This document shows positions 1 to 64,000 of a stretch of 64,000 nt of DNA, one piece after another; the stretch's first letter is position 1, and the number at the start of each line of letters is the position of its first letter. The notes under the pieces are model-generated. The model was not told where the DNA came from. It did not search any database and was given only the letters and a program-made list of their open reading frames with translations. Location of the stretch: NCBI GenBank assembly GCA_001796335.1, contig MGMF01000025.1, forward strand, positions 62,001 through 126,000, in the 5' to 3' direction. The position numbers and the translations under genes are program-made. The stretch is from Chloroflexi bacterium GWB2_49_20 (GTDB lineage: Bacteria > Chloroflexota > Anaerolineae > Anaerolineales > Villigracilaceae).

Positions 1-389
1 TCAGGCGGCGGGGTGGAGGCTGACCGGGCGGCTGAGCGCCAATCGCCTTTCTCCAGGGCTTCGGCGGCCGCGCGCCCGCGCGCTGAATTCAAAAAATAGA
101 AGCCGCCTTCTTCGTTCTCCACCCGCAGCAGGCTGCCCCTTTGAACCGCGTTTTCAAGCCCGGCATCCAGTTGGGCGATATCCAGGCCTGCCATGAAAGC
201 CTGGTCTGCCAGGATCTCACTGCGGCATAAGGAACGGGAACGGCTTTCCATGTGTGCAATTCGCCAGAGCACATACACGGTCACCTTTAACTCGGCCGTG
301 TCTTCAATTTCGTTCAGGAGGTGTTGAAAGAACGAATCGGGTACCTGGGTGAAGGTTTCTTGATCTGAAAAGCCTTTGAATTCTTTCAT
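1..389 (-). CDS. DnaD-like replication initiation protein (3' end outside window)
   Basis: Reading the minus strand from the ATG at 389 gives 129 codons that stay open to the window edge, so the C-terminal part is missing. The visible part starts MKEFKGFSDQETF and has a wHTH-like stretch (AELKVTVYVLWRIA, then a leucine-rich helix and GSLLRVE). This pattern resembles the N-terminal domain of DnaD-type primosome proteins of Chloroflexota, which help load the replicative helicase. The next gene upstream on the same strand is dnaB, which fits that role. The family call is from memory of the pattern. The DnaD C-terminal domain that would prove it lies beyond base 1. Confidence 0.6.
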   Translation of the reverse strand, partial: MKEFKGFSDQETFTQVPDSFFQHLLNEIEDTAELKVTVYVLWRIAHMESRSRSLCRSEILADQAFMAGLDIAQLDAGLENAVQRGSLLRVENEEGGFYFLNSARGRAAAEALEKGDWRSAARSASTPPP

Positions 390-468
390 TTTTTTCCAGC
401 TATTCTCCTCGTGAGAAACTCCACAACGGAAGGATGTCGCTTAGTATTACAAAAGAAACAAATTTTCT

Positions 469-616
469 GTCATTGCGATATCGTCCCCATGCCCTTCGGG
501 GAGCGAGCGCTTTCCGAGCGTGGCAATCCCCGTGTACTGCGGGGACAATCCCCAGTTTGGAGAGGAGACTGGTTCGGGCAACCACCCTCGCACGTTGTCC
601 CTGAAAGGGAGTGACA
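469..616. repeat. Dispersed palindromic-type repeat, copy A
   Basis: An intergenic element between dnaB and the DnaD-like gene. It opens with TGTCATTGCGA and closes with AGTGACA. Inside are GTGGCAATCCCC and GGAGAGGAGACTG. The same blocks in the same order recur at 30359-30485. The layout resembles the 'cattgcgag...gtggcaatc...gcagtgaca' repeats scattered through many bacterial genomes. No coding capacity is apparent. Confidence 0.7.
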
Positions 617-649
617 CTTGTTTCTTAGGGCTGAGAGACCGGCAAAGGG

Positions 650-2020
650 TCATGTCCGGTTAAGATCCACTGTATGGGTGGCGGCATCCACAAATTTGGC
701 CAGTTTGCTTAAAAAGACCAGTTCCACATTGCCGGTTGGCCCATTGCGGTGCTTTGAGATCATGATCTCGGCTACGTTTTGCTTGACGGTATCCTTCTCA
801 TACTGGTCGGGACGGTAGATGAACATGACTATATCTGCGTCCTGCTCCAGGGATCCACTTTCTCGCAGATCTGAGAGTACGGGGCGCTTATCGGTGCGCT
901 GCTCGACTGCACGCGAGAGCTGTGCAGCAGCCAGGACAGGCACATTCAGCTCACGTGCCAGTACTTTCATGTTGCGGGAGATGTACGAAACCTCCTGAAC
1001 GCGGTTGTCGTTGCGGGTATCGCTGCTCATCAATTGCAGGTAATCCACCAACACCAGGTCCAGTCCATACTCCATGTGCAGGCGGCGGCACTTGGTGCGC
1101 AGCTGCATGGGAGTCAGGGCGGGGGTGTCATCCAGGAAGATTTTGGTGTCCGAGAAGACTTCGATGGCCTGCGTAAATAAAGGCCACTCATGCTCTTCGA
1201 GTTTGCCGGTGCGCAGGCGCTGCGAATCGATGCCTGTTTCCTGGGAGATCAGGCGCTGAACCACCTGTTCATTGGACATTTCCATGGAGAAGATGGCCAC
1301 TCGCTTTTTGTGGGTCAGGGCGGCGTTGCGAGCCACCGAGAGCAGGAAGCCGGTTTTTCCCTGGCCTGGTCGCCCGGCGATGATAAGCAGGTCGGAAGGC
1401 TGCAGGCCGGCCAGCATGTGGTCCAGGTCTTTAAAACCGGTTGGAACACCATGGATGTCATCCGGCCGACGCGCCAGGTCGTCAATCCGGTTGTAATAAT
1501 CAGACAGCACCACGGAAATAGGCTGCACGTCATGTTTCAGGCGGCGTTCGCTGACATTGAAGACCGCTTTCTCGGCTTGCTGCATGACCTGGTCGACCAG
1601 TTCATGCTCGTCGTAAGCCAGGGTGGCGATCTGGTTGGCAGCGGTCAGCATGCGGCGGCGGATGGCAGCGGCTTCGACCATGTGCCCATAAGCTTCGGCA
1701 TGCATGGAGGTGGGCACCTGGTTCAGCAGGGCGGTCAGGAAAGCCGGGCCGCCGATCTCGCTGAGCTGCCCCATGCGCTCAAGTTCCCCGGTGACGGTCA
1801 GAAAATCAAGAGGAATACGCTGATCGTGCAGGCGGTTGAAGGCCTCCCAGATCCAGCGGTGACGGTGAATGTAAAAATCCTCGGCCAGCAGGAACTGGGC
1901 CAGGTCATAATACACTTCGGGGTCGATCATGACCGCGCCTACCACGGCCTCTTCGGCCTCGCGGCTGTGGGGGATGGTGGTGGTTGTAAAGCTGCTCTCT
2001 TCGGAAGGATTATCGATCAT
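650..2020 (-). CDS. dnaB: Replicative DNA helicase DnaB
   Basis: A 456-aa hexameric 5'-3' helicase that unwinds DNA at the replication fork. The N-terminal DnaB domain (about 15-120) carries SREAEEAVVGAVM. The RecA-like C-terminal domain has Walker A GRPGQGKTG near residue 213, Walker B VLVDYLQLM near 318, and the DnaB motifs RLRTGKLEEHEW and SDLRESGSLEQDAD. Length is normal for the family and there is no intein. The start at MIDNPSEES leaves a 29-bp gap to the BFN gene upstream, so the two may be co-transcribed. A long plus-strand frame across this gene is only its shadow. Confidence 0.97.
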   Translation of the reverse strand: MIDNPSEESSFTTTTIPHSREAEEAVVGAVMIDPEVYYDLAQFLLAEDFYIHRHRWIWEAFNRLHDQRIPLDFLTVTGELERMGQLSEIGGPAFLTALLNQVPTSMHAEAYGHMVEAAAIRRRMLTAANQIATLAYDEHELVDQVMQQAEKAVFNVSERRLKHDVQPISVVLSDYYNRIDDLARRPDDIHGVPTGFKDLDHMLAGLQPSDLLIIAGRPGQGKTGFLLSVARNAALTHKKRVAIFSMEMSNEQVVQRLISQETGIDSQRLRTGKLEEHEWPLFTQAIEVFSDTKIFLDDTPALTPMQLRTKCRRLHMEYGLDLVLVDYLQLMSSDTRNDNRVQEVSYISRNMKVLARELNVPVLAAAQLSRAVEQRTDKRPVLSDLRESGSLEQDADIVMFIYRPDQYEKDTVKQNVAEIMISKHRNGPTGNVELVFLSKLAKFVDAATHTVDLNRT

Positions 2021-2049
2021 CTGGTTCTCTGGGGAGGAGAAAAGGCGGA

Positions 2050-2643
2050 TCAGGAAGGTTGTGAGGGATCAGGATCATTCTTGTCTGGCGGACTGTCCTG
2101 GTCGAGCTTATCCAGGAAGTCGTCAAATATGGAGAGCCGTTCCTGTTCCTCCTCGGTGGGGGGTACAGGCAGGGTCTTTTCAACAGGGTCGCCAATTTCG
2201 TCTGGCGGGGTTTGGGCTTCCGCCTGCATATCATGCTCTGGAACGATCCCGGCTGTATCCATGACTGATTTATACACCATGATGGGAATGTGAGCCCGGA
2301 CTGCCAGTGCGATGGCGTCTGAAGAACGCGAGTCAATGTTCAGGGTCTGTCCATCCAGTTCGGCCACAATGTTGCCATAATAAATATCTTCCTTCAGGGA
2401 TTGGATCTCCACCCGCACCAGCAGGGCCTTGAAGATGGTGAATAGATTCTTGAGCAGGTCATGAGTTAATGGCCGGATGACTTCCACTTCCTGCAGTGCA
2501 ACTGTGATGGCTTCGGCTTCATAAGGACCCACCCAGATGGGCAGATATCGTTCTGCATTTTTTTCGCGTAAAATGACAATACGCTGAGGCGACATTAAAC
2601 TGACGCGCACACTGTCAATTAAGACTTCGATCAGATCGGACAT
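2050..2643 (-). CDS. Bifunctional nuclease (BFN/DUF151) domain protein
   Basis: A 197-aa protein. The BFN domain spans about residues 3-135, with typical stretches RVSLMSPQRIVILREKNAER, LPIWVGPYEAEAI and SSDAIALAVRAHIPI. It is followed by an acidic, Pro-rich C-terminal tail. BFN-domain proteins are annotated as nucleases or stress-linked regulators, but their role in Chloroflexota is not settled. The frame stays open 57 codons upstream. I chose MSDLIEVLIDSV because the domain begins there and TGGAG lies just before the ATG. It sits directly upstream of dnaB. Confidence 0.85.
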   Translation of the reverse strand: MSDLIEVLIDSVRVSLMSPQRIVILREKNAERYLPIWVGPYEAEAITVALQEVEVIRPLTHDLLKNLFTIFKALLVRVEIQSLKEDIYYGNIVAELDGQTLNIDSRSSDAIALAVRAHIPIMVYKSVMDTAGIVPEHDMQAEAQTPPDEIGDPVEKTLPVPPTEEEQERLSIFDDFLDKLDQDSPPDKNDPDPSQPS

Positions 2644-2848
2644 AAGAACTCCAGAAAAACCGGGTAATGATGCTGTAATTCTATCATATGGCAGCAGGTG
2701 GAAGGATGGAAGAAAGAAGGAGTGGTTAATAACATAGTGGGTCAAGGCAGAGAAATACCATCCGGAGTACCAGCCTAACGAACCGATCACAACATCGACA
2801 TTGGCTTCGAACAAGCATAGAGATGAAGCTGAAATTGTTACCTATTAA

Positions 2849-4450
2849 TCAATCGTTATCTATTTTCCAGATCAGGATTTTTCCATTTTTCAAACCACTG
2901 ACCAGAGTGCGTCCGTCAGGTGAGAATGCCACACAAAACACTCCAATATTATCCCCTGCGAGGGTTTGCAGCTTGTTACCGCTGGTTACATCCCACAAAA
3001 TGGTCGTGCCTTTAAAACTACCATCAGTACCAAAACTATCTGATGAGCCGCTGGCAAGCATGTACCCATCTGGTGAGAAGGTTACACTATATATTCCTCC
3101 ATTACTATCCAAGAATGTATGCAGCTTGGTCCCACTGGCAACGTCCCACAGGATGATCGTGCCTTGAACATTACCTCCTGTACCCCAACCATCCAAAGAG
3201 CCACTGGCAAGGGTGTGCCCGTCTATTGAAAACGCTACACTAAATATCATGCCTTTATGACCCACCAGTGTTTTCACCCTGTTCCAGCTGGATGTATCCC
3301 ACAAGATGATCGTGCCATCGGTTGAACCCCCAGCCAAAGTGCGCCCATCTGGCGAGAATGCTACACTAAATGCTGTGCTGGTAAGAACATCGATGCTTCG
3401 AAGCATTTCGCCACTGGCAGTGTCCCAAAGGAGGACGTTGTTATCCTTCGAGCTGCTGGCAAGGGTACGCCCATCAGGTGAGAAGGCAACGCTCATGACA
3501 GTGTCCGTATGATTCGCGAGGGTACTCAATTTGGTACTGCTGGTAATATCCCAAAGGGAAATTGTGTTGTCATCATAGCTGCTGGCCAGAGTGCGCCCAT
3601 CTGAAGATAAGGCAACACTTGAAACTCCTCTATTTTCCCCGGACAGGGTTTGCAGCCTGGACCAACTGACCGTATCCCACAGGATGATTCTGCCGTCCCA
3701 TGCACCACTGGCCAGAGTGCGCCCGTCAGGTGAGAAAGCAACACTTGATAAAGAGCCGGTATGACCTGTGAGGATTTTCATCAGGGGAGGAACCAACGTT
3801 GATGTTGGAGTGAAAACAACCTTTGAAGCGGTGGCTGCCAGGGTCGCACTGGAGATGAAAGGTGTCTCATGCGCAACCGTTGCCGTCATGGTCGCGGCTG
3901 GCGAGAGTACCAGCCAGGTTATAATTTGTGGCAACCCCCAGATGCCAGCAAATACAAAGATAACTACAGCTAAAAGACCAATGATCAATGTCGGTTTAAT
4001 CGTAAATTTGCGCTGCGCAGGCGAGAGCGGACTTGCAACGGGTAAACCCTGTTCAACAGGTAAAGGTTTCTCTTCCACCCCCAGTGCTTTAAGTAATTCC
4101 TGGTAATGAAGCGAATAGTTCCTGCCCTGCACGTCAATGAAATGCAAATTGAGCGACCACATTGGCAGGTCGCAAGGCTGGTACAGAAGCGGGATGATCT
4201 TCAGATTTTGAATGCTTGCATATAAGAACTCCCTTTCCACCCACTCCGAGTTCACTGAATTTGGAGACATGACCACAAGGAAGTACTGGCTGGTTTTGAT
4301 AGCCTTTTGGATCTCACTCCCCCAACGCGTGCCGGCTTCCAGACCCGAAAGGTCATACCAGACATCCAGACCGGCTGTTTTTAAGTCATCTGCCATCCGT
4401 TGGACGAATTCAAGGTCTTTGCGGGAATAAGAGATGAAAACCCGGGTCAT
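2849..4450 (-). CDS. Membrane-anchored TIR-WD40 protein
   Basis: A 533-aa protein. Residues 1-125 are a TIR_2-type domain: start MTRVFISYSRKDLEF, WYDLSGLEAGTRWG, and SEWVEREF with E74 at the place of the NAD-hydrolase glutamate. One membrane helix lies at about 155-185 (LLAVVIFVFAGIWGLPQII), followed by a Thr/Ala/Pro linker. Residues 230-533 hold seven WD40 repeats (FSPDGRTLASG...LWD), enough for one closed propeller. With TIR in the cytosol the propeller would be outside. The start overlaps the stop of the upstream TIR gene by 4 bp (ATGA), so the two are translationally coupled. The TIR half is about 80% identical by hand count to that neighbour, indicating a recent duplication. Catalysis and ligand are inferred. 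Confidence 0.88.
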   Translation of the reverse strand: MTRVFISYSRKDLEFVQRMADDLKTAGLDVWYDLSGLEAGTRWGSEIQKAIKTSQYFLVVMSPNSVNSEWVEREFLYASIQNLKIIPLLYQPCDLPMWSLNLHFIDVQGRNYSLHYQELLKALGVEEKPLPVEQGLPVASPLSPAQRKFTIKPTLIIGLLAVVIFVFAGIWGLPQIITWLVLSPAATMTATVAHETPFISSATLAATASKVVFTPTSTLVPPLMKILTGHTGSLSSVAFSPDGRTLASGAWDGRIILWDTVSWSRLQTLSGENRGVSSVALSSDGRTLASSYDDNTISLWDITSSTKLSTLANHTDTVMSVAFSPDGRTLASSSKDNNVLLWDTASGEMLRSIDVLTSTAFSVAFSPDGRTLAGGSTDGTIILWDTSSWNRVKTLVGHKGMIFSVAFSIDGHTLASGSLDGWGTGGNVQGTIILWDVASGTKLHTFLDSNGGIYSVTFSPDGYMLASGSSDSFGTDGSFKGTTILWDVTSGNKLQTLAGDNIGVFCVAFSPDGRTLVSGLKNGKILIWKIDND

Positions 4451-7400
4451 GGATTGAAATCCACTCCGCTTAGATCCCAGATCTTGTAATTATCGTATTC
4501 GCAGGTAATTGTAAAAGTTCCTGTCAGAGCCTGATGGGTATATACGACACTTTCGTCAGGGTTGATTGTAGCGTATGCGATTTGCCCATTCAAAAAAGCA
4601 GCAATTTGCTCTCCAAGAATGATCAGTGTTACCTTATTTATTTTTGCATCATCATATAATGCCATGGCAATTGCTACTGTATCCTCTGGAGGAACATGAT
4701 GTGCCAGGGTTGTCTGGGAATTTGTGAAAAAACCAACACTTATTCCTCTCGAGAGTTCTCCGTTATCACTATTTGAAGTTTCAAACACGCAATGGCCTTG
4801 CGAGCTGGCCTCCGAGAGGATGAACTCGAATTCAGCCACAAACCTGTCAGATTGCAGTTTACTCATATCTACACTGGTATGCTCATCGTTTACACTGGTG
4901 ATGATCAGCTTGCCATTCTCCAACATGGCATTCGGATTGGAATCCCCAAAATCCCAGGAGTTAAAGCTGGTCTGGAAAAGTGGCGCAGACACCCAGGCCG
5001 CATCCAGTGCGATCTGGATGTCCGTGCGCGCGGCCGTGGGTAAGGATATCTCGCTGGTGTTTTCGCCAGCAGAACGGGAGGTGGCGGTCAGGAATGGTCC
5101 GGCGAGCGGGGTGCCCTTACGAAAAGTGAAATTCCCGTATATATCCGCCCTGACTGCGCCCTCGTATATTTTCCCGTCCTGTGTGTCGGTGCTGAAGATC
5201 TCCACCAGGCAGTACGGGCAGGTCTGGCCGGCTACGCTGCCGGAATCCAGTTCAAAATAAAGAATGGCAGGCGGCGTTGAATAGACGAACTGACCACCGG
5301 GGTTGATGTTGTAGCAAATACCCGGAGTATCAGGTTCATTGCCGTAAATTATGTTTGCAGTTATATTATTGTTTTTGGCATCCAAACTGAGATAATCGAT
5401 ACCACAGCCACCAACTGAGCCATTAAAAGCAATAATATTATTCGGACCAATGGTATTGCGGCTGGCGTTATCAGAGATAAATACCCCCGAGGCTTTGTTG
5501 CCCACTTCCCAGTCTTCGGCATCCGCAGCAATTATGCCGATCAGGTTGCCAGTGATCACGTTGTCAGACCCCCAAATTGCAATGCCGTCACTATTAGCGC
5601 CAAAAAAATTCCCTTCGCCAACCTGACCAAGCCCAACGCCGCGATCCCCGCCAACGGTATTAAAATTAGCATTTACCTGAAGGATGATCCCCGGTCCGGA
5701 AAAATTTAAAACACCCAGACCTTTGATGACATTATGATCAGACCAAACATCAATTCCTGCAATCCATTCGCCGCCAATATGGGACCCGTTCAATACGACT
5801 CCGGCGTTGCTGGCATCCAAAGTCAGGTAGCCCTGATCAAGGATCGGAAGCTGGCTGTAAAGATTGATCGCTACGGGCACCTCTGTAGGGAAAACGGCTG
5901 GATCAAAGATAATGGTATCTCCGGCGCGAGCATCCAGCAATGCCTGCCGCAGGGTGCCAGTCCCGCTATCTTCCACGCTGGTGACCGTAATGGTCTTGCC
6001 TTGCAGGGAAGGCTCCCATTCACAGACAAATGGCCCGCTTCCATTGGGCACATCATTCCATTGTGAAGGAGCCTCGGGCCATAATAATGCCAGGTAATTT
6101 TCTCCGCTGGAATCATCAGTAATATCATTATCAGGTTGACCTTCAGCCCAATTCGTATACATCCAGGGTTCGCCAGTGACCCAACCCCAGGTTCCCTCTT
6201 CGGTCTCGTCTGTAGCTCCCAACCAGAAAGAACCAAATCCAAATTGGTTTATAAATTGATTTTCCGCTTCATCCTGGATCGTTACCAGGTAGCCACCCCT
6301 TGCGGCACAATCATCTCTGGCATCCTGCCAGGAATAATCATTATCCACAAATAGATATTGATGCTGGTTGGCGGGATTTAATTTTCTTGGGTCGGGTGTG
6401 TTCATTATCTGGATGTTGTTATTCGTAGAGGTGGAGGTGTTCTTTGTAACCAGACCAGGATCGGCTGGCAGGCCATTTTCCCCAAACCAGAACACAAGCG
6501 CGCCAATTCCAAGCGCCAGGATCACCAGAAAGCCACCGATCAGCCAGATCCGTCTGCTCGAGGAGCGCGGCACTTTTCCTGAAGGGCGCAGCCGTTTTTG
6601 TGACTTTGTCAGTAATTTGGCTGCATCCTTGTAACCGGCCTGTTCCTGGAGGATGCTCTTGAACAGGTTTACGGCTTTTTCGTAATCTTTCTCGGCATAA
6701 GCCTGTTCTGCTGCGGAATAATTGCTCGCCAACTTTTGGATCTGGATGACGGCTTCGATCTCATCCAAGACAGCCTGATGGTTTCCGGTTTCATGAGTTA
6801 AGGCCTCGTTCCAGAGCGCCAGGGCTTGATCAATTTTTTCGGCTTTGAGCAGGTCCTGCGCCTTTGTTTTGAGAGCCTGAAGTTTGCTGTCACGTTCCAA
6901 CCTGAGGATCTGATCCAGTTTTTGCAGGAACTCAACATTATCCGGCTCTTCGGCAAGCACCTCGTTGAGCAAATTTTGCGCAGTTTCCCATTGACCGGCT
7001 CGAGTGGCTACATCAGCCAGGTGCAAGGCCACCTGATGAAACGAGTCCTGTTTGGACCGACGCATTTCTACCAACTTATTTTTGAGTGTTCCATCTTCAG
7101 GGTAACTGGATACCCCGCGGGTCAGGATCTCGATGGCCTCTTCCCAGCGACCTGCACCGGCGGCCTGGTCCGCACGCAGGCAAATGGCTTTCAGTTGGGT
7201 AGTGCGCCGATTGGCCTGCACCTGGGCTGCCCTGGCTTTTAGCCCAGCGTTATCCGGCTCGATCTGCAAGCCTTCCTGCAATGCAGTCAACGCCTCGTCC
7301 CAGTTACGCTTTTCCAATGCCTGATCGACACGCAGCGAGATGGCGCTAAGCCAGGCTGCATGCTTTGAGTCCATCAGGTCCACCAGTCTTTTTTTGGTAG

Positions 7401-8571
7401 CGGTGTCATCGGGCTTCAATTGGAGATATTCATTCAACCCGGCCAGGGCTGTTTCCCAACGCCCCGCTTTCTCGGCCTGGTCCACTTTGGAAAGGATGGC
7501 CTCAAGCTGCTCCTGCAGTTGTTTCGCTTTGATATGCCCGATCTTTTTAAGAATCGACCCTTCCTGCGGCGCTGTCTCCAAAGCTTCATTCAATGCCGCA
7601 ATTGCCTTCTCCCAATTTCCGGCTGAAATTTCAATTTCAGATCTGGCGATCAACTCATTCAAAACCCTGCCTGTTTTCCCGGCGCGTATCTTTTCCAGGC
7701 GTGAGGTCAGGGTCGGATCGTCCGGAGAGTACTTCAAGGCCTCCGAGAAGGCTATCAAGGCTTCATCATCCTGCCCGGCGCTGAGCAGGGTCTCCGCCCG
7801 GGTGGTGTAGATGTTAACCAAGCTCTGGCGGGCAACCCTGTCATCTGGAACAAGCCTGTTGATCTCCAAATAATACCTGATGGCTTCTTCGATCTTTCCT
7901 TCGGCACGGGCCTGGTTGCCCAGGGCCAGGTTGGCATCACAAAAGCCGGCGCGCGCAACTAGATCTCCACCGGAGATCTGCAGTGCTAGCTCAAAGGCCT
8001 CGGCTGCCTGTGCATAGTCCTGCTCCATCAAATGAACAGCCCCAATGTTGGAGCGGGCTTTCAGGTTTCCCGGGTCCACCTTGAGGGCTTGCAGGTAGCT
8101 TTCAATGGCCTGGCTGGCCTGCCCCCTTTTGCGGTACTCATCCCCGATCTCGATGTAGCGGATGGCGATCGGGTTCGCTTCCGCCAATTCGGGTTTTACA
8201 CCCATAATTTTCAGGAGTTCCTGATAATGGAGCACATAGTTCTTCCCCTGCATATCAATGAAATGCAGGTTAAGAGACCACATCGGCAGGTTGCAAGGCT
8301 GGTACAGGAGCGGGATGATCTTTAAATTTTGATCGCTGGCGTACAAAAACTCTCTTTCCACCCAATCGGAGATGATCGAATTTGGAGACAGGACCACCAG
8401 GAAGAATTGACTGGCCTGGATGGCCTTTTGGATCTCCTGCCCCCAACGCGTGCCTGCCTCCAGGCCGGACAGGTCATACCAGACCTCAAAACCGGTGGCT
8501 TTTAGATCATTTGCCAGCCGGTCCACAAATTCAAGGTCCTTGCGTGAATATGAGATGAAGATTTGTGTCAT
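4447..8571 (-). CDS. TIR-TPR-TM-C-type lectin-beta-helix receptor-like protein
   Basis: A 1374-aa protein with an unusual domain order. TIR spans 1-125 (E74 in SDWVEREF). TPR-like helical repeats run from about 150 to 650. A membrane helix at about 671-693 contains IWLIGGFLVILALGIGALVF. A C-type lectin-like domain at about 735-853 has YSWQDARDDCAARGG, the sugar-site triplet QPD in EGQPDN, the WND triplet in QWNDVP, and paired cysteines. A right-handed beta-helix-like region follows at about 855-1165 (GTGTLRQALLDA, then short N/G-rich turns such as NVIKG- and NTIG-type rungs). The last 200 residues look like a jelly-roll or LamG-like domain. QPD plus WND predicts Ca2+-dependent galactose-type sugar binding in other lectins. 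The topology implies a cytosolic TIR and an outer lectin. No clear Shine-Dalgarno was seen. Confidence 0.88.
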   Translation of the reverse strand: MTQIFISYSRKDLEFVDRLANDLKATGFEVWYDLSGLEAGTRWGQEIQKAIQASQFFLVVLSPNSIISDWVEREFLYASDQNLKIIPLLYQPCNLPMWSLNLHFIDMQGKNYVLHYQELLKIMGVKPELAEANPIAIRYIEIGDEYRKRGQASQAIESYLQALKVDPGNLKARSNIGAVHLMEQDYAQAAEAFELALQISGGDLVARAGFCDANLALGNQARAEGKIEEAIRYYLEINRLVPDDRVARQSLVNIYTTRAETLLSAGQDDEALIAFSEALKYSPDDPTLTSRLEKIRAGKTGRVLNELIARSEIEISAGNWEKAIAALNEALETAPQEGSILKKIGHIKAKQLQEQLEAILSKVDQAEKAGRWETALAGLNEYLQLKPDDTATKKRLVDLMDSKHAAWLSAISLRVDQALEKRNWDEALTALQEGLQIEPDNAGLKARAAQVQANRRTTQLKAICLRADQAAGAGRWEEAIEILTRGVSSYPEDGTLKNKLVEMRRSKQDSFHQVALHLADVATRAGQWETAQNLLNEVLAEEPDNVEFLQKLDQILRLERDSKLQALKTKAQDLLKAEKIDQALALWNEALTHETGNHQAVLDEIEAVIQIQKLASNYSAAEQAYAEKDYEKAVNLFKSILQEQAGYKDAAKLLTKSQKRLRPSGKVPRSSSRRIWLIGGFLVILALGIGALVFWFGENGLPADPGLVTKNTSTSTNNNIQIMNTPDPRKLNPANQHQYLFVDNDYSWQDARDDCAARGGYLVTIQDEAENQFINQFGFGSFWLGATDETEEGTWGWVTGEPWMYTNWAEGQPDNDITDDSSGENYLALLWPEAPSQWNDVPNGSGPFVCEWEPSLQGKTITVTSVEDSGTGTLRQALLDARAGDTIIFDPAVFPTEVPVAINLYSQLPILDQGYLTLDASNAGVVLNGSHIGGEWIAGIDVWSDHNVIKGLGVLNFSGPGIILQVNANFNTVGGDRGVGLGQVGEGNFFGANSDGIAIWGSDNVITGNLIGIIAADAEDWEVGNKASGVFISDNASRNTIGPNNIIAFNGSVGGCGIDYLSLDAKNNNITANIIYGNEPDTPGICYNINPGGQFVYSTPPAILYFELDSGSVAGQTCPYCLVEIFSTDTQDGKIYEGAVRADIYGNFTFRKGTPLAGPFLTATSRSAGENTSEISLPTAARTDIQIALDAAWVSAPLFQTSFNSWDFGDSNPNAMLENGKLIITSVNDEHTSVDMSKLQSDRFVAEFEFILSEASSQGHCVFETSNSDNGELSRGISVGFFTNSQTTLAHHVPPEDTVAIAMALYDDAKINKVTLIILGEQIAAFLNGQIAYATINPDESVVYTHQALTGTFTITCEYDNYKIWDLSGVDFNP

Positions 8572-8624
8572 GATGGTTGCATTTTGGTTGTCAGGTTCCA
8601 GAACGATCCGAACAGCCTGAACTA

Positions 8625-8630
8625 ATTATA
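8625..8630 (-). promoter_or_regulatory. Possible -10 box for the TIR-TPR-lectin gene
   Basis: In the 159-bp gap before the 8571 start, the minus strand reads CTGTATAATTAG, a perfect TATAAT. No good -35 box lies at the usual distance, so an internal promoter here is only possible. If real, the last two TIR genes could be expressed separately from the three upstream genes. Confidence 0.3.
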
Positions 8631-8730
8631 CAGGTTTAGTGTTTCTTTTCTACATTTTTAGGGAAGATTGTTGAAAATAAAATGAAAACGTCATGTGTCA
8701 TTGTGCTTGTCTTTCAGGCAGAATGCGGGA

Positions 8731-9966
8731 TCAAGGGACCGTGAACCGGCCGAAAGCACGAACACAAACCCCATCTGCTTCATTTATGTCAACTTGATAA
8801 TAATAATTCCCAGCTGCCAGGCTATTCTCCGAAGTGACTGAAGTGTTTGGTGTTCTTACAAAATCCAAGTTATTCCAATAAATATCGTATATATTCAAAT
8901 AGTAAAAGGGGGCTCCAGGATACGCGCTCCAGTGAAGCGTGACCTTGCCATTTTGAACTACGGGTGCAGAGACCTTCAAATCATATTTGCATTTATGGAT
9001 GGCGTCCAATTCGATCGTCTCTCCGGCATTTACCTGGATCTGACGCAAATCTTCCCCTGGGTAAATTATGCCAAGTTGCTCGGGAACAAGAGTAATCATA
9101 TGGTATGTTCCGGGATCAATTCCGCTGATCGTAAAGCTTCCCTGCGTGTCTGTGACAGCGGAATATGCAAGCCCTTTGCAAGCAAAGGTCCATTCCGAGC
9201 AGAGTGTAACGGTCACACCTTCATATGGCTGACCACCCCAAACGACAACACTGCCCGTAAGCGTTCCGGTGGTGGGAGTGGCGGATGGCATGAGGGTTTC
9301 CGTCGCAGTGGCAGCGCGTGAGATCGTGGAGGTTGGCAGGGGTATATCCGTCGCTGCCAGGGTTGGGGTTGCTGTTGGACTGGCAAGCATGCCCTGGATC
9401 TTTGGCCAAAATGCGACCGCCAGGATGATCAACAAGAGTGCAATCCCAATCCAAAGATATTCCGGGTGGAACCAGTTCTTTTTTACAACCGGGCTGGGAG
9501 TTGGGGGCTGCTCAATGATTGGCGCTGGAACAAGTACAGGCTGAACATTCGCATTCGAATCCAGAGGTGGTACGATCGCCCGGACCCTTTCAACCAATTT
9601 CTGGATCTGTTCAGCAGTCGGCGGGTTCATGGCTTCCAACCAGTGCGTCTGCGCCAGGTAATACTGCTTGCCGGGTTCCGGTTCGATATTTTCAATCTTG
9701 AAGGGAATAATGATCAGTTTGTGATTGGCAGCCAGCACGATCTCACGGCCCACATCAGAGGAAGAGTTTGATTGGGATGAGAAGACGAGCACCATCACCT
9801 GGCTTTTGGTAATCGCATTAGTAATAGCCCTGGGCCATTCCTCCCCTGGACCGATATCGCGTGGGGCGACCCAGCAGCGGATGCCGGAGGCTTCCAGGTT
9901 GGCACAGATCCCATCTGCGATGGGCTTGTCCTTGCTCGAGTATGAGATGAATACATCATGCGTCAT
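8731..9966 (-). CDS. Membrane-anchored TIR protein with CnaB/Fn3-like outer domain
   Basis: A 411-aa protein. TIR covers 1-125 (MTHDVFISYSSKDKPIAD, WVAPRDIGPGEEW, and E75 in SDVGREIVLAA at the catalytic position). A membrane helix lies at about 168-190 (YLWIGIALLLIILAVAFW). A long Thr/Pro linker (TATPTLAATDIPLPTST) follows, then a carboxypeptidase-regulatory/CnaB-like beta domain (GTLTGSVVVWGGQPYEGVTV, GSFTISGIDPGTY). A final beta-rich region with WSAYPGAPFYYLNIYD resembles Fn3. I chose the ATG at 9966 because GGAGG precedes it by 8 bases; a GTG five codons upstream is less likely. It lies 16 bp after the RCK gene. The TIR subtype differs from the two downstream TIRs. Function is inferred. 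Confidence 0.85.
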   Translation of the reverse strand: MTHDVFISYSSKDKPIADGICANLEASGIRCWVAPRDIGPGEEWPRAITNAITKSQVMVLVFSSQSNSSSDVGREIVLAANHKLIIIPFKIENIEPEPGKQYYLAQTHWLEAMNPPTAEQIQKLVERVRAIVPPLDSNANVQPVLVPAPIIEQPPTPSPVVKKNWFHPEYLWIGIALLLIILAVAFWPKIQGMLASPTATPTLAATDIPLPTSTISRAATATETLMPSATPTTGTLTGSVVVWGGQPYEGVTVTLCSEWTFACKGLAYSAVTDTQGSFTISGIDPGTYHMITLVPEQLGIIYPGEDLRQIQVNAGETIELDAIHKCKYDLKVSAPVVQNGKVTLHWSAYPGAPFYYLNIYDIYWNNLDFVRTPNTSVTSENSLAAGNYYYQVDINEADGVCVRAFGRFTVP

Positions 9967-9982
9967 TGCTGTTGCCTCCACA

Positions 9983-10762
9983 TCAGGTAGGTTTTTGACC
10001 CAGGATGTGCTCGATGATCACATCCGCGGCTTGCTGGTAGGGGCAGAAAAAATGGATGTTGGGTTTGCGGGACAGGTCAAGAAGATCGGCCAAGCCGCTG
10101 TTATGCAGGCGCACCCACACGGTTACCTGGGGATTGAGCTGCTGGACCTTGTAGGTTACTTCCAGGTTCAAGGCATCCTCCCCGGCGGTCAGAATGATCA
10201 AACTGGCTGTGCAAATATTGGCATTTGCGAGCGTCTCAACATCTGCCATGTCGCTCTGTAAATGAATGATGTTTTCACTTTTCAAACCAAGTTCGGCCAT
10301 CAGGCCGGGTCGTGGATCGATCAGGACAATAGGCCGTTGAGACTGCTCGTTGACCAAGCGCCGCACCAACTGCCGGCCCATCTCACCCACACCACACACT
10401 ACAATATGATCGCTAAAGCTCTTGATGACCATGAGATCCCATTCCCTTCTGTTTACTCGCCGCTGCATATAAATGGAAAAAACCCTTAATACGCCCTCGC
10501 CCAGGATCAGCACCGCCGCTACCGGCATGAGGAATGCCAGCAGGACGGGGATCAGCTTTCCGCCAGTGTCCACCCCTTCCAGCCTGGCCATATAGAAAGC
10601 ATCCAGAAAGAGCTGCGGCCAGCCAGCCCCGGGTTTGGAGCCGAAGAGCTTCAGGATAACGGCACCCAGGATCAACAACAGGCCAAACAAAGCCAGGTTG
10701 ACCCAGATCGCAGACAGGATGATGAAAGAATCGCGCCAAAACCTCTTAGCCATGTGGGTCAT
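9983..10762 (-). CDS. Two-helix membrane protein with RCK (TrkA-N) domain, channel-like
   Basis: A 259-aa protein. Two membrane helices lie at about 13-40 and 68-95. A pore-helix-like segment, WPQLFLDAFYMARLEGVDTG, sits between them. The C-terminal Rossmann RCK/TrkA-N domain carries HIVVCGVGEMGRQLV (GxGxxG near 122-127) and VLIDPRP with the acidic residue that contacts the NAD ribose. The layout matches Kch/MthK-type channels, but the K+-filter TVGYG is absent. It may be a non-selective or non-K+ channel, or a membrane nucleotide sensor. Its ATG overlaps the stop of the RyR-AAA gene (ATGA), so both are co-translated. Confidence 0.82.
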   Translation of the reverse strand: MTHMAKRFWRDSFIILSAIWVNLALFGLLLILGAVILKLFGSKPGAGWPQLFLDAFYMARLEGVDTGGKLIPVLLAFLMPVAAVLILGEGVLRVFSIYMQRRVNRREWDLMVIKSFSDHIVVCGVGEMGRQLVRRLVNEQSQRPIVLIDPRPGLMAELGLKSENIIHLQSDMADVETLANANICTASLIILTAGEDALNLEVTYKVQQLNPQVTVWVRLHNSGLADLLDLSRKPNIHFFCPYQQAADVIIEHILGQKPT

Positions 10763-13380
10763 CCATGTGTTTTGACAACAGCATAGCCGCCGCGAGCCAG
10801 CATTTTAGGGATGCCCCGCACCATGTCACGATCTTTTTCCTTTTCATCATCCGGCAGTTCGTTCCAGGGCACCAGGCAATGGTTCAGTTTTTTGTCTTTG
10901 TCTGTTTCTGGGGCATATTTCCAGCCATCCGCCAGCTTGACCTGCATCCAGCGTTCATGTTCCCTTTCAGCCAAAAATTCGAGCGAATCTCCGGGAAAGT
11001 TAAAAGGAGGTTCATTGCTGCGGGCAGGGATCATGGCATACCCGGCACTGGCCAGCTTGATGGGGATGTCTCGGACGTTCTGGCGATTCTGTTCCTTGAA
11101 ATTTTCAGGCAGATCTTTATAGTTCACTGATGTGGCGTAAGTGCTCTCTCCCCGGCTTTTCAAACCCTCGCAATAGATCTCGTGGGCTACCCCGGACAGA
11201 TCCTCCAGGACTTTGCCGCTCAATTCAAGCTGCTGAACCAATACCAGGAAATTTTGACCATCCACATGCAGGTCCAGCTGTGCCTCAGATGGCAGGCTGG
11301 AGCGCTCAAAGGATTTTTTGCCAGCCAACTGGCTCATGGCGATGATCGATTCTATCGAGCGCACACCGTGGCGGTATTCTCGGGTTTTCATCAATGCTCG
11401 CAAAACACCCGAGTCTATATTCAATTTATCCTTCTCAAACAAGTCCGGCACATTGCGTTTCAGGATGGAACGCAACAGGATGGCCCGGCGAATGACAAAA
11501 TAAGGATCCTGGACAGGTGTTATTTCACTACTTCTTACTGGATTGGGACCCAGGATATTCACATACCCTTTAAGACGGCTGACGAAATCCGGACCCTTGA
11601 CAGCCCGGAAGTTCTCCACAGACAACTCTCCACCAAAATCAGCCATGCAGATGGATGTACCCCCCGCAAAGACAAAGATGCTGCGGCCGATGGGGTGACC
11701 GATCTGACCCTCCTGAAAACGTCCATCTTGCATGGGTGCCAGGAAATAGCGCAGCCAACCCAGCGGATTTCCATTGAAGGTGGTATCAAATTCATCCCAA
11801 AAGATGAGTGGTATTTTGCCGCTCAAACCGATGTCCCGCACCTGGTGCAGGGCTGAGATCAAATCACCGGCAGCTGCAAATTGAGACAGGTTAAACTCAC
11901 GCACCTCAATTTGCCCGGGCAGAAGGGAATTTGCCACCTCGACGATGCCAAAGGATTTGCCCGAGCCTGGAGCACCAAATACGGCGATGGAGAGCGGACG
12001 TTTTTGCTGACCCTGTTGGCAATATTCCCCCACCAGGGTGCGGATGCTGCGAAAACTCTCGATCTCCTGCCGGTCAACTGTTAATAGATTGCCGAACTGC
12101 CCGAGAGGCACTTCCTGCAGTGCTGTCTCAGGTCCGCTGCGTACGATCTGTTCAGCCACCTGATCCAGGGTGCCCTGATAACGGTCCTGGAGAATGGTCC
12201 AAAAGCCCGGAGTTACGGGTTTTTCATCTTTCCCGGCTGGTTGCTTGATGAATCGCAGCGGATCCTGTATTGCAACCATGGCAAAGTTTGACTTCTCCTG
12301 CCCCAGGATTGAAGCGATGCGTTTGAATGGGAAGACCAGCGGACTTTGAACTGGCGTCTTGCCCTTTTCTCCATAGCCATCTGAGTGCAGGTTGCGCAAG
12401 GCAGCCAACCCGCTTTGGATTCCCTGGGGGATATCCGGGTTGTTTGGGCTCAACATCAACTGGCGCACAATCCCGGCTGTCAGACAGGAAGTGTAGCCGA
12501 TCACCATGCCAGGATAGCCGCTCTCCCAGGTGCCCTCAATGGAACGTGGATCGAAGAAAAGGAGGCACCGCGATTCATTTGTTGCCTGCCGGGATAACAG
12601 GATGGCTCCTGCAGCACCAAAGGATATGATTACATGCGCACAGTGTGAAAGGGAATTGACACAGGGATTATGGATCAATTCCCAGAAGACATCCTGGGCT
12701 GTGCGCTCCCAGGAAAGTTCGCGGCTGATCTGCACTTCGGTCAGGCGCAGGTCATAGGCGGTTGTAACCACTACCAGGCGGTCAGCATGCTGGCGGTGCA
12801 GGTGCTCCCATAATGACCCCTGCGCCACCGGTCTGGCCATTTTCAACACAAACCAACCGGAGGGGTTGCCGGGCATGTTTACAGCCAGAGGCCAGCACTC
12901 CTGGGTATTCCGAAAACCCAGGTCGTCATCATCCAGGACGACAATATCTGCCTCACTCGAATCATCAACCACTTTCATGACCGGACAGGGCGATTCTGCC
13001 CGGCGCATGCCCAGGAATTCATCCATCCGCCAGGCTCTCTCCCTGTCCAGCGGAGGTTTTTCAGCATATTTTTTCTCAGACCAGATGGCAAAGGATTGAT
13101 GGAATTTGGGGTCACCCGGGATGGCTTCGGCAGATACCTTGGGAATAGCAGGCTGACGAATGCTGCCAGTGATGGACTTCTCATTGAGCAGGTCTGCGCT
13201 GATTGCCTCCAGCAAATCGGCCAGCAAGGCAGATCCGCCGCGATGCCAACAGATATCCACCGTATCATTCGGGCTCCAAACAGGAGCTCCTCTTTTGGCC
13301 TGCCCCGTACGGGCCAGGTTCCAATCCATGGTTACATCCCCTGTGACGACCACTAGACGATTTTTGGAATCTTTTTTCAT
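10759..13380 (-). CDS. Ribokinase-like/AAA ATPase/RyR-domain protein
   Basis: An 873-aa protein. Residues 1-300 look like a PfkB/ribokinase fold: RLVVVTGDVTMDWNLAR at the N-terminus, ISFGAAGAILLS, and GYTSCLTAGIVRQLM where active kinases have GAGDxFxAG. The central AAA module (about 430-640) has Walker A GAPGSGKSFG near 469 and Walker B IPLIFWDEFDT near 521. The C-terminus (about 745-873) is an RyR domain: FLAEREHERWMQVKLADGWK, KKLNHCLVPWNELPDDEK, DRDMVRGIPKMLARGGYAVV. The kinase GD pair is replaced, so this domain may bind rather than phosphorylate. It heads the TIR/RCK operon, with AAGGA before the ATG. The role is unknown. RyR domains occur in bacterial signalling and conflict loci, which suits a nucleotide-sensing ATPase. 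Confidence 0.85.
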   Translation of the reverse strand: MKKDSKNRLVVVTGDVTMDWNLARTGQAKRGAPVWSPNDTVDICWHRGGSALLADLLEAISADLLNEKSITGSIRQPAIPKVSAEAIPGDPKFHQSFAIWSEKKYAEKPPLDRERAWRMDEFLGMRRAESPCPVMKVVDDSSEADIVVLDDDDLGFRNTQECWPLAVNMPGNPSGWFVLKMARPVAQGSLWEHLHRQHADRLVVVTTAYDLRLTEVQISRELSWERTAQDVFWELIHNPCVNSLSHCAHVIISFGAAGAILLSRQATNESRCLLFFDPRSIEGTWESGYPGMVIGYTSCLTAGIVRQLMLSPNNPDIPQGIQSGLAALRNLHSDGYGEKGKTPVQSPLVFPFKRIASILGQEKSNFAMVAIQDPLRFIKQPAGKDEKPVTPGFWTILQDRYQGTLDQVAEQIVRSGPETALQEVPLGQFGNLLTVDRQEIESFRSIRTLVGEYCQQGQQKRPLSIAVFGAPGSGKSFGIVEVANSLLPGQIEVREFNLSQFAAAGDLISALHQVRDIGLSGKIPLIFWDEFDTTFNGNPLGWLRYFLAPMQDGRFQEGQIGHPIGRSIFVFAGGTSICMADFGGELSVENFRAVKGPDFVSRLKGYVNILGPNPVRSSEITPVQDPYFVIRRAILLRSILKRNVPDLFEKDKLNIDSGVLRALMKTREYRHGVRSIESIIAMSQLAGKKSFERSSLPSEAQLDLHVDGQNFLVLVQQLELSGKVLEDLSGVAHEIYCEGLKSRGESTYATSVNYKDLPENFKEQNRQNVRDIPIKLASAGYAMIPARSNEPPFNFPGDSLEFLAEREHERWMQVKLADGWKYAPETDKDKKLNHCLVPWNELPDDEKEKDRDMVRGIPKMLARGGYAVVKTHG

Positions 13381-13413
13381 TAAGGTCCTTTCCCTGAGAT
13401 GATACTTTAGTAA

Positions 13414-13440
13414 ATATTAGCACAATTGCCCGCAAAACAA
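13414..13440 (-). promoter_or_regulatory. Weak promoter candidate for the RyR/RCK/TIR operon
   Basis: Upstream of 13380 the minus strand has TAATAT (13414-13419) with TTGTTT (13435-13440) 15 bases before it. Spacing is short and the -35 box is poor. Position and AT content are right for an operon promoter, but the evidence is slight. Confidence 0.3.
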
Positions 13441-13581
13441 AAGTGAGCCGGGGATAAGAAACATGGTTAATTTTGGTTTTGAAAGGGTCAAGCCGCATAC
13501 CCTCAAGCTCTGAAAAATTGCGCGATAATGGGATTGAACGGGAAGTGCCCGCCGCGGAGGTTGTAAATAACACCTGGACGG

Positions 13582-13689
13582 GATGCTGACCGTTACCAGG
13601 TACTGGCCGGGCTGGTCATTCTTCAACCGTACCCGATCTTTGAGGTTCGGGAAGGCGGCCTGGAGGCCTGGGAGCGGGCTCATTTGTGA
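13582..13689 (+). pseudogene. Short C-terminal coding remnant
   Basis: The 13381-13739 gap between divergent genes contains an open plus-strand stretch of 35 codons with no start. It reads DADRYQVLAGLVILQPYPIF and ends AWERAHL before a TGA. Composition looks protein-like, as if the end of a lost gene remains. The family is not recognised. The rest of the gap shows nothing beyond the promoter candidate. Confidence 0.25.
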
Positions 13690-13739
13690 TATCATCCCGG
13701 TTATATCCCGGGATATCCTCTGGTTGAGGTGAAGCTGAC

Positions 13740-15389
13740 ATGGCTGAATTTGATCTGGTTCTGAGCAACGGGCGCATCCTGGATGGCTGCGGCAACCCCT
13801 GGTATCGCGGTGACCTGGCCATCCAGGATGGGCATATCGCCGCCATTGGACCGGTTGGCAGGCTGCACGGCAGGCAGACCCTGGACATGCAGGAGCGCTT
13901 CGTCGCGCCCGGTTTCATCGACATTCACACCCACTCCGACCTCTCCATCCTGGTTAACCGCCGGGCAGAGAGCGCCGTGCGCCAGGGTGTCACCACGCAC
14001 GTAGTGGGAAACTGCGGCATGTCGCCGGCACCGCTCAGCGCCGGGCACCTGGCAGACATGCGCACCTATTGGGGGGAGATCGCTGCTCAGCCCGAAGTGA
14101 CCTGGCTCTGGCAGACTTTCAAGGATTATCTGGCAGTCATACAGACGGGTGGCGTGGCCATCAACATCGCCTCCCTGGCCGGGCATGCCGCATTGCGCCT
14201 GGCGGTCATGGGCTACGCAGATCGTGCCCCCAGCGTCACCGAACTGGCAGTTATGCAAAGCCTGCTGAGTGAAGCCATGCAGGCCGGGGCATTTGGCCTT
14301 TCCACCGGGCTGGTGTACCCACCCGGTTGCTTTGCAGGCACGGATGAGATCATTGCCCTGGGTAAGATCGCGGCAGCTTACAATGGGTTTTACGCCTCGC
14401 ACATCCGCGGTGAGCGCGAGACCATTTTGGAGGCGGTGGCGGAGGCCATCCACATCGGGTGCGAAGCCGGTCTGCCGGTGCAGATCTCGCACAATGCCCC
14501 CAAGTTCGGGGCTGCCAGGGATGCGCGTGCCAACCTGGCACTGGTGGATGCCGCCCGTCTGCAGGGTCAGGATGTGACCGTGGACAATGATGTGCACACC
14601 GACCTGGCGCCAGCCCTGCTGCATGCCCTGCCGCAGCGCTTCTAGGAACTCAAGGATGAAAACATCAAAGCCATGCTGCAGGAGCCACGCTTCCGTCACC
14701 AGATCAGGGAAGAGATCGTGCTGGATCAAAAACCCGCCTTTGGCCCGGTCGGACTGTTGAAGCATGCCCAATGGCAACGCATCACCCTGCTGCATGCGCC
14801 CCATAGCCCGGAAGTGGTCGGCCAGACCATTGCGGCCCTGGCCAGCCAGCGCCAGCGGGAACCGTTCGATGTGTATTTTGACCTGATCGTGGAGAACGGC
14901 AGCGCCGCCATTGCCATTTTTGATTATATTGATGAAAGCAACATCCGCTTGCTGCTTCAGCACCCTGCCGTCATGATCTGCTCGGACGGGGAAGTCCTGG
15001 CAACTTATGGTTTCCTGAACGACCCGCCGCCGTATTCACCTTGCAGTTACGGGGAATTCCCTGGCGTACTGGAACGCTATGTGCGCGTTGATCCCGTGTT
15101 GAGCCTGCCGGAAGCCATCCGCAAGATGACCTCCTTCCCGGCCCAGCGCCTGGGGCTATTGGATCGCGGCCGCTTGCTGCCAGGGATGTGGGCAGATGTG
15201 GTAGTATTTGACCTGGAGCGCCTGCATGACCGCGCCACCAACCTGTACCCTCACACCTATCCATTTGAAAACTATCCCCACCAGTATCCACAAGGCATCG
15301 ATTACGTGTTCGTCAACGGGGTATTGGTGGTGGCGGACGAACAGCACAGCGGCGCATTGCCCGGCCAGGTGCTGCGGCATGCGGCTTGA
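13740..15389 (+). pseudogene. D-aminoacylase / N-acyl-D-amino-acid deacylase, interrupted by an amber codon
   Basis: The frame from the ATG at 13740 runs to 15389 (549 codons) with a single TAG at 14643-14645. Both sides belong to one amidohydrolase. N-terminal LVLSNGRILDGCGNPW, metal motif GFIDIHTHSDLS, VTTHVVGNCGMSPAPL and YASHIRGE lie before the stop. The part after it has MICSDGE, the MTSFPAQRLGLLDRGRL tail motif and DVVVFDLERL. A CAG to TAG change would explain it (PQRF-stop-ELKDENIKAML). Family members remove acyl groups from D-amino acids or D-peptides with zinc. Possible causes are a recent pseudogene, amber readthrough or a base-call error. The downstream part could restart at the ATG at 14673, but would lack the HxH metal ligands. 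Confidence 0.8.
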
Positions 15390-15429
15390 AAAGAAATTTA
15401 AACCATGACTTTATTTCAAAAGACATTAC

Positions 15430-15510
15430 CACAAAGACACGATCCCGGAAAAAGAGGCCGGGACTTAGGCACAAAGAAAACAAAAGCATTTTTCTCTTGG
15501 TGTCTTTGTG
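15430..15510. repeat. Inverted repeat CACAAAGACAC / GTGTCTTTGTG
   Basis: Perfect 11-bp arms at 15430-15440 and 15500-15510 flank a 59-bp spacer. The motif resembles the dispersed 'cacaaagacac' repeats found between genes in many environmental genomes. It ends five bases before the first possible start of the G5/3D gene, so it fills most of the upstream leader. Confidence 0.55.
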
Positions 15511-15514
15511 ACTC

Positions 15515-16957
15515 ATGTCCCGTGACTTTGGGATGGTGGTAAAAAGAGTTTTGGGAGTGGGCTCACCCTTGCAAATAAGAAAATCACCTGTCTCATTCAT
15601 CCTGTCAATCTTTGTGCTCCTGGTTGCCCTGGGGACATTATTTGCTTTCCGTCAGAAAAATGTGACCCTGGCAGTGGACGGCAGTCGGCAGACCCTGACC
15701 ACGCGCCTCCTCACAGTGGGGAATCTCTTGAAGGCGTCCGGTGTGGACTATTCCAGTCTGGACAGCATTCAGCCCTCGGCGGGCAGCTTGCTGGTCAATG
15801 GAATGATCATCGTGGTAAAGCACGCCGCCACCATCCGCATCCTGGATGGAGAAAAAGAGATCCCGGTCACTTCAGTGGAAACCTCCCCGCAGGCCTGGCT
15901 GCAAGAGGGTGGCATCATCCTGGGCAGTTCAGACCGGGTGTTCGTGGATGGCGAGGAACGCGACCCCTCCCGACCCGTCCCGTATGCCGCTGAACATCAG
16001 GTGGAAATCCACCGTCCGGTGGTGGTTACCTTGATCCAGGATGGGCAGCGTCGCACCTTCACCAGCACTGCCCTCTCCGTGGGTGACGCCTTGAACGAAG
16101 CGGGCCTGAAACTTTACCCCAGCGATCGTCTGGATCCTCCGGCTGATACCCCCTTGAACGCGCCTCTGACGGTCACCCTGCTGTCCTCGCGTGCACTGAC
16201 CATCCAGGTGGGTGGTGAGATCATCAAAGCGCGCGCCTCGGCCGATACGGTCGGTGCAGCCCTGGCCCAGGTGGGGATATCCCTGCAGGGGCTGGATACC
16301 AGCCTGCCAGCCGAAAGTGAGCCTCTGCCCGCGGATGGGAACGTCCAGGTGGTGCGGGTCAATGAAAGCATCACACTGGAAACCGAAAGCATCCCATTCG
16401 ATACCACCTTCCAGGCCCAGGCGGATATGAATATTGACACGCAGAAGATCATCCAGTTTGGCAAAAGCGGCTTGTCTGCCAGCCGCACGCGCATCCGCTA
16501 CGAGGATGGCGTGGAGACCGGGCGCGTGTTGGAAACCAAACAGGTGTTGAGCGAACCGGTGGCACAGATCGAGGGCTTTGGGACAAAGATCACGGTGCAG
16601 AGCATGGATACGCCCGAGGGCCCGGTGGAGTATTACCGCGCCCTCGATTTTTACGCCACCTCCTACCACCCCAAGATGACCTCACCGCCCTGGTATGGAG
16701 CCGTAGCCTGCGGGGGTAAATGGCAGCCGGGTTATGTGTCTGTGGATTTGAATTATGTGCCTTGCGGCACACGCCTGTATATCCCCGGTTACGGCTTTGC
16801 AGTCGCCATGGATACAGCCTATATCTCTGGAGCCTGGATTGACCTGGGCTACCCGGACGATAATTACGTCAACTGGCACCGGCATGTCACCGTGTATTTC
16901 CTGACCCCCGTGCCCGCGCAGGTGCACTGGGTCATCCCGCCGGGTACGTTGTATTAA
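15515..16957 (+). CDS. DUF348/G5/3D-domain cell-wall protein (YabE-like)
   Basis: A 480-aa secreted or membrane-tethered protein. An N-terminal signal/anchor helix (VSFILSIFVLLVALGTLFAF) is followed by three ubiquitin-like DUF348 repeats (for example VTLAVDGSRQTLTTRLLTVG). A G5 domain comes next (ESIPFDTTFQAQADMNID ... GFGTKITVQ). The C-terminal 3D domain is named for its three aspartates: ALDFYATSYHP, SVDLNYVPCGTRLYIPG, VAMDTAYISG, WIDLGYPDD. Proteins of this layout (Bacillus YabE, Rpf-like) bind or cleave peptidoglycan. The 3D fold resembles MltA lytic transglycosylase. The start is uncertain: ATG 15515 lies at the edge of a repeat and ATG 15533 (MVVKRVLG) is an alternative. Neither has a strong ribosome site. 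A strong hairpin follows the stop. Confidence 0.87.
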   Translation: MSRDFGMVVKRVLGVGSPLQIRKSPVSFILSIFVLLVALGTLFAFRQKNVTLAVDGSRQTLTTRLLTVGNLLKASGVDYSSLDSIQPSAGSLLVNGMIIVVKHAATIRILDGEKEIPVTSVETSPQAWLQEGGIILGSSDRVFVDGEERDPSRPVPYAAEHQVEIHRPVVVTLIQDGQRRTFTSTALSVGDALNEAGLKLYPSDRLDPPADTPLNAPLTVTLLSSRALTIQVGGEIIKARASADTVGAALAQVGISLQGLDTSLPAESEPLPADGNVQVVRVNESITLETESIPFDTTFQAQADMNIDTQKIIQFGKSGLSASRTRIRYEDGVETGRVLETKQVLSEPVAQIEGFGTKITVQSMDTPEGPVEYYRALDFYATSYHPKMTSPPWYGAVACGGKWQPGYVSVDLNYVPCGTRLYIPGYGFAVAMDTAYISGAWIDLGYPDDNYVNWHRHVTVYFLTPVPAQVHWVIPPGTLY

Positions 16958-16980
16958 AACCTCTCCTGAAAAAAGATGGT

Positions 16981-17023
16981 AAAAAAGGGATATTGAGAGC
17001 TTCGCTCTCAATATCCCTTTTTT
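16981..17023 (+). terminator. Strong rho-independent terminator
   Basis: Perfect 20-bp arms (16981-17000 and 17004-17023) with a 3-base TTC loop. The left arm starts with six A and the right arm ends with six T, so it can work in both directions. It ends the G5/3D gene before coaX. Confidence 0.9.
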
Positions 17024-17143
17024 ACATATTCTCCCCGCCACAAGAGTGGGGCGGGGGTGGGGTTGAAGATTCAAACTTAAGATTACCCTGGACTCAACTT
17101 CACCTGGGATCTTTTGGATGGAAACTTAGTGTAAAATAAGACC

Positions 17144-17908
17144 ATGCTGTTAACCATTGACGTTGGCAATACCAACCTGACACTCGGGCTCTATCCGGGC
17201 CAGGAGATCGGTCCGCACTGGCGCCTGGCTACCGATCACCAGCGCATGCCGGATGAATACGGCCTGCAGTTCCTGGGGTTGCTGGAACATGCCGGTCTGA
17301 CCCCGGCCGAACTGAGCGGCATCTGCCTGGCCTCGGTGGTGCCTCCGCTTACCCAGCGTATAGTGCAAGCCTGCAGCCAGTACCTGCGCCAGGAACCCTT
17401 CCTGGTGGATGCCGGTATCAAGACCGGCATCCGCATCCTTTACGAAGACCCGCGTGCTGTGGGTGCAGACCGGGTGGCTGACGCGGTGGCGGTCTTTCAC
17501 AAATATGGCGGTCCGGCCTGCGTGATCGACTTTGGCACCGCCACCACTTTCAACGCCATCACCAAAAAGGGTGAGTACCTGGGCGGAGCCATCACCGCCG
17601 GGATTAACCTGGCGGCTGAAGCCCTCTTCCAGCATACTGCCAAGCTGCCCAGCATCGACATTCAGCGCCCGCCCTCCGTCATCGGTCGCAATTCCGTGCA
17701 TGCCATGCAATCGGGTCTGCTGTTTGGGTATGTCGCCATGGTGGAAGGCATGGTCAGCCGCTTTCGCACGGAATTGGGGAAAGATATGAAGGTCATCGCC
17801 ACCGGCGGTCTGGCTGAGATCGTCGCCAGGGAAACGGATGTGGTCCAGATCATCTCCCCCTGGCTGACTCTGGATGGCCTGCGCCTGCTGTGGGATCTGA
17901 ATCACTAA
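17144..17908 (+). CDS. coaX: Type III pantothenate kinase
   Basis: A 254-aa enzyme of the ASKHA fold that phosphorylates pantothenate, the first committed step of coenzyme A synthesis. Visible motifs are the phosphate loop MLLTIDVGNTNLTLGLY at the N-terminus, GADRVADAVA, VIDFGTATTFNAI, YLGGAITAGI and GLAEIVA with the closing LTLDGLRLLWD. Length is standard and no feedback domain is expected for type III. It stands alone after a terminator and before a long inverted repeat. No clear Shine-Dalgarno was seen; the ATG is fixed by the conserved first residues. Confidence 0.96.
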   Translation: MLLTIDVGNTNLTLGLYPGQEIGPHWRLATDHQRMPDEYGLQFLGLLEHAGLTPAELSGICLASVVPPLTQRIVQACSQYLRQEPFLVDAGIKTGIRILYEDPRAVGADRVADAVAVFHKYGGPACVIDFGTATTFNAITKKGEYLGGAITAGINLAAEALFQHTAKLPSIDIQRPPSVIGRNSVHAMQSGLLFGYVAMVEGMVSRFRTELGKDMKVIATGGLAEIVARETDVVQIISPWLTLDGLRLLWDLNH

Positions 17909-17910
17909 GA

Positions 17911-18005
17911 AGAGCCTAAAGGTTTTTCTCACAATACCACCCCACGACAGCAAAATCACATCTTCTGCCAGGATGCCTTGCCAGTCAAGGAAACCTTTAG
18001 GCTCT
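17911..18005. repeat. Inverted repeat with 65-base spacer after coaX
   Basis: Perfect 15-bp arms, AGAGCCTAAAGGTTT at 17911-17925 and its complement at 17991-18005, start two bases after the coaX stop. The right arm is followed by CATTTTATTG. It could be a long-stem terminator, a small structured RNA or a MITE-like insertion. Confidence 0.6.
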
Positions 18006-18202
18006 CATTTTATTGTGATCCCTGTTCCTGAAGCCATAATCTGAATTCAATGCCAAAATAGAAATTGTTGACCTTGGTTTTTGGGCTGGTGTGAAGTTTC
18101 AAAAGGCAGGGCGAAACGAATGGAATTTGTGTCATTTCCATTTTCTGATCTCCTCTTTGTGCTAAAATGAATCTATCTGCTAGTGGCGCCTGGGAGGGAA
18201 CC

Positions 18203-19528
18203 ATGACCATTGACTATACTCAAAAATCGTACTGGCTGAATGCCTACGGGCCATATTCACCGAATGCACCCGTTGTGGGCAATATCGCTGTAGATGTCGC
18301 CATCATTGGGGGTGGGTTCACTGGTCTTTCAACCGCCTATTTCTTGCGCAAAGCCGAACCGGCGATGAAGGTCGCAGTGCTGGAGGGCGAGGTGGTTGGT
18401 TACGGTGCCAGCGGACGCAACGGCGGGTTTGCCATGACACTATTTGGCCTCGAGCCTGCTGTGACAGCCATGCTGTTCGGAAAACAGCGCACGGTCGAGG
18501 CGCACCATTATTGCGAACGTTCGGTTGACCTGGTGCGCGAACTGATCCGCGAGCACAACATCCAGAGCGATTTTGAATACACTGGATTCCTGCGGCTCGC
18601 GACCACACCCGGCTACGTTAAACGCATCCAGCATGACCTTGAATTGCTCACCAGCCTCGGAGTGACCGGCATCGAATGGATTGACAAGGAGAAAGCCCGC
18701 GCCGAGTTGAACAGTCCCCTGGTCTTGGGGGCGTGGAGCGAAGCGCGTTGCGGGATTTTGGACCCAGCCAAACAGGTGCGTGAATTGAAGCGTATCGCCC
18801 AGGAAGTCGGGGCAGTCGTGTATGAACAATCGCCTGTGACCGAGATCCATCGTGGGGAAAAGTTCACGTTGAAGACCCCTCAGGGCACAGTCACTGCCGA
18901 CAAGATTGTGTTCGCCACGAACGCGTATTCGCATCTCATTCCTGAGATCTGGAACAAGCAGGTGCCTGCCTTTACACACATGGTCATTACTGAGCCATTG
19001 ACCAAAGCGCAGTTGGATTCAATTGGTTGGAAAAATCGTCAGGGACTCGAAGATGCGCGCAACCTCGTTCATTACCTGCGCCTCACCGTGGACAATCGCC
19101 TCGCCATTGGCGGCAGTGACGTAACATTATCCTATGGCCGCGATATGGAACGCGACCTGAACGAGAATACCTTCCAACAGCTGGAGAAGGATACCATTGA
19201 ACTGTTTCCCGCCTTGAAAGATGTAAAGTTCACCTTCCGCTGGGGAGGCCCCGTCAGCGTGACTTTGCAAATGGCGCCTGCCATCGGCATGGTCGGCGAC
19301 CAGCGCGCCTGGTATAGTCTCGGCTGTGTGGGGCATGGCGTCGCGCCGACACATCTTAATGGGCAGAATCTGGCCGATTTGTTGCTCGAACGTAAAACCG
19401 ATCTGACCTCAATCTGGTTTGTCAACCGCAAACCTGTTTCATGGCCTCCCGAACCGTTACGCTGGGTAGCTTCGCAGGCTTTGCTTGGTTACCTGCATAC
19501 AGAAGATTGGTGGTATGAGCGCCGCTAG
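18203..19528 (+). CDS. FAD-dependent amine/amino-acid oxidoreductase (DAO family)
   Basis: A 441-aa flavoprotein of the DAO/GlpO-like family, close in pattern to gamma-glutamylputrescine oxidase (PuuB-like). The N-terminal dinucleotide site is [30 protein letters not shown] is the flavin-contacting motif of this subfamily, and the C-terminal [20 protein letters not shown] contacts FAD. I chose ATG 18203 over the in-frame ATG at 18167 because GGGAGG precedes it by about six bases. The substrate is not fixed by sequence, and no polyamine genes flank it. A G/C hairpin about 50 bp after the stop may end transcription. Confidence 0.85.
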
Positions 19529-19575
19529 ACCCTGAAGGTTTTCCCGGCTATCGGTTTTTCTAAAATGAAATTCTC

Positions 19576-19609
19576 CTCCCCCAAATTCTGATTTTCGGAT
19601 TTGGGGGAG
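19576..19609 (+). terminator. Hairpin after the FAD oxidoreductase gene
   Basis: Arms CTCCCCCAAAT (19576-19586) and ATTTGGGGGAG (19599-19609) are perfectly complementary with a 12-base loop. No T-run follows, so it may be a repeat-type hairpin and not a true terminator. Confidence 0.5.
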
Positions 19610-19628
19610 GCTGGGGTGGGGGTCAACC

Positions 19629-19806
19629 CGAACAGCCCATACACCAGCCAACGCGTTCAAACCTGACAGGTTTCATCGTGACCTGGGTCAATCGAAAGTT
19701 CTGTGTATCAAATTCGACTCGTAGATCAAACTTCTACGGAAACCTGTCAGGTCTTTTTGTGGACTCGATCTCACGCTGGATCATTTCCTTCTCCTGTGGC
19801 GTCCGG
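19629..19806 (-). pseudogene. Relic of a methylase/restriction-enzyme C-terminal tail split by a 92-bp element
   Basis: On the minus strand, bases 19806-19755 read RTPQEKEMIQREIEST in a frame different from the overlapping membrane gene. This is the helical tail typical of type I/IIG N6-adenine methylases and related enzymes. The palindrome-ended element 19661-19752 follows, then a degraded LVYGLFGLT, which corresponds to the LVYELYGLT motif that normally follows directly. A similar broken cassette lies at 23672-23870. No intact parent gene is in the window. Confidence 0.55.
19661..19752. repeat. 92-bp palindrome-ended element, copy R1
   Basis: The ends are a perfect 14-bp inverted repeat, ACCTGACAGGTTTC (19661-19674) and its complement (19739-19752). 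Each end is itself nearly palindromic. The internal sequence is strongly alike in copies at 23575-23666 and 23748-23838, with matches such as TTTCATCGTGACCTG and ATCAAACTTCTACGGAAA. Size and ends suggest a MITE or REP-like element. Confidence 0.8.
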
Positions 19807-20649
19807 GCGCAGGTAACGGAGGTACGCGATGACAACTACCAAACCGACCAGTGTGAGCACCGCGAATAACGGAACTGCACCCAAAGACGCTGTCGGATCA
19901 CTAAGATGACCAAACACCTGGTCAACCGCGATGCTCGCTGTCTCGATAGTCAGCATCGAGAGCATTAAACCAACGAGGAGATAACCCCAGCTCTTTCGTT
20001 GCCACAACCACACCGCGCCAAGAATGCCAAGAGGGAGTGCAAATCCCAAATCCAGCACATGGACCGGGCTGGTTAGCATGTTCGTTCCATGAAGAAAGCC
20101 TGGTGTCGTGGGCTCAAACATGGCAGGGACAATCTGGGACATCCAGGTGAAGAAAAAGAACACAGAGGTGACTAGAATATAAATTGCAAAAATCCGCACT
20201 GGCAAATTGGTGGCAAACCGGGCGCGCATTTCATCCACATCCACCTGGATTAGTAATGCCACAATTGACCAGAGTGAAAGTGAAAGCGATGCTATATAGA
20301 GCAGGAATAGTGGATTGAAGGCGATGTCAAAGGCAAAAAATACCGAGTTGTAGAGGATATAGCTGAGCGTGCCAGACCAGACAATCTGCGCTTTCCATGA
20401 ACCTCGTGCTGCCAGGATTATCGAGGCTACAAGGATGGGAATGGCAACCATGAGGATTACAACATCAGTACCCTGGGCATTACCAGCGGGCATGGGAGGA
20501 TCACGAAATATCCTCGGGAAAAAGGCGCCGATAGCCGACTTTACCAGGGTCACAACGGCAAGAGTGCCCGATAACCAATAGGCTAAAATCAGATTGGCAG
20601 GTGCATATCTATTGACTTGAATCGGATGAGGGGTGAGCGTTGTTGACAT
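19771..20649 (-). CDS. Polytopic membrane protein of unknown function
   Basis: A 292-aa protein with about eight predicted membrane helices, for example ILAYWLSGTLAVVTLVKSAI, VVILMVAIPILVASIILAA, IFAIYILVTSVFFFF and LFAVLTLVGLVVVIAYL. It has no motif I recognise. A strong ribosome site (AAGGAGGTACT then ATG) marks the start. The last ten codons (from RPDATGEG) overlap, in another frame, the methylase-tail relic. The native C-terminus may therefore have been replaced when that sequence inserted. It is monocistronic; the next gene upstream is the ATP pyrophosphatase. Confidence 0.75.
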   Translation of the reverse strand: MSTTLTPHPIQVNRYAPANLILAYWLSGTLAVVTLVKSAIGAFFPRIFRDPPMPAGNAQGTDVVILMVAIPILVASIILAARGSWKAQIVWSGTLSYILYNSVFFAFDIAFNPLFLLYIASLSLSLWSIVALLIQVDVDEMRARFATNLPVRIFAIYILVTSVFFFFTWMSQIVPAMFEPTTPGFLHGTNMLTSPVHVLDLGFALPLGILGAVWLWQRKSWGYLLVGLMLSMLTIETASIAVDQVFGHLSDPTASLGAVPLFAVLTLVGLVVVIAYLRYLRPDATGEGNDPA

Positions 20650-20800
20650 AGTACCTCCTTATAATCGTTCATTGGAATAAGGTATAAGATCCTGGACCAG
20701 CCTAATGTTCTCAACATTCACCTGCCTGTCCCTGGTGCTCTTCCAGGGGTCCGCTGCACACGGTGTCAGGCCGCCGCTTTTTGAGCAAGACATTTGCTCT

Positions 20801-21466
20801 TTAGTCGGGTATCAAATCACAGTAGCAAAAACGGTTTTCTCGTAAAATGATTTCTCCAGGTATGTATGAAACTCTCTCTTTGAAAATCGGTCCATCGTAC
20901 ACAAAAGAGTGATATTCGCCGTTCTCGCCGCACGCATCAACAGTTGGAGGCAGTTCGGACAGGAATTGCTCATCAATCACTCTACCAACAAATTGCCTGC
21001 CAAGCGTATGGGTGTCAACGCAGGTAGTGATCGCTTTGAAACCCAATGCTGTGAGAGAACGAGCTAGTTCTTGAGTGTCTCTTTTCCAGATAGGGAAAAT
21101 GCCCTGCATACCCAGTGTTGCAAGTTTGTCATCCCGATACTTCCGCAGGTCTTCCAGAAATATGTCTCCAAACACAACGGAGGTAACACCCATATCCTTA
21201 TATTTTGTAAGAACCTGTCCCATATTCGATTCATATTCTTCATTGGACGCATTCTTTGAAATGAACACTTTTTCAAGCGGAAAGCCCAACGAGGCAACTT
21301 GTCGCTCAAGCAGAATTCGCCGAACGCCGTGCATGCTGATTCGGTCATAGTCTTCGGTCACAGTTGTGAGCAAGGCGGATATTTGGTAGTTTTTATTCTT
21401 GAGGATTTCATATAGAGCCAGGGCACTATCTTTTCCGCCACTCCACGAAACGAGTACGCTTTCCAT
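20801..21466 (-). CDS. Dph6-like ATP pyrophosphatase (ATP_bind_4/DUF71)
   Basis: A 221-aa N-type ATP pyrophosphatase. The PP-loop SGGKDS is at residues 9-14 (MESVLVSWSGGKDSALALYE). Other family motifs are the VVFGDIFLEDLRKYRDD block, GIFPIWKRDT, and CGENGEYHSFVYDGP near the C-terminus. Eukaryotic and archaeal relatives amidate diphthine on EF2. Bacteria lack diphthamide, so here it probably makes a related amide or adenylated intermediate; the substrate is unknown. It is complete at normal length, and the start is fixed by the PP-loop. Confidence 0.88.
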   Translation of the reverse strand: MESVLVSWSGGKDSALALYEILKNKNYQISALLTTVTEDYDRISMHGVRRILLERQVASLGFPLEKVFISKNASNEEYESNMGQVLTKYKDMGVTSVVFGDIFLEDLRKYRDDKLATLGMQGIFPIWKRDTQELARSLTALGFKAITTCVDTHTLGRQFVGRVIDEQFLSELPPTVDACGENGEYHSFVYDGPIFKERVSYIPGEIILRENRFCYCDLIPD

Positions 21467-21646
21467 TGTTGTAAACCTTCCTTGTTACAGTAGTTCGTGT
21501 CCTTGCGGAAAAACAGATACACCGTTAAACGGTCCAACATTTGTGTGAGCGGAACGCATAATACCTTATAGACAATCCGTTAAATTAGAATGGGACAATA
21601 AAATTATAGCATAACCACCCATTTCACGAGCTGGAAAACAAACTAT

Positions 21647-21753
21647 CCTCCCCGTGCTTTTCGGGGAGGTGCCCCGCCGCAGGTCCCCGAAGGGGATTGG
21701 GGCGCACCTACGTGTCCCCGTGTTTTTGGGGGGCGTGTGCGCCCTCTTTTTTT
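21647..21753. repeat. Cluster of G/C hairpins between convergent-facing spacers
   Basis: Two hairpins: CCTCCCCGTG...CGGGGAGG (21647-21669), and arms GGGCGCAC (21700-21707) with GTGCGCCC (21737-21744) followed by TCTTTTTTTATT. The second has terminator form on the plus strand, yet no plus-strand gene precedes it. The loop block CGTGTCCCCGTGTTTTTGG recurs almost unchanged at about 23441-23462, so repeat origin is likely. Confidence 0.5.
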
Positions 21754-21829
21754 ATTCCCTTCCCAAAAAACGAAGCAGAACCCCAGATGCAGTGTGAGAT
21801 TATTCTTTCAACAGACCGACTTTCCCAAG

Positions 21830-23158
21830 TCATTCAGCTACTACAACTTGGTTCTTGCCAGCCTTTTTTGCTTTCCTCAATGCAGTATCAGCCTGGTTGA
21901 GCAGGTCAGTCAGAATTGAAGACTTTCCGTTACTGGTAGCGATCCCGATGCTGATCGTAATATTAAGTGAACCATCCGGGGTATTAATAAGCAAATCGCT
22001 AATACTGTGACTAATGCGTTCGGCGACTACACGGCCATCTTTCAGAGTGGCCTCTACAAGTAATATGACAAACTCGTCGCCGCCGAAGCGGCCTATGGAA
22101 TCCTCATTACGTATTTGTTTCTTGCTATTCTCGGCGACAACCTGAAGGGCTTGATCGCCGACCAGGTGACCATGGTTGTCATTTATTTGCTTCAGATCAT
22201 CAAGGTCCAAGATGAGGAGTGTCAGCGGATGTTTGAAGCGTTGAGAACGTTGAAACTCGAACTCTGCCAGATTGAGTATCTGGCGGCGATTATGGAGTCC
22301 TGTCAAGCTGTCGGTATTGGCTAACAGCTCCAACATTTGAGCCTCTTGGAGCAGTTTCTCGCGTTGGATGGTCAGCTCAACTTGGTGACTGATCGCTACT
22401 GCCAACTGTACATCGTGCTGACTAAAGGGCCTGGCGAGGGGATCCGTCTTGTAGGCGTATATAAGAGCGACCACGTCCTGCTCAATTATGACTGGAACAC
22501 ACAAAGCCGAGCAAATCTGGTGCTGAACATCACTGCTTTCAGGTTGCTTATCCTGTGAGCTCAGATCGGGGACGATCACTACCGAATGCAGTTCAATTGC
22601 CTGCCGGGTAATTGAACCTGGTAATTCCAAATCATCCAGCTTGTCGAAATAATCTGCCAGGATCACCCCGGCTTTCTCAGCTCCCATTGCCTGCTGTGTC
22701 AACTCGGCAATTTCCTTCAGCGCTGTATCCAGGTTGAGGATCATGGTCAGCCGGCTGGAAACAACATCCAGGAATACGGCATTTTGATCGATCGATTCAA
22801 GAAGAAGATCACGGGTGAGTGGACGGGTGCCCGAGAGTGCCAAAACAAGGGGTGGGGTGGCACCATTTTCCTGAAAGGTAGCATTGATGACAAATTGGCC
22901 AATACGAATCTGGTCCCCAGACTGAAAAGCATGCGGCTTGGTGATTCGCTCCCGGTTTACATACGTCCCATTGGTGCTTCCCAGGTCATTAATAACAGCA
23001 AGACCATTCTGGCAGTAGATCTCTGCATGCAAGCGCGAGGCAGACTCGTCCGCGATGATAATATCATTATCAGGCTTTCGTCCGAGGGTATTTTTTCCGG
23101 GCTTTACTTCATATTCGATTGGCGCGCTGGAAGGAGAACGAATTATTAATACCCACAT
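21830..23158 (-). CDS. FHA-GAF-GGDEF diguanylate cyclase
   Basis: A 442-aa cytosolic signalling protein. The FHA domain at 1-95 reads phosphothreonine (LGRKPDNDIIIAD, SRLHAEIYC, NDLGSTNGTYVN). The GAF-like domain at about 125-275 has ICSALCVPVIIEQDVVALIY. The GGDEF domain at about 280-440 keeps LTGLHNRRQ, ILDLDDLKQINDNHGH and the intact active site RFGGDEF. An inhibitory I-site RNED lies five residues before GGDEF, so product feedback by c-di-GMP is likely. Expected activity is synthesis of c-di-GMP from GTP, tuned by a phosphorylated partner and a GAF ligand. It is monocistronic, and no kinase gene adjoins. Confidence 0.93.
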   Translation of the reverse strand: MWVLIIRSPSSAPIEYEVKPGKNTLGRKPDNDIIIADESASRLHAEIYCQNGLAVINDLGSTNGTYVNRERITKPHAFQSGDQIRIGQFVINATFQENGATPPLVLALSGTRPLTRDLLLESIDQNAVFLDVVSSRLTMILNLDTALKEIAELTQQAMGAEKAGVILADYFDKLDDLELPGSITRQAIELHSVVIVPDLSSQDKQPESSDVQHQICSALCVPVIIEQDVVALIYAYKTDPLARPFSQHDVQLAVAISHQVELTIQREKLLQEAQMLELLANTDSLTGLHNRRQILNLAEFEFQRSQRFKHPLTLLILDLDDLKQINDNHGHLVGDQALQVVAENSKKQIRNEDSIGRFGGDEFVILLVEATLKDGRVVAERISHSISDLLINTPDGSLNITISIGIATSNGKSSILTDLLNQADTALRKAKKAGKNQVVVAE

Positions 23159-23398
23159 AGTGTTATTCTATTCTCCTGGATAATCTGATAAAATCTTGCT
23201 GAAAGGTAAATATCACGGGGTATGGGCTGCGAATAGGATTATGTAAATTTCCGGGTCAAATATTGCAAAATCTTTTTCTATTATATACCAGTTTTCATAA
23301 GTCACATTAGTAATGTCAGAGGCTGAATAATGCTTTCTCATTGTAAAAAGATGGCTGCTGCCTGGCCCGAGCCCGGTGCCAGTTGACGGTTGGAGGTA

Positions 23399-23428
23399 GG
23401 GGCGGGTCTTGCCTTATCGACCCGCCCC
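23399..23428. repeat. Hairpin repeat GGGGCGGGT...ACCCGCCCC
   Basis: Nine-base perfect arms at 23399-23407 and 23420-23428. A sister hairpin with the same GGTCTTG loop start lies at 33320-33340 inside a transposase relic. This suggests a REP-like family and not a gene terminator. Confidence 0.6.
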
Positions 23429-23547
23429 GTTTTCTGGGGGCGTGTCCCCGTGTTCTTGGGGGTGCCCTTCCGCGATCTTGATTTCATCTTCCGATAATCC
23501 ATACAACTCGTACACCAACTGATCAATCTCCCGCTCCCATTGACTCA
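23414..23547 (-). pseudogene. Relic of a methylase/restriction-enzyme C-terminus
   Basis: The minus strand from ATG 23547 reads MSQWEREIDQLVYELYGL and then SEDEIKIAEG before a low-complexity end. The IDxLVYELYGLxxxEI motif is the hallmark tail of type I/IIG and BREX-like N6-adenine methylases. The catalytic domains are absent. It is a stranded tail beside an R-type element. Confidence 0.6.
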
Positions 23548-23574
23548 TATCTGCTGCGGATTGGACGTATTCAG

Positions 23575-23666
23575 ACCTGACAGGTTTCATCGTGACCTGA
23601 GCCAATCGCAAGTCTGTGAATCATTGTCTACTCGATTGATCAGACTTCTATGGAAACCTGCCAGGT
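23575..23666. repeat. 92-bp palindrome-ended element, copy R2
   Basis: Left end ACCTGACAGGTTTC (23575-23588). The right end GAAACCTGCCAGGT (23653-23666) carries one mismatch to the left. The interior is similar to but more diverged than R1 and R3. Confidence 0.75.
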
Positions 23667-23671
23667 ATTTA

Positions 23672-23740
23672 TCAGGTCTTATTCTCCACGATCCTGATCT
23701 CTTCCTCAGTCAACCCATACAACTAATACACCAGCCGACG
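23672..23740 (-). pseudogene. Second methylase-tail relic with internal stop
   Basis: The minus strand reads LVY-stop-LYGLTEEEIRIVENKT then a stop. It is the same tail motif as the neighbouring relic, with an amber codon in place of the conserved Glu. It lies directly between elements R2 and R3. Confidence 0.55.
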
Positions 23741-23747
23741 CGTTCAA

Positions 23748-23838
23748 ACCTGACAGGTTTCATCGTGACCTGGGTCAATCGTAATTCTGTGAATCAAATT
23801 CGACTTGTTGATCAAACTTCTACGGAAACCTGTCAGGT
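23748..23838. repeat. 91-bp palindrome-ended element, copy R3
   Basis: Ends ACCTGACAGGTTTC (23748-23761) and its perfect complement (23825-23838). The interior is nearly identical to R1. The flanks also match R1: MPKKEMIQSEIEST on one side and the LVYELYGLT relic on the other. The whole cassette has therefore been copied. Confidence 0.8.
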
Positions 23839-24030
23839 CTTTTTGTGGACTCGATCTCGCTCTGGATCATTTCTTTCTTCGGCATCACTAGTTGTGGCAT
23901 TAACCAGTTCAAATAAGGGCAAGTTATCCGCATAACACCGGTATCGAATGAGTTCGATACCGCGACTCATCTGTTTGACAGCATGCTCGTCAAACTTGGA
24001 AAATTCGCCTGGCAAGGTGCGTCGCATACG
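23833..24030 (-). pseudogene. Fragment of a DUF5655-like protein
   Basis: A minus-strand reading with FSKFDEHAVKQMSRGIELIR and then YRCYADNLPLFELVNAT matches, from memory, the middle of 'predicted transport protein'/DUF5655 proteins. It has no start or N-terminal nuclease-like half, and its end runs into the repeat cassette. It lies just after the permease stop. The family call is tentative. Confidence 0.4.
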
Positions 24031-24037
24031 CGCCGGT

Positions 24038-25855
24038 TCAGGAATCCTTTTCGCCGGGTGTGGTCTCTTTGGGCGCACCGCCGAGTTTCGGTTCCGGCTT
24101 ATCGAGATACTGTGCCAGCAGGGAGGGCGCTTCGGGGCGATCCACATGCAAGGCATGGTCATAATCTCCAGCGATGGCAGGCGGTTCGTATCCTACCGGG
24201 CGGTGGACACCGAAGAGTTCGAAGAAGCGAGAGATGCCGATTAGCAAGGTATAACGATATTCCTGCATACGAAGGGATTGCCACTCAACGATGGAAGCCA
24301 TGGCTCCCTGCACACGGGCCTTCTCACGCACTATGCGATGGATGGTGACCGGGTCACGGGCGCCGATGGGCGAGATCAGAACGAGATTGGCGACAACAAT
24401 CAGGATACTAAACGAAATCAGCACCACCCAGCCACCTTCCTGCCATTTGCCAATGATCTGACCAACAAATACAAAACCGGAAAGCAGGGCGGTAAAACCT
24501 GCGGCCAGGCCGCCCCAGCGGCGGGCTTTGCCAGTGAAAGTCGCCAGGATATGCTTGCGGATGGCAAATCCCATCATCATAATAGGCATGAACACGCCAA
24601 TGCCGTAGTAAGGAATTCCCGCCGAAGTTTGACCCTTGATCAGAAAGGCGATGATGGCGGTCACGATGAAACCAATCGTCACTGATCGGGTGAATGTGCC
24701 GCGCGGGTCACGGTAAACGATGATTTCTGGAATCTCGCCCATGGCCACGTCACGCCATTCGGTGGCCTGCAGATCCTGAAAGGCGGTCATGGAGGCTGCG
24801 GCCAGCAGTCCAACCGCCAGGATCTGGTATGCCCAGTAAAGAATATTTCCGCCCGGGATCTGGTCAAACCCGATGAAAGCCAGGTTAGCAATCAGGGATC
24901 GCCCGAGAGTGCCATCATAGACATTGAAGTGGATCGCAAAATAAGCTAGGAAGGTAGTGGTGATGCCTCCATAAAAAAGAAAGGAGGTTTGCACCATGCG
25001 CCCGATGCCTGACTTGCCGCTGTAGAATTCCCAGAGTTTATTCAGGCGAGACATATGCTTCTTGCCCCATCGCACCAGTTGAAAATCTTCATTTTTAATA
25101 AACTGGATGCCGTTAGACATGGCCTCCAAACCGGTCAATGCAACTAAACCCTTCATGGATGAGGTCAGCATATGAAAGGCTGCCTGCCAGATGGTGGCGG
25201 GTTGGATGTTCTCCGGGTAAACCACTGCTGGAACGCCGCGTGTCTTGGCTAAGAAAAGCCCTACAGCCAGCACAATGGTCATCAAAACAAAAATACCTAA
25301 CATGGTGAATACCACCCGGGCCGATTCCCCCCGTCCACGGATGGTCAGGAACCAAGTAATTGCCATCAGAAATATTCCCAACCCGACCCGGATTAGCCAT
25401 TGAATGTTGTACAAATTGCCAATCGAAAGCAACTGGTCAACACCGGAGAGACTCGAAACAACGATCGTAAAGATGTAATCCTGAAGCAACACCACCGCTA
25501 CGATCAGGCTCAACCCAGGCGAAAGGTAGCGCATGGAGGCCGTGTAGGAACCACCGCCTTCATTGAATATACCCAGGGAGTACATATACAGGATCCCGAA
25601 AACCGCATTGGTAAAGGCGATGACCAACACTACGATCCAGGCATATTTCTGGAGGCCATAAGGGTGCAGGGCACTCATCAGTTCACCAGTGGCATAGAAA
25701 TAGGATGTGAAATAATCAACCCCAAACAGTGCCAGGGCAGCCAGCAAACCGATCTGCCCGGCGCCATGGATATTGGCATCTTCCTGTTTTTCACGCGGTG
25801 CCAGGCGCATGACCAGAAAAATGATAACGATAAGAATACCGATTGAAAAGAACAT
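24038..25855 (-). CDS. APC-superfamily permease, KimA-like, probably K+ uptake
   Basis: A 605-aa membrane protein with about 12 helices and a cytosolic C-terminal tail. The first helix pair has GVDYFTSYFYATGELMSAL, and the family glycine turn is GIFNEGGGSYTASMRYL, comparable to YPQGGGAY in KimA and other APC carriers. Length matches KimA-type potassium importers (about 600 aa). The neighbours are a Usp-like protein and a KdpDE-type pair, which also point to potassium. Amino-acid transport remains possible. AAGG precedes the ATG. It is last in a minus-strand run 27665-24038 with 12-41 bp gaps, so likely one operon. Confidence 0.75.
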   Translation of the reverse strand: MFFSIGILIVIIFLVMRLAPREKQEDANIHGAGQIGLLAALALFGVDYFTSYFYATGELMSALHPYGLQKYAWIVVLVIAFTNAVFGILYMYSLGIFNEGGGSYTASMRYLSPGLSLIVAVVLLQDYIFTIVVSSLSGVDQLLSIGNLYNIQWLIRVGLGIFLMAITWFLTIRGRGESARVVFTMLGIFVLMTIVLAVGLFLAKTRGVPAVVYPENIQPATIWQAAFHMLTSSMKGLVALTGLEAMSNGIQFIKNEDFQLVRWGKKHMSRLNKLWEFYSGKSGIGRMVQTSFLFYGGITTTFLAYFAIHFNVYDGTLGRSLIANLAFIGFDQIPGGNILYWAYQILAVGLLAAASMTAFQDLQATEWRDVAMGEIPEIIVYRDPRGTFTRSVTIGFIVTAIIAFLIKGQTSAGIPYYGIGVFMPIMMMGFAIRKHILATFTGKARRWGGLAAGFTALLSGFVFVGQIIGKWQEGGWVVLISFSILIVVANLVLISPIGARDPVTIHRIVREKARVQGAMASIVEWQSLRMQEYRYTLLIGISRFFELFGVHRPVGYEPPAIAGDYDHALHVDRPEAPSLLAQYLDKPEPKLGGAPKETTPGEKDS

Positions 25856-25867
25856 GGGATTACCTTT

Positions 25868-26977
25868 TTAACTTTCGCTTTCAAAAGCATTTTCTAAAAG
25901 ATTTAGCAAATACATCAAATGCTTGCGAGTGGATGGGTTGAAGCGCGTGTCTTGGCTGACTTTCATTGCTTCTTGCCGGACAGCACGGATGACGAAGGCC
26001 GGGACGAACATGATGCGCCCGGCGGGGATCACTTCGATATTCGATTCGTTGATCCGCAGATCCTGGTCGTCGAAATAGGGCAGGCTGAGGCTCAGTCCAC
26101 GGTTCAAACTGCCAGTCTTAGCCCGTTTTTTGATTTGGGTGATGATGTCTTGGGTCTGGTAAATGGCCAGGGCACGTCCCTGGTTGACCAATTGACCGAG
26201 CATTCCATATCTTTTCTTGGAATATTCCGGATCGGTGGAGATGTAGGGGGCCAGGGCGACTGCCTTAAATAACACCTCCATGAATCTCTGCATCGAGCGG
26301 ATGTGCGCATCTGCTTCTTCAAGTGACTTGACCAGCAGTTCACCCTTCTCGCCAAATGCCACCCATTGCGGAAGGTAAAACGCGCGCGCATACGGCACGA
26401 ACGGAACCAGCGCTTTGGCAACCTCTGCTCCCGTCCCATTTTCTTCAATGATGGCATCACTTGCGGCGGTCAACGCTGATTGAATATTCATCTGGTCACT
26501 GGCAGGGATGGAGGCTATGGTCTCCTCTTTGTTGGCTGGCCGGTAGATGACGCCCCGCCCGGCGGGCAGCATGTTGTAGACCATGTGTATAACGGTGGAA
26601 TGTCGTAGCAAACCGGCTGCCACGGAGACTGCCCGGTCGGGAGATTGATCCAGACTGTTGAATGTGTTCCGCAATTCCTTATACAGTTCAATCTTGGTGA
26701 AGCGGTTGATGAAATGACCCGCGGAATGGTTGCGTTGGTACTGGGGAATGGTCACCAGTGCGGGTCGGTCCACATTTTCCAGGGTGCTGACCACCCGGTC
26801 TGGCAGGTTGAAGCGGATCTGCGAATCACCTTCAATAATGGCACCAGCGATCTGCTTCCCCTGCGCCTCAAGAAAGCGCTGGATAATGGCAGGCTGGACA
26901 GAGAACAGTTCTTGTTGGCGCTCGTATTCCTCTGTCAGGTAGACTGGCAGATGATTTTGGTTTATATTGATTGACAT
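25868..26977 (-). CDS. Conserved protein of unknown function in the permease operon
   Basis: A 369-aa soluble protein, mainly helical, with no signal peptide or membrane helix. Recognisable stretches such as MVYNMLPAGRGVIYRPA and EVIPAGRIMFVPAFVIRAVR do not match a family I know. It lies 12 bp upstream of the KimA-like permease and 41 bp after the Usp-like gene. A regulator or cytosolic partner of the transporter is plausible, but that rests only on position. Confidence 0.7.
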   Translation of the reverse strand: MSININQNHLPVYLTEEYERQQELFSVQPAIIQRFLEAQGKQIAGAIIEGDSQIRFNLPDRVVSTLENVDRPALVTIPQYQRNHSAGHFINRFTKIELYKELRNTFNSLDQSPDRAVSVAAGLLRHSTVIHMVYNMLPAGRGVIYRPANKEETIASIPASDQMNIQSALTAASDAIIEENGTGAEVAKALVPFVPYARAFYLPQWVAFGEKGELLVKSLEEADAHIRSMQRFMEVLFKAVALAPYISTDPEYSKKRYGMLGQLVNQGRALAIYQTQDIITQIKKRAKTGSLNRGLSLSLPYFDDQDLRINESNIEVIPAGRIMFVPAFVIRAVRQEAMKVSQDTRFNPSTRKHLMYLLNLLENAFESES

Positions 26978-27017
26978 TCTTACCTACTTAGATCAGATAA
27001 TGAGGAATTTTTGATTG

Positions 27018-27665
27018 TTACCCGAGCATCAAATTCCACGCCCAAAGTATGGCAATTTCAGCAAAAACGGACAGGCACAACAAAACGGTTTGCCCCCAAT
27101 TTTGGGGAAGGTGGGTAATTTGGATTTGAATCCAGAAGGAACCGGCCATAATTCCAGCTGCTCCCAGCCATAAAGCTGCCTCCGAAAGAAACGACATTTT
27201 CTCGTAAGATTCCAGATGAAGGTCAGAAAGGATATAAACCGGTATCTGTAAGTTGGATTGCTGGATTTCACTCAATTCCTGGTGGTAACACCCTCCGCGC
27301 TTTTGAGCCAGCCCAACTACCAGGTCGCCGGGCTGCCAGAGTTGCTCTACATTTTTGCTCCAGCGTTTCTTGGTTTCCATTAATATTTCCACTGTCACGC
27401 TGTTATCCCGGATGGATCCAGCCAAGGTTACCAACTGCCGTCTGAGCATTAATTGCATGGTTGGGTTCGGGCACAGACCCAGGAGCAGCACCTGTGAATG
27501 AGTGGAAGAAGACAACTGCCAGATGCGTTCGGCCAGTTCGCTTGGAATAAAAACCGAATCTGGGATCAAAACAAGTAGACGCCGCACGGGAAATGGCAAA
27601 GCAACTGTTCTGCCGGACAATTGCGTTGACGAGTAGACTTGTGTGAGGGAGGTTAATTTGTTCAT
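27018..27665 (-). CDS. Usp-like domain protein with C-terminal membrane helices
   Basis: A 215-aa protein. Residues 25-150 look like a universal-stress-protein alpha/beta fold (VRRLLVLIPDSVFIPSELAE, QVLLLGLCPNPT, GDLVVGLAQKRG). Two hydrophobic helices follow at about 165-212 (ALWLGAAGIMAGSFWI and VLLCLSVFAEIAILWAW). KdpD sensor kinases normally contain a Usp domain, but the KdpD-like kinase here lacks it; this protein could supply it separately. That link is inference. AAAGG lies before the ATG, and the gene starts the permease operon downstream of the kdpE terminator. Confidence 0.65.
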   Translation of the reverse strand: MNKLTSLTQVYSSTQLSGRTVALPFPVRRLLVLIPDSVFIPSELAERIWQLSSSTHSQVLLLGLCPNPTMQLMLRRQLVTLAGSIRDNSVTVEILMETKKRWSKNVEQLWQPGDLVVGLAQKRGGCYHQELSEIQQSNLQIPVYILSDLHLESYEKMSFLSEAALWLGAAGIMAGSFWIQIQITHLPQNWGQTVLLCLSVFAEIAILWAWNLMLG

Positions 27666-27753
27666 GGCACCTTTCTTTCTCCAACAATCATAATCAACGG
27701 GTGTTAAACGGTGACAAAGAATTTGGCCAATCCCATTAAATTAAAATAAAAAT

Positions 27754-27769
27754 GCCCTGGTGTCAGGGC
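27754..27769 (-). terminator. Terminator of the kdpDE-like operon
   Basis: On the minus strand GCCCTG-ACAC-CAGGGC is followed by ATTTTTATTTTAA, the classic form. It lies 118 bp after the kdpE stop and 89 bp before the Usp-like gene. It may also act as an attenuator for the permease operon. Confidence 0.75.
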
Positions 27770-27886
27770 GTTGTAAGGTCTGCGGCAGCATCGCACCTAA
27801 GTGCGAAAATTAAATTTGTACCCCAAAGGCCGCTGGATTATTTGTAACAACGATTGTTCTGCTGTGAAATGTTTGCGATTGCAAAC

Positions 27887-28582
27887 CTATTCATCCGCAA
27901 TAAACCGGTACCCTACCCCTGGCTCAGTCAGGATGTATTGCGGGCGTTCGGGGTCTTCTTCCAGTTTCTTGCGCAATTGGCGCATATAAACTCGCAGGTA
28001 TTCGGTGTGGTCGGAGTCGGCAGGTCCCCAGACGTGGGTCAGGATACTCCGGTGGGTCAGCACTCGGCCGCGATTCGAGGCCAGGTAGGCCAGCAAATTG
28101 TACTCGGTGGCGGTCAACTTGACCTCTCCGCCATCGCGCGTAACGCGATGCCATGCCAGGTCGATCTCCAGCGGCCCGGCGATAACTAAGTTGACCGGAC
28201 TGCCCATCGTCCGGGCCGAGTGGCGCAGGGCCACCCGCACCCGGGCCAGCAGCTCTTCGATCCCGAACGGCTTGGTGAGGTAGTCATCTGCGCCCTTGTC
28301 GAGGGCGGCCACCTTGTCGCGCTCGCCATCCCGAACAGAAAGCACAATGATCGGGCACTCGGTCCACTCCCTCAGCCGGGCGCAAACTTTGATCCCCTCC
28401 ATATCGGGTAGACCCAGGTCGAGGATGATAATGTCTGGCAGGCTGGTCGCGGCCAATGTCAGGCCCTCTTCACCGCGGCTGGCTGTGGTGACTTTAAACT
28501 GCTTTTCGGTCAGGATGGTGCGCAGAGCACGCAGGATCTGCGGCTCGTCGTCAATCACCAGAATGTGGGGTGCGGAGTTCAT
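27887..28582 (-). CDS. kdpE: KdpE-like response regulator
   Basis: A 231-aa OmpR/PhoB-class regulator. The receiver domain at 1-120 has the acidic pair D11-D12, phospho-acceptor D55 in ILDLGLPD, and the lysine in LTKPFG. The winged-helix DNA-binding domain covers about 130-228 (LTATEYNLLAYLASNRGRVL, LRVYMRQLRKKLE, GVGYRF). Sequence style is that of KdpE, which induces K+-uptake genes when K+ or turgor is low. There are no kdpFABC genes here; the adjacent KimA-like operon is the likely target. Its ATG overlaps the kinase stop by 4 bp. Confidence 0.88.
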   Translation of the reverse strand: MNSAPHILVIDDEPQILRALRTILTEKQFKVTTASRGEEGLTLAATSLPDIIILDLGLPDMEGIKVCARLREWTECPIIVLSVRDGERDKVAALDKGADDYLTKPFGIEELLARVRVALRHSARTMGSPVNLVIAGPLEIDLAWHRVTRDGGEVKLTATEYNLLAYLASNRGRVLTHRSILTHVWGPADSDHTEYLRVYMRQLRKKLEEDPERPQYILTEPGVGYRFIADE

Positions 28583-30039
28583 GTCTGCTCCGGCTCAAGC
28601 GGCAGGTGCGGCGGCGGGAAACCGTTCCAGGTCAAGGGAAGGGTAAAGTTGAAGGCAAAACTGCCCGGCAGGTTTTCAGCCCAAATTTGCCCGCCATGCG
28701 TTTCAATAATACCCTTGCAAATCGATAGCCCCAGTCCAGTGCCAGTCACACGGTCGGCGGCAGTGATGCGATAGAACTTGTCGAAAATACGCTCCAGGTC
28801 TTCCTCGGGGACATGCGGCCCCTGGTTGCTGACCCGCACCAGCATCGAAGTTTCGTCCCGCACTCTGGCGTCAATGCGGATTACCGTTTCGGGTGGGGCA
28901 TATTTGGTGCTGTTGCTTAATAAATTTGTGAAAACCTGCACCAACTGGACATAATCCACCGGCAGGAGCGGCAAGTCTTCGGGAATGTCGATCTCAATTT
29001 TGTAGTTACCGGTCAGCCGATGCATCCGCACCAGCACACCCCCCACGATCTCCGATAGGATGTTCCATTCCCGCCGCGGGTGCAAAGCCCCGGCCTCCAG
29101 CCGCGACATGTCCAGCAGGTTTCCGACCACTAGGTCCAAATGGTCGGATTCATCGTCTATTATGGCAATCAATTCCGAGCGGGCGGCTGAATTCCAATTA
29201 ACCTCGCCGCTGCGCAGGCTGGAGATGGACGCCTTGATGGTTGCCAGCGGCGTGCGCAGTTCGTGTGAAACGGATGATAGAATGGCGGACTTCAACCGGT
29301 CGCTTTCTTCAAGGACTCTGGCGCGGGATTCTGTCTGAGCCAGACGAGCGCGCTCCAGAACCAGGGCTCCCTGGCTGGCAAAGGTTTGCAGCAGACGCTT
29401 CTCATTGGACGATAGGCCTGGCGCGGCCCACCACAGCCTGATCTCTCCCAGTGCGCCGCGCGCCGCCTGGATTGGCAACCTCAGTTCCGGCGGACGGTCT
29501 GGGGCGGACGCGCCCACTGGGAGAATGATCGTTTGCGGGTAAGCAGTGCCAAGGTCCAGTTCGAGGCGTTCCCCCTGGAACGTGGTCTGGATATAATCGG
29601 CCAGCACCTGTCCAATCACCCGTTCGTCGTGCAGTCCAACCAGCACGGTGCTGAGTTCGTAGAGTTGGGTCGCCTCTCGTTCACGAGCCCTGGCTGTGGC
29701 CATTCCCGACTGGGCGCGTCCCACCAACTGGCTGATGACCACTGCAACGATCAAAAAGACCATCAAGATCACCAGATCAATCGGTTGGTGAACAGCAAAT
29801 GTGTAATAAGGTTTGATAAATAAATAATTGAAAGCCAGGAATGCGCTCAATGCCGAAGTGATTCCCGGTCCCAAGCCCCATAGATCGGTGATCAAACCGA
29901 CTGGCAGCAAATACAACAGTGCCACCAGCGATGTTTCCAGTGTGTCGCGGAGCAGGAAAAAGATTATCGTCGTGGTGGCAACGAGGATGGCAGCCAGAAC
30001 ATAACCAAGAAATTGTTGAGAGAAAGAAGAAGTACGCAT
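28579..30039 (-). CDS. Short KdpD-like sensor histidine kinase
   Basis: A 486-aa kinase. Four membrane helices of the DUF4118 type occupy about 10-110 (FFLLRDTLETSLVALLYLLP, ITSALSAFLAFNYLFIKP). A GAF-like domain spans about 130-240. HisKA has the phospho-His in SSVSHELRTPLATIKAS near 258. HATPase motifs are NLLSNSTKYAPP, RIFDKFYR and GTGLGLSICKGI. The N-terminal KdpD sensor and Usp domains found in full KdpD (about 900 aa) are missing, and the protein starts directly at the membrane part. It is paired with KdpE by a 4-bp overlap. Confidence 0.87.
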   Translation of the reverse strand: MRTSSFSQQFLGYVLAAILVATTTIIFFLLRDTLETSLVALLYLLPVGLITDLWGLGPGITSALSAFLAFNYLFIKPYYTFAVHQPIDLVILMVFLIVAVVISQLVGRAQSGMATARAREREATQLYELSTVLVGLHDERVIGQVLADYIQTTFQGERLELDLGTAYPQTIILPVGASAPDRPPELRLPIQAARGALGEIRLWWAAPGLSSNEKRLLQTFASQGALVLERARLAQTESRARVLEESDRLKSAILSSVSHELRTPLATIKASISSLRSGEVNWNSAARSELIAIIDDESDHLDLVVGNLLDMSRLEAGALHPRREWNILSEIVGGVLVRMHRLTGNYKIEIDIPEDLPLLPVDYVQLVQVFTNLLSNSTKYAPPETVIRIDARVRDETSMLVRVSNQGPHVPEEDLERIFDKFYRITAADRVTGTGLGLSICKGIIETHGGQIWAENLPGSFAFNFTLPLTWNGFPPPHLPLEPEQT

Positions 30040-30847
30040 TTATGTCACACATTATACTTCTCAACTTAAAGTAATCTTTGCCTCATCACCAATTTCTGTT
30101 ATTTATTCTGATCTTTTGGAACAGTCTCTGCGGTTGTATGGTCGAAGGAGAAAAAATAGAATTTTATTTTAGCTGGAGGCTGGCCTGCCTTTCATTCGTA
30201 TTTCCCATTCTGATTTTCTCCGGGAAAAATAGAAAATGGGGGGTTGTATTATTAGCCCATATGTTCTATAATGAGCCTGTATCTACTCACGTCCATAATT
30301 GCGATTAATTCCACAGTGGCAGAATGCTGCTGTTCAATGCAAAAAAGCTCTATCTTCTGTCTTTGCGAGGAGCACATACGCACTGGCTTATCGTGTCCTC
30401 CCTGCGACGCCGAAGACCCCGATGCTTTTTGGGGTGGCAATCCCCATGCCGGAGAGGAGACTGCCACGCTGCGCTCGCAGTGACAAAATCTGATATGGTG
30501 AGTAGAAGCATATGTATGATGATCAAACGAGGAAGGTTTGCACTCTCTAACCCGATCAGGTGAGCGCAATGACTGCGTATCCAGACCATGAGCACTGGGG
30601 CTTGTACTTTGGCAATTCGACGGGATTCTCAAAGGTTTCCCGAAAGGAAGCAATCCCGACCTCTATTCGTGGGAAAAGATGTTCTGTACCTTTAAAACCA
30701 AATGAATCCTGCCAATCCACTATTGGCGAGATATATTCGTTCCTCATCGTTCCTCCTATTCGTTCCTCACATCTTAGTTAATTTGAACACGCTAACCACT
30801 GTCAACCGTCAACCGATGTATAATCAGGCAATATTTTGAAGGAACAT
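30040..30847. other. Intergenic region with repeat copy B and a promoter candidate
   Basis: An 808-bp gap between divergent genes. It holds repeat copy B (30359-30485) and, near the end, TATAAT at 30819-30824, 23 bp before the ATG of the lipoprotein gene; no clear -35 box is seen. Short frames here, such as a 63-codon minus-strand one at 30556-30747, show no family pattern and are not called. Confidence 0.5.
30359..30485. repeat. Dispersed palindromic-type repeat, copy B
   Basis: Opens TGTCTTTGCGAGG and closes CGCAGTGACA. It shares GTGGCAATCCCC and GGAGAGGAGACTG with copy A at 469-616, while the middle differs. No gene is contained. Confidence 0.7.
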
Positions 30848-32878
30848 ATGACTCGGTTAACCAAAATCCTCCACTTATTGCTGACCTCTGTCATCTTACT
30901 GTCAGGCTGCGCGCCCACAGCGGGACTCACGCCCACCTCCACCGTGCCGGCCGGGCAGACTTCGCTTACCTCCACCCCCGATCCAACCCAGCCCAGACCT
31001 ACCCCCGAATTTACCTCCAGCCCTACACCGGATTATTCACCCACTCCCGACCTGCGCCTCAAACCCGAACAATGGCAGGATTGGCCCATCATCCCCGAGA
31101 TCAGCCCGCGCGCCATCCAGATCTACGAACAGGGCCTGGCCCTGGGCAACGACCTGCACGCTTTCTCCAAAGTGGGCGATTGCCAGAGCATCCCTGAGGC
31201 CTTCCTGGGAATCTACGATAAACCAGGGCAATACGACCTGACAGACCAGTATCAATATCTGCAGGAAACCATCGACTACTACGCTGGCTCTTTTGGGCGG
31301 GAAAGCCAGTCGGTGCGCGGCGGGTTTAATGCAGCTTCGGTCCTTCTACCCCTATGGGCAGACCCCAATGCCTGTAGCAGCGGTGAAACACCGTTGGAAT
31401 GTGAAATTCGACTGCACAAACCCAGTATGGTGATCGTCAGTTTGGAGGTCTGGTACGAAGGTCGGTCCCCCGAGACCTATGCTGGTTACACGCGCCAGAT
31501 CATCGAATATGCCATCTCCAGGGGTGTGTTGCCAATCTTGGTTACCAAAGCAGATAATATGGAAGGCGATAACAGCATCAACCTAACCGTTGCCCAACTG
31601 GCCTATGAATACGACATCCCTATGTGGAATTTTTGGCGCGCTGTTCAGCCGTTGACCGATCATGGCATTGATTGGGCGCGTGACTCGGAAGGCTTCCATA
31701 TCACCGTGGCTGCCTGGAACATGCGCAGCTTCACTGCCTTGCAGGTGCTGGACGCCCTCCGGCGCCGCCTGGCTGGCGGGGGGATGGTTACGCCCGTGGT
31801 TTCCGGCACCCAGGCTGTGCAAACTCCCGACCCGGCTTTCACGCCTGCCCCGGCTGCAAGTTTGCCCTATTCCCAGGCACAGCCTTTTACAACAGCATCT
31901 GAATCTGTGCCGGATATTCTCTTCGACCTGACCCGGCGCGGTCTGGATTTCTCTGAAAAGCTGGGTATCTATCGCGGCGATATGAACGGGACTGACTGGT
32001 ATGCCCTGGCATCCGCCGGTTATTCCCTGCTGGATATCTCTGCAGACGGAACCCGGGCGCTCATGCGCTTTTCCAATGAACTTTACAGCCTCAACCTGGC
32101 GGATGCCAGCCGTACGCTGCTGACTGACCAACTGGTGACCTCAGACCTGCAGCCGGCCTTCTTCCTGCCTTCCGGACAGGTGGCAGCCATTCTGAAGGAT
32201 GGCGAGAACTTCATCTACCTTATCTCCACGCAGGATGCGACCAGGACCCGCCTGAGCATTGCGGGAGAGCGGCCCATCGAACTGATCCCTGCGCGCTATG
32301 CCGAAATGATCTACTGGAACCAGGGCAGTTGTGACCTCGCCAACACCTGCACGGTCGAAAAGTTGTTCTCCACAGGTGTGGCTGGCGGCCCGGCTGTAGC
32401 AGTGCCATACCTTGGGCGTCTCAGTGTCAGTTCGGATGGCACGCTGGCTTTTTTGCAAAGCAGTGATGACACCTGGAATGACCTGACCCTGGTCAAGGGG
32501 CAGGAGACCAAAAATCTGTATGTGCCCGGCAACCGCCTGATCGATATGGCCTGGTCACCGGATGGCTCCACCCTGGCGCTCAGCACGGTCACGGTCAGTG
32601 ACTATTCCGGGAAAATTACCGAGAATTTTCACACCCTGGTCACCTGGCCGGGAGTTTCGAAAAGTCTGAACCTCTCGGAAGGCAAAGTGACCGAAAAGCT
32701 GGTCTGGTCGCCGGATGGCAAATCCCTGCTGGTCATGCGCCGCGTGGAAGCTGAGGCGGGCTATGGCCTGAATTTTAACCTGGTGGATATCAACAGCAAT
32801 GCCGTCCTGCCGGGTGGTTTCAGCCTGACATCCGGGCAGTACCTGGGCTTGCCGCTTTTGTTCTGGTTGGAGAGGTGA
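30848..32878 (+). CDS. Lipoprotein with SGNH-type domain and beta-propeller-like C-terminus
   Basis: A 676-aa exported protein. The lipobox LLSGC puts the lipidated Cys at 21, followed by a Thr/Pro-rich linker (SSPTPDYSPTPDLRLKP). Residues about 75-310 resemble an SGNH/GDSL-like hydrolase fold, with IVSLEVWYEGRSPETYAGYT and GVLPILVTKADN; a canonical GDS block is not obvious, so activity is uncertain. The C-terminal 300 residues repeat WSPDGSTLAL / WSPDGKSLLV blades typical of TolB/WD40-like propellers. ATG 30848 has GAAGGA before it; a TTG four codons upstream is less likely. The next lipoprotein follows after 3 bp, so one operon. Confidence 0.72.
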   Translation: MTRLTKILHLLLTSVILLSGCAPTAGLTPTSTVPAGQTSLTSTPDPTQPRPTPEFTSSPTPDYSPTPDLRLKPEQWQDWPIIPEISPRAIQIYEQGLALGNDLHAFSKVGDCQSIPEAFLGIYDKPGQYDLTDQYQYLQETIDYYAGSFGRESQSVRGGFNAASVLLPLWADPNACSSGETPLECEIRLHKPSMVIVSLEVWYEGRSPETYAGYTRQIIEYAISRGVLPILVTKADNMEGDNSINLTVAQLAYEYDIPMWNFWRAVQPLTDHGIDWARDSEGFHITVAAWNMRSFTALQVLDALRRRLAGGGMVTPVVSGTQAVQTPDPAFTPAPAASLPYSQAQPFTTASESVPDILFDLTRRGLDFSEKLGIYRGDMNGTDWYALASAGYSLLDISADGTRALMRFSNELYSLNLADASRTLLTDQLVTSDLQPAFFLPSGQVAAILKDGENFIYLISTQDATRTRLSIAGERPIELIPARYAEMIYWNQGSCDLANTCTVEKLFSTGVAGGPAVAVPYLGRLSVSSDGTLAFLQSSDDTWNDLTLVKGQETKNLYVPGNRLIDMAWSPDGSTLALSTVTVSDYSGKITENFHTLVTWPGVSKSLNLSEGKVTEKLVWSPDGKSLLVMRRVEAEAGYGLNFNLVDINSNAVLPGGFSLTSGQYLGLPLLFWLER

Positions 32879-32881
32879 ATC

Positions 32882-33256
32882 ATGTTACGCAAAATTACCC
32901 TGCTTTACCTGGTATTGTTATTGGGCGCTTGCAGCCCGGCCAGTCCCACACCCGTGGACAGCGGAATAGAGGGCCAGGTCACCATCGGCCCAACCTGCCC
33001 GGTTGTTCAGGAGGGAATGGACTGTGCCGATAAACCCTACCAGGCCAGTTTCACCGTTCTGACCCCCGCGGGAGACAAGGTGACCCAATTCCAAACGGAT
33101 GTAAATGGGGCTTTCAAGATCGCATTGGTGCCCGGAGACTACATCCTGCACCCCGAATCCCCCAACGTCATGCCCTCTGCTGCCGAGCAGCCATTTGTTG
33201 TGCTGGCAGGTCAATTCACCCGGGTGGATGTTGCTTATGACAGTGGCATCCGTTAA
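32882..33256 (+). CDS. Small lipoprotein with carboxypeptidase-regulatory-like domain
   Basis: A 124-aa protein. A signal peptide ends in lipobox LLGAC (Cys17). One beta-sandwich domain of the CarboxypepD_reg/SdrD-B type follows: GIEGQVTIGPTCP, QTDVNGAFKIALVPGDYILH. Such modules decorate surface proteins and have no known catalysis. It is three bases after the larger lipoprotein and probably translated with it. Confidence 0.75.
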   Translation: MLRKITLLYLVLLLGACSPASPTPVDSGIEGQVTIGPTCPVVQEGMDCADKPYQASFTVLTPAGDKVTQFQTDVNGAFKIALVPGDYILHPESPNVMPSAAEQPFVVLAGQFTRVDVAYDSGIR

Positions 33257-33269
33257 ATTATTGGATGTT

Positions 33270-33545
33270 TTCCAAGTCATGCCCAATCATTTTCATGGAA
33301 TAATCATGATCAATACAAGGGGCAGGTCTTGTACCTGCCCAATCCCGGGCTTCAAATCCATTACCACCCATGAATATATTAGTGGTGTAAATAAATAGGG
33401 TTGGTCACCGTTTACCAAACGGTTATGGCAGCGCAATTATTATGAGCACATGATTCGCGACCAAAAAGATTACGAACGCATTGCGAATTATATGATTGCC
33501 AATCCGGTCAGATGGGATAAAGATGAAGAAAACCCGGGTATTTCC
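33270..33545 (+). pseudogene. Degraded REP-associated tyrosine transposase (RAYT/Y1_Tnp)
   Basis: The plus strand reads QVMPNHFHGIIMINT, then a broken middle, an amber at 33396-33398, and in the same frame LWQRNYYEHMIRDQKDYERI and NPVRWDKDEENP. These are the HUH (HFH) and catalytic-Tyr regions of RAYT transposases, which handle REP hairpins. The N-terminus and central part are lost. A REP-like hairpin (33320-33340) sits inside the relic. It is non-functional by itself. Confidence 0.8.
33320..33340. repeat. REP-like hairpin inside the RAYT relic
   Basis: Arms GGGCAGGT (33320-33327) and ACCTGCCC (33333-33340), loop CTTGT. Related to the hairpin at 23399-23428. Confidence 0.6.
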
Positions 33546-33622
33546 GATTCCGCGCAGGGGCGTGATGACCATACCCGCAGCTTGCACAGCCTTGCATTAG
33601 AGCCTATAATTCCAACAAGCCT

Positions 33623-35530
33623 ATGTCCCAAATTGATGACGTAAAAGCACGCATTGATATCGTTGACCTGGTGTCTGAGACGGTCAAATTGCGCCGCGCT
33701 GGAAAGAATTACTCCGGTCTGTGCCCATTCCACGCTGAGAAGACACCTTCGTTTATCGTATCACCGGAGCGCGGCACCTGGCGCTGCTTTGGTCAATGCG
33801 GCGAAGGCGGCGATGCCATCAGTTTTGTCATGAAAAAGGAAGGCTGGGATTTCAGTGAAGCCTTGCGTTACCTGGCTGGCAAGGCAGGCGTGGAGTTACA
33901 AACCTTCTCCCCGCAGCAAGCAGTCGAAAAAGAAGAACACGATAACCTGCGCAATTTATTGGAAGAGGCGGTCACATTTTACCGCCACCAGCTTTTGAAC
34001 ACCCCTGCCGGGCAGGAGGCGCTGGCCTACTTGCGTGACAAGCGTTTTATGCGCGCTGAAACCATCGAAGCCTGGGGGCTTGGATACGCACCTCTTGCAT
34101 GGGATGCTGCCCTGAATCATTTGAACAAGAACGGGCATAGTCCCGACGAACTGGGCGAGGCGGGACTGGTCTCGGAACGTGACAGCGGCGGGTATTTCGA
34201 CCGTTTTCGCAACCGCATCATGATCCCGATCCGGGATGAACGCGGCCGCATGGCCGGGTTTGGAGCGCGCAGTCTGAGCCCGGAGGACATGCCCAAATTT
34301 CTCAATTCACCTGAGACTGCCCTGTTCTCCAAGAGTCACCTGCTGTATGGTCTGGACCGGTCGCGCAAGCCCATCCGTTCCGCTGACCAGGCTGTTATCG
34401 TGGAAGGTTATTTTGATGTGATCGGAGTGCACCAGGCCGGGTTTGAGAATGTGGTCTCACCGATGGGAACTGCCCTGACAGAAGACCAGATGCGCCTGTT
34501 GAAACGCTTCTCCCGCCGCATTGTGCTGGCGCTGGACCCGGATGCCGCCGGACAGCACGCGGTTATGCGTGGGTTGGAGGCTGCCCGTCAATCCCTCGAC
34601 CGCACGGCTGAAATTGCTTTTGATGCACGCGGTCTGCTGCGGCACGAAGCCCGCCTTCAGGCCGACCTGCGCGTGGCTTCCATGCCGGATGGGTTGGACC
34701 CGGATGAAGTGGTGCAGCGCGATGCCGGACAATGGTCAGAACTGATCGCGGCTGCCCAGCCGGTGGTGGTGCATGTCATGCATGCCCTGGCAGATGGGCG
34801 CGACCTGGAAGATGCCAAGGTTAAGACTGAGATAGCCAGCCAGGTGCTGCCGTTGATAGAAGACCTGCCCAACCCGATCGAGCGGGACACCTATCGTCAA
34901 CGGTTGGCGCGCTTCCTGCACCTGGATGAGCGCTCCCTGATCGAAAGGCGTCCAGTAACAGGAAAAAAAATGCACCCGCAAACCAGGCAGGAAGTTTCCC
35001 GACCTGCGGAAGACATGGTTAAAAAAAACCAGCCAGCCTCAGCCGTCCAGTTGTTGGAATTACATTGTCTTGGCGTGCTGCTGCGTCGTCCGGGTTTGCT
35101 TTATCGCATCGACCGCCTTCTGCAGGAAGCCTCGTTGAGCCGCATGGGTTTTGAAGATTTCGGGTATACTGACCATAAGGAGTTGTTCCGCCTGATCCGT
35201 CAATCACTGGAACAGGATGATAGTCAGCCGGATGAATATCTGCTGGATCATCTGCCAGACTCATTGATCGGGGTGGTGGAAGAAATTCTGGGTAAACCAG
35301 TGAAATTGGATCCAGTGGAAGAACGGGTACTGGATGACCTGATACGTACAGTGCTCAAGATGCGTCGATTGGGGATCGATGCAAGTATTAATCAATTGCG
35401 GTTTTTTCAGGAAGATGCCCAGGAACAGGGTGACTTGCATGAAAATACCTATATGGAGTTGGTGAATCGAGCCAGACATTCCCGCCAGATGCTCGACCAG
35501 GCCAACCGGAAGTTGACGGGACACCGCTAG
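33623..35530 (+). CDS. dnaG: DNA primase DnaG
   Basis: A 635-aa primase that makes RNA primers for replication. The N-terminal CHC2 zinc finger has C34-PFH37 and C55-FGQC59. The primase core has [20 protein letters not shown] and FGARSL. TOPRIM has the metal Glu in [11 protein letters not shown] near 259 and DPDAAGQ near 306. The C-terminal helical part that contacts DnaB is present. Length is normal. The rpoD gene follows after 8 bp, the usual macromolecular-synthesis arrangement. Confidence 0.97.
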
Positions 35531-35538
35531 AGTTAAAT

Positions 35539-37161
35539 ATGCCGCGAACAGCCAAATCAAAGCCACAATTGCCGGGGCGCCAAAGTGAGAACATACCAGA
35601 CTTATCAAAAATAGTTCTTGTTGATGAGTCTCTTTCCCTGCCGGATATTGATGAATTGGAAGTGAATGAAGAACTTGACCTGGACATAGAACCAGATGAA
35701 ATCAATTCTGCTGACTTCGAAAACGATGCCGACCTGGACTTGAACGGTACCAATATCATCAAGTCCATTATCGGGCGAAAACCATTTTTGGCAACGGAAA
35801 TGTCCGATGACCCGGTTCGTCTTTACCTGCGCGAGATCGGGCAGGTCAAACTTCTGGATTCCGATAGTGAGTTTCGACTGGCAGGCATCGTGGAGGCCAA
35901 GCGTTTGATCAAAGCCATTGTGCGTCGTGGCCCCGGACGAAATGCGGCTTCCGATGAACATGCCATCTACCATGCTGCCCTGGGTGAGCTCAACACTGCC
36001 TGGGAGCGCATGGAAGTGGATGCCAAACGCCTGGGGCTGCCCTTGCCGGATCAAAGCCTCGTGCTGGCGGAGGCACAGATGCTCCACAAGGATTGGCAAA
36101 CTCAATCTCCATCCTACCTGCGCTCCTATCTCAGCAATGAGATGTGGTGCAAGGATAAGGTTTGGGAAAGCCTGGTTGCCAATATTTTTTACATCTTTTT
36201 AGTGTATTATATTTTGCCGGAAAGGGTCGGGAGTTGGTTGCTGGAATATTTCCGGAAAAATAATACCCTTCCAATGAAGCGCACCTTATATCAGAAACTT
36301 CCCTCCCAGGCGGAACTCCGCCAGGAAATGGACATGATTCATTATCGAGCCAGTGAAGCTGGGCAAGCCATCATCCGCGCTAATTTACGATTGGTGGTCA
36401 GTGTTGCCAAGCGTTACCTGGGACGGGGCATCACTTTTCTTGACCTGATCCAGGAGGGAAACTTGGGACTTCTGCGGGCAGTTAATAAATTTGACCCTCG
36501 CCGGGGCTTTAAATTCAGTACCTATGCCACCTGGTGGATACGCCAATCGATCAATCGTTCCATCGCCGAGCAGGCGCGTACCATTCGCATCCCCGTGCAT
36601 CTATTCGAATCAATCACACGAATCCTGCGTGTTCAGCGCTCCATGGTCCAACAATTGGGCCGCGATCCCAGCACAGAAGAGCTGGCTCTCGAAGTCGGTT
36701 TTCTTTCCCCATCCGATGTACAGGCAATTCTACTTTCTCAAGCCGAAGACAGCCCACTCGATCCGGTCGTTCAACGCCATTGGAATGCAGCCACCAGCAA
36801 GGTGGAACGTGTGCTGCGTTCAGCCGAGGAACCCGTTTCACTGGAAGGTCCGGTCGGTGACGAAGACAGCAGCCAGTTGGGGGATTTCATTCAAGATGAA
36901 GATGCTCTTGAACCGATGGATGCCGCCGCCCGCGATATGCTGCGAGAACAGGTTCAATCTGCGCTGGCGGCACTCTCAGAGCGTGAGCGCCAGGTGTTGG
37001 AATTGCGTTTTGGGTTGATCGATGGCAAAGATCATACCCTGGAAGAGGTCAGCCGGTATTTCAACGTGACTCGCGAACGCATCCGCCAGATCGAAGCCAA
37101 AGCCTTGCGCAAGCTGCGCCACCCCACCCGCAGCCAACATTTGCGGGATTATCTGGGCTGA
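35539..37161 (+). CDS. rpoD: Primary sigma factor RpoD/SigA
   Basis: A 540-aa housekeeping sigma-70 factor. It has an acidic N-terminus (region 1.1-like) and region 1.2 [16 protein letters not shown] near 91. A family-specific segment of about 180 residues follows, with the hydrophobic [13 protein letters not shown]. Regions 2.1-2.4 have [19 protein letters not shown] and [15 protein letters not shown] near 324. Region 3 follows, then region 4.2 [18 protein letters not shown] near 510, which reads the -35 box. Region 4.2 and the dnaG linkage mark it as the principal sigma, not an alternative one. The hydrophobic non-conserved region is unusual for a soluble factor. Confidence 0.95.
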
Positions 37162-37296
37162 CCGGGTATTAAATATACCAGTCGGGTTTATACATATCAG
37201 ACCCTGCCTTTCTGCCCGGCTTGGTATGCCACCTGGCAGGATGTACAATTTATTTGTAACCCCTTATGTAACTTATATCAGGTAAGCGAGAACCCC

Positions 37297-38400
37297 ATGG
37301 AAATTCCACCCAACACCCCCCTTCATCCGGATCCACCTCCCCTGATCACCGTATCCGGAACCCACCGCGAGATGGGACGCCAGATTGGTGAAGCCACCGT
37401 GGCGCAGGTGATGCATTCCCTGGAAAACGCCCATATCCTGCTGGCGGCTGCCTACGAGCAGTTGGAACTGACCTGGGAAGGTGCCCGCATTCAGGCCAGC
37501 AAGTACATGCCATTTGCGCATGAACGCTACCCGCAGTATGTGGAAGAATTAAAGGGCATAGCCGAAGGTGCCAATGTAGCCTTTGAAGACGTGGCCATCC
37601 TGAACGCCATGGAAGCGGTGACCACGGACGCCTTGCATTTGGATCGCTGCACCAGTATGGCTGTCAATGGAGACCGCACTGCCGATGGGCACGTTCTGGC
37701 GGCCCATAATGAAGACTGGGTTCCTGAGGATGAGTCGGATGTTTATATTGTCCATGCCACACCGGATAAGGAACCTCCTTTTCTTGCCATGAACTACGGC
37801 GGTCTGCTGCCAAACATCGGCTTCAACGCCTATGGTATCGCCCAATTGTGCGACTCGGTCTATCCATCAGATTCGCGCATTGGCGTGCCGCGCCTGTTTG
37901 TTTCCCGTGCAGTCCTGGCTGCAGCCTCTCCAGGTGTGGCCATTTCTCATATGCTCAGTCCCCGGCGGGCAGCCGGGTACAACCATATGCTGGTGCATGA
38001 GAGCGGCGAATTGTACAGTGTGGAAGTCTCTGCACGGCGCTTTGCCATCATTTATGGCGAGGATGGTTACCTGGCGCATACCAATAACTATCTTTCAGAA
38101 ACCATGTGCGCTATAGAGAGCGAACCCGAGGACCTGGTCAACTCACGCGTACGCTATTTCCGTGCCCTGGGTCTGATCAAACGCACACCCCTGCATACCA
38201 TCAAAACCCTGCAAGCCATCCAGCGCGACCATGTAAACTATCCTGATTCTATCTGCAACCATTCCATCGAAGCCAAGACACCGCTTGATAATGAAAAAAC
38301 CATCAATGCTCTGGTCTTGGACCTGACTGCACGTGAAATGCATATGGTGTGGGGCAACCCGTGTGTTAATCCCTATCATACATACCACCTTAATGCCTGA
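37297..38400 (+). CDS. C45-family autoproteolytic acyltransferase/hydrolase
   Basis: A 367-aa Ntn hydrolase of the acyl-CoA:6-aminopenicillanic acid acyltransferase (peptidase C45) family. The nucleophile is Cys118 in DRCTSMAVNG, exposed by self-cleavage before Cys. Downstream family motifs are VLAAHNEDW, GLLPNIGFNAYGIAQLCDSV and ATNNY-type HTNNYL. In fungi the enzyme finishes penicillin; bacterial members more often hydrolyse N-acyl amides. No antibiotic genes adjoin, so the substrate is open. It lacks a signal peptide. The stop is followed after 51 bp by the TIM-barrel gene. Confidence 0.85.
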   Translation: MEIPPNTPLHPDPPPLITVSGTHREMGRQIGEATVAQVMHSLENAHILLAAAYEQLELTWEGARIQASKYMPFAHERYPQYVEELKGIAEGANVAFEDVAILNAMEAVTTDALHLDRCTSMAVNGDRTADGHVLAAHNEDWVPEDESDVYIVHATPDKEPPFLAMNYGGLLPNIGFNAYGIAQLCDSVYPSDSRIGVPRLFVSRAVLAAASPGVAISHMLSPRRAAGYNHMLVHESGELYSVEVSARRFAIIYGEDGYLAHTNNYLSETMCAIESEPEDLVNSRVRYFRALGLIKRTPLHTIKTLQAIQRDHVNYPDSICNHSIEAKTPLDNEKTINALVLDLTAREMHMVWGNPCVNPYHTYHLNA

Positions 38401-38451
38401 AGATTAAGCAGCAGGCACTTGTTCTGCACTTAGGATAACAGGAGGAAGCAT

Positions 38452-39336
38452 ATGCGTTTTGGAATAATGGGGTTGCAGATCGATGCGCTGGTACCACCCG
38501 ACCTGTCTTCTGAACAGATCATGGCAAATATTGCCGGTTTTGACCTCGCCGGACTTGCTCGAAACCTGTCCGGTCAAGGTTTTGCCCCCATCGAACTGGG
38601 GGGTGATCTCAGCCTGTTCCTGCCGCACACCTTTAACACCGAATCGATCCAAAATCTGGCTGCACTCAAAGCGCAAGGTACCAGTTATACCCTGCACCTT
38701 CCGCTCTGGTCGGTGGAACCCTCCACTCCGCTCACACCGGTGCGGCTGGGTTCAGTGCAGGCCCTGGTGGATGCCATCCTGGCTTGCCAGCCTTTGGATC
38801 CGGAGGTGTATGTGCTGCATGCCACGGGTGCTCTGGCAGCTGAATTTTCAAATATGAAGATTTCCGAGATGGCGCGCAGCCTGATCCTGCGCCAGTTTCA
38901 GTCTGGAGCCCGTGAAAGCATCCAGGCCTTGTTGGAACAAACAGGTATCCCCAGCCGACGCCTGGCAATTGAGACGGTGGAATTCCCCCTGGACCTGACC
39001 ATTGAACTGGCTGAAGAACTGGATCTGTCATACTGCCTGGATACCGGTCATGTTCTGGCTGGCTTCCCGGGCTGGTATGACTTTTTTGTTGTGCTTGAGA
39101 GACTTCTACCACGACTGGCAGAGGTGCACCTGCACGACAGCAGGAAAATGCCTGAAGGCAGGCGCGGCTACGGGGAGGATCATAAAACGCTCGGACAGGG
39201 TGACCTAAAGGTGGGTCTATTCCTGGACCGCCTGCATGCTGCCAATTTTAACGGACCCCTGATCTTTGAACTGCGCCTGGAAGAAGCTCTCGAGTCAATG
39301 GATGTGATCCGGTCTTTGCGGCCGGAATATTTATAG
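38452..39336 (+). CDS. Xylose-isomerase-like TIM-barrel protein (possibly CbiR-like)
   Basis: A 294-aa protein of the AP-endonuclease-2/sugar-isomerase superfamily. Barrel signatures are FAPIELGGDLSLF, YTLHLPLW, LAIETVEFPLDLT, LDLSYCLDTGHVLAGFPGW and VHLHDSRK, which supply His/Glu/Asp metal ligands. The pattern recalls CbiR, a cobamide-remodelling phosphodiesterase, but I cannot exclude other members. AGGAGG lies just before the ATG. No cobamide genes were seen nearby. A hairpin immediately after the stop may terminate it. Confidence 0.7.
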   Translation: MRFGIMGLQIDALVPPDLSSEQIMANIAGFDLAGLARNLSGQGFAPIELGGDLSLFLPHTFNTESIQNLAALKAQGTSYTLHLPLWSVEPSTPLTPVRLGSVQALVDAILACQPLDPEVYVLHATGALAAEFSNMKISEMARSLILRQFQSGARESIQALLEQTGIPSRRLAIETVEFPLDLTIELAEELDLSYCLDTGHVLAGFPGWYDFFVVLERLLPRLAEVHLHDSRKMPEGRRGYGEDHKTLGQGDLKVGLFLDRLHAANFNGPLIFELRLEEALESMDVIRSLRPEYL

Positions 39337-39369
39337 AGGTTTTTGGCTCTCCCGTTTTTAACGGGAAAA
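39337..39369. repeat. Left inverted repeat/hairpin flanking the ABC module
   Basis: Contains hairpin TCCCGTT-TTT-AACGGGA and GGCTCT. Its complement matches 43446-43472 at 26 of 27 positions. It may also terminate the TIM-barrel gene. Confidence 0.65.
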
Positions 39370-39518
39370 TTACACCTAACTGATTACCCTTTCTATTTGT
39401 GCGGTTGTAAAATATACTAATCCAATAGAAAGAAAAACCATCATCCATAGTTTTTTAACAAATCACAGGAGTGCAATTTCGTATAATATTTTTGATACCT
39501 GATCGGCTGAATATTTTT

Positions 39519-42500
39519 ATGAAAACAAATGTTTGCTTGATATCCAGTCTGCGCAAACCATTCAGATCTTTACTTTTATTGATCTTGTTTGGGTTGATTT
39601 CATTTGGCTTTATTACGAAAGCAGTTGGATTTATTCTGGTGCAGCGCGAAACAGGGGTTTTAGGCAGCTACTACCGCTCCATTGGCGTCCTCGAAAATAT
39701 TAAAGATCCCCAATCGGGGGATATTTCAGCCGGGATCGAATTGATCGAAACCAGCCCCTATTTCGCGTATGGCGACCAGCGGGAGTTGGTTTCAGGCGTC
39801 ATGCTGCATACTTATAATCAAGACTGGCTTATTTGTAACTGTCCTGATGTGATGAAAAGGTTTCCTAAAGAATATTGGCCCAATGTCCACGCTACGGATA
39901 TATGGTTTATCGGTGAACTTATCAAGATGGAGGAAGTAAAGACGTGGGCTAAAAAGCCGGAAGATGGGAAAACGGTTGGCTACTATCTCGAATTTAACAT
40001 TGATACCCTTTTCGCTGCCTTCCCCGATGATGCCAGGCAGGGCCAACCGAAAGGTCTCCTTTTTATGTTCGAAGGAAATGAAGCAGCCATTCCATTAATC
40101 CAAGAAATGGAAGTCGGCCAAAGATATTTTATCCGCAGTTGGAAAGATTGGGTTCAGCTAGATTTTTCCTGGGAAAACACACACGAAGCCAATTTTAAGA
40201 TAAAACCGCTGGATGATGGACAGCTTTGGTACATCCCGATAGCGCAAGGAGCAAGCATTGATATCAGCGATCCCATCCTGGCTCCCTTCAAAAATGAGAT
40301 CGATGTCCTGAATGAAAACCTGCATACGCTATTCATTATCGCCACCGCGGATATGAGCGCCATGCCAACAACGCAGGAAGCTTCCCGCCACTATTACCTG
40401 ACCGCAGGACGATGGCTGAACCACCAGGACGATCTGACCGGGAATAAAGTGATCGTGGTGACAGAGGATTTCGCAAGAATACGAGGCTTTGAACTGGGGG
40501 ATGAGATCACGCTCACCTTCCGGCCGCTAACAGACACCTATTTTGGGTTAATTCGGGATGGCGTGGATTCACTTGCCTGGAGGAGCTACCCAACCTACCA
40601 GGATACCTTTAAGATCGTTGGTTTATATAACAGAACGACTTTTATCGCTTATCTTGCATATATTCCAACCTCCAGTTTGCGGCCAGGCTTTACATCAGTG
40701 ACTCAAAATCAATTTAAAGTTGAAATCGATTATAGTTTTGTTCTCGACTCCTCGCGTCACGAAACCGGGTTCATTCAAGCCTATAAAGTTCCCCTCCAGG
40801 TGCTGGGCATCAGCCTGAATTTTCTCGAAAACAATGGACCGGCCTATTGGGCTGCGGTGGATCCCATCCGCCGCTCCTTATCCGCGGATATCCAGGTCTT
40901 TGGTCTGTTGATGGTCGTCGCGCTTATCCTGGCGGTTTTTCTTTACGTGATGGCGCGCAAACGGGACTATGCTATTTTAAGAGCCTTAGGCGTCCCCAAA
41001 AAGCAAGCCAACGGGCAGTTGATGCTGCCCCTGCTTTTGTTGGGCGGACTCGGGATCATCCTGGGCGGGCTTCCATCCTGGAATTATGCATTAACCCAGG
41101 CCAAAACATCCCTATCCACCATTCCGACGCCAGCCGGGGTCTCTCCTTCCGCTGACCTCAGTCCCTTCTTCCTGGCTGGCTTATGCGCTGCAATTTTCCT
41201 TCTCCTGGCCTTGTTTTCCTGGCTGGGTGTGTTTTTCCTGGCCAACAAACCCGTCTATGAGCTTCTTCAAGGCCAAACTTCCCAAAACAAAGGGGTCCAA
41301 AAGCGAACTAAAAAAAATGCATCAGACCAGCCCACTCCTTCCTTGTCTTCAAGCTTGGCCAGCACGGTTGATCATGCTGGAAGCACACGACAGGAAACTC
41401 CTGTGAGCGAAGCCGATCCCGCGGCGCGCAGAAAATACACTCCTTCCTCCTTGAGCCGGTATGTGATCCATCATGTGCTGCGTTCCAAGCTCAAATCCTT
41501 CCTGACCCTGGCCATTGCCCTGGGCTTTATGCTGGCCTCGGGTTGGATATTGCAGACCATGGAGCGCAGTCAAATGGAAGTGGATCGACTCTACGATACA
41601 ACCGTGGTGGAAGCCGACATTGTACTGGCCGATCGTTCAGTAAAATCAACCACAGAAATACCCACCGCAGGAAGCGGTATTGTATACCTGAAGACCATCG
41701 ACAGCGTATTGAACAGCGGCTTCGTGAAAAGCAGTATTCTCGAGGCCGATACGCTCTGGTTCAAAATTGTAAAACTGGATCCTCAAGATGCATTTCCTGG
41801 ATATTACCCGGTGTATGCTTATGACAGCCCGGAAACGTTCTATTCCGGCCTGGCAGATCCGGGTTCGCTCATTTTTGCAGCGGGATGGGACATGAAGCTC
41901 TTCGCCGCACCACGGACGCTGGAAGACATCCAGGATGAGGGTGTCCCCGCTCTTTTCCCGAAAAGCCTGCTGGAGCAATTGCAGCTTAATGTCGGTGACA
42001 GGGTTAAGATCACCTCTCAATCCAGTAAAACTTACACCTGTGTCATCGTTGGGCAATACTCAGGCTGGCTGGCTACCACCGTTAATACCATCAAAACTCA
42101 ATGGATAAATTCGGGAGGAGATTATATATTAATCCCACTCTCCGTGTTGGAAGCCATGGAAGGAAGCCAAACCAAATTCACGGTGGCGCATTTCAGCCTC
42201 GATCCAAAGAAAAATCGAGAGCTGCCACAATTGCGTGCGGAGATGGAAAAAGTCATGGATGTTTATGGCGGCAAATTACGCTTTATTATCTGGGATGAGG
42301 AATTGAGGATCGTTCTCGCCCAACTGGAAAAGAATATATCCCTGCTCAAGGTGCTCTATCCGGTGGTGATCGGCGTGTCTGTCTTGATCGGCGCGGGACT
42401 GTGTTTCCTGCTCCTTCTGCAAGCGACCCGCGAGGCCGCCATCCTGCGCGTACTGGGAACAACCCGGACGGCTGTGCGATTGGCGTTGATCATTGAGCCA

Positions 42501-42698
42501 TTGATCCTTTCCATCCTCGGGGTGCTCATCGGCCTGGGGATCGCGCGTTTATTGTGGGCAAGCCCGGATCTTGTGGAAGTCAGTCCATTATTGATCAGCG
42601 CAGGGCTATACCTGGCAGGTGTTCTGGCTGGTGTGGTGAGCGGTGCCATATCGGTCACCAATAAAAAACCGATCGAGCTATTACAGGTCAAAGAATAG
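39519..42698 (+). CDS. ABC transporter permease with two FtsX domains
   Basis: A 1059-aa integral protein. An N-terminal helix (SLLLLILFGLISFGFI) precedes a large outer domain. The first FtsX domain lies at about 450-570 (VFGLLMVVALILAVFLYVMA, RDYAILRALGVPKKQA). A charged linker and second helix/outer domain follow, then a second FtsX at about 945-1055 (LIGAGLCFLLLLQATREAAI, RVLGTTRTAVRLALI). This ten-helix arrangement matches MacB/LolE-type mechanotransmission exporters that move lipids, peptides or drugs from the membrane. I preferred the ATG at 39519, since the helix starts there. Its ATPase follows after 14 bp. Confidence 0.85.
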   Translation: MKTNVCLISSLRKPFRSLLLLILFGLISFGFITKAVGFILVQRETGVLGSYYRSIGVLENIKDPQSGDISAGIELIETSPYFAYGDQRELVSGVMLHTYNQDWLICNCPDVMKRFPKEYWPNVHATDIWFIGELIKMEEVKTWAKKPEDGKTVGYYLEFNIDTLFAAFPDDARQGQPKGLLFMFEGNEAAIPLIQEMEVGQRYFIRSWKDWVQLDFSWENTHEANFKIKPLDDGQLWYIPIAQGASIDISDPILAPFKNEIDVLNENLHTLFIIATADMSAMPTTQEASRHYYLTAGRWLNHQDDLTGNKVIVVTEDFARIRGFELGDEITLTFRPLTDTYFGLIRDGVDSLAWRSYPTYQDTFKIVGLYNRTTFIAYLAYIPTSSLRPGFTSVTQNQFKVEIDYSFVLDSSRHETGFIQAYKVPLQVLGISLNFLENNGPAYWAAVDPIRRSLSADIQVFGLLMVVALILAVFLYVMARKRDYAILRALGVPKKQANGQLMLPLLLLGGLGIILGGLPSWNYALTQAKTSLSTIPTPAGVSPSADLSPFFLAGLCAAIFLLLALFSWLGVFFLANKPVYELLQGQTSQNKGVQKRTKKNASDQPTPSLSSSLASTVDHAGSTRQETPVSEADPAARRKYTPSSLSRYVIHHVLRSKLKSFLTLAIALGFMLASGWILQTMERSQMEVDRLYDTTVVEADIVLADRSVKSTTEIPTAGSGIVYLKTIDSVLNSGFVKSSILEADTLWFKIVKLDPQDAFPGYYPVYAYDSPETFYSGLADPGSLIFAAGWDMKLFAAPRTLEDIQDEGVPALFPKSLLEQLQLNVGDRVKITSQSSKTYTCVIVGQYSGWLATTVNTIKTQWINSGGDYILIPLSVLEAMEGSQTKFTVAHFSLDPKKNRELPQLRAEMEKVMDVYGGKLRFIIWDEELRIVLAQLEKNISLLKVLYPVVIGVSVLIGAGLCFLLLLQATREAAILRVLGTTRTAVRLALIIEPLILSILGVLIGLGIARLLWASPDLVEVSPLLISAGLYLAGVLAGVVSGAISVTNKKPIELLQVKE

Positions 42699-42712
42699 CA
42701 GGAGGAGGAAGA

Positions 42713-43390
42713 ATGCCTGAACTCAAGTTAGATAATGTGAGTTATCAATACAAACACGGTGACCGCAAAGTGGTCAACGAAGTGACTTGTCTGTTCGAGG
42801 GAGGCAAATTGAACTCGGTGGTAGGACCTTCAGGCTGTGGCAAGACGACTCTGCTCTCGCTCATGGCTGGTCTTGACCAACCCACCCAGGGACAGATCCA
42901 TATAGATAACGAGTCGCTTGCCGATCTGGATCTGGATCAATACCGGCGCGAGCGCGTATCGATGATATTTCAAGCGTTCCAGCTTTTTCCCCTTTTGACC
43001 GCCCTGGAAAATGTTTGCTTCCCCATGCAACTCAATGGTGTTTCAAGGGAGGAGATCCCGGAAAAGGGGAAAAGCCTTTTATCGTCCGTAGGGATCACGG
43101 AGGAAAAATTCAAACGCTATCCAGCCAATCTCTCAGGTGGGGAGCAGCAGCGCGTCGCAATTGCCCGAACACTCGCGACAGGCGCCCATGTTCTGTTAGC
43201 AGATGAACCCACCGGAAATTTGGATAAGGCCAATGGCGATAAATTGATCGAAATCCTTGGACAATTGGCACATGAACAGGGTTATTGTGTCATTATCGTC
43301 ACGCATGATCCCAGCATTGCAGAGCGTTCCGACAAAGTCTGGCGCATGTCCGATGGTGCTTTAATAGAACAACAACTCGCTTCATCCTAA
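42713..43390 (+). CDS. ABC transporter ATPase, LolD/MacB type
   Basis: A 225-aa nucleotide-binding subunit. Walker A GPSGCGKTT, Q-loop IFQAFQLFPLLTALEN, signature LSGGEQQR, Walker B HVLLADEPTGNLD, and the H-loop in VTHDPS are all intact. It powers the FtsX-type permease just upstream, with GGAGGAGG before the ATG. A hairpin about 50 bp after the stop ends the module. Confidence 0.93.
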   Translation: MPELKLDNVSYQYKHGDRKVVNEVTCLFEGGKLNSVVGPSGCGKTTLLSLMAGLDQPTQGQIHIDNESLADLDLDQYRRERVSMIFQAFQLFPLLTALENVCFPMQLNGVSREEIPEKGKSLLSSVGITEEKFKRYPANLSGGEQQRVAIARTLATGAHVLLADEPTGNLDKANGDKLIEILGQLAHEQGYCVIIVTHDPSIAERSDKVWRMSDGALIEQQLASS

Positions 43391-43439
43391 AAATAAAGAT
43401 GCTCAATCGCCGTGGTTTTGGCTACCGAAACTTCAAGTC

Positions 43440-43478
43440 CTTCCGTTTTCCCGTTAAAAACGGAAGAGCCAGGTTTTT
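43440..43478 (+). terminator. Terminator and right inverted repeat of the ABC module
   Basis: Arms CTTCCGTTTT (43440-43449) and AAAACGGAAG (43457-43466), with TTTTT a few bases after. The block 43446-43472 is the complement of 39343-39369 with one mismatch. Confidence 0.65.
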
Positions 43479-43520
43479 CTAACTGTCTCCCACATTTCCA
43501 GTTATGAAACAGGAGCCAAC

Positions 43521-44804
43521 ATGAAAAAAATATCCTTCCTGCGCATGCTGGTTATCAGCCTGCTGGGTTTTGCCCTGACCTTCTCGTCCAATATCCAGGA
43601 TCCCCCGCTGATGACATACAAGGTGCGGCAGTTGGCTCCCGACCTGCCCAATACAGCGCTGGGTTTCCTGGGCGTGGTCGGACTGCTGGTGGCCATGCTG
43701 GTGCAGCCAATTGTGGGGGTGTTCTCTGACCGGGCACACACCCGCCTGGGACGCCGCCTGCCCTTTATTATTGGCGGGGCGGTGTTGATCGCAGCCTCCC
43801 TCTTCCTGTTGGCGGCTGCCCCCAGTCTGTGGCTCCTGCTGCTGGGTGTCATATTGATCCAGTTCTCATCGAACGTTCTGCAAGGTCCCTGGCAGGCACT
43901 CATCCCCGACCTGGTGCCTGAGGCACAGCGCGGCAAGGCTTCCAGCCTGAAAGCTGTCATGGATATCATTGCCGTGGTGGTGGGCGGAGCGGTGGCAGGC
44001 ATATTGCTTGGCAAGGTGGATACCTGGGGTCAGACAGCCGTCTATGCGGCAGCAGGTGCTCCGGTGGTTGTGTTCGCCATTTTCATTATCTTCACAGCCA
44101 TGTGGGCGCGTGAAGCGCCAGGCGCAGCCGACCCCGGCATTACCCAGCGCAGCGTGGGTGATGCACTTAAAAATGCCTTTTATGTCAATTTTCACGAGAA
44201 TCCGATCTTTGGCTGGTGGTTCGCGAACCGCATCCTGTTTTGGGGGGCATTCATTGCCATCAACACATTTCTTATCAACTACCTGGTGGATGTGATCCGT
44301 ATGTCCCAGGCCGAGGCCCAGGGTTTTTATGGCACACTCAAGATCATTCTGGGTGGGGCATTGGTCCTGCTGGCGCTGGTCTCCGGCTGGCTGTCAGACA
44401 GGCTGGGACGCAAACCGGTCATGCTGGTGGCCGGGCTGGTGGCATTTTGCGGCGCCATGATACTCCTGTTTGTGCGTGAGCGCACGTTGATCACCATTGC
44501 CGGTGCGATCATCGGCATGGGTGTGGGGACATTCCTGTCTGCCTCCTGGGCGCTCGCCACCGATATTGTGCCGCGCCAGGAGGCGGCGCGTTATTTGGGT
44601 ATTGCCAATATCGCCACCTGCATCGGGTCTGGCGGGGCGCGTTTGTTGGGAGGTATCCTGATCGATCCGCTCAACCGGGCGCTGGATTCCAGTTCTGCGG
44701 GTTACCTGTTCCTGTTTGGGCTGGCGGCGCTGTTCTTCCTTGTGAGCTCAATTGTCATCATTCCTCTGCCAGCCAAAGGTGTATCCAATGCGAAAAGAAT
44801 TTGA
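43521..44804 (+). CDS. MFS transporter, sugar/GPH-like
   Basis: A 427-aa protein with 12 predicted helices. The cytosolic loop motif DRAHTRLGRRLPFIIGG resembles that of sucrose (SLC45-like) and GPH symporters. The second-half loop has SDRLGRKPVMLVAG. There are no catalytic residues to fix the substrate. AGGAG precedes the ATG. It is likely monocistronic, and no sugar-hydrolase gene adjoins, so drug or other solute transport is also possible. Confidence 0.85.
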   Translation: MKKISFLRMLVISLLGFALTFSSNIQDPPLMTYKVRQLAPDLPNTALGFLGVVGLLVAMLVQPIVGVFSDRAHTRLGRRLPFIIGGAVLIAASLFLLAAAPSLWLLLLGVILIQFSSNVLQGPWQALIPDLVPEAQRGKASSLKAVMDIIAVVVGGAVAGILLGKVDTWGQTAVYAAAGAPVVVFAIFIIFTAMWAREAPGAADPGITQRSVGDALKNAFYVNFHENPIFGWWFANRILFWGAFIAINTFLINYLVDVIRMSQAEAQGFYGTLKIILGGALVLLALVSGWLSDRLGRKPVMLVAGLVAFCGAMILLFVRERTLITIAGAIIGMGVGTFLSASWALATDIVPRQEAARYLGIANIATCIGSGGARLLGGILIDPLNRALDSSSAGYLFLFGLAALFFLVSSIVIIPLPAKGVSNAKRI

Positions 44805-45290
44805 CCGATAACATTTTTCGATCCCTTTTTTGCACAGAAGATTCGCATCCGGTGTTATTGGAGTTTCTCTTGAAGACTCAATAGTTTTTCGCAAAATAAT
44901 AGAGGAGTTCGTGGGTTGAGTTGAGCGGTTTGACACTGGCAAAACCATCTTAAAGCAGAGCAAAACCCAATAATCGGGCTATCAAAAAGACCGTCCGTAT
45001 TGACTGGTTTTCTTTTTTTCTCGGGCAATAAAACTCCTGCGTCAAGCCTCCAGTCGCCAATATTCCCCGCCGCAAGCCCCCGGCCGTAGGTCTCCGCAGG
45101 AGGCAGGAAAGAAGGGAGGCATTCCCGCCCTACCCGGGGAAAATATTTCCTGTTCTCTTTAGCTTGTTTTTTGAGATACAATCAGGCCTTACTAAAATTT
45201 ACTGTTAAGAATTGGACAGAACATGGAAACCCTAAACCCAATATTTCCCCAAGAAAACCCAGCTCGCGGACTTTGCAGCGAGGCGCAAGC
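44805..45290. other. Intergenic region with one long hairpin
   Basis: A 486-bp gap without a credible gene. A broad inverted repeat, AATATTCCCCG (from 45059) against CGGGGAAAATATT (to 45147), encloses a G/C-rich block. The tail of the gap resembles a leader for the small membrane gene. Nothing else is apparent. Confidence 0.4.
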
Positions 45291-45734
45291 ATGACTGACC
45301 TGCTGCGCAAGCTCAATCCCGCCGTGGATAAAAAATGGCTGAACCTGGTTGCCGGTCTGATGTGGTCGGGTGTGGGTGGCATGCTGATCGCGTTTGCCAC
45401 TCGCTGGCTGAAACTGGATAACTGGTTGACCATCCTCCTGCTTGTGCTGGCCGGGCTGGCTCTTGGAACAGCCATTTACATGTACGGTTTTTCAAAAGTG
45501 GCTAGCAAGAACATCAGCCGCATCGCGGCCATTCCTGGAAAGCGCATCTGCATCTTCGCCTTCCAGGAATGGAAGACCTACCCGCTGGTAGCCTTCATGA
45601 TCTTGCTGGGCATCTACCTGCGGGTGTATTCCCCCATCCCAAAACCCCTGCTGGCAATTCTCTATCTCGGGCTTGGCACCAGTCTGCTCGCTTCCAGTCT
45701 GCAATATTACTGGCAGGCAGCCTCAGACGTTTAA
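45291..45734 (+). CDS. Small four-helix membrane protein, unknown
   Basis: A 147-aa protein with four membrane segments (LVAGLMWSGVGGMLIAFAT, LTILLLVLAGLALGTAIYMY, YPLVAFMILLGIYLRVY and a C-terminal LAILYLGLGTSLLASSL). The charged loop WKTYPL and SKNISRIAAIPGKR lies between. No family is recognised with certainty. The open frame begins earlier (45171), but the coding pattern starts at MTDLLRKLNP; GAGG lies upstream with suboptimal spacing. Confidence 0.65.
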   Translation: MTDLLRKLNPAVDKKWLNLVAGLMWSGVGGMLIAFATRWLKLDNWLTILLLVLAGLALGTAIYMYGFSKVASKNISRIAAIPGKRICIFAFQEWKTYPLVAFMILLGIYLRVYSPIPKPLLAILYLGLGTSLLASSLQYYWQAASDV

Positions 45735-45739
45735 TCCCA

Positions 45740-45776
45740 CCCGAAAGTCCCAAAGATTGCCATAATAACTTTCGGG
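45740..45776. terminator. Bidirectional hairpin between convergent genes
   Basis: Arms CCCGAAAGT (45740-45748) and ACTTTCGGG (45768-45776) in the 67-bp convergent gap. Neither side has a strong T-run. Confidence 0.45.
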
Positions 45777-45801
45777 ACGGTGCCCACACAGGGTCAGGTG
45801 G

Positions 45802-46440
45802 CTAGGACTTCTTCCTTCTCTGGAACAGGGTATACACATACGGGCGCAGGTCACCGGAGGGCATCTGGTGGGTATGCTGCCTGCTTTCGATGATCTTAAA
45901 ATCAGATCCCAAAAATTGAGTAAGGCTCTCCGTATCGTAGTTTCTAATATCCAATCCGCTGCATTTGGAGGCTCCGCCAATTGCAAAGGCTGCCAGGATG
46001 ACATACCCACCGGGGCGCAGAACCCTTAATAGCGTGGTTAAATAATCCTGGCGCTGCTGGGGGTCTGTAAAGAAATGAAAAACAGCGCGATCATGCCAGA
46101 GGGCAATCTCCGAAAGGTTAAATGCTTTGGCTGGTTGGGTAATATCCTCAACCAGCCATTGAACCCGGTTAGCCTTTTCTGCTCCCAGTTCGGCCCGAGC
46201 CTTCTGCAGGGCGATCTCGCTGATATCCAGGGCGTATATGTTTTCATATCCCTGTTCAAGCAAAGCATTAATGAGGGTTGAAGCCCCGGAGCCGATATCC
46301 AGGACAGCCTCCTGTTTATCCATTCCACAGCGCTCAATCAACTGCAGGGATGGCGTGGGCTGCGGTTCATACCAGCCCAGTTGAGTGACCGGTTGTGAAG
46401 AATAGACGCTATCCCAATGTTCTTTCATCGTTTTAGGCAT
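45802..46440 (-). CDS. Class I SAM-dependent methyltransferase
   Basis: A 212-aa enzyme. Motif I VLDIGSGASTLIN binds the methionine part of SAM. YALDISEIALQKARAE ends strand 2. VQWLVEDIT and LWHDRAVFHFFTD follow, and the post-motif is LRVLRPGGYVILAAF. The N-terminal HWDSVYSSQPVTQLGWYEP resembles EEF1A-lysine- and thiopurine-type small methyltransferases. The substrate is unknown. It is monocistronic and divergent from the exporter operon. Confidence 0.85.
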   Translation of the reverse strand: MPKTMKEHWDSVYSSQPVTQLGWYEPQPTPSLQLIERCGMDKQEAVLDIGSGASTLINALLEQGYENIYALDISEIALQKARAELGAEKANRVQWLVEDITQPAKAFNLSEIALWHDRAVFHFFTDPQQRQDYLTTLLRVLRPGGYVILAAFAIGGASKCSGLDIRNYDTESLTQFLGSDFKIIESRQHTHQMPSGDLRPYVYTLFQRRKKS

Positions 46441-46646
46441 TTTTAATTCTCCAGGGTTCGATTTGCGGCTGGAGCATCACTGAATGGGTTTATAAATTTC
46501 CAGGTTATTAAAAAAACACTTTGTATTCATCCTTTACCTACCTGGAAACTTTAAAATAAGTGGGGCATCTTCTTTGGAATGATTTGATTTTACTATAAAG
46601 TCGGAGGGGAGAGCCACGCCACCGGCAGTTACCCGCATAAGGGGGC

Positions 46647-46674
46647 TTGACATGGATGTTTAATTCCATATAAT
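46647..46674 (+). promoter_or_regulatory. Near-consensus sigma-70 promoter of the exporter operon
   Basis: TTGACA at 46647-46652 and TATAAT at 46669-46674, both perfect, with 16-bp spacing. Transcription would begin near 46681, inside the palindrome at 46679-46701. Confidence 0.85.
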
Positions 46675-46678
46675 ATAA

Positions 46679-46701
46679 ACTGGTTTACTATACAAACCAG
46701 T
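46679..46701. promoter_or_regulatory. Palindromic operator over the start site
   Basis: ACTGGTTT-ACTATAC-AAACCAGT, perfect 8-bp half-sites. It lies 4 bp after the -10 box, the usual place for a repressor. The winged-helix regulator encoded at 47352 is the likely binder. Confidence 0.75.
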
Positions 46702-46730
46702 CTATAACCTCAGGAGTTACACATGCACCC

Positions 46731-47362
46731 GATCTCACCAAGACCAAACTGCGTGCCAGGCAGTATCATTACATCGATGGCACTTTCGAGTTCACGTTTG
46801 GCGGACTGTGCCTGCTCCTGGCGGTTTATTTCTACATCCAGGCTGCCATGCCTGAAAGCCTGCTCAGCAACATCCTGACCATGGCTTTTGTAATCATCAC
46901 ACCCGGCGGTGCCATTCTCATCAACCACCTGGTCGGGCGGTTCAAGGAGCAGGTCACGTACCCGCGCACCGGGTTTGTGGCTTACCAGCGCCCCCAGGGA
47001 CTGCACCGTGGAGTCCATGTTGGGTTCGCGCTCGGGATGGCTGCCATCATTGGCGGTGTCATGGCTGCTTTTATCACCCGCAGCCCAAAAGCTCTGGATT
47101 GGATGCCCGGATCGACTGCGTTTGTATTTGGATCCGTGTTGACCTGGATCGGTTTTCGCAGCGCACTGCCGCGTTTTTTGGCCTGGGTTTCCTGGTGATA
47201 TTGTGTGGAATGATCCTGTCCTTCCTCGGCTTTGGCAACATGCCCGGGTTGGCACTTTTTTATGCGCTGGCTGGATTGATCCTGCTGCTTTCGGGCGGGC
47301 TGACCCTGTGGCATTACCTGCGCCACAATCCACTTTCCGATGAGGTCGTCAATGAGTCCTGA
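46731..47362 (+). pseudogene. Membrane protein gene with frame breaks at both ends
   Basis: One frame from GAT 46731 reads DLTKTKLRARQYHYIDGTFE and continues through helices (FGGLCLLLAVYFYIQ, VHVGFALGMAAIIGGVMAAF) to a stop at 47199. A second frame continues the same helix pattern (LGFLVILCGMILSFLGF, LFYALAGLILLLSGGL) to 47362. No in-frame start exists for the first part, since the ATG at 46723 is one base out. Thus there are at least two frameshifts, one near the start and one near 47170-47190. These could be real decay or sequencing indels. About 210 aa were originally encoded. It is the first gene of the exporter operon and its end overlaps the regulator start. Confidence 0.65.
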
Positions 47363-47663
47363 ACACAACCTCTTCGCAGATGTCGACCGCCTGATCCATG
47401 AGCCCTCGCGCGCCATCATCCTATCCGTTCTGGGAGCGGTTGAAAGCGCAGATTTTATCTACCTGCAGCGTGAGACCCGGCTGACGCGCGGCAATCTTTC
47501 GGTGCATCTCTCGAAACTGGAAGCCGCCGGGTACGTACAAATAGAGAAGACATATCGCGGCAAGGTGCCTCTCACGCTGTGCCAGATGACACCTGCTGGC
47601 CGCCAGGCTTTTGATAAATATCGCCAGCAACTCAAGGATTTTGTAGAAAATACGAAGGAGTAA
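47352..47663 (+). CDS. Winged-helix transcriptional regulator (MarR/PadR-like, PF13601 type)
   Basis: A 103-aa DNA-binding protein from ATG 47352. Helices around SRAIILSVLGAVESADFIYL and the recognition segment LTRGNLSVHLSKLEAAGYV are followed by the wing IEKTYRGKVPLTLCQMTPAG. This is the pattern of small wHTH regulators placed ahead of NatAB-like ABC exporters. It probably represses its own operon via the palindrome at 46679-46701 (inference). It lies 7 bp upstream of the ABC ATPase. Confidence 0.85.
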   Translation: MSPEHNLFADVDRLIHEPSRAIILSVLGAVESADFIYLQRETRLTRGNLSVHLSKLEAAGYVQIEKTYRGKVPLTLCQMTPAGRQAFDKYRQQLKDFVENTKE

Positions 47664-47670
47664 AACCCTC

Positions 47671-48569
<899 letters not shown>

Positions 48570-48573
<4 letters not shown>

Positions 48574-49781
48574 TAAAGACCTGGCGGGTTGCCCTGCACG
48601 AATACCAGAGGCATGTCTTTAACCGCCGTTTTCTGGTGGGGTTGCTCAGCGTGCCTTTTATGATGGTCGTCATGATCGGTTTGATCTTCCTGACCATCTC
48701 CATGGAAAACAAAACCCGGGCTGTCGGTTATGTGGATCGATCCGGTTTGCTGGCTCAGCCCCTGCCTGCACCCCCGGTTGAAAAACCAAATAAACCGGTT
48801 GAGATCCTGGCCTATAGCGATGAAGCCGCCGCCAATGCGGCCCTGCAGGCGGACGAGATCCAGGTCTACTACCTGCTGCCCGCCGACTACCTGTCCGCCG
48901 GTAAACTGAAGGTGGTGCATGTGCAGGCCGTCCAATCCCCGGCCCGGCAGCAGTTCTACAACTTCCTGGCGGTTAACCTGCTCTCCGGCCTGGACGCCCA
49001 GGTTTCCAACCGGATCCTGTCCGGGGATGAGATTATCGTTCAATCTGTGGATGGGAGCCGCGAGGTTTCTTCTGAGAGTAGCTGGTTGGGTTTATTCATC
49101 CCCATCCTGGCTGCCCTGGGCTTCGTAATTGCCATGTTCACGGCGGGTGGTTACCTGATGCAGTCCGTGGTGGAGGAGAAAGAGAACCGCACCATGGAGG
49201 TGATACTCACCTCGGTCTCCCCCAACCAATTCATGGCTGGCAAGATCATTGCAGATGTAAGCATTGGGTTGACCCAGATATTCGCCTGGTTGGTGTTCAT
49301 CATCATAGGCATAAAGGTGGGCGCTCAATCCATTGAGATCCTGCGAGGTATCCAGGTTTCACCCCAGGTGACGCTGCTCTGCCTGGTCATCCTGCTGCCA
49401 ACTTTTATCATGGTTTCAGCCTTCATGGCTCTCATCGGCGCCACCGTCAGCGAAGCGCGCGAAGGCCAGCAGATGATCGGTCTCATCAGCCTGCCCATCT
49501 GGATCCCCTACATGCTGATAGGTCTGATCATCGAGAGCCCAAATTCACCGCTGGCAGTTGGGCTTAGTTTGTTTCCCCTGACCTCCTCGCTGACCATGCT
49601 GATCCGCCAGGGTGTCACCATCATACCTGCCTGGCAGATTGCCACCAGCGCCCTGATCCTGGTCGCCAGCGCAGCCGGTTCCATCTGGCTGGCCAGGCGC
49701 GCCTTCCGCCTGGGAATGCTGCGCTATGGCAAACGCCTGGCCTGGCGCGAAATCTTCGCCCGGCGTGGAGCAGGCTTATGA
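48570..49781 (+). CDS. ABC-2 exporter permease (NatB-like), first subunit
   Basis: A 403-aa membrane protein. A first helix (LLSVPFMMVVMIGLIFLTI) and a large outer domain (about 45-180) are followed by five helices (LGLFIPILAALGFVIAMFTA, LTQIFAWLVFIIIGIKVGA, LLCLVILLPTFIMVSAFMAL and others). EEKENRTMEVILTSVSPNQF is the coupling segment of this family. It pairs with the ATPase before it and the second permease after it, each by a 4-bp overlap. Confidence 0.88.
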
Positions 49782-51025
49782 AAAAAATTCGAATCGTTTT
49801 GATCAACGAGATCATCACCCTCCTCAGCCGCCCGTCCTTCTGGCTGGCCACGCTGGGCATCCCCCTGGTCGCGGGGTTGCTTTTTGCAGCAGTGGGCACC
49901 CTCAACATGAACAGCGCTACCTCCCAGGCTGTCAGCCAGATCTTCAGCGGCCCGGCCGAAATGCGCCCGGAAGGGTACGTGGACCTGAGTGCGCTTGTCC
50001 GCTCCATCCCTGAAAGCATCCCTGCCGGGACATTGCTTTCATTTCCAGACGAAAAAGCAGCCCGCGCCGCCCTGGCTCAAGGCCAGATAGCCGCCTTTTA
50101 CATCGTTCCCAAGGACTACCTGCAAACCGGAAAGATCCTGTACATCCGCCCGGACCTCAATCCGCTGGCCAGTGGTGGGGACCAGTCCACACTGTTTCGC
50201 TGGGCATTGCAGGTTAATTTGCTGGGCGGGGAGATGCTGCTCTCCAGCCTGGTGAACGGTCCCCTGGCTGTGCAGGATGTCTCCCTGGCTCCAGCAGGCG
50301 AGGCCGGACCGGATCAGAGTAACCCGCTGGCCTTCTGGACACCCTATGCCGTCACCCTGCTATTCTATTTCCTGATCATGGGCTCCGCCAGCCTGCTGCT
50401 CAGCAACATCTCCAAGGAAAAAGAGAATCGCGTCATTGAGATCCTGTTGAACTCGGTCACTCCCACCCAGCTGCTGACCGGCAAGATCATGGGGCTGGGG
50501 CTGGTCGGCCTGGGTCAGGCCATCTTATGGCTGGGTACCGGATTTGTGCTCATGAACCTGAGCGGGCGCGTCTTTACCCTGCCGTCCGAAATTCACCTGC
50601 CGGGTTCACTGGTGGTGTGGGGAGTGGTCTTTTTCATCCTGGGGTATGCCGTCTATGCCAGCCTGATGGCCAGATTGGGCGCCCTGGCCCCCAACCTGCG
50701 CGAGGCCTCCCAGGTGACCTTTGTGATCATGCTGCCGCTCATCATCCCGCTCTTCTTCAGCAGCAGCGTCTTCATGACCGACCCGAACGGACTGATCGCT
50801 ACGGGGTTGAGCCTGTTCCCGCTATCTGCCCCGGTGGCCATGATGGCGCGCCTTTCGGCAGGCGGGGTACCCTGGTGGCAGCCGCCGCTTTCAGCCCTGC
50901 TGCTGGCCGGCACGGCTGTGATCATCGTGCGGGCTGTGGCGGGCATGTTCCGCGCCCAGGCGCTGCTGTCCGGGCAGGGTATCAAGGTGAGGACCTATTT
51001 GCTGACGTTGATAGGGAAGGCGTGA
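49778..51025 (+). CDS. ABC-2 exporter permease (NatB-like), second subunit
   Basis: A 415-aa paralogue of the upstream permease with the same layout: helix 1 (SFWLATLGIPLVAGLLFAAV), an outer domain, the coupling segment EKENRVIEILLNSVTPTQLL, and C-terminal helices (SLVVWGVVFFILGYAVYAS, MLPLIIPLFFSSSVF). Two unlike subunits imply a heterodimeric pore. It is the last gene of the operon, with a palindromic hairpin right after the stop. Confidence 0.88.
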   Translation: MKKIRIVLINEIITLLSRPSFWLATLGIPLVAGLLFAAVGTLNMNSATSQAVSQIFSGPAEMRPEGYVDLSALVRSIPESIPAGTLLSFPDEKAARAALAQGQIAAFYIVPKDYLQTGKILYIRPDLNPLASGGDQSTLFRWALQVNLLGGEMLLSSLVNGPLAVQDVSLAPAGEAGPDQSNPLAFWTPYAVTLLFYFLIMGSASLLLSNISKEKENRVIEILLNSVTPTQLLTGKIMGLGLVGLGQAILWLGTGFVLMNLSGRVFTLPSEIHLPGSLVVWGVVFFILGYAVYASLMARLGALAPNLREASQVTFVIMLPLIIPLFFSSSVFMTDPNGLIATGLSLFPLSAPVAMMARLSAGGVPWWQPPLSALLLAGTAVIIVRAVAGMFRAQALLSGQGIKVRTYLLTLIGKA

Positions 51026-51029
51026 TCAA

Positions 51030-51065
51030 AAACCTGACAGGTTTTTTGGGACACCTGTCAGGTTT
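51030..51065 (+). terminator. Hairpin of R-element type after the exporter operon
   Basis: AAACCTGACAGGT (51030-51042) pairs with ACCTGTCAGGTTT (51053-51065). The arms match the ends of elements R1-R3, with only ten bases between. It may be a minimal or deleted copy now serving as a terminator. Confidence 0.6.
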
Positions 51066-51169
51066 GAATAGAAAGTGGGGCGGGATTCCGCGAAGCCTCC
51101 ACGCCAAAGGTCGATCCGGAAGGTTCCCAAAAGGGGAAATGGGGCTGGAGCAGGTAGTTTCCTGCCTGA

Positions 51170-51826
51170 TTAATGAGACTCGTTTTTAAAGCGATTGATG
51201 CGATTCTGAACATCACTAAGGATGTTTTTTATCTCTGCCAGATCGTTTTCGTTCACATATTTGGACAGCTCACTTAATAAAGAAGGCACATTTGGCTGGT
51301 AGTAATGAAGCAGCGTCGCAATATCGTTTTCGTAGATACCCACCCTGGAAAAATTGCCCTGCCTGTATAAAGACGGCAAAGCATAGAGTTTTAACAACAA
51401 CAAACCTTCCACTGTTGCCAATGGAATATCACGGTCAAGAAATCTTTGCACCTTTGAATATTTGCCATGCACTTTTTTGAACAGGGGATTTTGCGTTAGC
51501 AAAACATCAATTTGCAATTCACCATAATTTGCCCGAACAAAATACGGTTCCTGGCTGGAAATTTTGAGTTCGGGTAACTTTTCCAGTGACGATAACGCCA
51601 TGAGCAGATCCAAATCTTGTGTATTTCGCCCCTCGACATAGTGCAGGATGGCAACTCCGCCAACCAGAACATAATCTATTTTTCGCTGCTCTAAAACCGC
51701 AAATAAATCTTGAACAGATTGAATTAAAGAATCTGAATTCATCATGCCACCAATCCAATTTTTGACGTTGAATACAACGGCGTTGCGAATAACATTTCCA
51801 ATTTGAACGCTACTCTGAATGGTCAC
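51170..51826 (-). CDS. Nucleotidyltransferase-fold protein (AbiEii/DUF6036-like)
   Basis: A 218-aa protein with the NTase signature DYVLVGGVAILHYVEG, then RNTQDLDLLM (the DxD pair) and the third acidic position in ELQIDVLL. The C-terminal helices include ENDIATLLHYYQP. Such proteins are toxins of AbiEii type or free nucleotidyltransferases. No antitoxin-like gene is adjacent, so toxin activity is not supported. The start is GTG 51826 with AGGAAT before it; a Met pair at 51745/51742 is the alternative. Confidence 0.72.
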   Translation of the reverse strand: MTIQSSVQIGNVIRNAVVFNVKNWIGGMMNSDSLIQSVQDLFAVLEQRKIDYVLVGGVAILHYVEGRNTQDLDLLMALSSLEKLPELKISSQEPYFVRANYGELQIDVLLTQNPLFKKVHGKYSKVQRFLDRDIPLATVEGLLLLKLYALPSLYRQGNFSRVGIYENDIATLLHYYQPNVPSLLSELSKYVNENDLAEIKNILSDVQNRINRFKNESH

Positions 51827-51997
51827 TTTACATTCCTATTAATAGTGTAGCATAAATTGAGCCTGTGTTTGGGAATGGGCAGCCAACAGTTTGGCGTTAC
51901 CTCATTGCATGGGGCAGGTTGATAGTCAGGTAAGTGTGGCTTCGCATTGAGAGCAGCCTGATTAGATGGGCAAACCAACTCGCATACTCTCTTTATG

Positions 51998-52678
51998 CTA
52001 AGCAGAAAGCAATTGATGTCGTTCCACAATGGAATTCGGAGAGAATAGCCGAATGTTGTCTGCGATCATTCGCACCTGCGTCTCCACCGACTCCAATGGC
52101 ACACCGGCCGGAGCATAAGCAACATACAGAACCTTCGAAGTCTGTGCTGAAATTGGAGAGCGGTTATCCTGCCCGTAAAGAATTGTACAGGAGATGCCCT
52201 GAGCGTCTCGCATGATCATGTCACCTGCTCGAATGGCTTTGGAAGTGCCATCCATGCGGGTGATCTGGTCTCCTGCCCGGGAAACATCCATTAAAACCGG
52301 TTCCAACAGCCTGGCAACATCATGCCCGGCGGTTAGAACCAATGTATCCACTTCTGCCATGAAGTTAGCGTCCACCAGGGGACTTACATTCGGCAGGTTT
52401 CTTCCCTTCAACACGATCGACTCCACTTGAAGCAGGACATGATACGTTTTGTCGAAGCGCTTGTAGTATCGTTCGTAAGCAGACATGACGGGCAGGGATA
52501 GAAAATCCTGCCGGGTAAATCCTTGATAGTGTTCGCGCAGGCGCGCTTCCAGCTCTCGTTTGCGCTTATCCAATTCGGGAGAAGAGTGGGGGTTTTCCAC
52601 TCCCGAAAGCTCGAGGAGCCCCAGGCTCGCCCCAGGGTGAGCCACACGCCATTCATTGACTGTTGAGATCACAAGCAT
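51998..52678 (-). CDS. B3/4 domain protein (PheT-like tRNA-binding fold)
   Basis: A 226-aa protein of the B3_4 family, related to the editing/binding domain of phenylalanyl-tRNA synthetase beta. Typical stretches are SAYERYYKRFDKTYHVLLQ, SIVLKGRNLPNVSPLVDANF and LYGQDNRSPIS. Free-standing members are widespread; their role, perhaps D-amino acid or mischarged tRNA handling, is not settled. It is divergent from the AT-rich island. Confidence 0.82.
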   Translation of the reverse strand: MLVISTVNEWRVAHPGASLGLLELSGVENPHSSPELDKRKRELEARLREHYQGFTRQDFLSLPVMSAYERYYKRFDKTYHVLLQVESIVLKGRNLPNVSPLVDANFMAEVDTLVLTAGHDVARLLEPVLMDVSRAGDQITRMDGTSKAIRAGDMIMRDAQGISCTILYGQDNRSPISAQTSKVLYVAYAPAGVPLESVETQVRMIADNIRLFSPNSIVERHQLLSA

Positions 52679-52866
52679 TTAAGCTCCAAATAAACAAGAA
52701 TGGGTAAATTATATGCTCAAAGGTGACGCAGACCGGGAAATTTCTTCTTGAATATCGCACCATTTCCGGTTCTCCCATTCTTAAAGTTGCCTTTATTGTA
52801 TTAAATTTTTTTTCCTCTTTCCAGCAATTAGCTACTCCATTTGTCAATTGTATTTCAACACTCGCG

Positions 52867-52895
52867 TTGTCTTTTTTGGAAAATTGCCCTATACT
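52867..52895 (+). promoter_or_regulatory. Promoter of the AT-rich island genes
   Basis: TTGTCT (52867-52872) and TATACT (52890-52895) with an exact 17-bp spacer, 89 bp before the first ATG. A strong GAGGAGG ribosome site lies at about 52974-52980. The rest of the 52679-52984 gap is AT-rich and shows no gene. Confidence 0.7.
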
Positions 52896-52984
52896 AAGTA
52901 AAATCAAAGTTTATTAATCACGTTATCTAATCATTAGTGAACCTAACGTCAAAATAAAGTTAGTAAAATTAAAGAGGAGGAAAC

Positions 52985-54019
52985 ATGACAATTTCAAAAC
53001 ATCAGCATCATCGGATTATTTGGGTTGCAAGCATACAATTCTTTCTGGAACGATTAATTCCAGTACCACTTATAGATTCTTTGCTGATTTTTGCTTTGCC
53101 TTTTATTGTTGCTGGATTAATAATTCAACATGTTGAAAAATATGAGATCTTTACTCGTGGGGTGGTTTTCGGTCTACTTTGGCTGTCAATCGCTCCTTAC
53201 CTAATTATAAATGTTTATGAAATAGTAGACAAATTCTTTGATTCAAATCGATCCTTATTCAAGTCAGACGATATAAGTTTTAATGAATTTAGAAATCGCA
53301 TATTCTTTGATTCCGGTTCTCCAAAGCACTTATTCCTCTCCATCCCATTAACTATATTCGCGATTATTATATTACTCATATCAATTTATGCGGGAGCTCC
53401 TTTAATAGTAAAAATATGGGGCTGTGTAACTTTTGGCTTATTGATTTATGTTGCCGGGATTGGATTTTGGGGCATATTCCAACTACTAGGTCTTATTGAA
53501 AGAATATGTGAGATGGAATTAAATTTTAACCCTTATCATTCAGACAAATTTGGAGGATTGAGGAGTATTGGACATTTAAACATAAAAATACCATTGTTAT
53601 TCTTTTCGGGATCTTTAATGTATCCAATGATAATGGATGCTCTTGATAAATTTCCTAAGAGTGAATTCATGTCGATTGTTTTTTGGCTTTTAATAATATT
53701 CTATTTAGGTTTAGGATTCGCTGGTTTCTTAATACCACAATTTCAAATTCATGATGCAATTTCTCGTTACAAAGAGGAATCATTGACAAATTCCGAAAAA
53801 GTTCTGCAAAAATTATTAAGTGATCTTTGTTTGGATGATTGGATTGAAAAAGATAAAGCTTATTCAGTTCAGATAAAGATTAATACATACTATACCTATT
53901 TCCATGAAAGGATAATGGCGGTAAAGGAGTGGCTTTGGGATTGGAAAGTCTTATTACAATTAGTCACATCAATGGTAGTTCCTATTCTAATTGCTCTATT
54001 TCAGACATTCATAAAGTAG
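52985..54019 (+). CDS. Membrane protein of unknown function in AT-rich island
   Basis: A 344-aa protein with six or seven hydrophobic helices (LLIFALPFIVAGLIIQHV, VVFGLLWLSIAPYLIINV, FAIIILLISIYAGAPLIV, FWLLIIFYLGLGFAGFLI and a last LVTSMVVPILIALFQTFI). Charged loops carry many Lys, Asp and Asn. There is no family match I recognise. Base composition is visibly much more AT-rich than the flanking genes, which suggests transfer from elsewhere. The reductase gene starts 8 bp after its stop. Confidence 0.75.
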   Translation: MTISKHQHHRIIWVASIQFFLERLIPVPLIDSLLIFALPFIVAGLIIQHVEKYEIFTRGVVFGLLWLSIAPYLIINVYEIVDKFFDSNRSLFKSDDISFNEFRNRIFFDSGSPKHLFLSIPLTIFAIIILLISIYAGAPLIVKIWGCVTFGLLIYVAGIGFWGIFQLLGLIERICEMELNFNPYHSDKFGGLRSIGHLNIKIPLLFFSGSLMYPMIMDALDKFPKSEFMSIVFWLLIIFYLGLGFAGFLIPQFQIHDAISRYKEESLTNSEKVLQKLLSDLCLDDWIEKDKAYSVQIKINTYYTYFHERIMAVKEWLWDWKVLLQLVTSMVVPILIALFQTFIK

Positions 54020-54027
54020 GCGTTAGC

Positions 54028-55182
54028 ATGTACGATGTTATTGTTGTTGGTGCAGGACCAGCAGGCTCATCAGCTGCTAGACAATGTGCTCAAAATGGAT
54101 TAAAAACTCTATTATTAGATAAATCGAATTTTCCTCGAGAAAAACTATGTGGAGGGGCAGTTTCAGAAAACGCCCTATCTCAGCTCGATTTTGAACTACC
54201 TAGTGAACTAATGGAACGCGACATTTATGGTGCACGTGTTCATTTTGGAGAAAGCGTAATTGAGATCAGAAAAGAATATCGAATAGCAGTGTTGGTAAGC
54301 CGATATAAATTTGATCATTTCCTTCTAATAAAAGCTCAAGAAGCAGGGGTGAAAGTTATAGAAGGTGCGAGGGTTACCGCAATAAAATTAGCATCAAAAT
54401 ATGCTGAAGTCGTAACTGACAACACTAAATATCAATGCCGGATAGTAATCGGTTGTGATGGTTTTAATAGTAAAGTTGCTCAATACGTGCGTAGGAGAGA
54501 TCGACCGATTGAATATGGAAATTGTCTAGAGGTATTTATTCAGGCTGAAGATTCGAAGATTAACCAATATATTAAGGATGCAATAGAAATTCATCTTGGG
54601 GGAATTCGATATGGTTATGGATGGGTATTTCCTCATAAGGAGTATTTTTCTGTTGGTATTGGGGGAAATGCTTACTACCTAAAAGAGCCAAAAGATACTA
54701 TGAAAAAATTCCTAAAGTTGACGAGGTTTGACATTGAGTCAAATATTCAAGGGCATCCAATACCCGCTGGAGGAGTTCATCGTAAAATTATTGCTGATCG
54801 AATTATTCTTGCTGGTGACGCTGCTGGATTTGTTGATTCGTTCATCGGCGAGGGAATAGCATACGCAATTCAGTCTGGTCACCTAGCTGCAATAACTGCA
54901 GCATCCGCGCTAACAACCGGGGACTGTTCTACTAGAAATCTTAAATCTTATGTGCATGATTGCAGAAAGGAATTTGGGATAAGCTTGTGGTATTCACTTA
55001 ATCTTTCCCGCCTTACGTATCGGTATCCACAGTTCTTTCTCAAATTAATGGCATCGAGAACAGAAGTGTTAGACAAATTTTTTGAAATACCTGCCCGAAA
55101 TGAGACCTACAAAGATTTCTTCTTTTGGTTATTGCCTAGATTACCATTCTATTTAATTAAGATACTTTTTCGGGGAAATTAA
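54028..55182 (+). CDS. Geranylgeranyl-reductase-like FAD oxidoreductase
   Basis: A 384-aa flavoprotein of the ChlP/digeranylgeranylglycerophospholipid reductase family. It has the N-terminal FAD site VVGAGPAGSSAARQC, PREKLCGGAVSENAL (the YxWxFPxxxxxxVGxG-family Cys-Gly region), YGYGWVFPHKEYFSVGIGG, and DRIILAGDAAGFVDSFIGEG. Relatives saturate isoprenoid chains. Its codon and base use is AT-rich like its neighbour. A truncated squalene/phytoene synthase lies 69 bp away, suggesting a lost isoprenoid cluster. The start is at ATG 54028; the open frame begins earlier inside the upstream gene. Confidence 0.85.
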   Translation: MYDVIVVGAGPAGSSAARQCAQNGLKTLLLDKSNFPREKLCGGAVSENALSQLDFELPSELMERDIYGARVHFGESVIEIRKEYRIAVLVSRYKFDHFLLIKAQEAGVKVIEGARVTAIKLASKYAEVVTDNTKYQCRIVIGCDGFNSKVAQYVRRRDRPIEYGNCLEVFIQAEDSKINQYIKDAIEIHLGGIRYGYGWVFPHKEYFSVGIGGNAYYLKEPKDTMKKFLKLTRFDIESNIQGHPIPAGGVHRKIIADRIILAGDAAGFVDSFIGEGIAYAIQSGHLAAITAASALTTGDCSTRNLKSYVHDCRKEFGISLWYSLNLSRLTYRYPQFFLKLMASRTEVLDKFFEIPARNETYKDFFFWLLPRLPFYLIKILFRGN

Positions 55183-55251
55183 TTTTCTATACAGATACCA
55201 AACTATTCTCATTTCCGAAGCTGACACCCGCGTCATACAAATTTACCCTGC

Positions 55252-55644
55252 CTAATTATCCCGCGACAAGTCGGCAATGGAGACGGAAGCGTCCACCAGG
55301 CGAGGCGCGATGTCAATTGGTGCATTTGACAGCCATTCCTCTATCCTTAGTGTTACTTCAGGAAGAATGGATTTATAGGGTGCCAGGATCTTATCAAGAT
55401 TATGAAATTTGGAAATCGGGCTTAAGAATGAATAGGCCTGCATATTCTCGCTAATTTTATGTAATATCGCCACCTTTTCTTGGTTTTCTATAGAAACATG
55501 GTCCTCAATTTCATCCAGGGCTCGCATGCATAAATATGCAACTGAAATTGTCTCCCTCAACTTGGCAGGTAAAAAAGTTATTGGAATGGCAAAAGTGCGG
55601 CTGGTATCTTTAAGGACTCGTAGAATATCCGTTTGAATTGACAT
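55252..55644 (-). pseudogene. Truncated squalene/phytoene synthase
   Basis: A 130-codon N-terminal piece of a trans-isoprenyl diphosphate synthase (about 280-340 aa when whole). It keeps SRTFAIPITFLP, LRETISVAYLCMRALDEIED (first aspartate-rich motif region) and helices up to VDASVSIADLSRDN, then stops. The second DxxxD motif and most of the active site are missing. Activity is unlikely. It points toward the geranylgeranyl-reductase gene, tail to tail. Confidence 0.75.
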
Positions 55645-56032
55645 GGTTTTCCTTTTAGAACAACGGAGGACTTATTGGCTCGCTACCCCTACTATATCGG
55701 GATCATCAAAATAACCTTACAAATTTCTTCTATCAATGTTCTCAAATCGATTTCTCCTACTATTGCAACCAATGTAGGAGAAATTAAAGTTCCAAGATAA
55801 TATCTGAATATGGGTAAATTGATGAGGGTGTTGGGCTTATCACGCCTACTGCAATTTCTTGGCTTGAAGCTTGAGGAACGAAACATGGGCTTCGTCCCTT
55901 ATCAACTCCTATTTAATGATCACTAAATAAACTTTATAAACTTCGAAACCCTGTTTCATTATTGTATAAGAATACAAGAAAATGTGCTTTTTTGCAAGCG
56001 GTTAAATTGATTGCACAAATATTATTTTCCTT
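55645..56032. other. AT-rich intergenic region with a small hairpin
   Basis: No convincing gene. A perfect inverted repeat, ATTTCTCCTAC with GTAGGAGAAAT, lies at about 55751-55785. A plus-strand frame of 38 codons from 55811 shows no family pattern. Confidence 0.35.
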
Positions 56033-56152
56033 CAACAATATCCAGACCATGCAGCCAAGTTCAAGAGACAGGCAAGTCAGGCGTATGCGCGTAAATGGAT
56101 ATTGGCGTACCACTCATCCAGGCGATTGGAGAGGGTGTTAGACAATGGTTAG
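56033..56152 (+). pseudogene. C-terminal gene fragment
   Basis: A plus-strand open stretch without a start reads QQYPDHAAKFKRQASQAYAR and ends SRRLERVLDNG before TAG. It is protein-like in composition, but the family is not recognised. Confidence 0.3.
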
Positions 56153-56185
56153 TATACTGATAGGACAAGCGATCCATGGAAGGTT

Positions 56186-56215
56186 TTGATTAGGGAATGT
56201 TGATTGTCGTATAAT
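56186..56215 (+). promoter_or_regulatory. Promoter upstream of the DUF4062-type stub
   Basis: TTGATT (56186-56191) and TATAAT (56210-56215), 18-bp spacer. It sits 20 bp before the GTG of the stub and may now serve the downstream TIR/WD40 gene. Confidence 0.6.
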
Positions 56216-56235
56216 GGTTTGCAGAGGAGAATACC

Positions 56236-56397
56236 GTGCAAACCTCACGCACCATTCATATTTTCGTTGGTTCCCCCTTCAGCGATCTAAGAAACAGCCT
56301 CAACCTGCAGACGATGAAGATCTGCCTGCCCCTGTGTCTGCTGAGTAGAAAGTCAAACCAGCCCGGCCTTCATTATTCGTTTGGCTTGATCGTTTGA
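56236..56397 (+). pseudogene. N-terminal stub of a DUF4062-type conflict protein
   Basis: GTG with AGAGGAGAA before it starts VQTSRTIHIFVGSPFSDLRN, then NSLNLQT. This copies the opening of DUF4062 domains (RTIRIFVSSTFxD pattern), which usually head large NACHT/WD40 or STAND proteins. After about 25 codons homology stops, and the frame ends at 53 codons. It is most likely the surviving tip of a deleted gene replaced by the TIR/WD40 gene. Confidence 0.6.
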
Positions 56398-56453
56398 TAA
56401 AACCGGGTTGATTTACACAACAGAAAATCCTTTCACCTGCCTGGAGAAAGCCC

Positions 56454-59400
56454 ATGTCAGATGTATTTATTTCCTATTCCCGCAAAGATATCGCCTTCGC
56501 CAGGCTCCTTCAAGAATCACTCCAACACAATCAAATTGATATCTGGATTGACTGGGAGCGCATCCCGGTCGGGGAGCGCTGGTGGGATGAAATTTGTCAG
56601 GCGATTGAAAACGCGAATGCGTTCATGTTCATCATTAGTAAGAATTCGATGGGCTCACCCGTCTGCAGGGATGAGATCAACCATGCGTTAAAGAACAACA
56701 AGCGCATTATCCCGATCATCGTTGATGATCTGAAACCAGAGGCGATCAAAGATTTCGCACCGGACTTGCCGCAATTCAACTGGATCATATTTGAGAGGAA
56801 TCAACTCTTTCGGATCGAGGAAAACCCGGAGGTACGGTCAGATAAACCAGAGGACAGCCAGGTGGCCCTGCCCAAGCTGCCGCAGTACGAAGAAGCCTTG
56901 GAAAAACTGAGCAAGGCCATCCACACAGACTGGGATTGGGTCAAATATCATACTCGTTTGCAGGTGGATGCCCTGCGCTGGGAGAACAACCAGCGCAATA
57001 CCAGCTACCTGATCCGTGGGGCGGCGCTGGAAGAAGCTGAACAAAAAATGTTACAGGCAGGTGGGAAGGATCCCACCCCGACTGCACTGCATACCGAATA
57101 CGTCCTTGCCAGCCGGCAGGCAACCACCCGGCGCCAGCGCACGACGTTGGGATCAGTTCTCGCCGGATTGGTAATGGCTATTTTCCTGGGAACCCTGGCC
57201 TGGTCTCAACGCAATCAGGCCGTGTACCAGGGCAACTTGCGTGCCACCGCCCAGGCCAATGCAGTTGCCGAATCTAACATCCGGGCCACGGCCGAAGCCA
57301 ACGCAGTGGAGCAGCGCGACATTGCCGTGGTGCGCCAACTGGCTGCCCAGGCGCGTAGTATGACCACAGGACACCTGGATGAGGCGCTGTTGCTTGCAGT
57401 TGAAGCGGACCGGCGCCTGGATTTGAGCGATGCCCGCAGCAGCCTGCTATATACGGTCAGCAGCCAACCGGTACTGACGCGCTACCTTCCGCAGCGTGGT
57501 TGGGGTTGGGGTGGCCTGGCCTACAGCCCGGATGGGAGGCTGCTGGCAATCGGAACGGTAGACAGCAACGTTTTGCTTTTGGATGCCTGGAGTGGGGAAC
57601 CCGTAACTGCACCTTTGACCGGTCTAAGCAGCGAAGTGTTGAGCCTGGCCTTCAGTCCGGATGGGCATTCTCTGCTGGCGGGGGATAATTCTGGGCTGAT
57701 CCTGCGCTGGGATATTTCAAATCCGGCCAGTCCCGTAAAGGTGGATGTGTTCCCCGTCGGAATAAACACCGATCCAGCGATGATCACAATGGCTTCAGGT
57801 TTGAGGCCGATGCAGGCGGGTTATTTCCCTCCCAGCATTTATATTTGGAATGTGCCTGCTTCCCAGCAGGTCAACATCTGTTACTGCGGCGTTTCCAGCC
57901 TGGCATTCACCCCGGATGGTCGTACGCTGGCTGCAGGATTAGGCAGCGGAGTAGTCACCCTGCTGGACCTCGCAAGTGGCAGGGAATTACAGACCCTGTC
58001 TGCTTATCGTCCAATCAGTGACTCGTTTGACGCACTTATGGTTCTTGACCTTGCCTTCAGTCCGGATGGGAACAAGCTGGCCTTAAGCACTGCCTATGGA
58101 TCTATTCGCATTTGGGATCTTATTAAAGGGGATGCCAGGGCTCTTCCACGCGCTAAGTTGACCCCCGAACTATCCCGGTTGGCACTAAGCCCGGATGGTA
58201 AAACCCTGGCTTATATCATTGACAATAACCGTGCGGTGTACTTATGGGAAATGGATAGCCAGGAGGGCCAGAAATATCCTCTCCAATCCGGAGAAAAGAT
58301 CATCAGCCTGGCATTCAATCCCGATGGTCACAGCCTGGCGCTGGGGCTGGCCGATAATACCATCCAACTTTGGGATATGCAGAGTCACCAGTCCCTCGGT
58401 GTCCCGCTCAACGGCCACCGGGGAGAAGTCATTAATCTGGTTTTCAACCCGGATGGACACCGACTGGCCTCACTGGACTGGGAGCATACCTCCCTCTTGT
58501 GGGATTTGCACGCCGATGAGCGTTTGCTGACAACGACTGATAATAACTCTGATTGGGTGACCGGTATCTCGCTCAGCACAGATGGACGTTATCTGGCGGC
58601 TCTGGAATATGGGGGGGCCAGCCTGAATATCTGGGATCTGCAGTCCAGCCCTCCGCTAAGGCGGACGCTGAAAGAGGCGGAATTGGGCATCTCTTTTACC
58701 AGTTCCGATCCTTATTTTCTGGCAGATAGTCACACGCTTGTTCTTTATGGGTTTGGAAGCGACTCGGTGGATGAACTTATCCTTTTCTGGGATCTGGATC
58801 GAAGGCAGCCAGTACTGAAAATTCCCTCTGCTCGCGCACCGCTCGCTGTCAGCCCGGATGGGCGTTGGTTGGCGGGGGTAAACCTCACCAACGGAGGCCA
58901 GGTGAGAAATTTGGCTGTGTGGGATTCTCACACAGGAACGCTGATGCATGAATTGGAAATCAATGATACAGGAAATGAGATTACTTCGCTGGCCTTTACC
59001 CCGGACGGCAGCCTGCTGGCAGCAGGTTTTTATAGCGGAGCGCTGCGCCTTTGGCATGTGGACGATGGCCAGCCGGCCAGCCCCATACTGACAGGACACC
59101 TTGATCAGGTGACCGGGCTGGCTTTCAGCCCGGATGGAAAAATCCTGGCCTCCAGCAGCGCTGATAAAACCATCCGACTATGGAATGTTGCCCAACCTAC
59201 ATCATCGTCTATTGAGCTTGCCGGGCACACCTCATGGGTGACGGATGTCACCTTCAGCCCGGATGGCCGAACCCTGGCCACCAGCAGCCTGGATGGAAGC
59301 ATCCGCCTGTGGGATGCCCAGAGCTATTTGAGCATCGGCCAGCTTACCAGCCTGCAGTTTGACCAATTGTTCAACCTGGTTTTTTCACCGGATGGCAGCC

Positions 59401-60164
59401 GCCTGCTTGCAGGTGGGGGTAAGCAATTGGATACTTTGGAAAACCGCGGCATGCTGGTACTATGGGAGTTCGGATCGGCTAGTTGGGGTAGAGCGGCCTG
59501 CTCGATCACTCAACGCAATTTCAGCTTAAGCGAGTGGCACAGCTACTTCGGCATGGAAGCTTATCGTAAAACATGTGAAGCTCTCCCGCTGCATCCCTCA
59601 GTGGTCGAAGAATTTTTGAAGAGCGAACAATCTGAACTTGTGGCAGGCGGGTTGCAGGCAGCCCTGGACGACTTTGTCAGAACACTGCCTCTCGACCCAG
59701 CCCTGACCATCGAGTTGGAGGCTGGTCTCAAGACCTTCCCCCTGGAAGATTTGGCTCGTGATATAGCCCAGGGTGTGGATACCGGGGAGGTGGACCCGGC
59801 TGTGGAAATGTACCAGGCTTTACACACTTTGGGGATGCGTGAGGGTGTGTCAGCGCAAACCTGGAATAAAGTTTGCTGGTTTGGCAGCCTGTGGGGGCAG
59901 GCGCAAAAAGTGCTGGATATTTGCGAATTGGCCGTGGCAGAGGACCCGTCCAACGGAGCGATCCGGGATAGTCGCGGCCTGGCCCTGGCGCTTACGGGCA
60001 AGACCAATGAAGCCATTGAGGACTTCCAAGTTTTTGTTGATTGGTCAAAGCAAAACGGAAATTATGAAACGGACGGTCGCCAGCGAGAAAAATGGATCGC
60101 CGAGTTAAGGCGTGGCCAAAATCCATTTAATGAGCAATTATTGCAATCACTCCGTAATCCATAG
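56454..60164 (+). CDS. TIR-TM-WD40-TPR large protein
   Basis: A 1236-aa protein. TIR at 1-130 (MSDVFISYSRKDIAFA, WIDWERIPVGERWWDE, E74 in VCRDEINHAL). A helical segment at 150-225 has DWDWVKYHTRLQVDALRWE, the element that often follows NTPase domains in STAND proteins, but no P-loop NTPase is present. A membrane helix at about 230-250 (LGSVLAGLVMAIFLGTLAWS) and an Ala-rich coiled coil (RATAQANAVAES repeated) follow. Then come about 14 WD40-like blades (FSPDGHSLLAG, LWDLQS), likely two propellers. TPR-like helices close the protein (PSNGAIRDSRGLALALTGKT). Expected role is ligand-triggered NADase/signalling; this is inferred from the domains. It is monocistronic. Confidence 0.87.
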   Translation: MSDVFISYSRKDIAFARLLQESLQHNQIDIWIDWERIPVGERWWDEICQAIENANAFMFIISKNSMGSPVCRDEINHALKNNKRIIPIIVDDLKPEAIKDFAPDLPQFNWIIFERNQLFRIEENPEVRSDKPEDSQVALPKLPQYEEALEKLSKAIHTDWDWVKYHTRLQVDALRWENNQRNTSYLIRGAALEEAEQKMLQAGGKDPTPTALHTEYVLASRQATTRRQRTTLGSVLAGLVMAIFLGTLAWSQRNQAVYQGNLRATAQANAVAESNIRATAEANAVEQRDIAVVRQLAAQARSMTTGHLDEALLLAVEADRRLDLSDARSSLLYTVSSQPVLTRYLPQRGWGWGGLAYSPDGRLLAIGTVDSNVLLLDAWSGEPVTAPLTGLSSEVLSLAFSPDGHSLLAGDNSGLILRWDISNPASPVKVDVFPVGINTDPAMITMASGLRPMQAGYFPPSIYIWNVPASQQVNICYCGVSSLAFTPDGRTLAAGLGSGVVTLLDLASGRELQTLSAYRPISDSFDALMVLDLAFSPDGNKLALSTAYGSIRIWDLIKGDARALPRAKLTPELSRLALSPDGKTLAYIIDNNRAVYLWEMDSQEGQKYPLQSGEKIISLAFNPDGHSLALGLADNTIQLWDMQSHQSLGVPLNGHRGEVINLVFNPDGHRLASLDWEHTSLLWDLHADERLLTTTDNNSDWVTGISLSTDGRYLAALEYGGASLNIWDLQSSPPLRRTLKEAELGISFTSSDPYFLADSHTLVLYGFGSDSVDELILFWDLDRRQPVLKIPSARAPLAVSPDGRWLAGVNLTNGGQVRNLAVWDSHTGTLMHELEINDTGNEITSLAFTPDGSLLAAGFYSGALRLWHVDDGQPASPILTGHLDQVTGLAFSPDGKILASSSADKTIRLWNVAQPTSSSIELAGHTSWVTDVTFSPDGRTLATSSLDGSIRLWDAQSYLSIGQLTSLQFDQLFNLVFSPDGSRLLAGGGKQLDTLENRGMLVLWEFGSASWGRAACSITQRNFSLSEWHSYFGMEAYRKTCEALPLHPSVVEEFLKSEQSELVAGGLQAALDDFVRTLPLDPALTIELEAGLKTFPLEDLARDIAQGVDTGEVDPAVEMYQALHTLGMREGVSAQTWNKVCWFGSLWGQAQKVLDICELAVAEDPSNGAIRDSRGLALALTGKTNEAIEDFQVFVDWSKQNGNYETDGRQREKWIAELRRGQNPFNEQLLQSLRNP

Positions 60165-60268
60165 CACTGTCTCTTGCCACAACCTGACCCAGGTGAATGG
60201 CAGTAGTAAATATATCCGGGAAAAGCTTATCACAAAACCTGCATACCACTGCTTGTCCGCAGCCCACC

Positions 60269-62659
60269 TCACCCCACCATCTTGACCACGGTCACACCCG
60301 CGCCGCCTTCCTTCTCCTGGCCTTCGTCAAATGAAGCAATGTGCGGATGTCCCTGCAGGGTGCGGCGCACCTCGCTGCGCAGTTTGCCCGTGCCTTTGCC
60401 GTGGATGATGCGCACAAAGGGCATGCCGGCCAAAAAGGCGCGGTCGAGATAATCCTCCAACAGTGCCAGGGCTTCTTCGGAGCGCTGGCCGCGCAGATCC
60501 AATTCCATGCCTGGAGAAGGCGCCAGCCCGACCGAGTGCACCGGCCCGCGCCCAGGCATGGGGTTTGGTACTGGTATGTCAGCCTCCGGTGCATCCTGCC
60601 CTTTGCGCTGGATCTCATTCAGCCGGGCGCGTATGCGCAGGCTGCCGATCTGGACTTCCACGTCTTCTGCACCCATGCTGGTGATAATGCCCTCTTTTTT
60701 TAGAGAGCTTAGAATTACTTTTTCTCCCAGCCTGAGTTCGTCTTTGGGCACGGGTTTTCTCTTTATATGCGCTTTGGCAGGTTTCTGGATCTTTTCTTCC
60801 AGAATTTCCACCTGTTCCTGGATGTCCTCAAGCACATCCAGCGGCTGGTGGGCATTTTTCAAATCCTGGCGCAGGTTTTTTAGCTGTTCCTGCAGGATGG
60901 CAACTTCCAGTTCCCCTTCGGCACGCGCCTTATCTATGGCCGCCTGACGTTCTTCCTCGATCTTCTCCAGCCGTTCGGTCAGCTCGCGGCGCAGACGGTG
61001 GACATCCGCACGCGCATTCTCAGCCTTCTGGCGTTCCTTGCGGGCCAGCTTGCGCTCGCGGTGGATGGCATCCAGCAGGTCATCGGTGCGCAATTCGGAC
61101 GGATCAATCTCGCTTTTGGCCGCGGTGATGATCTCCACCGGCAGCCCGAGCCGCTCGGCAATTGCCAGCGCATTCGAACGCCCCGGCAGCCCGATGGTCA
61201 AATGATAGGTCGGGCGCAGGCTGTGCAGGTCAAATTCCAGCGAGGCATTCACCACTCCGGGCGTGGTATGTGCAAAGGTCTTCAGTTCAGGGTAGTGAGT
61301 GGCCACAAAGGTGGTCACATCCCGCTCCAGCAGGTAACTGAGAATGGCACGCGCCAGAGCGGCGCCTTCCTGCGGATCGGTACCTGCGCCGAGTTCATCG
61401 ATGATGACCAGCGACTGGCGGTCGACCTTTTTAAGGATGCGTACAATGTTGGTGATATGCCCGGAAAAAGTGGACAGCGATTGCTCTATGGATTGTTCAT
61501 CGCCAATATCCGCCCAGACAGACTTGAACAAAACCAGTTCCGAACCGGATTGGGTTGGGATGTGCAGACCGGATTGAGCCATTAACACCAGCAGCCCGAC
61601 TGTCTTGAGCGAGACAGTTTTGCCGCCCGTGTTGGGCCCGGTGATGATGACGGCAAAGGTGTGCGGGTCGAGAACCACGTCAATGGGTACCACACTGCGC
61701 GGGTCGAGCAGCGGGTGGCGCGCCTGCAGCAGACGAATGAGCGACTGGCGGCTGGCTTTTTCCGGGTCTGGTTCCAGCCGGTTCAGGATCGGTTCAGCCG
61801 CACCCAGTTCGTCGGCGTATTTCGCTTTGGCAAAGGCCAGGTCCAGTTCTGCCAGGGCATCGATCCCGGGGATGATCTCGCCGGCATGTTCCCCCACTTG
61901 TTGTGAGATCTCAGACAGCACGCGCTGAACTTCATCCCGCTCTGCCAGCTGCATCTCGCGGTATTTATTGTTAAGCTCCACCACCGGCAACGGTTCGACG
62001 AACAGCGTGGCTCCCGAACTGGACTGGTCATGGACAATGGACTGCACTTGTCCTTTAAACTCAGCCCGCAGCGGGATGACATAGCGGCCATCACGCTGGG
62101 TGATGAGCGCATCCTGCAGCATGGAGACGGTCTTGGGATCGGTGATGTATTTCTGCAGGCGCGACATCAGCCGTTCATGGGCAATACGGATCTCGCGCCG
62201 GATGACCCCCAGCTTGGGCGAGGCTGAGTCGAGCACCTCGCCGTTCTCGCCGATGGTGTGGGAGATGGCTTCCACCAGGCCAGCCGGGGCTGGCAGGTTG
62301 AGTGCCAGCTCAGACAGGTGCGGATAATCGACGGCCATTTTTTCCAGCGAACGGCGCAGGTTGCGGGTGGCAACCAGCGTGTTTTGAATGTCGAGTAGAT
62401 CTTTGGCTTCCAGGCGCCCACCGCGCGCCGCGTTGATGACTTGGGGACGCACATCATGTGCGCCACCGATGGTCAGATCATGGCCGGAGAGCAGCCTGCG
62501 CGCTTCGCTTGTGTCAGCCAGGCGCGCCTGTGCCAGTTCATAGCTGTCGGTTGGCGTAAGCTGGCGCGCAAGTTCGATCGAGGCGCTGAAATCACAGTGC
62601 TCAGCCAGGCGCTCGAGCACCTTGGAATATTCGAGAACGTGCAGGGTTTTGGTATCCAC
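60269..62659 (-). CDS. mutS2: Endonuclease MutS2
   Basis: A 796-aa MutS2 protein. The N-terminal helical part starts LEYSKVLERLAEHCDFS. The clamp/lever region has RDGRYVIPLRAEFKGQV. The ATPase has Walker A TGPNTGGKTVSLKT, STFSGHITN and Walker B LVIIDELGAGTDPQEG. A long coiled coil and the C-terminal Smr nuclease domain LDLRGQRSEEALALLEDYLD / IIHGKGTGKLR complete it. In bacteria MutS2 suppresses homologous recombination and rescues collided ribosomes. It starts at GTG 62659. Full length. Confidence 0.96.
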   Translation of the reverse strand: MDTKTLHVLEYSKVLERLAEHCDFSASIELARQLTPTDSYELAQARLADTSEARRLLSGHDLTIGGAHDVRPQVINAARGGRLEAKDLLDIQNTLVATRNLRRSLEKMAVDYPHLSELALNLPAPAGLVEAISHTIGENGEVLDSASPKLGVIRREIRIAHERLMSRLQKYITDPKTVSMLQDALITQRDGRYVIPLRAEFKGQVQSIVHDQSSSGATLFVEPLPVVELNNKYREMQLAERDEVQRVLSEISQQVGEHAGEIIPGIDALAELDLAFAKAKYADELGAAEPILNRLEPDPEKASRQSLIRLLQARHPLLDPRSVVPIDVVLDPHTFAVIITGPNTGGKTVSLKTVGLLVLMAQSGLHIPTQSGSELVLFKSVWADIGDEQSIEQSLSTFSGHITNIVRILKKVDRQSLVIIDELGAGTDPQEGAALARAILSYLLERDVTTFVATHYPELKTFAHTTPGVVNASLEFDLHSLRPTYHLTIGLPGRSNALAIAERLGLPVEIITAAKSEIDPSELRTDDLLDAIHRERKLARKERQKAENARADVHRLRRELTERLEKIEEERQAAIDKARAEGELEVAILQEQLKNLRQDLKNAHQPLDVLEDIQEQVEILEEKIQKPAKAHIKRKPVPKDELRLGEKVILSSLKKEGIITSMGAEDVEVQIGSLRIRARLNEIQRKGQDAPEADIPVPNPMPGRGPVHSVGLAPSPGMELDLRGQRSEEALALLEDYLDRAFLAGMPFVRIIHGKGTGKLRSEVRRTLQGHPHIASFDEGQEKEGGAGVTVVKMVG

Positions 62660-62849
62660 GGTTTAGGCTTTTGCAGAAACCTGCGTCAACATTTGAACCT
62701 TATTTCTTCCATTTGCGGATAATGTATGCTCTCAATAAGCAGGGGAAGACGATATGACTCCGCTTTCAGTTATCTGCAGCCTGGCTGATTCAATTACTGA
62801 GTTGGGTATTTCTAAATTCATGCAGTCCAGGAATAAATTTGAAAGTGAT

Positions 62850-63179
62850 CTACTTGGGCGGCAGGCTGAGAGTGTATTCCAAGCCCTGTTGCACCCAATC
62901 GGCTAAGTTTTTGTCGCTTGCAAAACCGGGCGCTGCGACCATCACCCAGCCGGTCATGGGACGGCCGGTCATATCAAACACGCGTGCGTGAGCTTTATCG
63001 AGAGCGGCCTGGTATTTCTCCGGGCCAACGCGCACGATCAGGCTGTCCTTGTGCACACCGCAGGCCATGTTACCGTTTACAAGAAAACCCACCCCTCCAA
63101 ACATTTTCTTTTCTTCCAGCCCGGATACATTGGCAAGCATCTCGCGCATGCGCAGGCTGAGGTTTTCATCGTAAGTCAT
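62850..63179 (-). CDS. TfoX N-terminal domain protein
   Basis: A 109-aa single-domain protein: KKMFGGVGFLVNGNMACGV, DSLIVRVGPEKYQAAL, and FDMTGRPMTGWVMV. TfoX/Sxy proteins induce competence in some gamma-proteobacteria; short TfoX-N-only proteins in other phyla have no shown role. It lies between mutS2 and the HicB-DinB gene on the same strand but with large gaps, so it is probably separate. Confidence 0.85.
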   Translation of the reverse strand: MTYDENLSLRMREMLANVSGLEEKKMFGGVGFLVNGNMACGVHKDSLIVRVGPEKYQAALDKAHARVFDMTGRPMTGWVMVAAPGFASDKNLADWVQQGLEYTLSLPPK

Positions 63180-63244
63180 TTTTTATCCAATATTTACCAT
63201 CTAAATAAAGAGGGAAAGTTCCCCTGATCCTTGAGTAGATACTC

Positions 63245-63940
63245 CTATATCAACTTCTGAATGTGCCTGATATGATCCAGCTCATGCCACATGGCACGGC
63301 GCAGCACCTTGCGGGGGCTCCAGAATTCACCGTCCAAACCCACCACCTGGGAAACACCGATCAGCCTGGGCAGGGCGCGGTTTAGCAGGTCACGGGACTG
63401 CTTCAAACGCGCCAGGGGATCTTTGACTACCTCAGCCTTTGGAATTGCCTGTCCAAGCCGCTCGAGATACCACCATTCGGCGCCGCCGATATGACCAAGA
63501 ATGCCGTTAATGCTCCATCGCTCGGCTGGATAGGTGGCATCCAGCTTCCCAGCGCTTAACCCCGAGATGGTTTTCAACAGGTCAACCCGGGACCAGGAGA
63601 GCATCTTGATGGCCTGCCCGACCTCCTCACGCCTGAGTGGTTTCCAATCATAGCGGAAAAAAGATTCCACGCTGTAGCCATCGCCTTCAATCTTGTCCAG
63701 GTTGTCGTCGATGAAATATACATCCCAGGTTTCCTCGGGATGGATTTCCACCTCTTCAAAATTAAGCCAGGTATTGGCCTCATGCTTCAGGATCCAGGTT
63801 GCATACACCTGTATGGCCTTTTCGAGATTGACACATGCGGAGCTGGCGTTGCCTCCATAAGCAAAACAGCCGGGATGCTCCAGAGCCCAGGCGATCGAGC
63901 GCCCGTCATTATTGTTTTCAATTCCAACTCGGAAGATCAT
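63245..63940 (-). CDS. HicB-like/DinB fusion protein
   Basis: A 231-aa protein. Residues 1-50 resemble a HicB partial RNase-H fold (VGIENNNDGRSIAWALEHPG, then FAYGGNASSACVNLEKAI). Residues about 100-231 are a DinB-like four-helix domain with the metal-site pattern: RWSINGILGHIGGAEWWYLE and the C-terminal MWHELDHIRHIQKLI (HxxxH). The combination suggests a regulatory or detoxifying metal enzyme; no HicA toxin gene is adjacent. AGGAGG lies before the ATG at 63940. The last 60 bases of the window show nothing further. Confidence 0.75.
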   Translation of the reverse strand: MIFRVGIENNNDGRSIAWALEHPGCFAYGGNASSACVNLEKAIQVYATWILKHEANTWLNFEEVEIHPEETWDVYFIDDNLDKIEGDGYSVESFFRYDWKPLRREEVGQAIKMLSWSRVDLLKTISGLSAGKLDATYPAERWSINGILGHIGGAEWWYLERLGQAIPKAEVVKDPLARLKQSRDLLNRALPRLIGVSQVVGLDGEFWSPRKVLRRAMWHELDHIRHIQKLI

Positions 63941-64000
63941 ATTTGGCCTCCTGGATAATTGTAATGTACTCCGCGGGTTTGCGAAAGATGCCTATCTCAA

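Follow-up and report, generated by a model that had tools for sequence, protein, structure and literature searches.

The three palindrome-ended repeats R1, R2 and R3, found in a 64-kb stretch of the genome of Chloroflexi bacterium GWB2_49_20 (the window, meaning the whole stretch analysed), are in all probability non-autonomous REPINs moved by a RAYT, one of which came to be duplicated within a tail-REPIN-tail cassette, with both the methylase and the cognate RAYT since gone from this genome. The element is most likely the REPIN of a divergent RAYT family, and its own family is widespread in the Anaerolineales and probably mobile.

Repeats, tail relics and a copied cassette

R1, R2 and R3 are copies of one 91-92 bp element (Table 1), R3 being 95% identical to R1 and 86% identical to R2. 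All three begin on the left with the 11-mer ACCTGACAGGT and close on the right with its inverse, which in R2 carries one change. Across the GWB2_49_20 genome the 11-mer occurs 23 times per strand, as against 2 and 0 for a control pattern of reversed reading, and mostly in inverted pairs, indicating an abundance far above chance. In folds of seven full-length copies from this genome, the left and right outer arms pair with each other. Further near-full copies lie in C16 (two), C12 and C15, none of them flagged by a search for methylase-tail motifs, and partial copies are present as well. No Rfam family matched the window at its gathering score, and a scan of eight element loci returned two weak sub-threshold matches only. 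The original prediction of a 92-bp element with three copies was confirmed, as was its placement relative to methylase relics: on the minus strand R1 and R3 both separate EMIQ(R/S)EIEST from an LVY piece (LVY..LYG/LFG), and R2 lies beside another LVY-type relic, between the R3 tail piece and the second relic. No frame, of all those checked, is open across R1 or R3 within the split tails.

Table 1. Repeats, methylase-tail relics and cassette copies located in the window
Feature	Positions	Strand	Basis
R1, probable long REPIN, 92 bp, inverted ACCTGACAGGT/ACCTGTCAGGT ends	19661..19752	+	sequence comparison, folding
R2, probable long REPIN, 92 bp, right end ACCTGCCAGGT	23575..23666	+	sequence comparison, folding
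R3, probable long REPIN, 91 bp	23748..23838	+	sequence comparison, folding
Relic EKEMIQREIEST, upstream tail part; last two matched codons, KR, reach or enter R1	19752..19793	-	tail comparison
Relic LVYGLFGLT, downstream tail part, weak	19621..19647	-	tblastn E 0.048
Relic KKEMIQSEIEST, upstream tail part at R3	23838..23879	-	tail comparison
Relic LVY*LYGLTEEEIRIVE, downstream tail part between R3 and R2	23684..23734	-	tail comparison
Relic DMSQWEREIDQLVYELYGLSEDEIKIAEG, second and different, on the far side of R2 within a 68-aa open frame	23465..23551	-	tail comparison
Cassette copy 1: tail piece, R1, tail piece	19622..19792		92% identical to copy 2
Cassette copy 2: tail piece, R3, tail piece	23709..23878		92% identical to copy 1

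The occurrence of R1 and R3 at the same position of the tail is explained by a single 171-bp cassette that was copied once. The two cassette copies agree at 157 of 171 aligned positions (92%), and identity falls abruptly beyond their edges, to 15% and 28% in the adjoining 40 bp. Two causes had been proposed for the shared site, the copying of a cassette or a specific target; the length, identity and abrupt ends of the cassette favour the former, while targeting of the methylase-tail position by the element is not supported, given the uninterrupted tails of relatives and the copies that show no such tail. When joined by script, the flanks of R3 match uninterrupted relative tails in 86 of 105 columns (L338) and 77 of 103 columns (L304), so that the repeat most likely entered a whole tail; at the junction a few bases are lost or changed relative to these two tails, and no duplication is seen. 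The GWB2_49_20 genome itself holds one long open frame with a tail of the R1/R3 type, an ORF of 965 aa on C11 with 67% identity to the query peptide, which is too distant to be the immediate donor of the cassette. The search of this genome and its relatives for the element and for intact methylases, suggested with the original prediction, recovered uninterrupted tails, and the position of the element within a tail proved not to be general: in the long, apparently intact methylase ORFs of G077, G131 and G137 a copy lies about 10 bp or less behind the tail and not between EIEST and LVY.

Architecture and distribution of the element family

A 93-bp query has matches in 52 of 150 genomes of the same family, GWB2_49_20 included (E <= 0.001). 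The long form with exact ends was found in 77 stretches in a scan of named contigs, whose titles give Chloroflexi/Chloroflexota, Anaerolineae, Anaerolineales, Anaerolineaceae, Anaerolinea, Brevefilum and Candidatus Aquidulcis, one title naming a 'bacterium' and nothing more specific. Searching the fetched loci with a profile yielded 152 distinct sites, 96 of them 92 bp long, these sites and the 77 stretches being non-independent samples. The architecture is fixed and consists of two inverted REP-like ends of 16 bp with the core AGACCTGACAGGTTTC / GAAACCTGTCAGGTCT, set about 81 bp apart from start to start. Exactly 92 bp was measured for 56 of the 91 copies found by a pattern that allowed 80-98 bp and for 49 of 66 main-type copies, a set chosen at 90-93 bp in which mean interior identity is only 50%; the length of the spacer is far better kept than its sequence. 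The bases AG stand to the left of the 92 bp in 118 of 132 sites and CT to the right in 112 of them, and the flanking bases of these 132 sites hold no GTAG tag beside the palindrome.

The spacer shows no sign of structure of its own. The 91 interiors fold no better than shuffled sequence (mean z -0.14 and -0.04 on the two strands), and a consensus fold of the 66 copies is without an inner pair and without compensatory pairing in the spacer. A structured RNA is ruled out by these folds together with the Rfam results, and a protein-coding element by reading frames, any given one of which is open in at most 26 of the 66 copies. The element is mainly extragenic, with 21 of the 152 sites overlapping an ORF of at least 100 aa by more than 20 bp and 11 lying wholly inside one.

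Exact-end places in the 150 genomes fall by gap into 442 at 0-30, 106 at 31-61, 266 at 62-92 and 5 at 93-123, forming three length classes of about 29, 60 and 92 bp. Among the places listed, the short class is nearly all 29-32 bp and the long class nearly all 91-93 bp, and 68 of 75 in the mid class measure 57-63 bp, which places the end-to-end spacings in clusters near 18, 49 and 81 bp. The steps of 31-32 bp between these spacings are near three helical turns. Compared as an internal deletion of the long class, the mid class scores 0.73 against 0.48 for shuffled sequence (three elements from the fetched loci).

A RAYT gene tied to the repeats

At L070, L118, L119 and L146 the repeats flank or sit inside an ORF 194-244 codons long that has the motifs YNRG, HFH and YIHQNP. 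HFH and YIHQNP are invariant in the four sequences, and we take them to be the HUH motif and the catalytic-tyrosine motif of a RAYT protein. The nearest model is NCBIfam REP_Tyr_transpos (REP-associated tyrosine transposase; E 7.6e-10, 38.8 bits against a cut-off of 80). RAYT proteins P0001-P0004 have no match to Pfam Y1_Tnp (E <= 1), a sequence search returned no PDB relative, and the AlphaFold model is poor (mean pLDDT 40) and unusable. A protein search of the 150 genomes placed a close RAYT subfamily in 11 of them, with the subfamily cut, by our own choice, at the eight best full matches plus three split ones. In 8 of these 11 genomes 3-11 exact ends lie within 600 bp of the RAYT, compared with 1 of 40 other RAYT-like ORFs (L252), the 40 being those in fetched loci and a subset of all matches. 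The three exceptions have altered ends, namely a 96-bp element in L243, a 95-bp element in L244 and the short form in L242. Also among the 40 is a 92-aa fragment (L254), 71% identical to the subfamily, with no ends near.

Copy number and gene co-vary between genomes: exact long copies average 7.45 in the 11 genomes with the RAYT subfamily and 1.32 in the other 139 (Mann-Whitney U test, p 4.6e-5), 56 of which still hold at least one such copy. The RAYT genes of L070 and L118 each contain a complete in-frame repeat, translated as DL(T/S)GL at both ends, and that of L146 keeps one repeat end at the same place. At the RAYT locus L240 two REPINs look directly oriented by eye. In a protein search with P0001 (E <= 1e-20) the GWB2_49_20 genome contained no RAYT of the subfamily, suggesting that R1-R3 are probably orphans; the only P0001 match there is a 233-aa ORF on C9, 49% and 59% identical in two blocks, with no element ends within 600 bp.

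Insertion sites and tandem arrays

The copies favour stop codons, 33 of the 152 sites starting within 6 bp of one (ORFs of at least 100 aa) against an expectation of 6.2 for intergenic positions drawn at random from these loci. As REPs are described in the available part of one account as lying mainly downstream of genes, with GTAG REPs often supplying the stop codon (PMC3733652), this preference is a known habit of REPs. It would also suit a terminator or mRNA-stabilising hairpin that stands behind genes and has spread by ordinary duplication without a transposase, as would the long outer stem, the T-rich right flank and the resemblance of the short form to a terminator hairpin, but a hairpin function alone needs neither a length-constant unstructured spacer nor a tie to one RAYT subfamily. 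We consider such an origin very unlikely; a hairpin function may be a side effect of the repeats.

The 16-bp inverted ends, the near-fixed length and the interspersed copies are also what would be seen in a MITE, whose terminal inverted repeats would serve a DDE transposase with its gene at another place. The original prediction had suggested looking for target-site duplications, and these show no excess over shuffled flanks at six offsets in 132 of the 152 sites, the other 20 being left out for their length, ends or short flanks. With the element ends flanking a RAYT gene instead, a MITE is a highly improbable identity for the element.

Tails and repeats alternate at several loci. L340 reads full tail, altered-end repeat, tail, repeat, tail, and L348 reads tail, repeat, tail, while in L166 and L150 an HsdS-like tail, recognised by eye, is repeated together with the element. 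Among 20 loci chosen for short tail ORFs or several tails, most have at least two tails and three have these or altered ends. By eye, L339 has three tails alternating with a different palindrome, with GTAG on one strand. Since in L149 it is the start of another gene that recurs along with the element, such tandem units are not special to methylases. Arrays of tail and element, conserved ends and a variable interior would also recall an integron-like attC or other site-specific recombination site carrying gene tails as cassettes, but the inner pairing expected of attC sites is absent from the element, the attC core boxes do not fit, and at only 13 loci do two or more copies lie less than 600 bp apart, leaving this explanation scarcely credible.

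Restriction-modification genes in the neighbourhood

The link between the element and methylase or other restriction-modification genes is real in part. According to Pfam scans, the gene immediately upstream of the RAYT belongs to a restriction-modification system at 7 of 13 loci, encoding HsdS in L291, L294, L295 and L301, an Eco57I-type protein in L289, an MmeI-type protein in L290 and Mrr in L292, where the assignment skips a 113-aa ORF inside the repeat array. These 13 loci include three (L300-L302) with more distant RAYTs that lack these ends, and are what remains of 15 fetched RAYT loci after leaving out L293 (RAYT at the contig edge) and L296 (no RAYT ORF called). A TIR-domain gene is found upstream of the RAYT in L299 and an HsdR gene downstream of it in L300. 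Upstream of other RAYTs, 4 of 19 ORFs (drawn from 35 listed) belong to restriction-modification systems and 4 are gyrA. The difference between 7/13 and 4/19 is not significant (one-sided p 0.062); with L296 counted, whose upstream gene resembles by eye the start of the methyltransferase gene rsmI and is hence presumably not of restriction-modification type, the proportion is 7/14 (one-sided p 0.086), and in the strict subfamily it is 6/9 (one-sided p 0.028).

The surroundings of the repeats in the 77 stretches point in the same direction. With every ORF cut to its last 300 aa, Methylase_S (6 members) outnumbers every other Pfam family among the 142 ORFs that adjoin repeats, and N6_Mtase has 2; both are absent from the 25 of 134 families listed for 142 (of 237) distant ORFs. 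The p value for this comparison, 0.0035, assumes zero restriction-modification genes in the distant set, where a single one is possible. The search for tail motifs picked out 15 of the 152 sites, spread over 8 loci. It is crude: R1 escaped it, as did the HsdS tails recognised by eye in L070, L118 and L119. Even the widest count, which takes in R1 and the sites with flanks clustering with tail-bearing or RAYT-bearing ones, reaches 36, indicating that most copies are without a methylase-type tail. The original prediction had treated residence in methylase tails as characteristic of the element, and the family departs largely from this, at least 116 of the 152 distinct copies showing no such tail. 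Among the papers retrieved by literature searches on this link, no title or abstract opening reports a RAYT tied to restriction-modification, and neither do the available portions of PMC3116915, PMC3733652 and PMC3390384. The RAYT/REPIN pair could conceivably be a restriction-modification operon partner, with the RAYT located immediately downstream of hsdS, type IIG or mrr genes and the REPINs copying and keeping 3'-end cassettes as a reserve for rebuilding or exchanging the ends of specificity genes; we regard this as unlikely.

A possible history of R1-R3

If the repeats are REPINs, the RAYT would recognise their ends, presumably as an HUH/tyrosine nuclease acting on single-stranded DNA, and help to copy them to new places, often the 3' ends of genes. 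Neighbourhoods combining a restriction-modification gene, a RAYT and REPINs could then give rise, by duplication, to tandem units of tail and REPIN. In the GWB2_49_20 genome a REPIN would have entered the tail of a type IIG-like methylase gene, and the tail-REPIN-tail cassette would then have been copied about 4 kb away; subsequent loss of the methylase gene and of the cognate RAYT would have left the relics seen in the window. On this reading a REPIN/RAYT system exists among Chloroflexota that are mostly uncultured, and the many genomes of this lineage allow RAYT loci, altered ends and copy numbers to be set side by side, making the co-evolution of ends and transposase testable. That RAYTs, REPINs and the ends of restriction-modification genes repeatedly come together suggests one route by which such genes lose duplicated tails.

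Comparison with known REP systems

The closest parallels are with the REPINs of Pseudomonas fluorescens SBW25. As far as the available text describes them (PMC3116915), these share with the Anaerolineales element inverted conserved ends, a variable spacer of fixed length, an extragenic location, clusters beside RAYT genes and tandem units that include flanking sequence. They differ in host, in the sequence of the ends, in spacing (71 and 110 bp there, about 18, 49 or 81 bp here) and in having a conserved inner pairing. A trend between RAYT and REP numbers similar to ours is reported in Pseudomonas, where one strain combines 999 REP copies with a RAYT gene that is broken (both from the part of PMC3390384 at hand). 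TIRYTs and TIRtrons, in what is available of PMC3733652, likewise have a RAYT-like gene flanked by a non-GTAG repeat family, often as dimers, whereas in the Anaerolineales the gene is flanked by complete REPINs that often form arrays, and the L240 pair looks direct, not like one terminal inverted pair. The GTAG REPs of the same source resemble our family in being palindromic, RAYT-linked and mainly downstream of genes, where they often supply the stop, and differ from it in carrying the GTAG tag. Rickettsia palindromic elements, known to us through the same partial text (PMC3733652), also have in-frame copies within protein genes, but in the Anaerolineales a whole copy lies inside the gene of its own presumed mobiliser. 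The two departures from a textbook REPIN that were tested are the missing GTAG tag and a spacer without conserved pairing. The Anaerolineales element fits a known kind, the REPIN/RAYT system, with unusual features: ends without GTAG, three length classes, in-frame copies in RAYT genes and cassettes that join restriction-modification gene tails to REPINs.

REPIN variants and their placement

Among the matches listed from the family genomes, the end-to-end spacing of REPINs (short repeats with two inverted REP-like ends) falls into three classes of ~18, 49 and 81 bp, the increments between which approximate three helical turns. A second interior type, 93-95 bp in length and found at loci L091, L093, L116, L126, L141, L142 and L152, has ends identical to those of the main type. 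Entire REPINs lie in frame within genes for the REP-associated, transposase-like protein RAYT at L070 and L118, in both cases in the same loop, at which the L146 RAYT gene retains a single REPIN end. A more distant RAYT group has gyrA directly upstream in several genomes (L264, L267, L278, L281). The four REPINs at L149 are separated by a constant 102 bp, and behind every one of them a single gene start recurs, reading MAKDAAYKEAEKKIAEAL... or very nearly so. Several REPINs of the window's genome adjoin another palindromic repeat.

Positions of repeats and methylase tails (L-numbers, fetched loci)
Locus	Positions	Feature
L070	1943-2034	REPIN in RAYT gene
L118	4185-4276	REPIN in RAYT gene
L149	2244-2935	REPIN array
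Window	19570-19620	CTCCCCCAAATTC...GGATTTGGGGGAG and variants, near REPINs
L039		as above
L044		as above
L339	939-1271	Three methylase tails

Methylase tail duplications

Additional copies of the 3' tail are frequent downstream of type IIG-like methylase genes (L333-L349), most of them without any REPIN bearing the ends of the main type. The tails at L339 are interleaved with a different palindrome, GTCGAAATTAATTTCGAC, preceded on one strand by GTAG, which is perhaps another REP type with the same behaviour among methylase tails.
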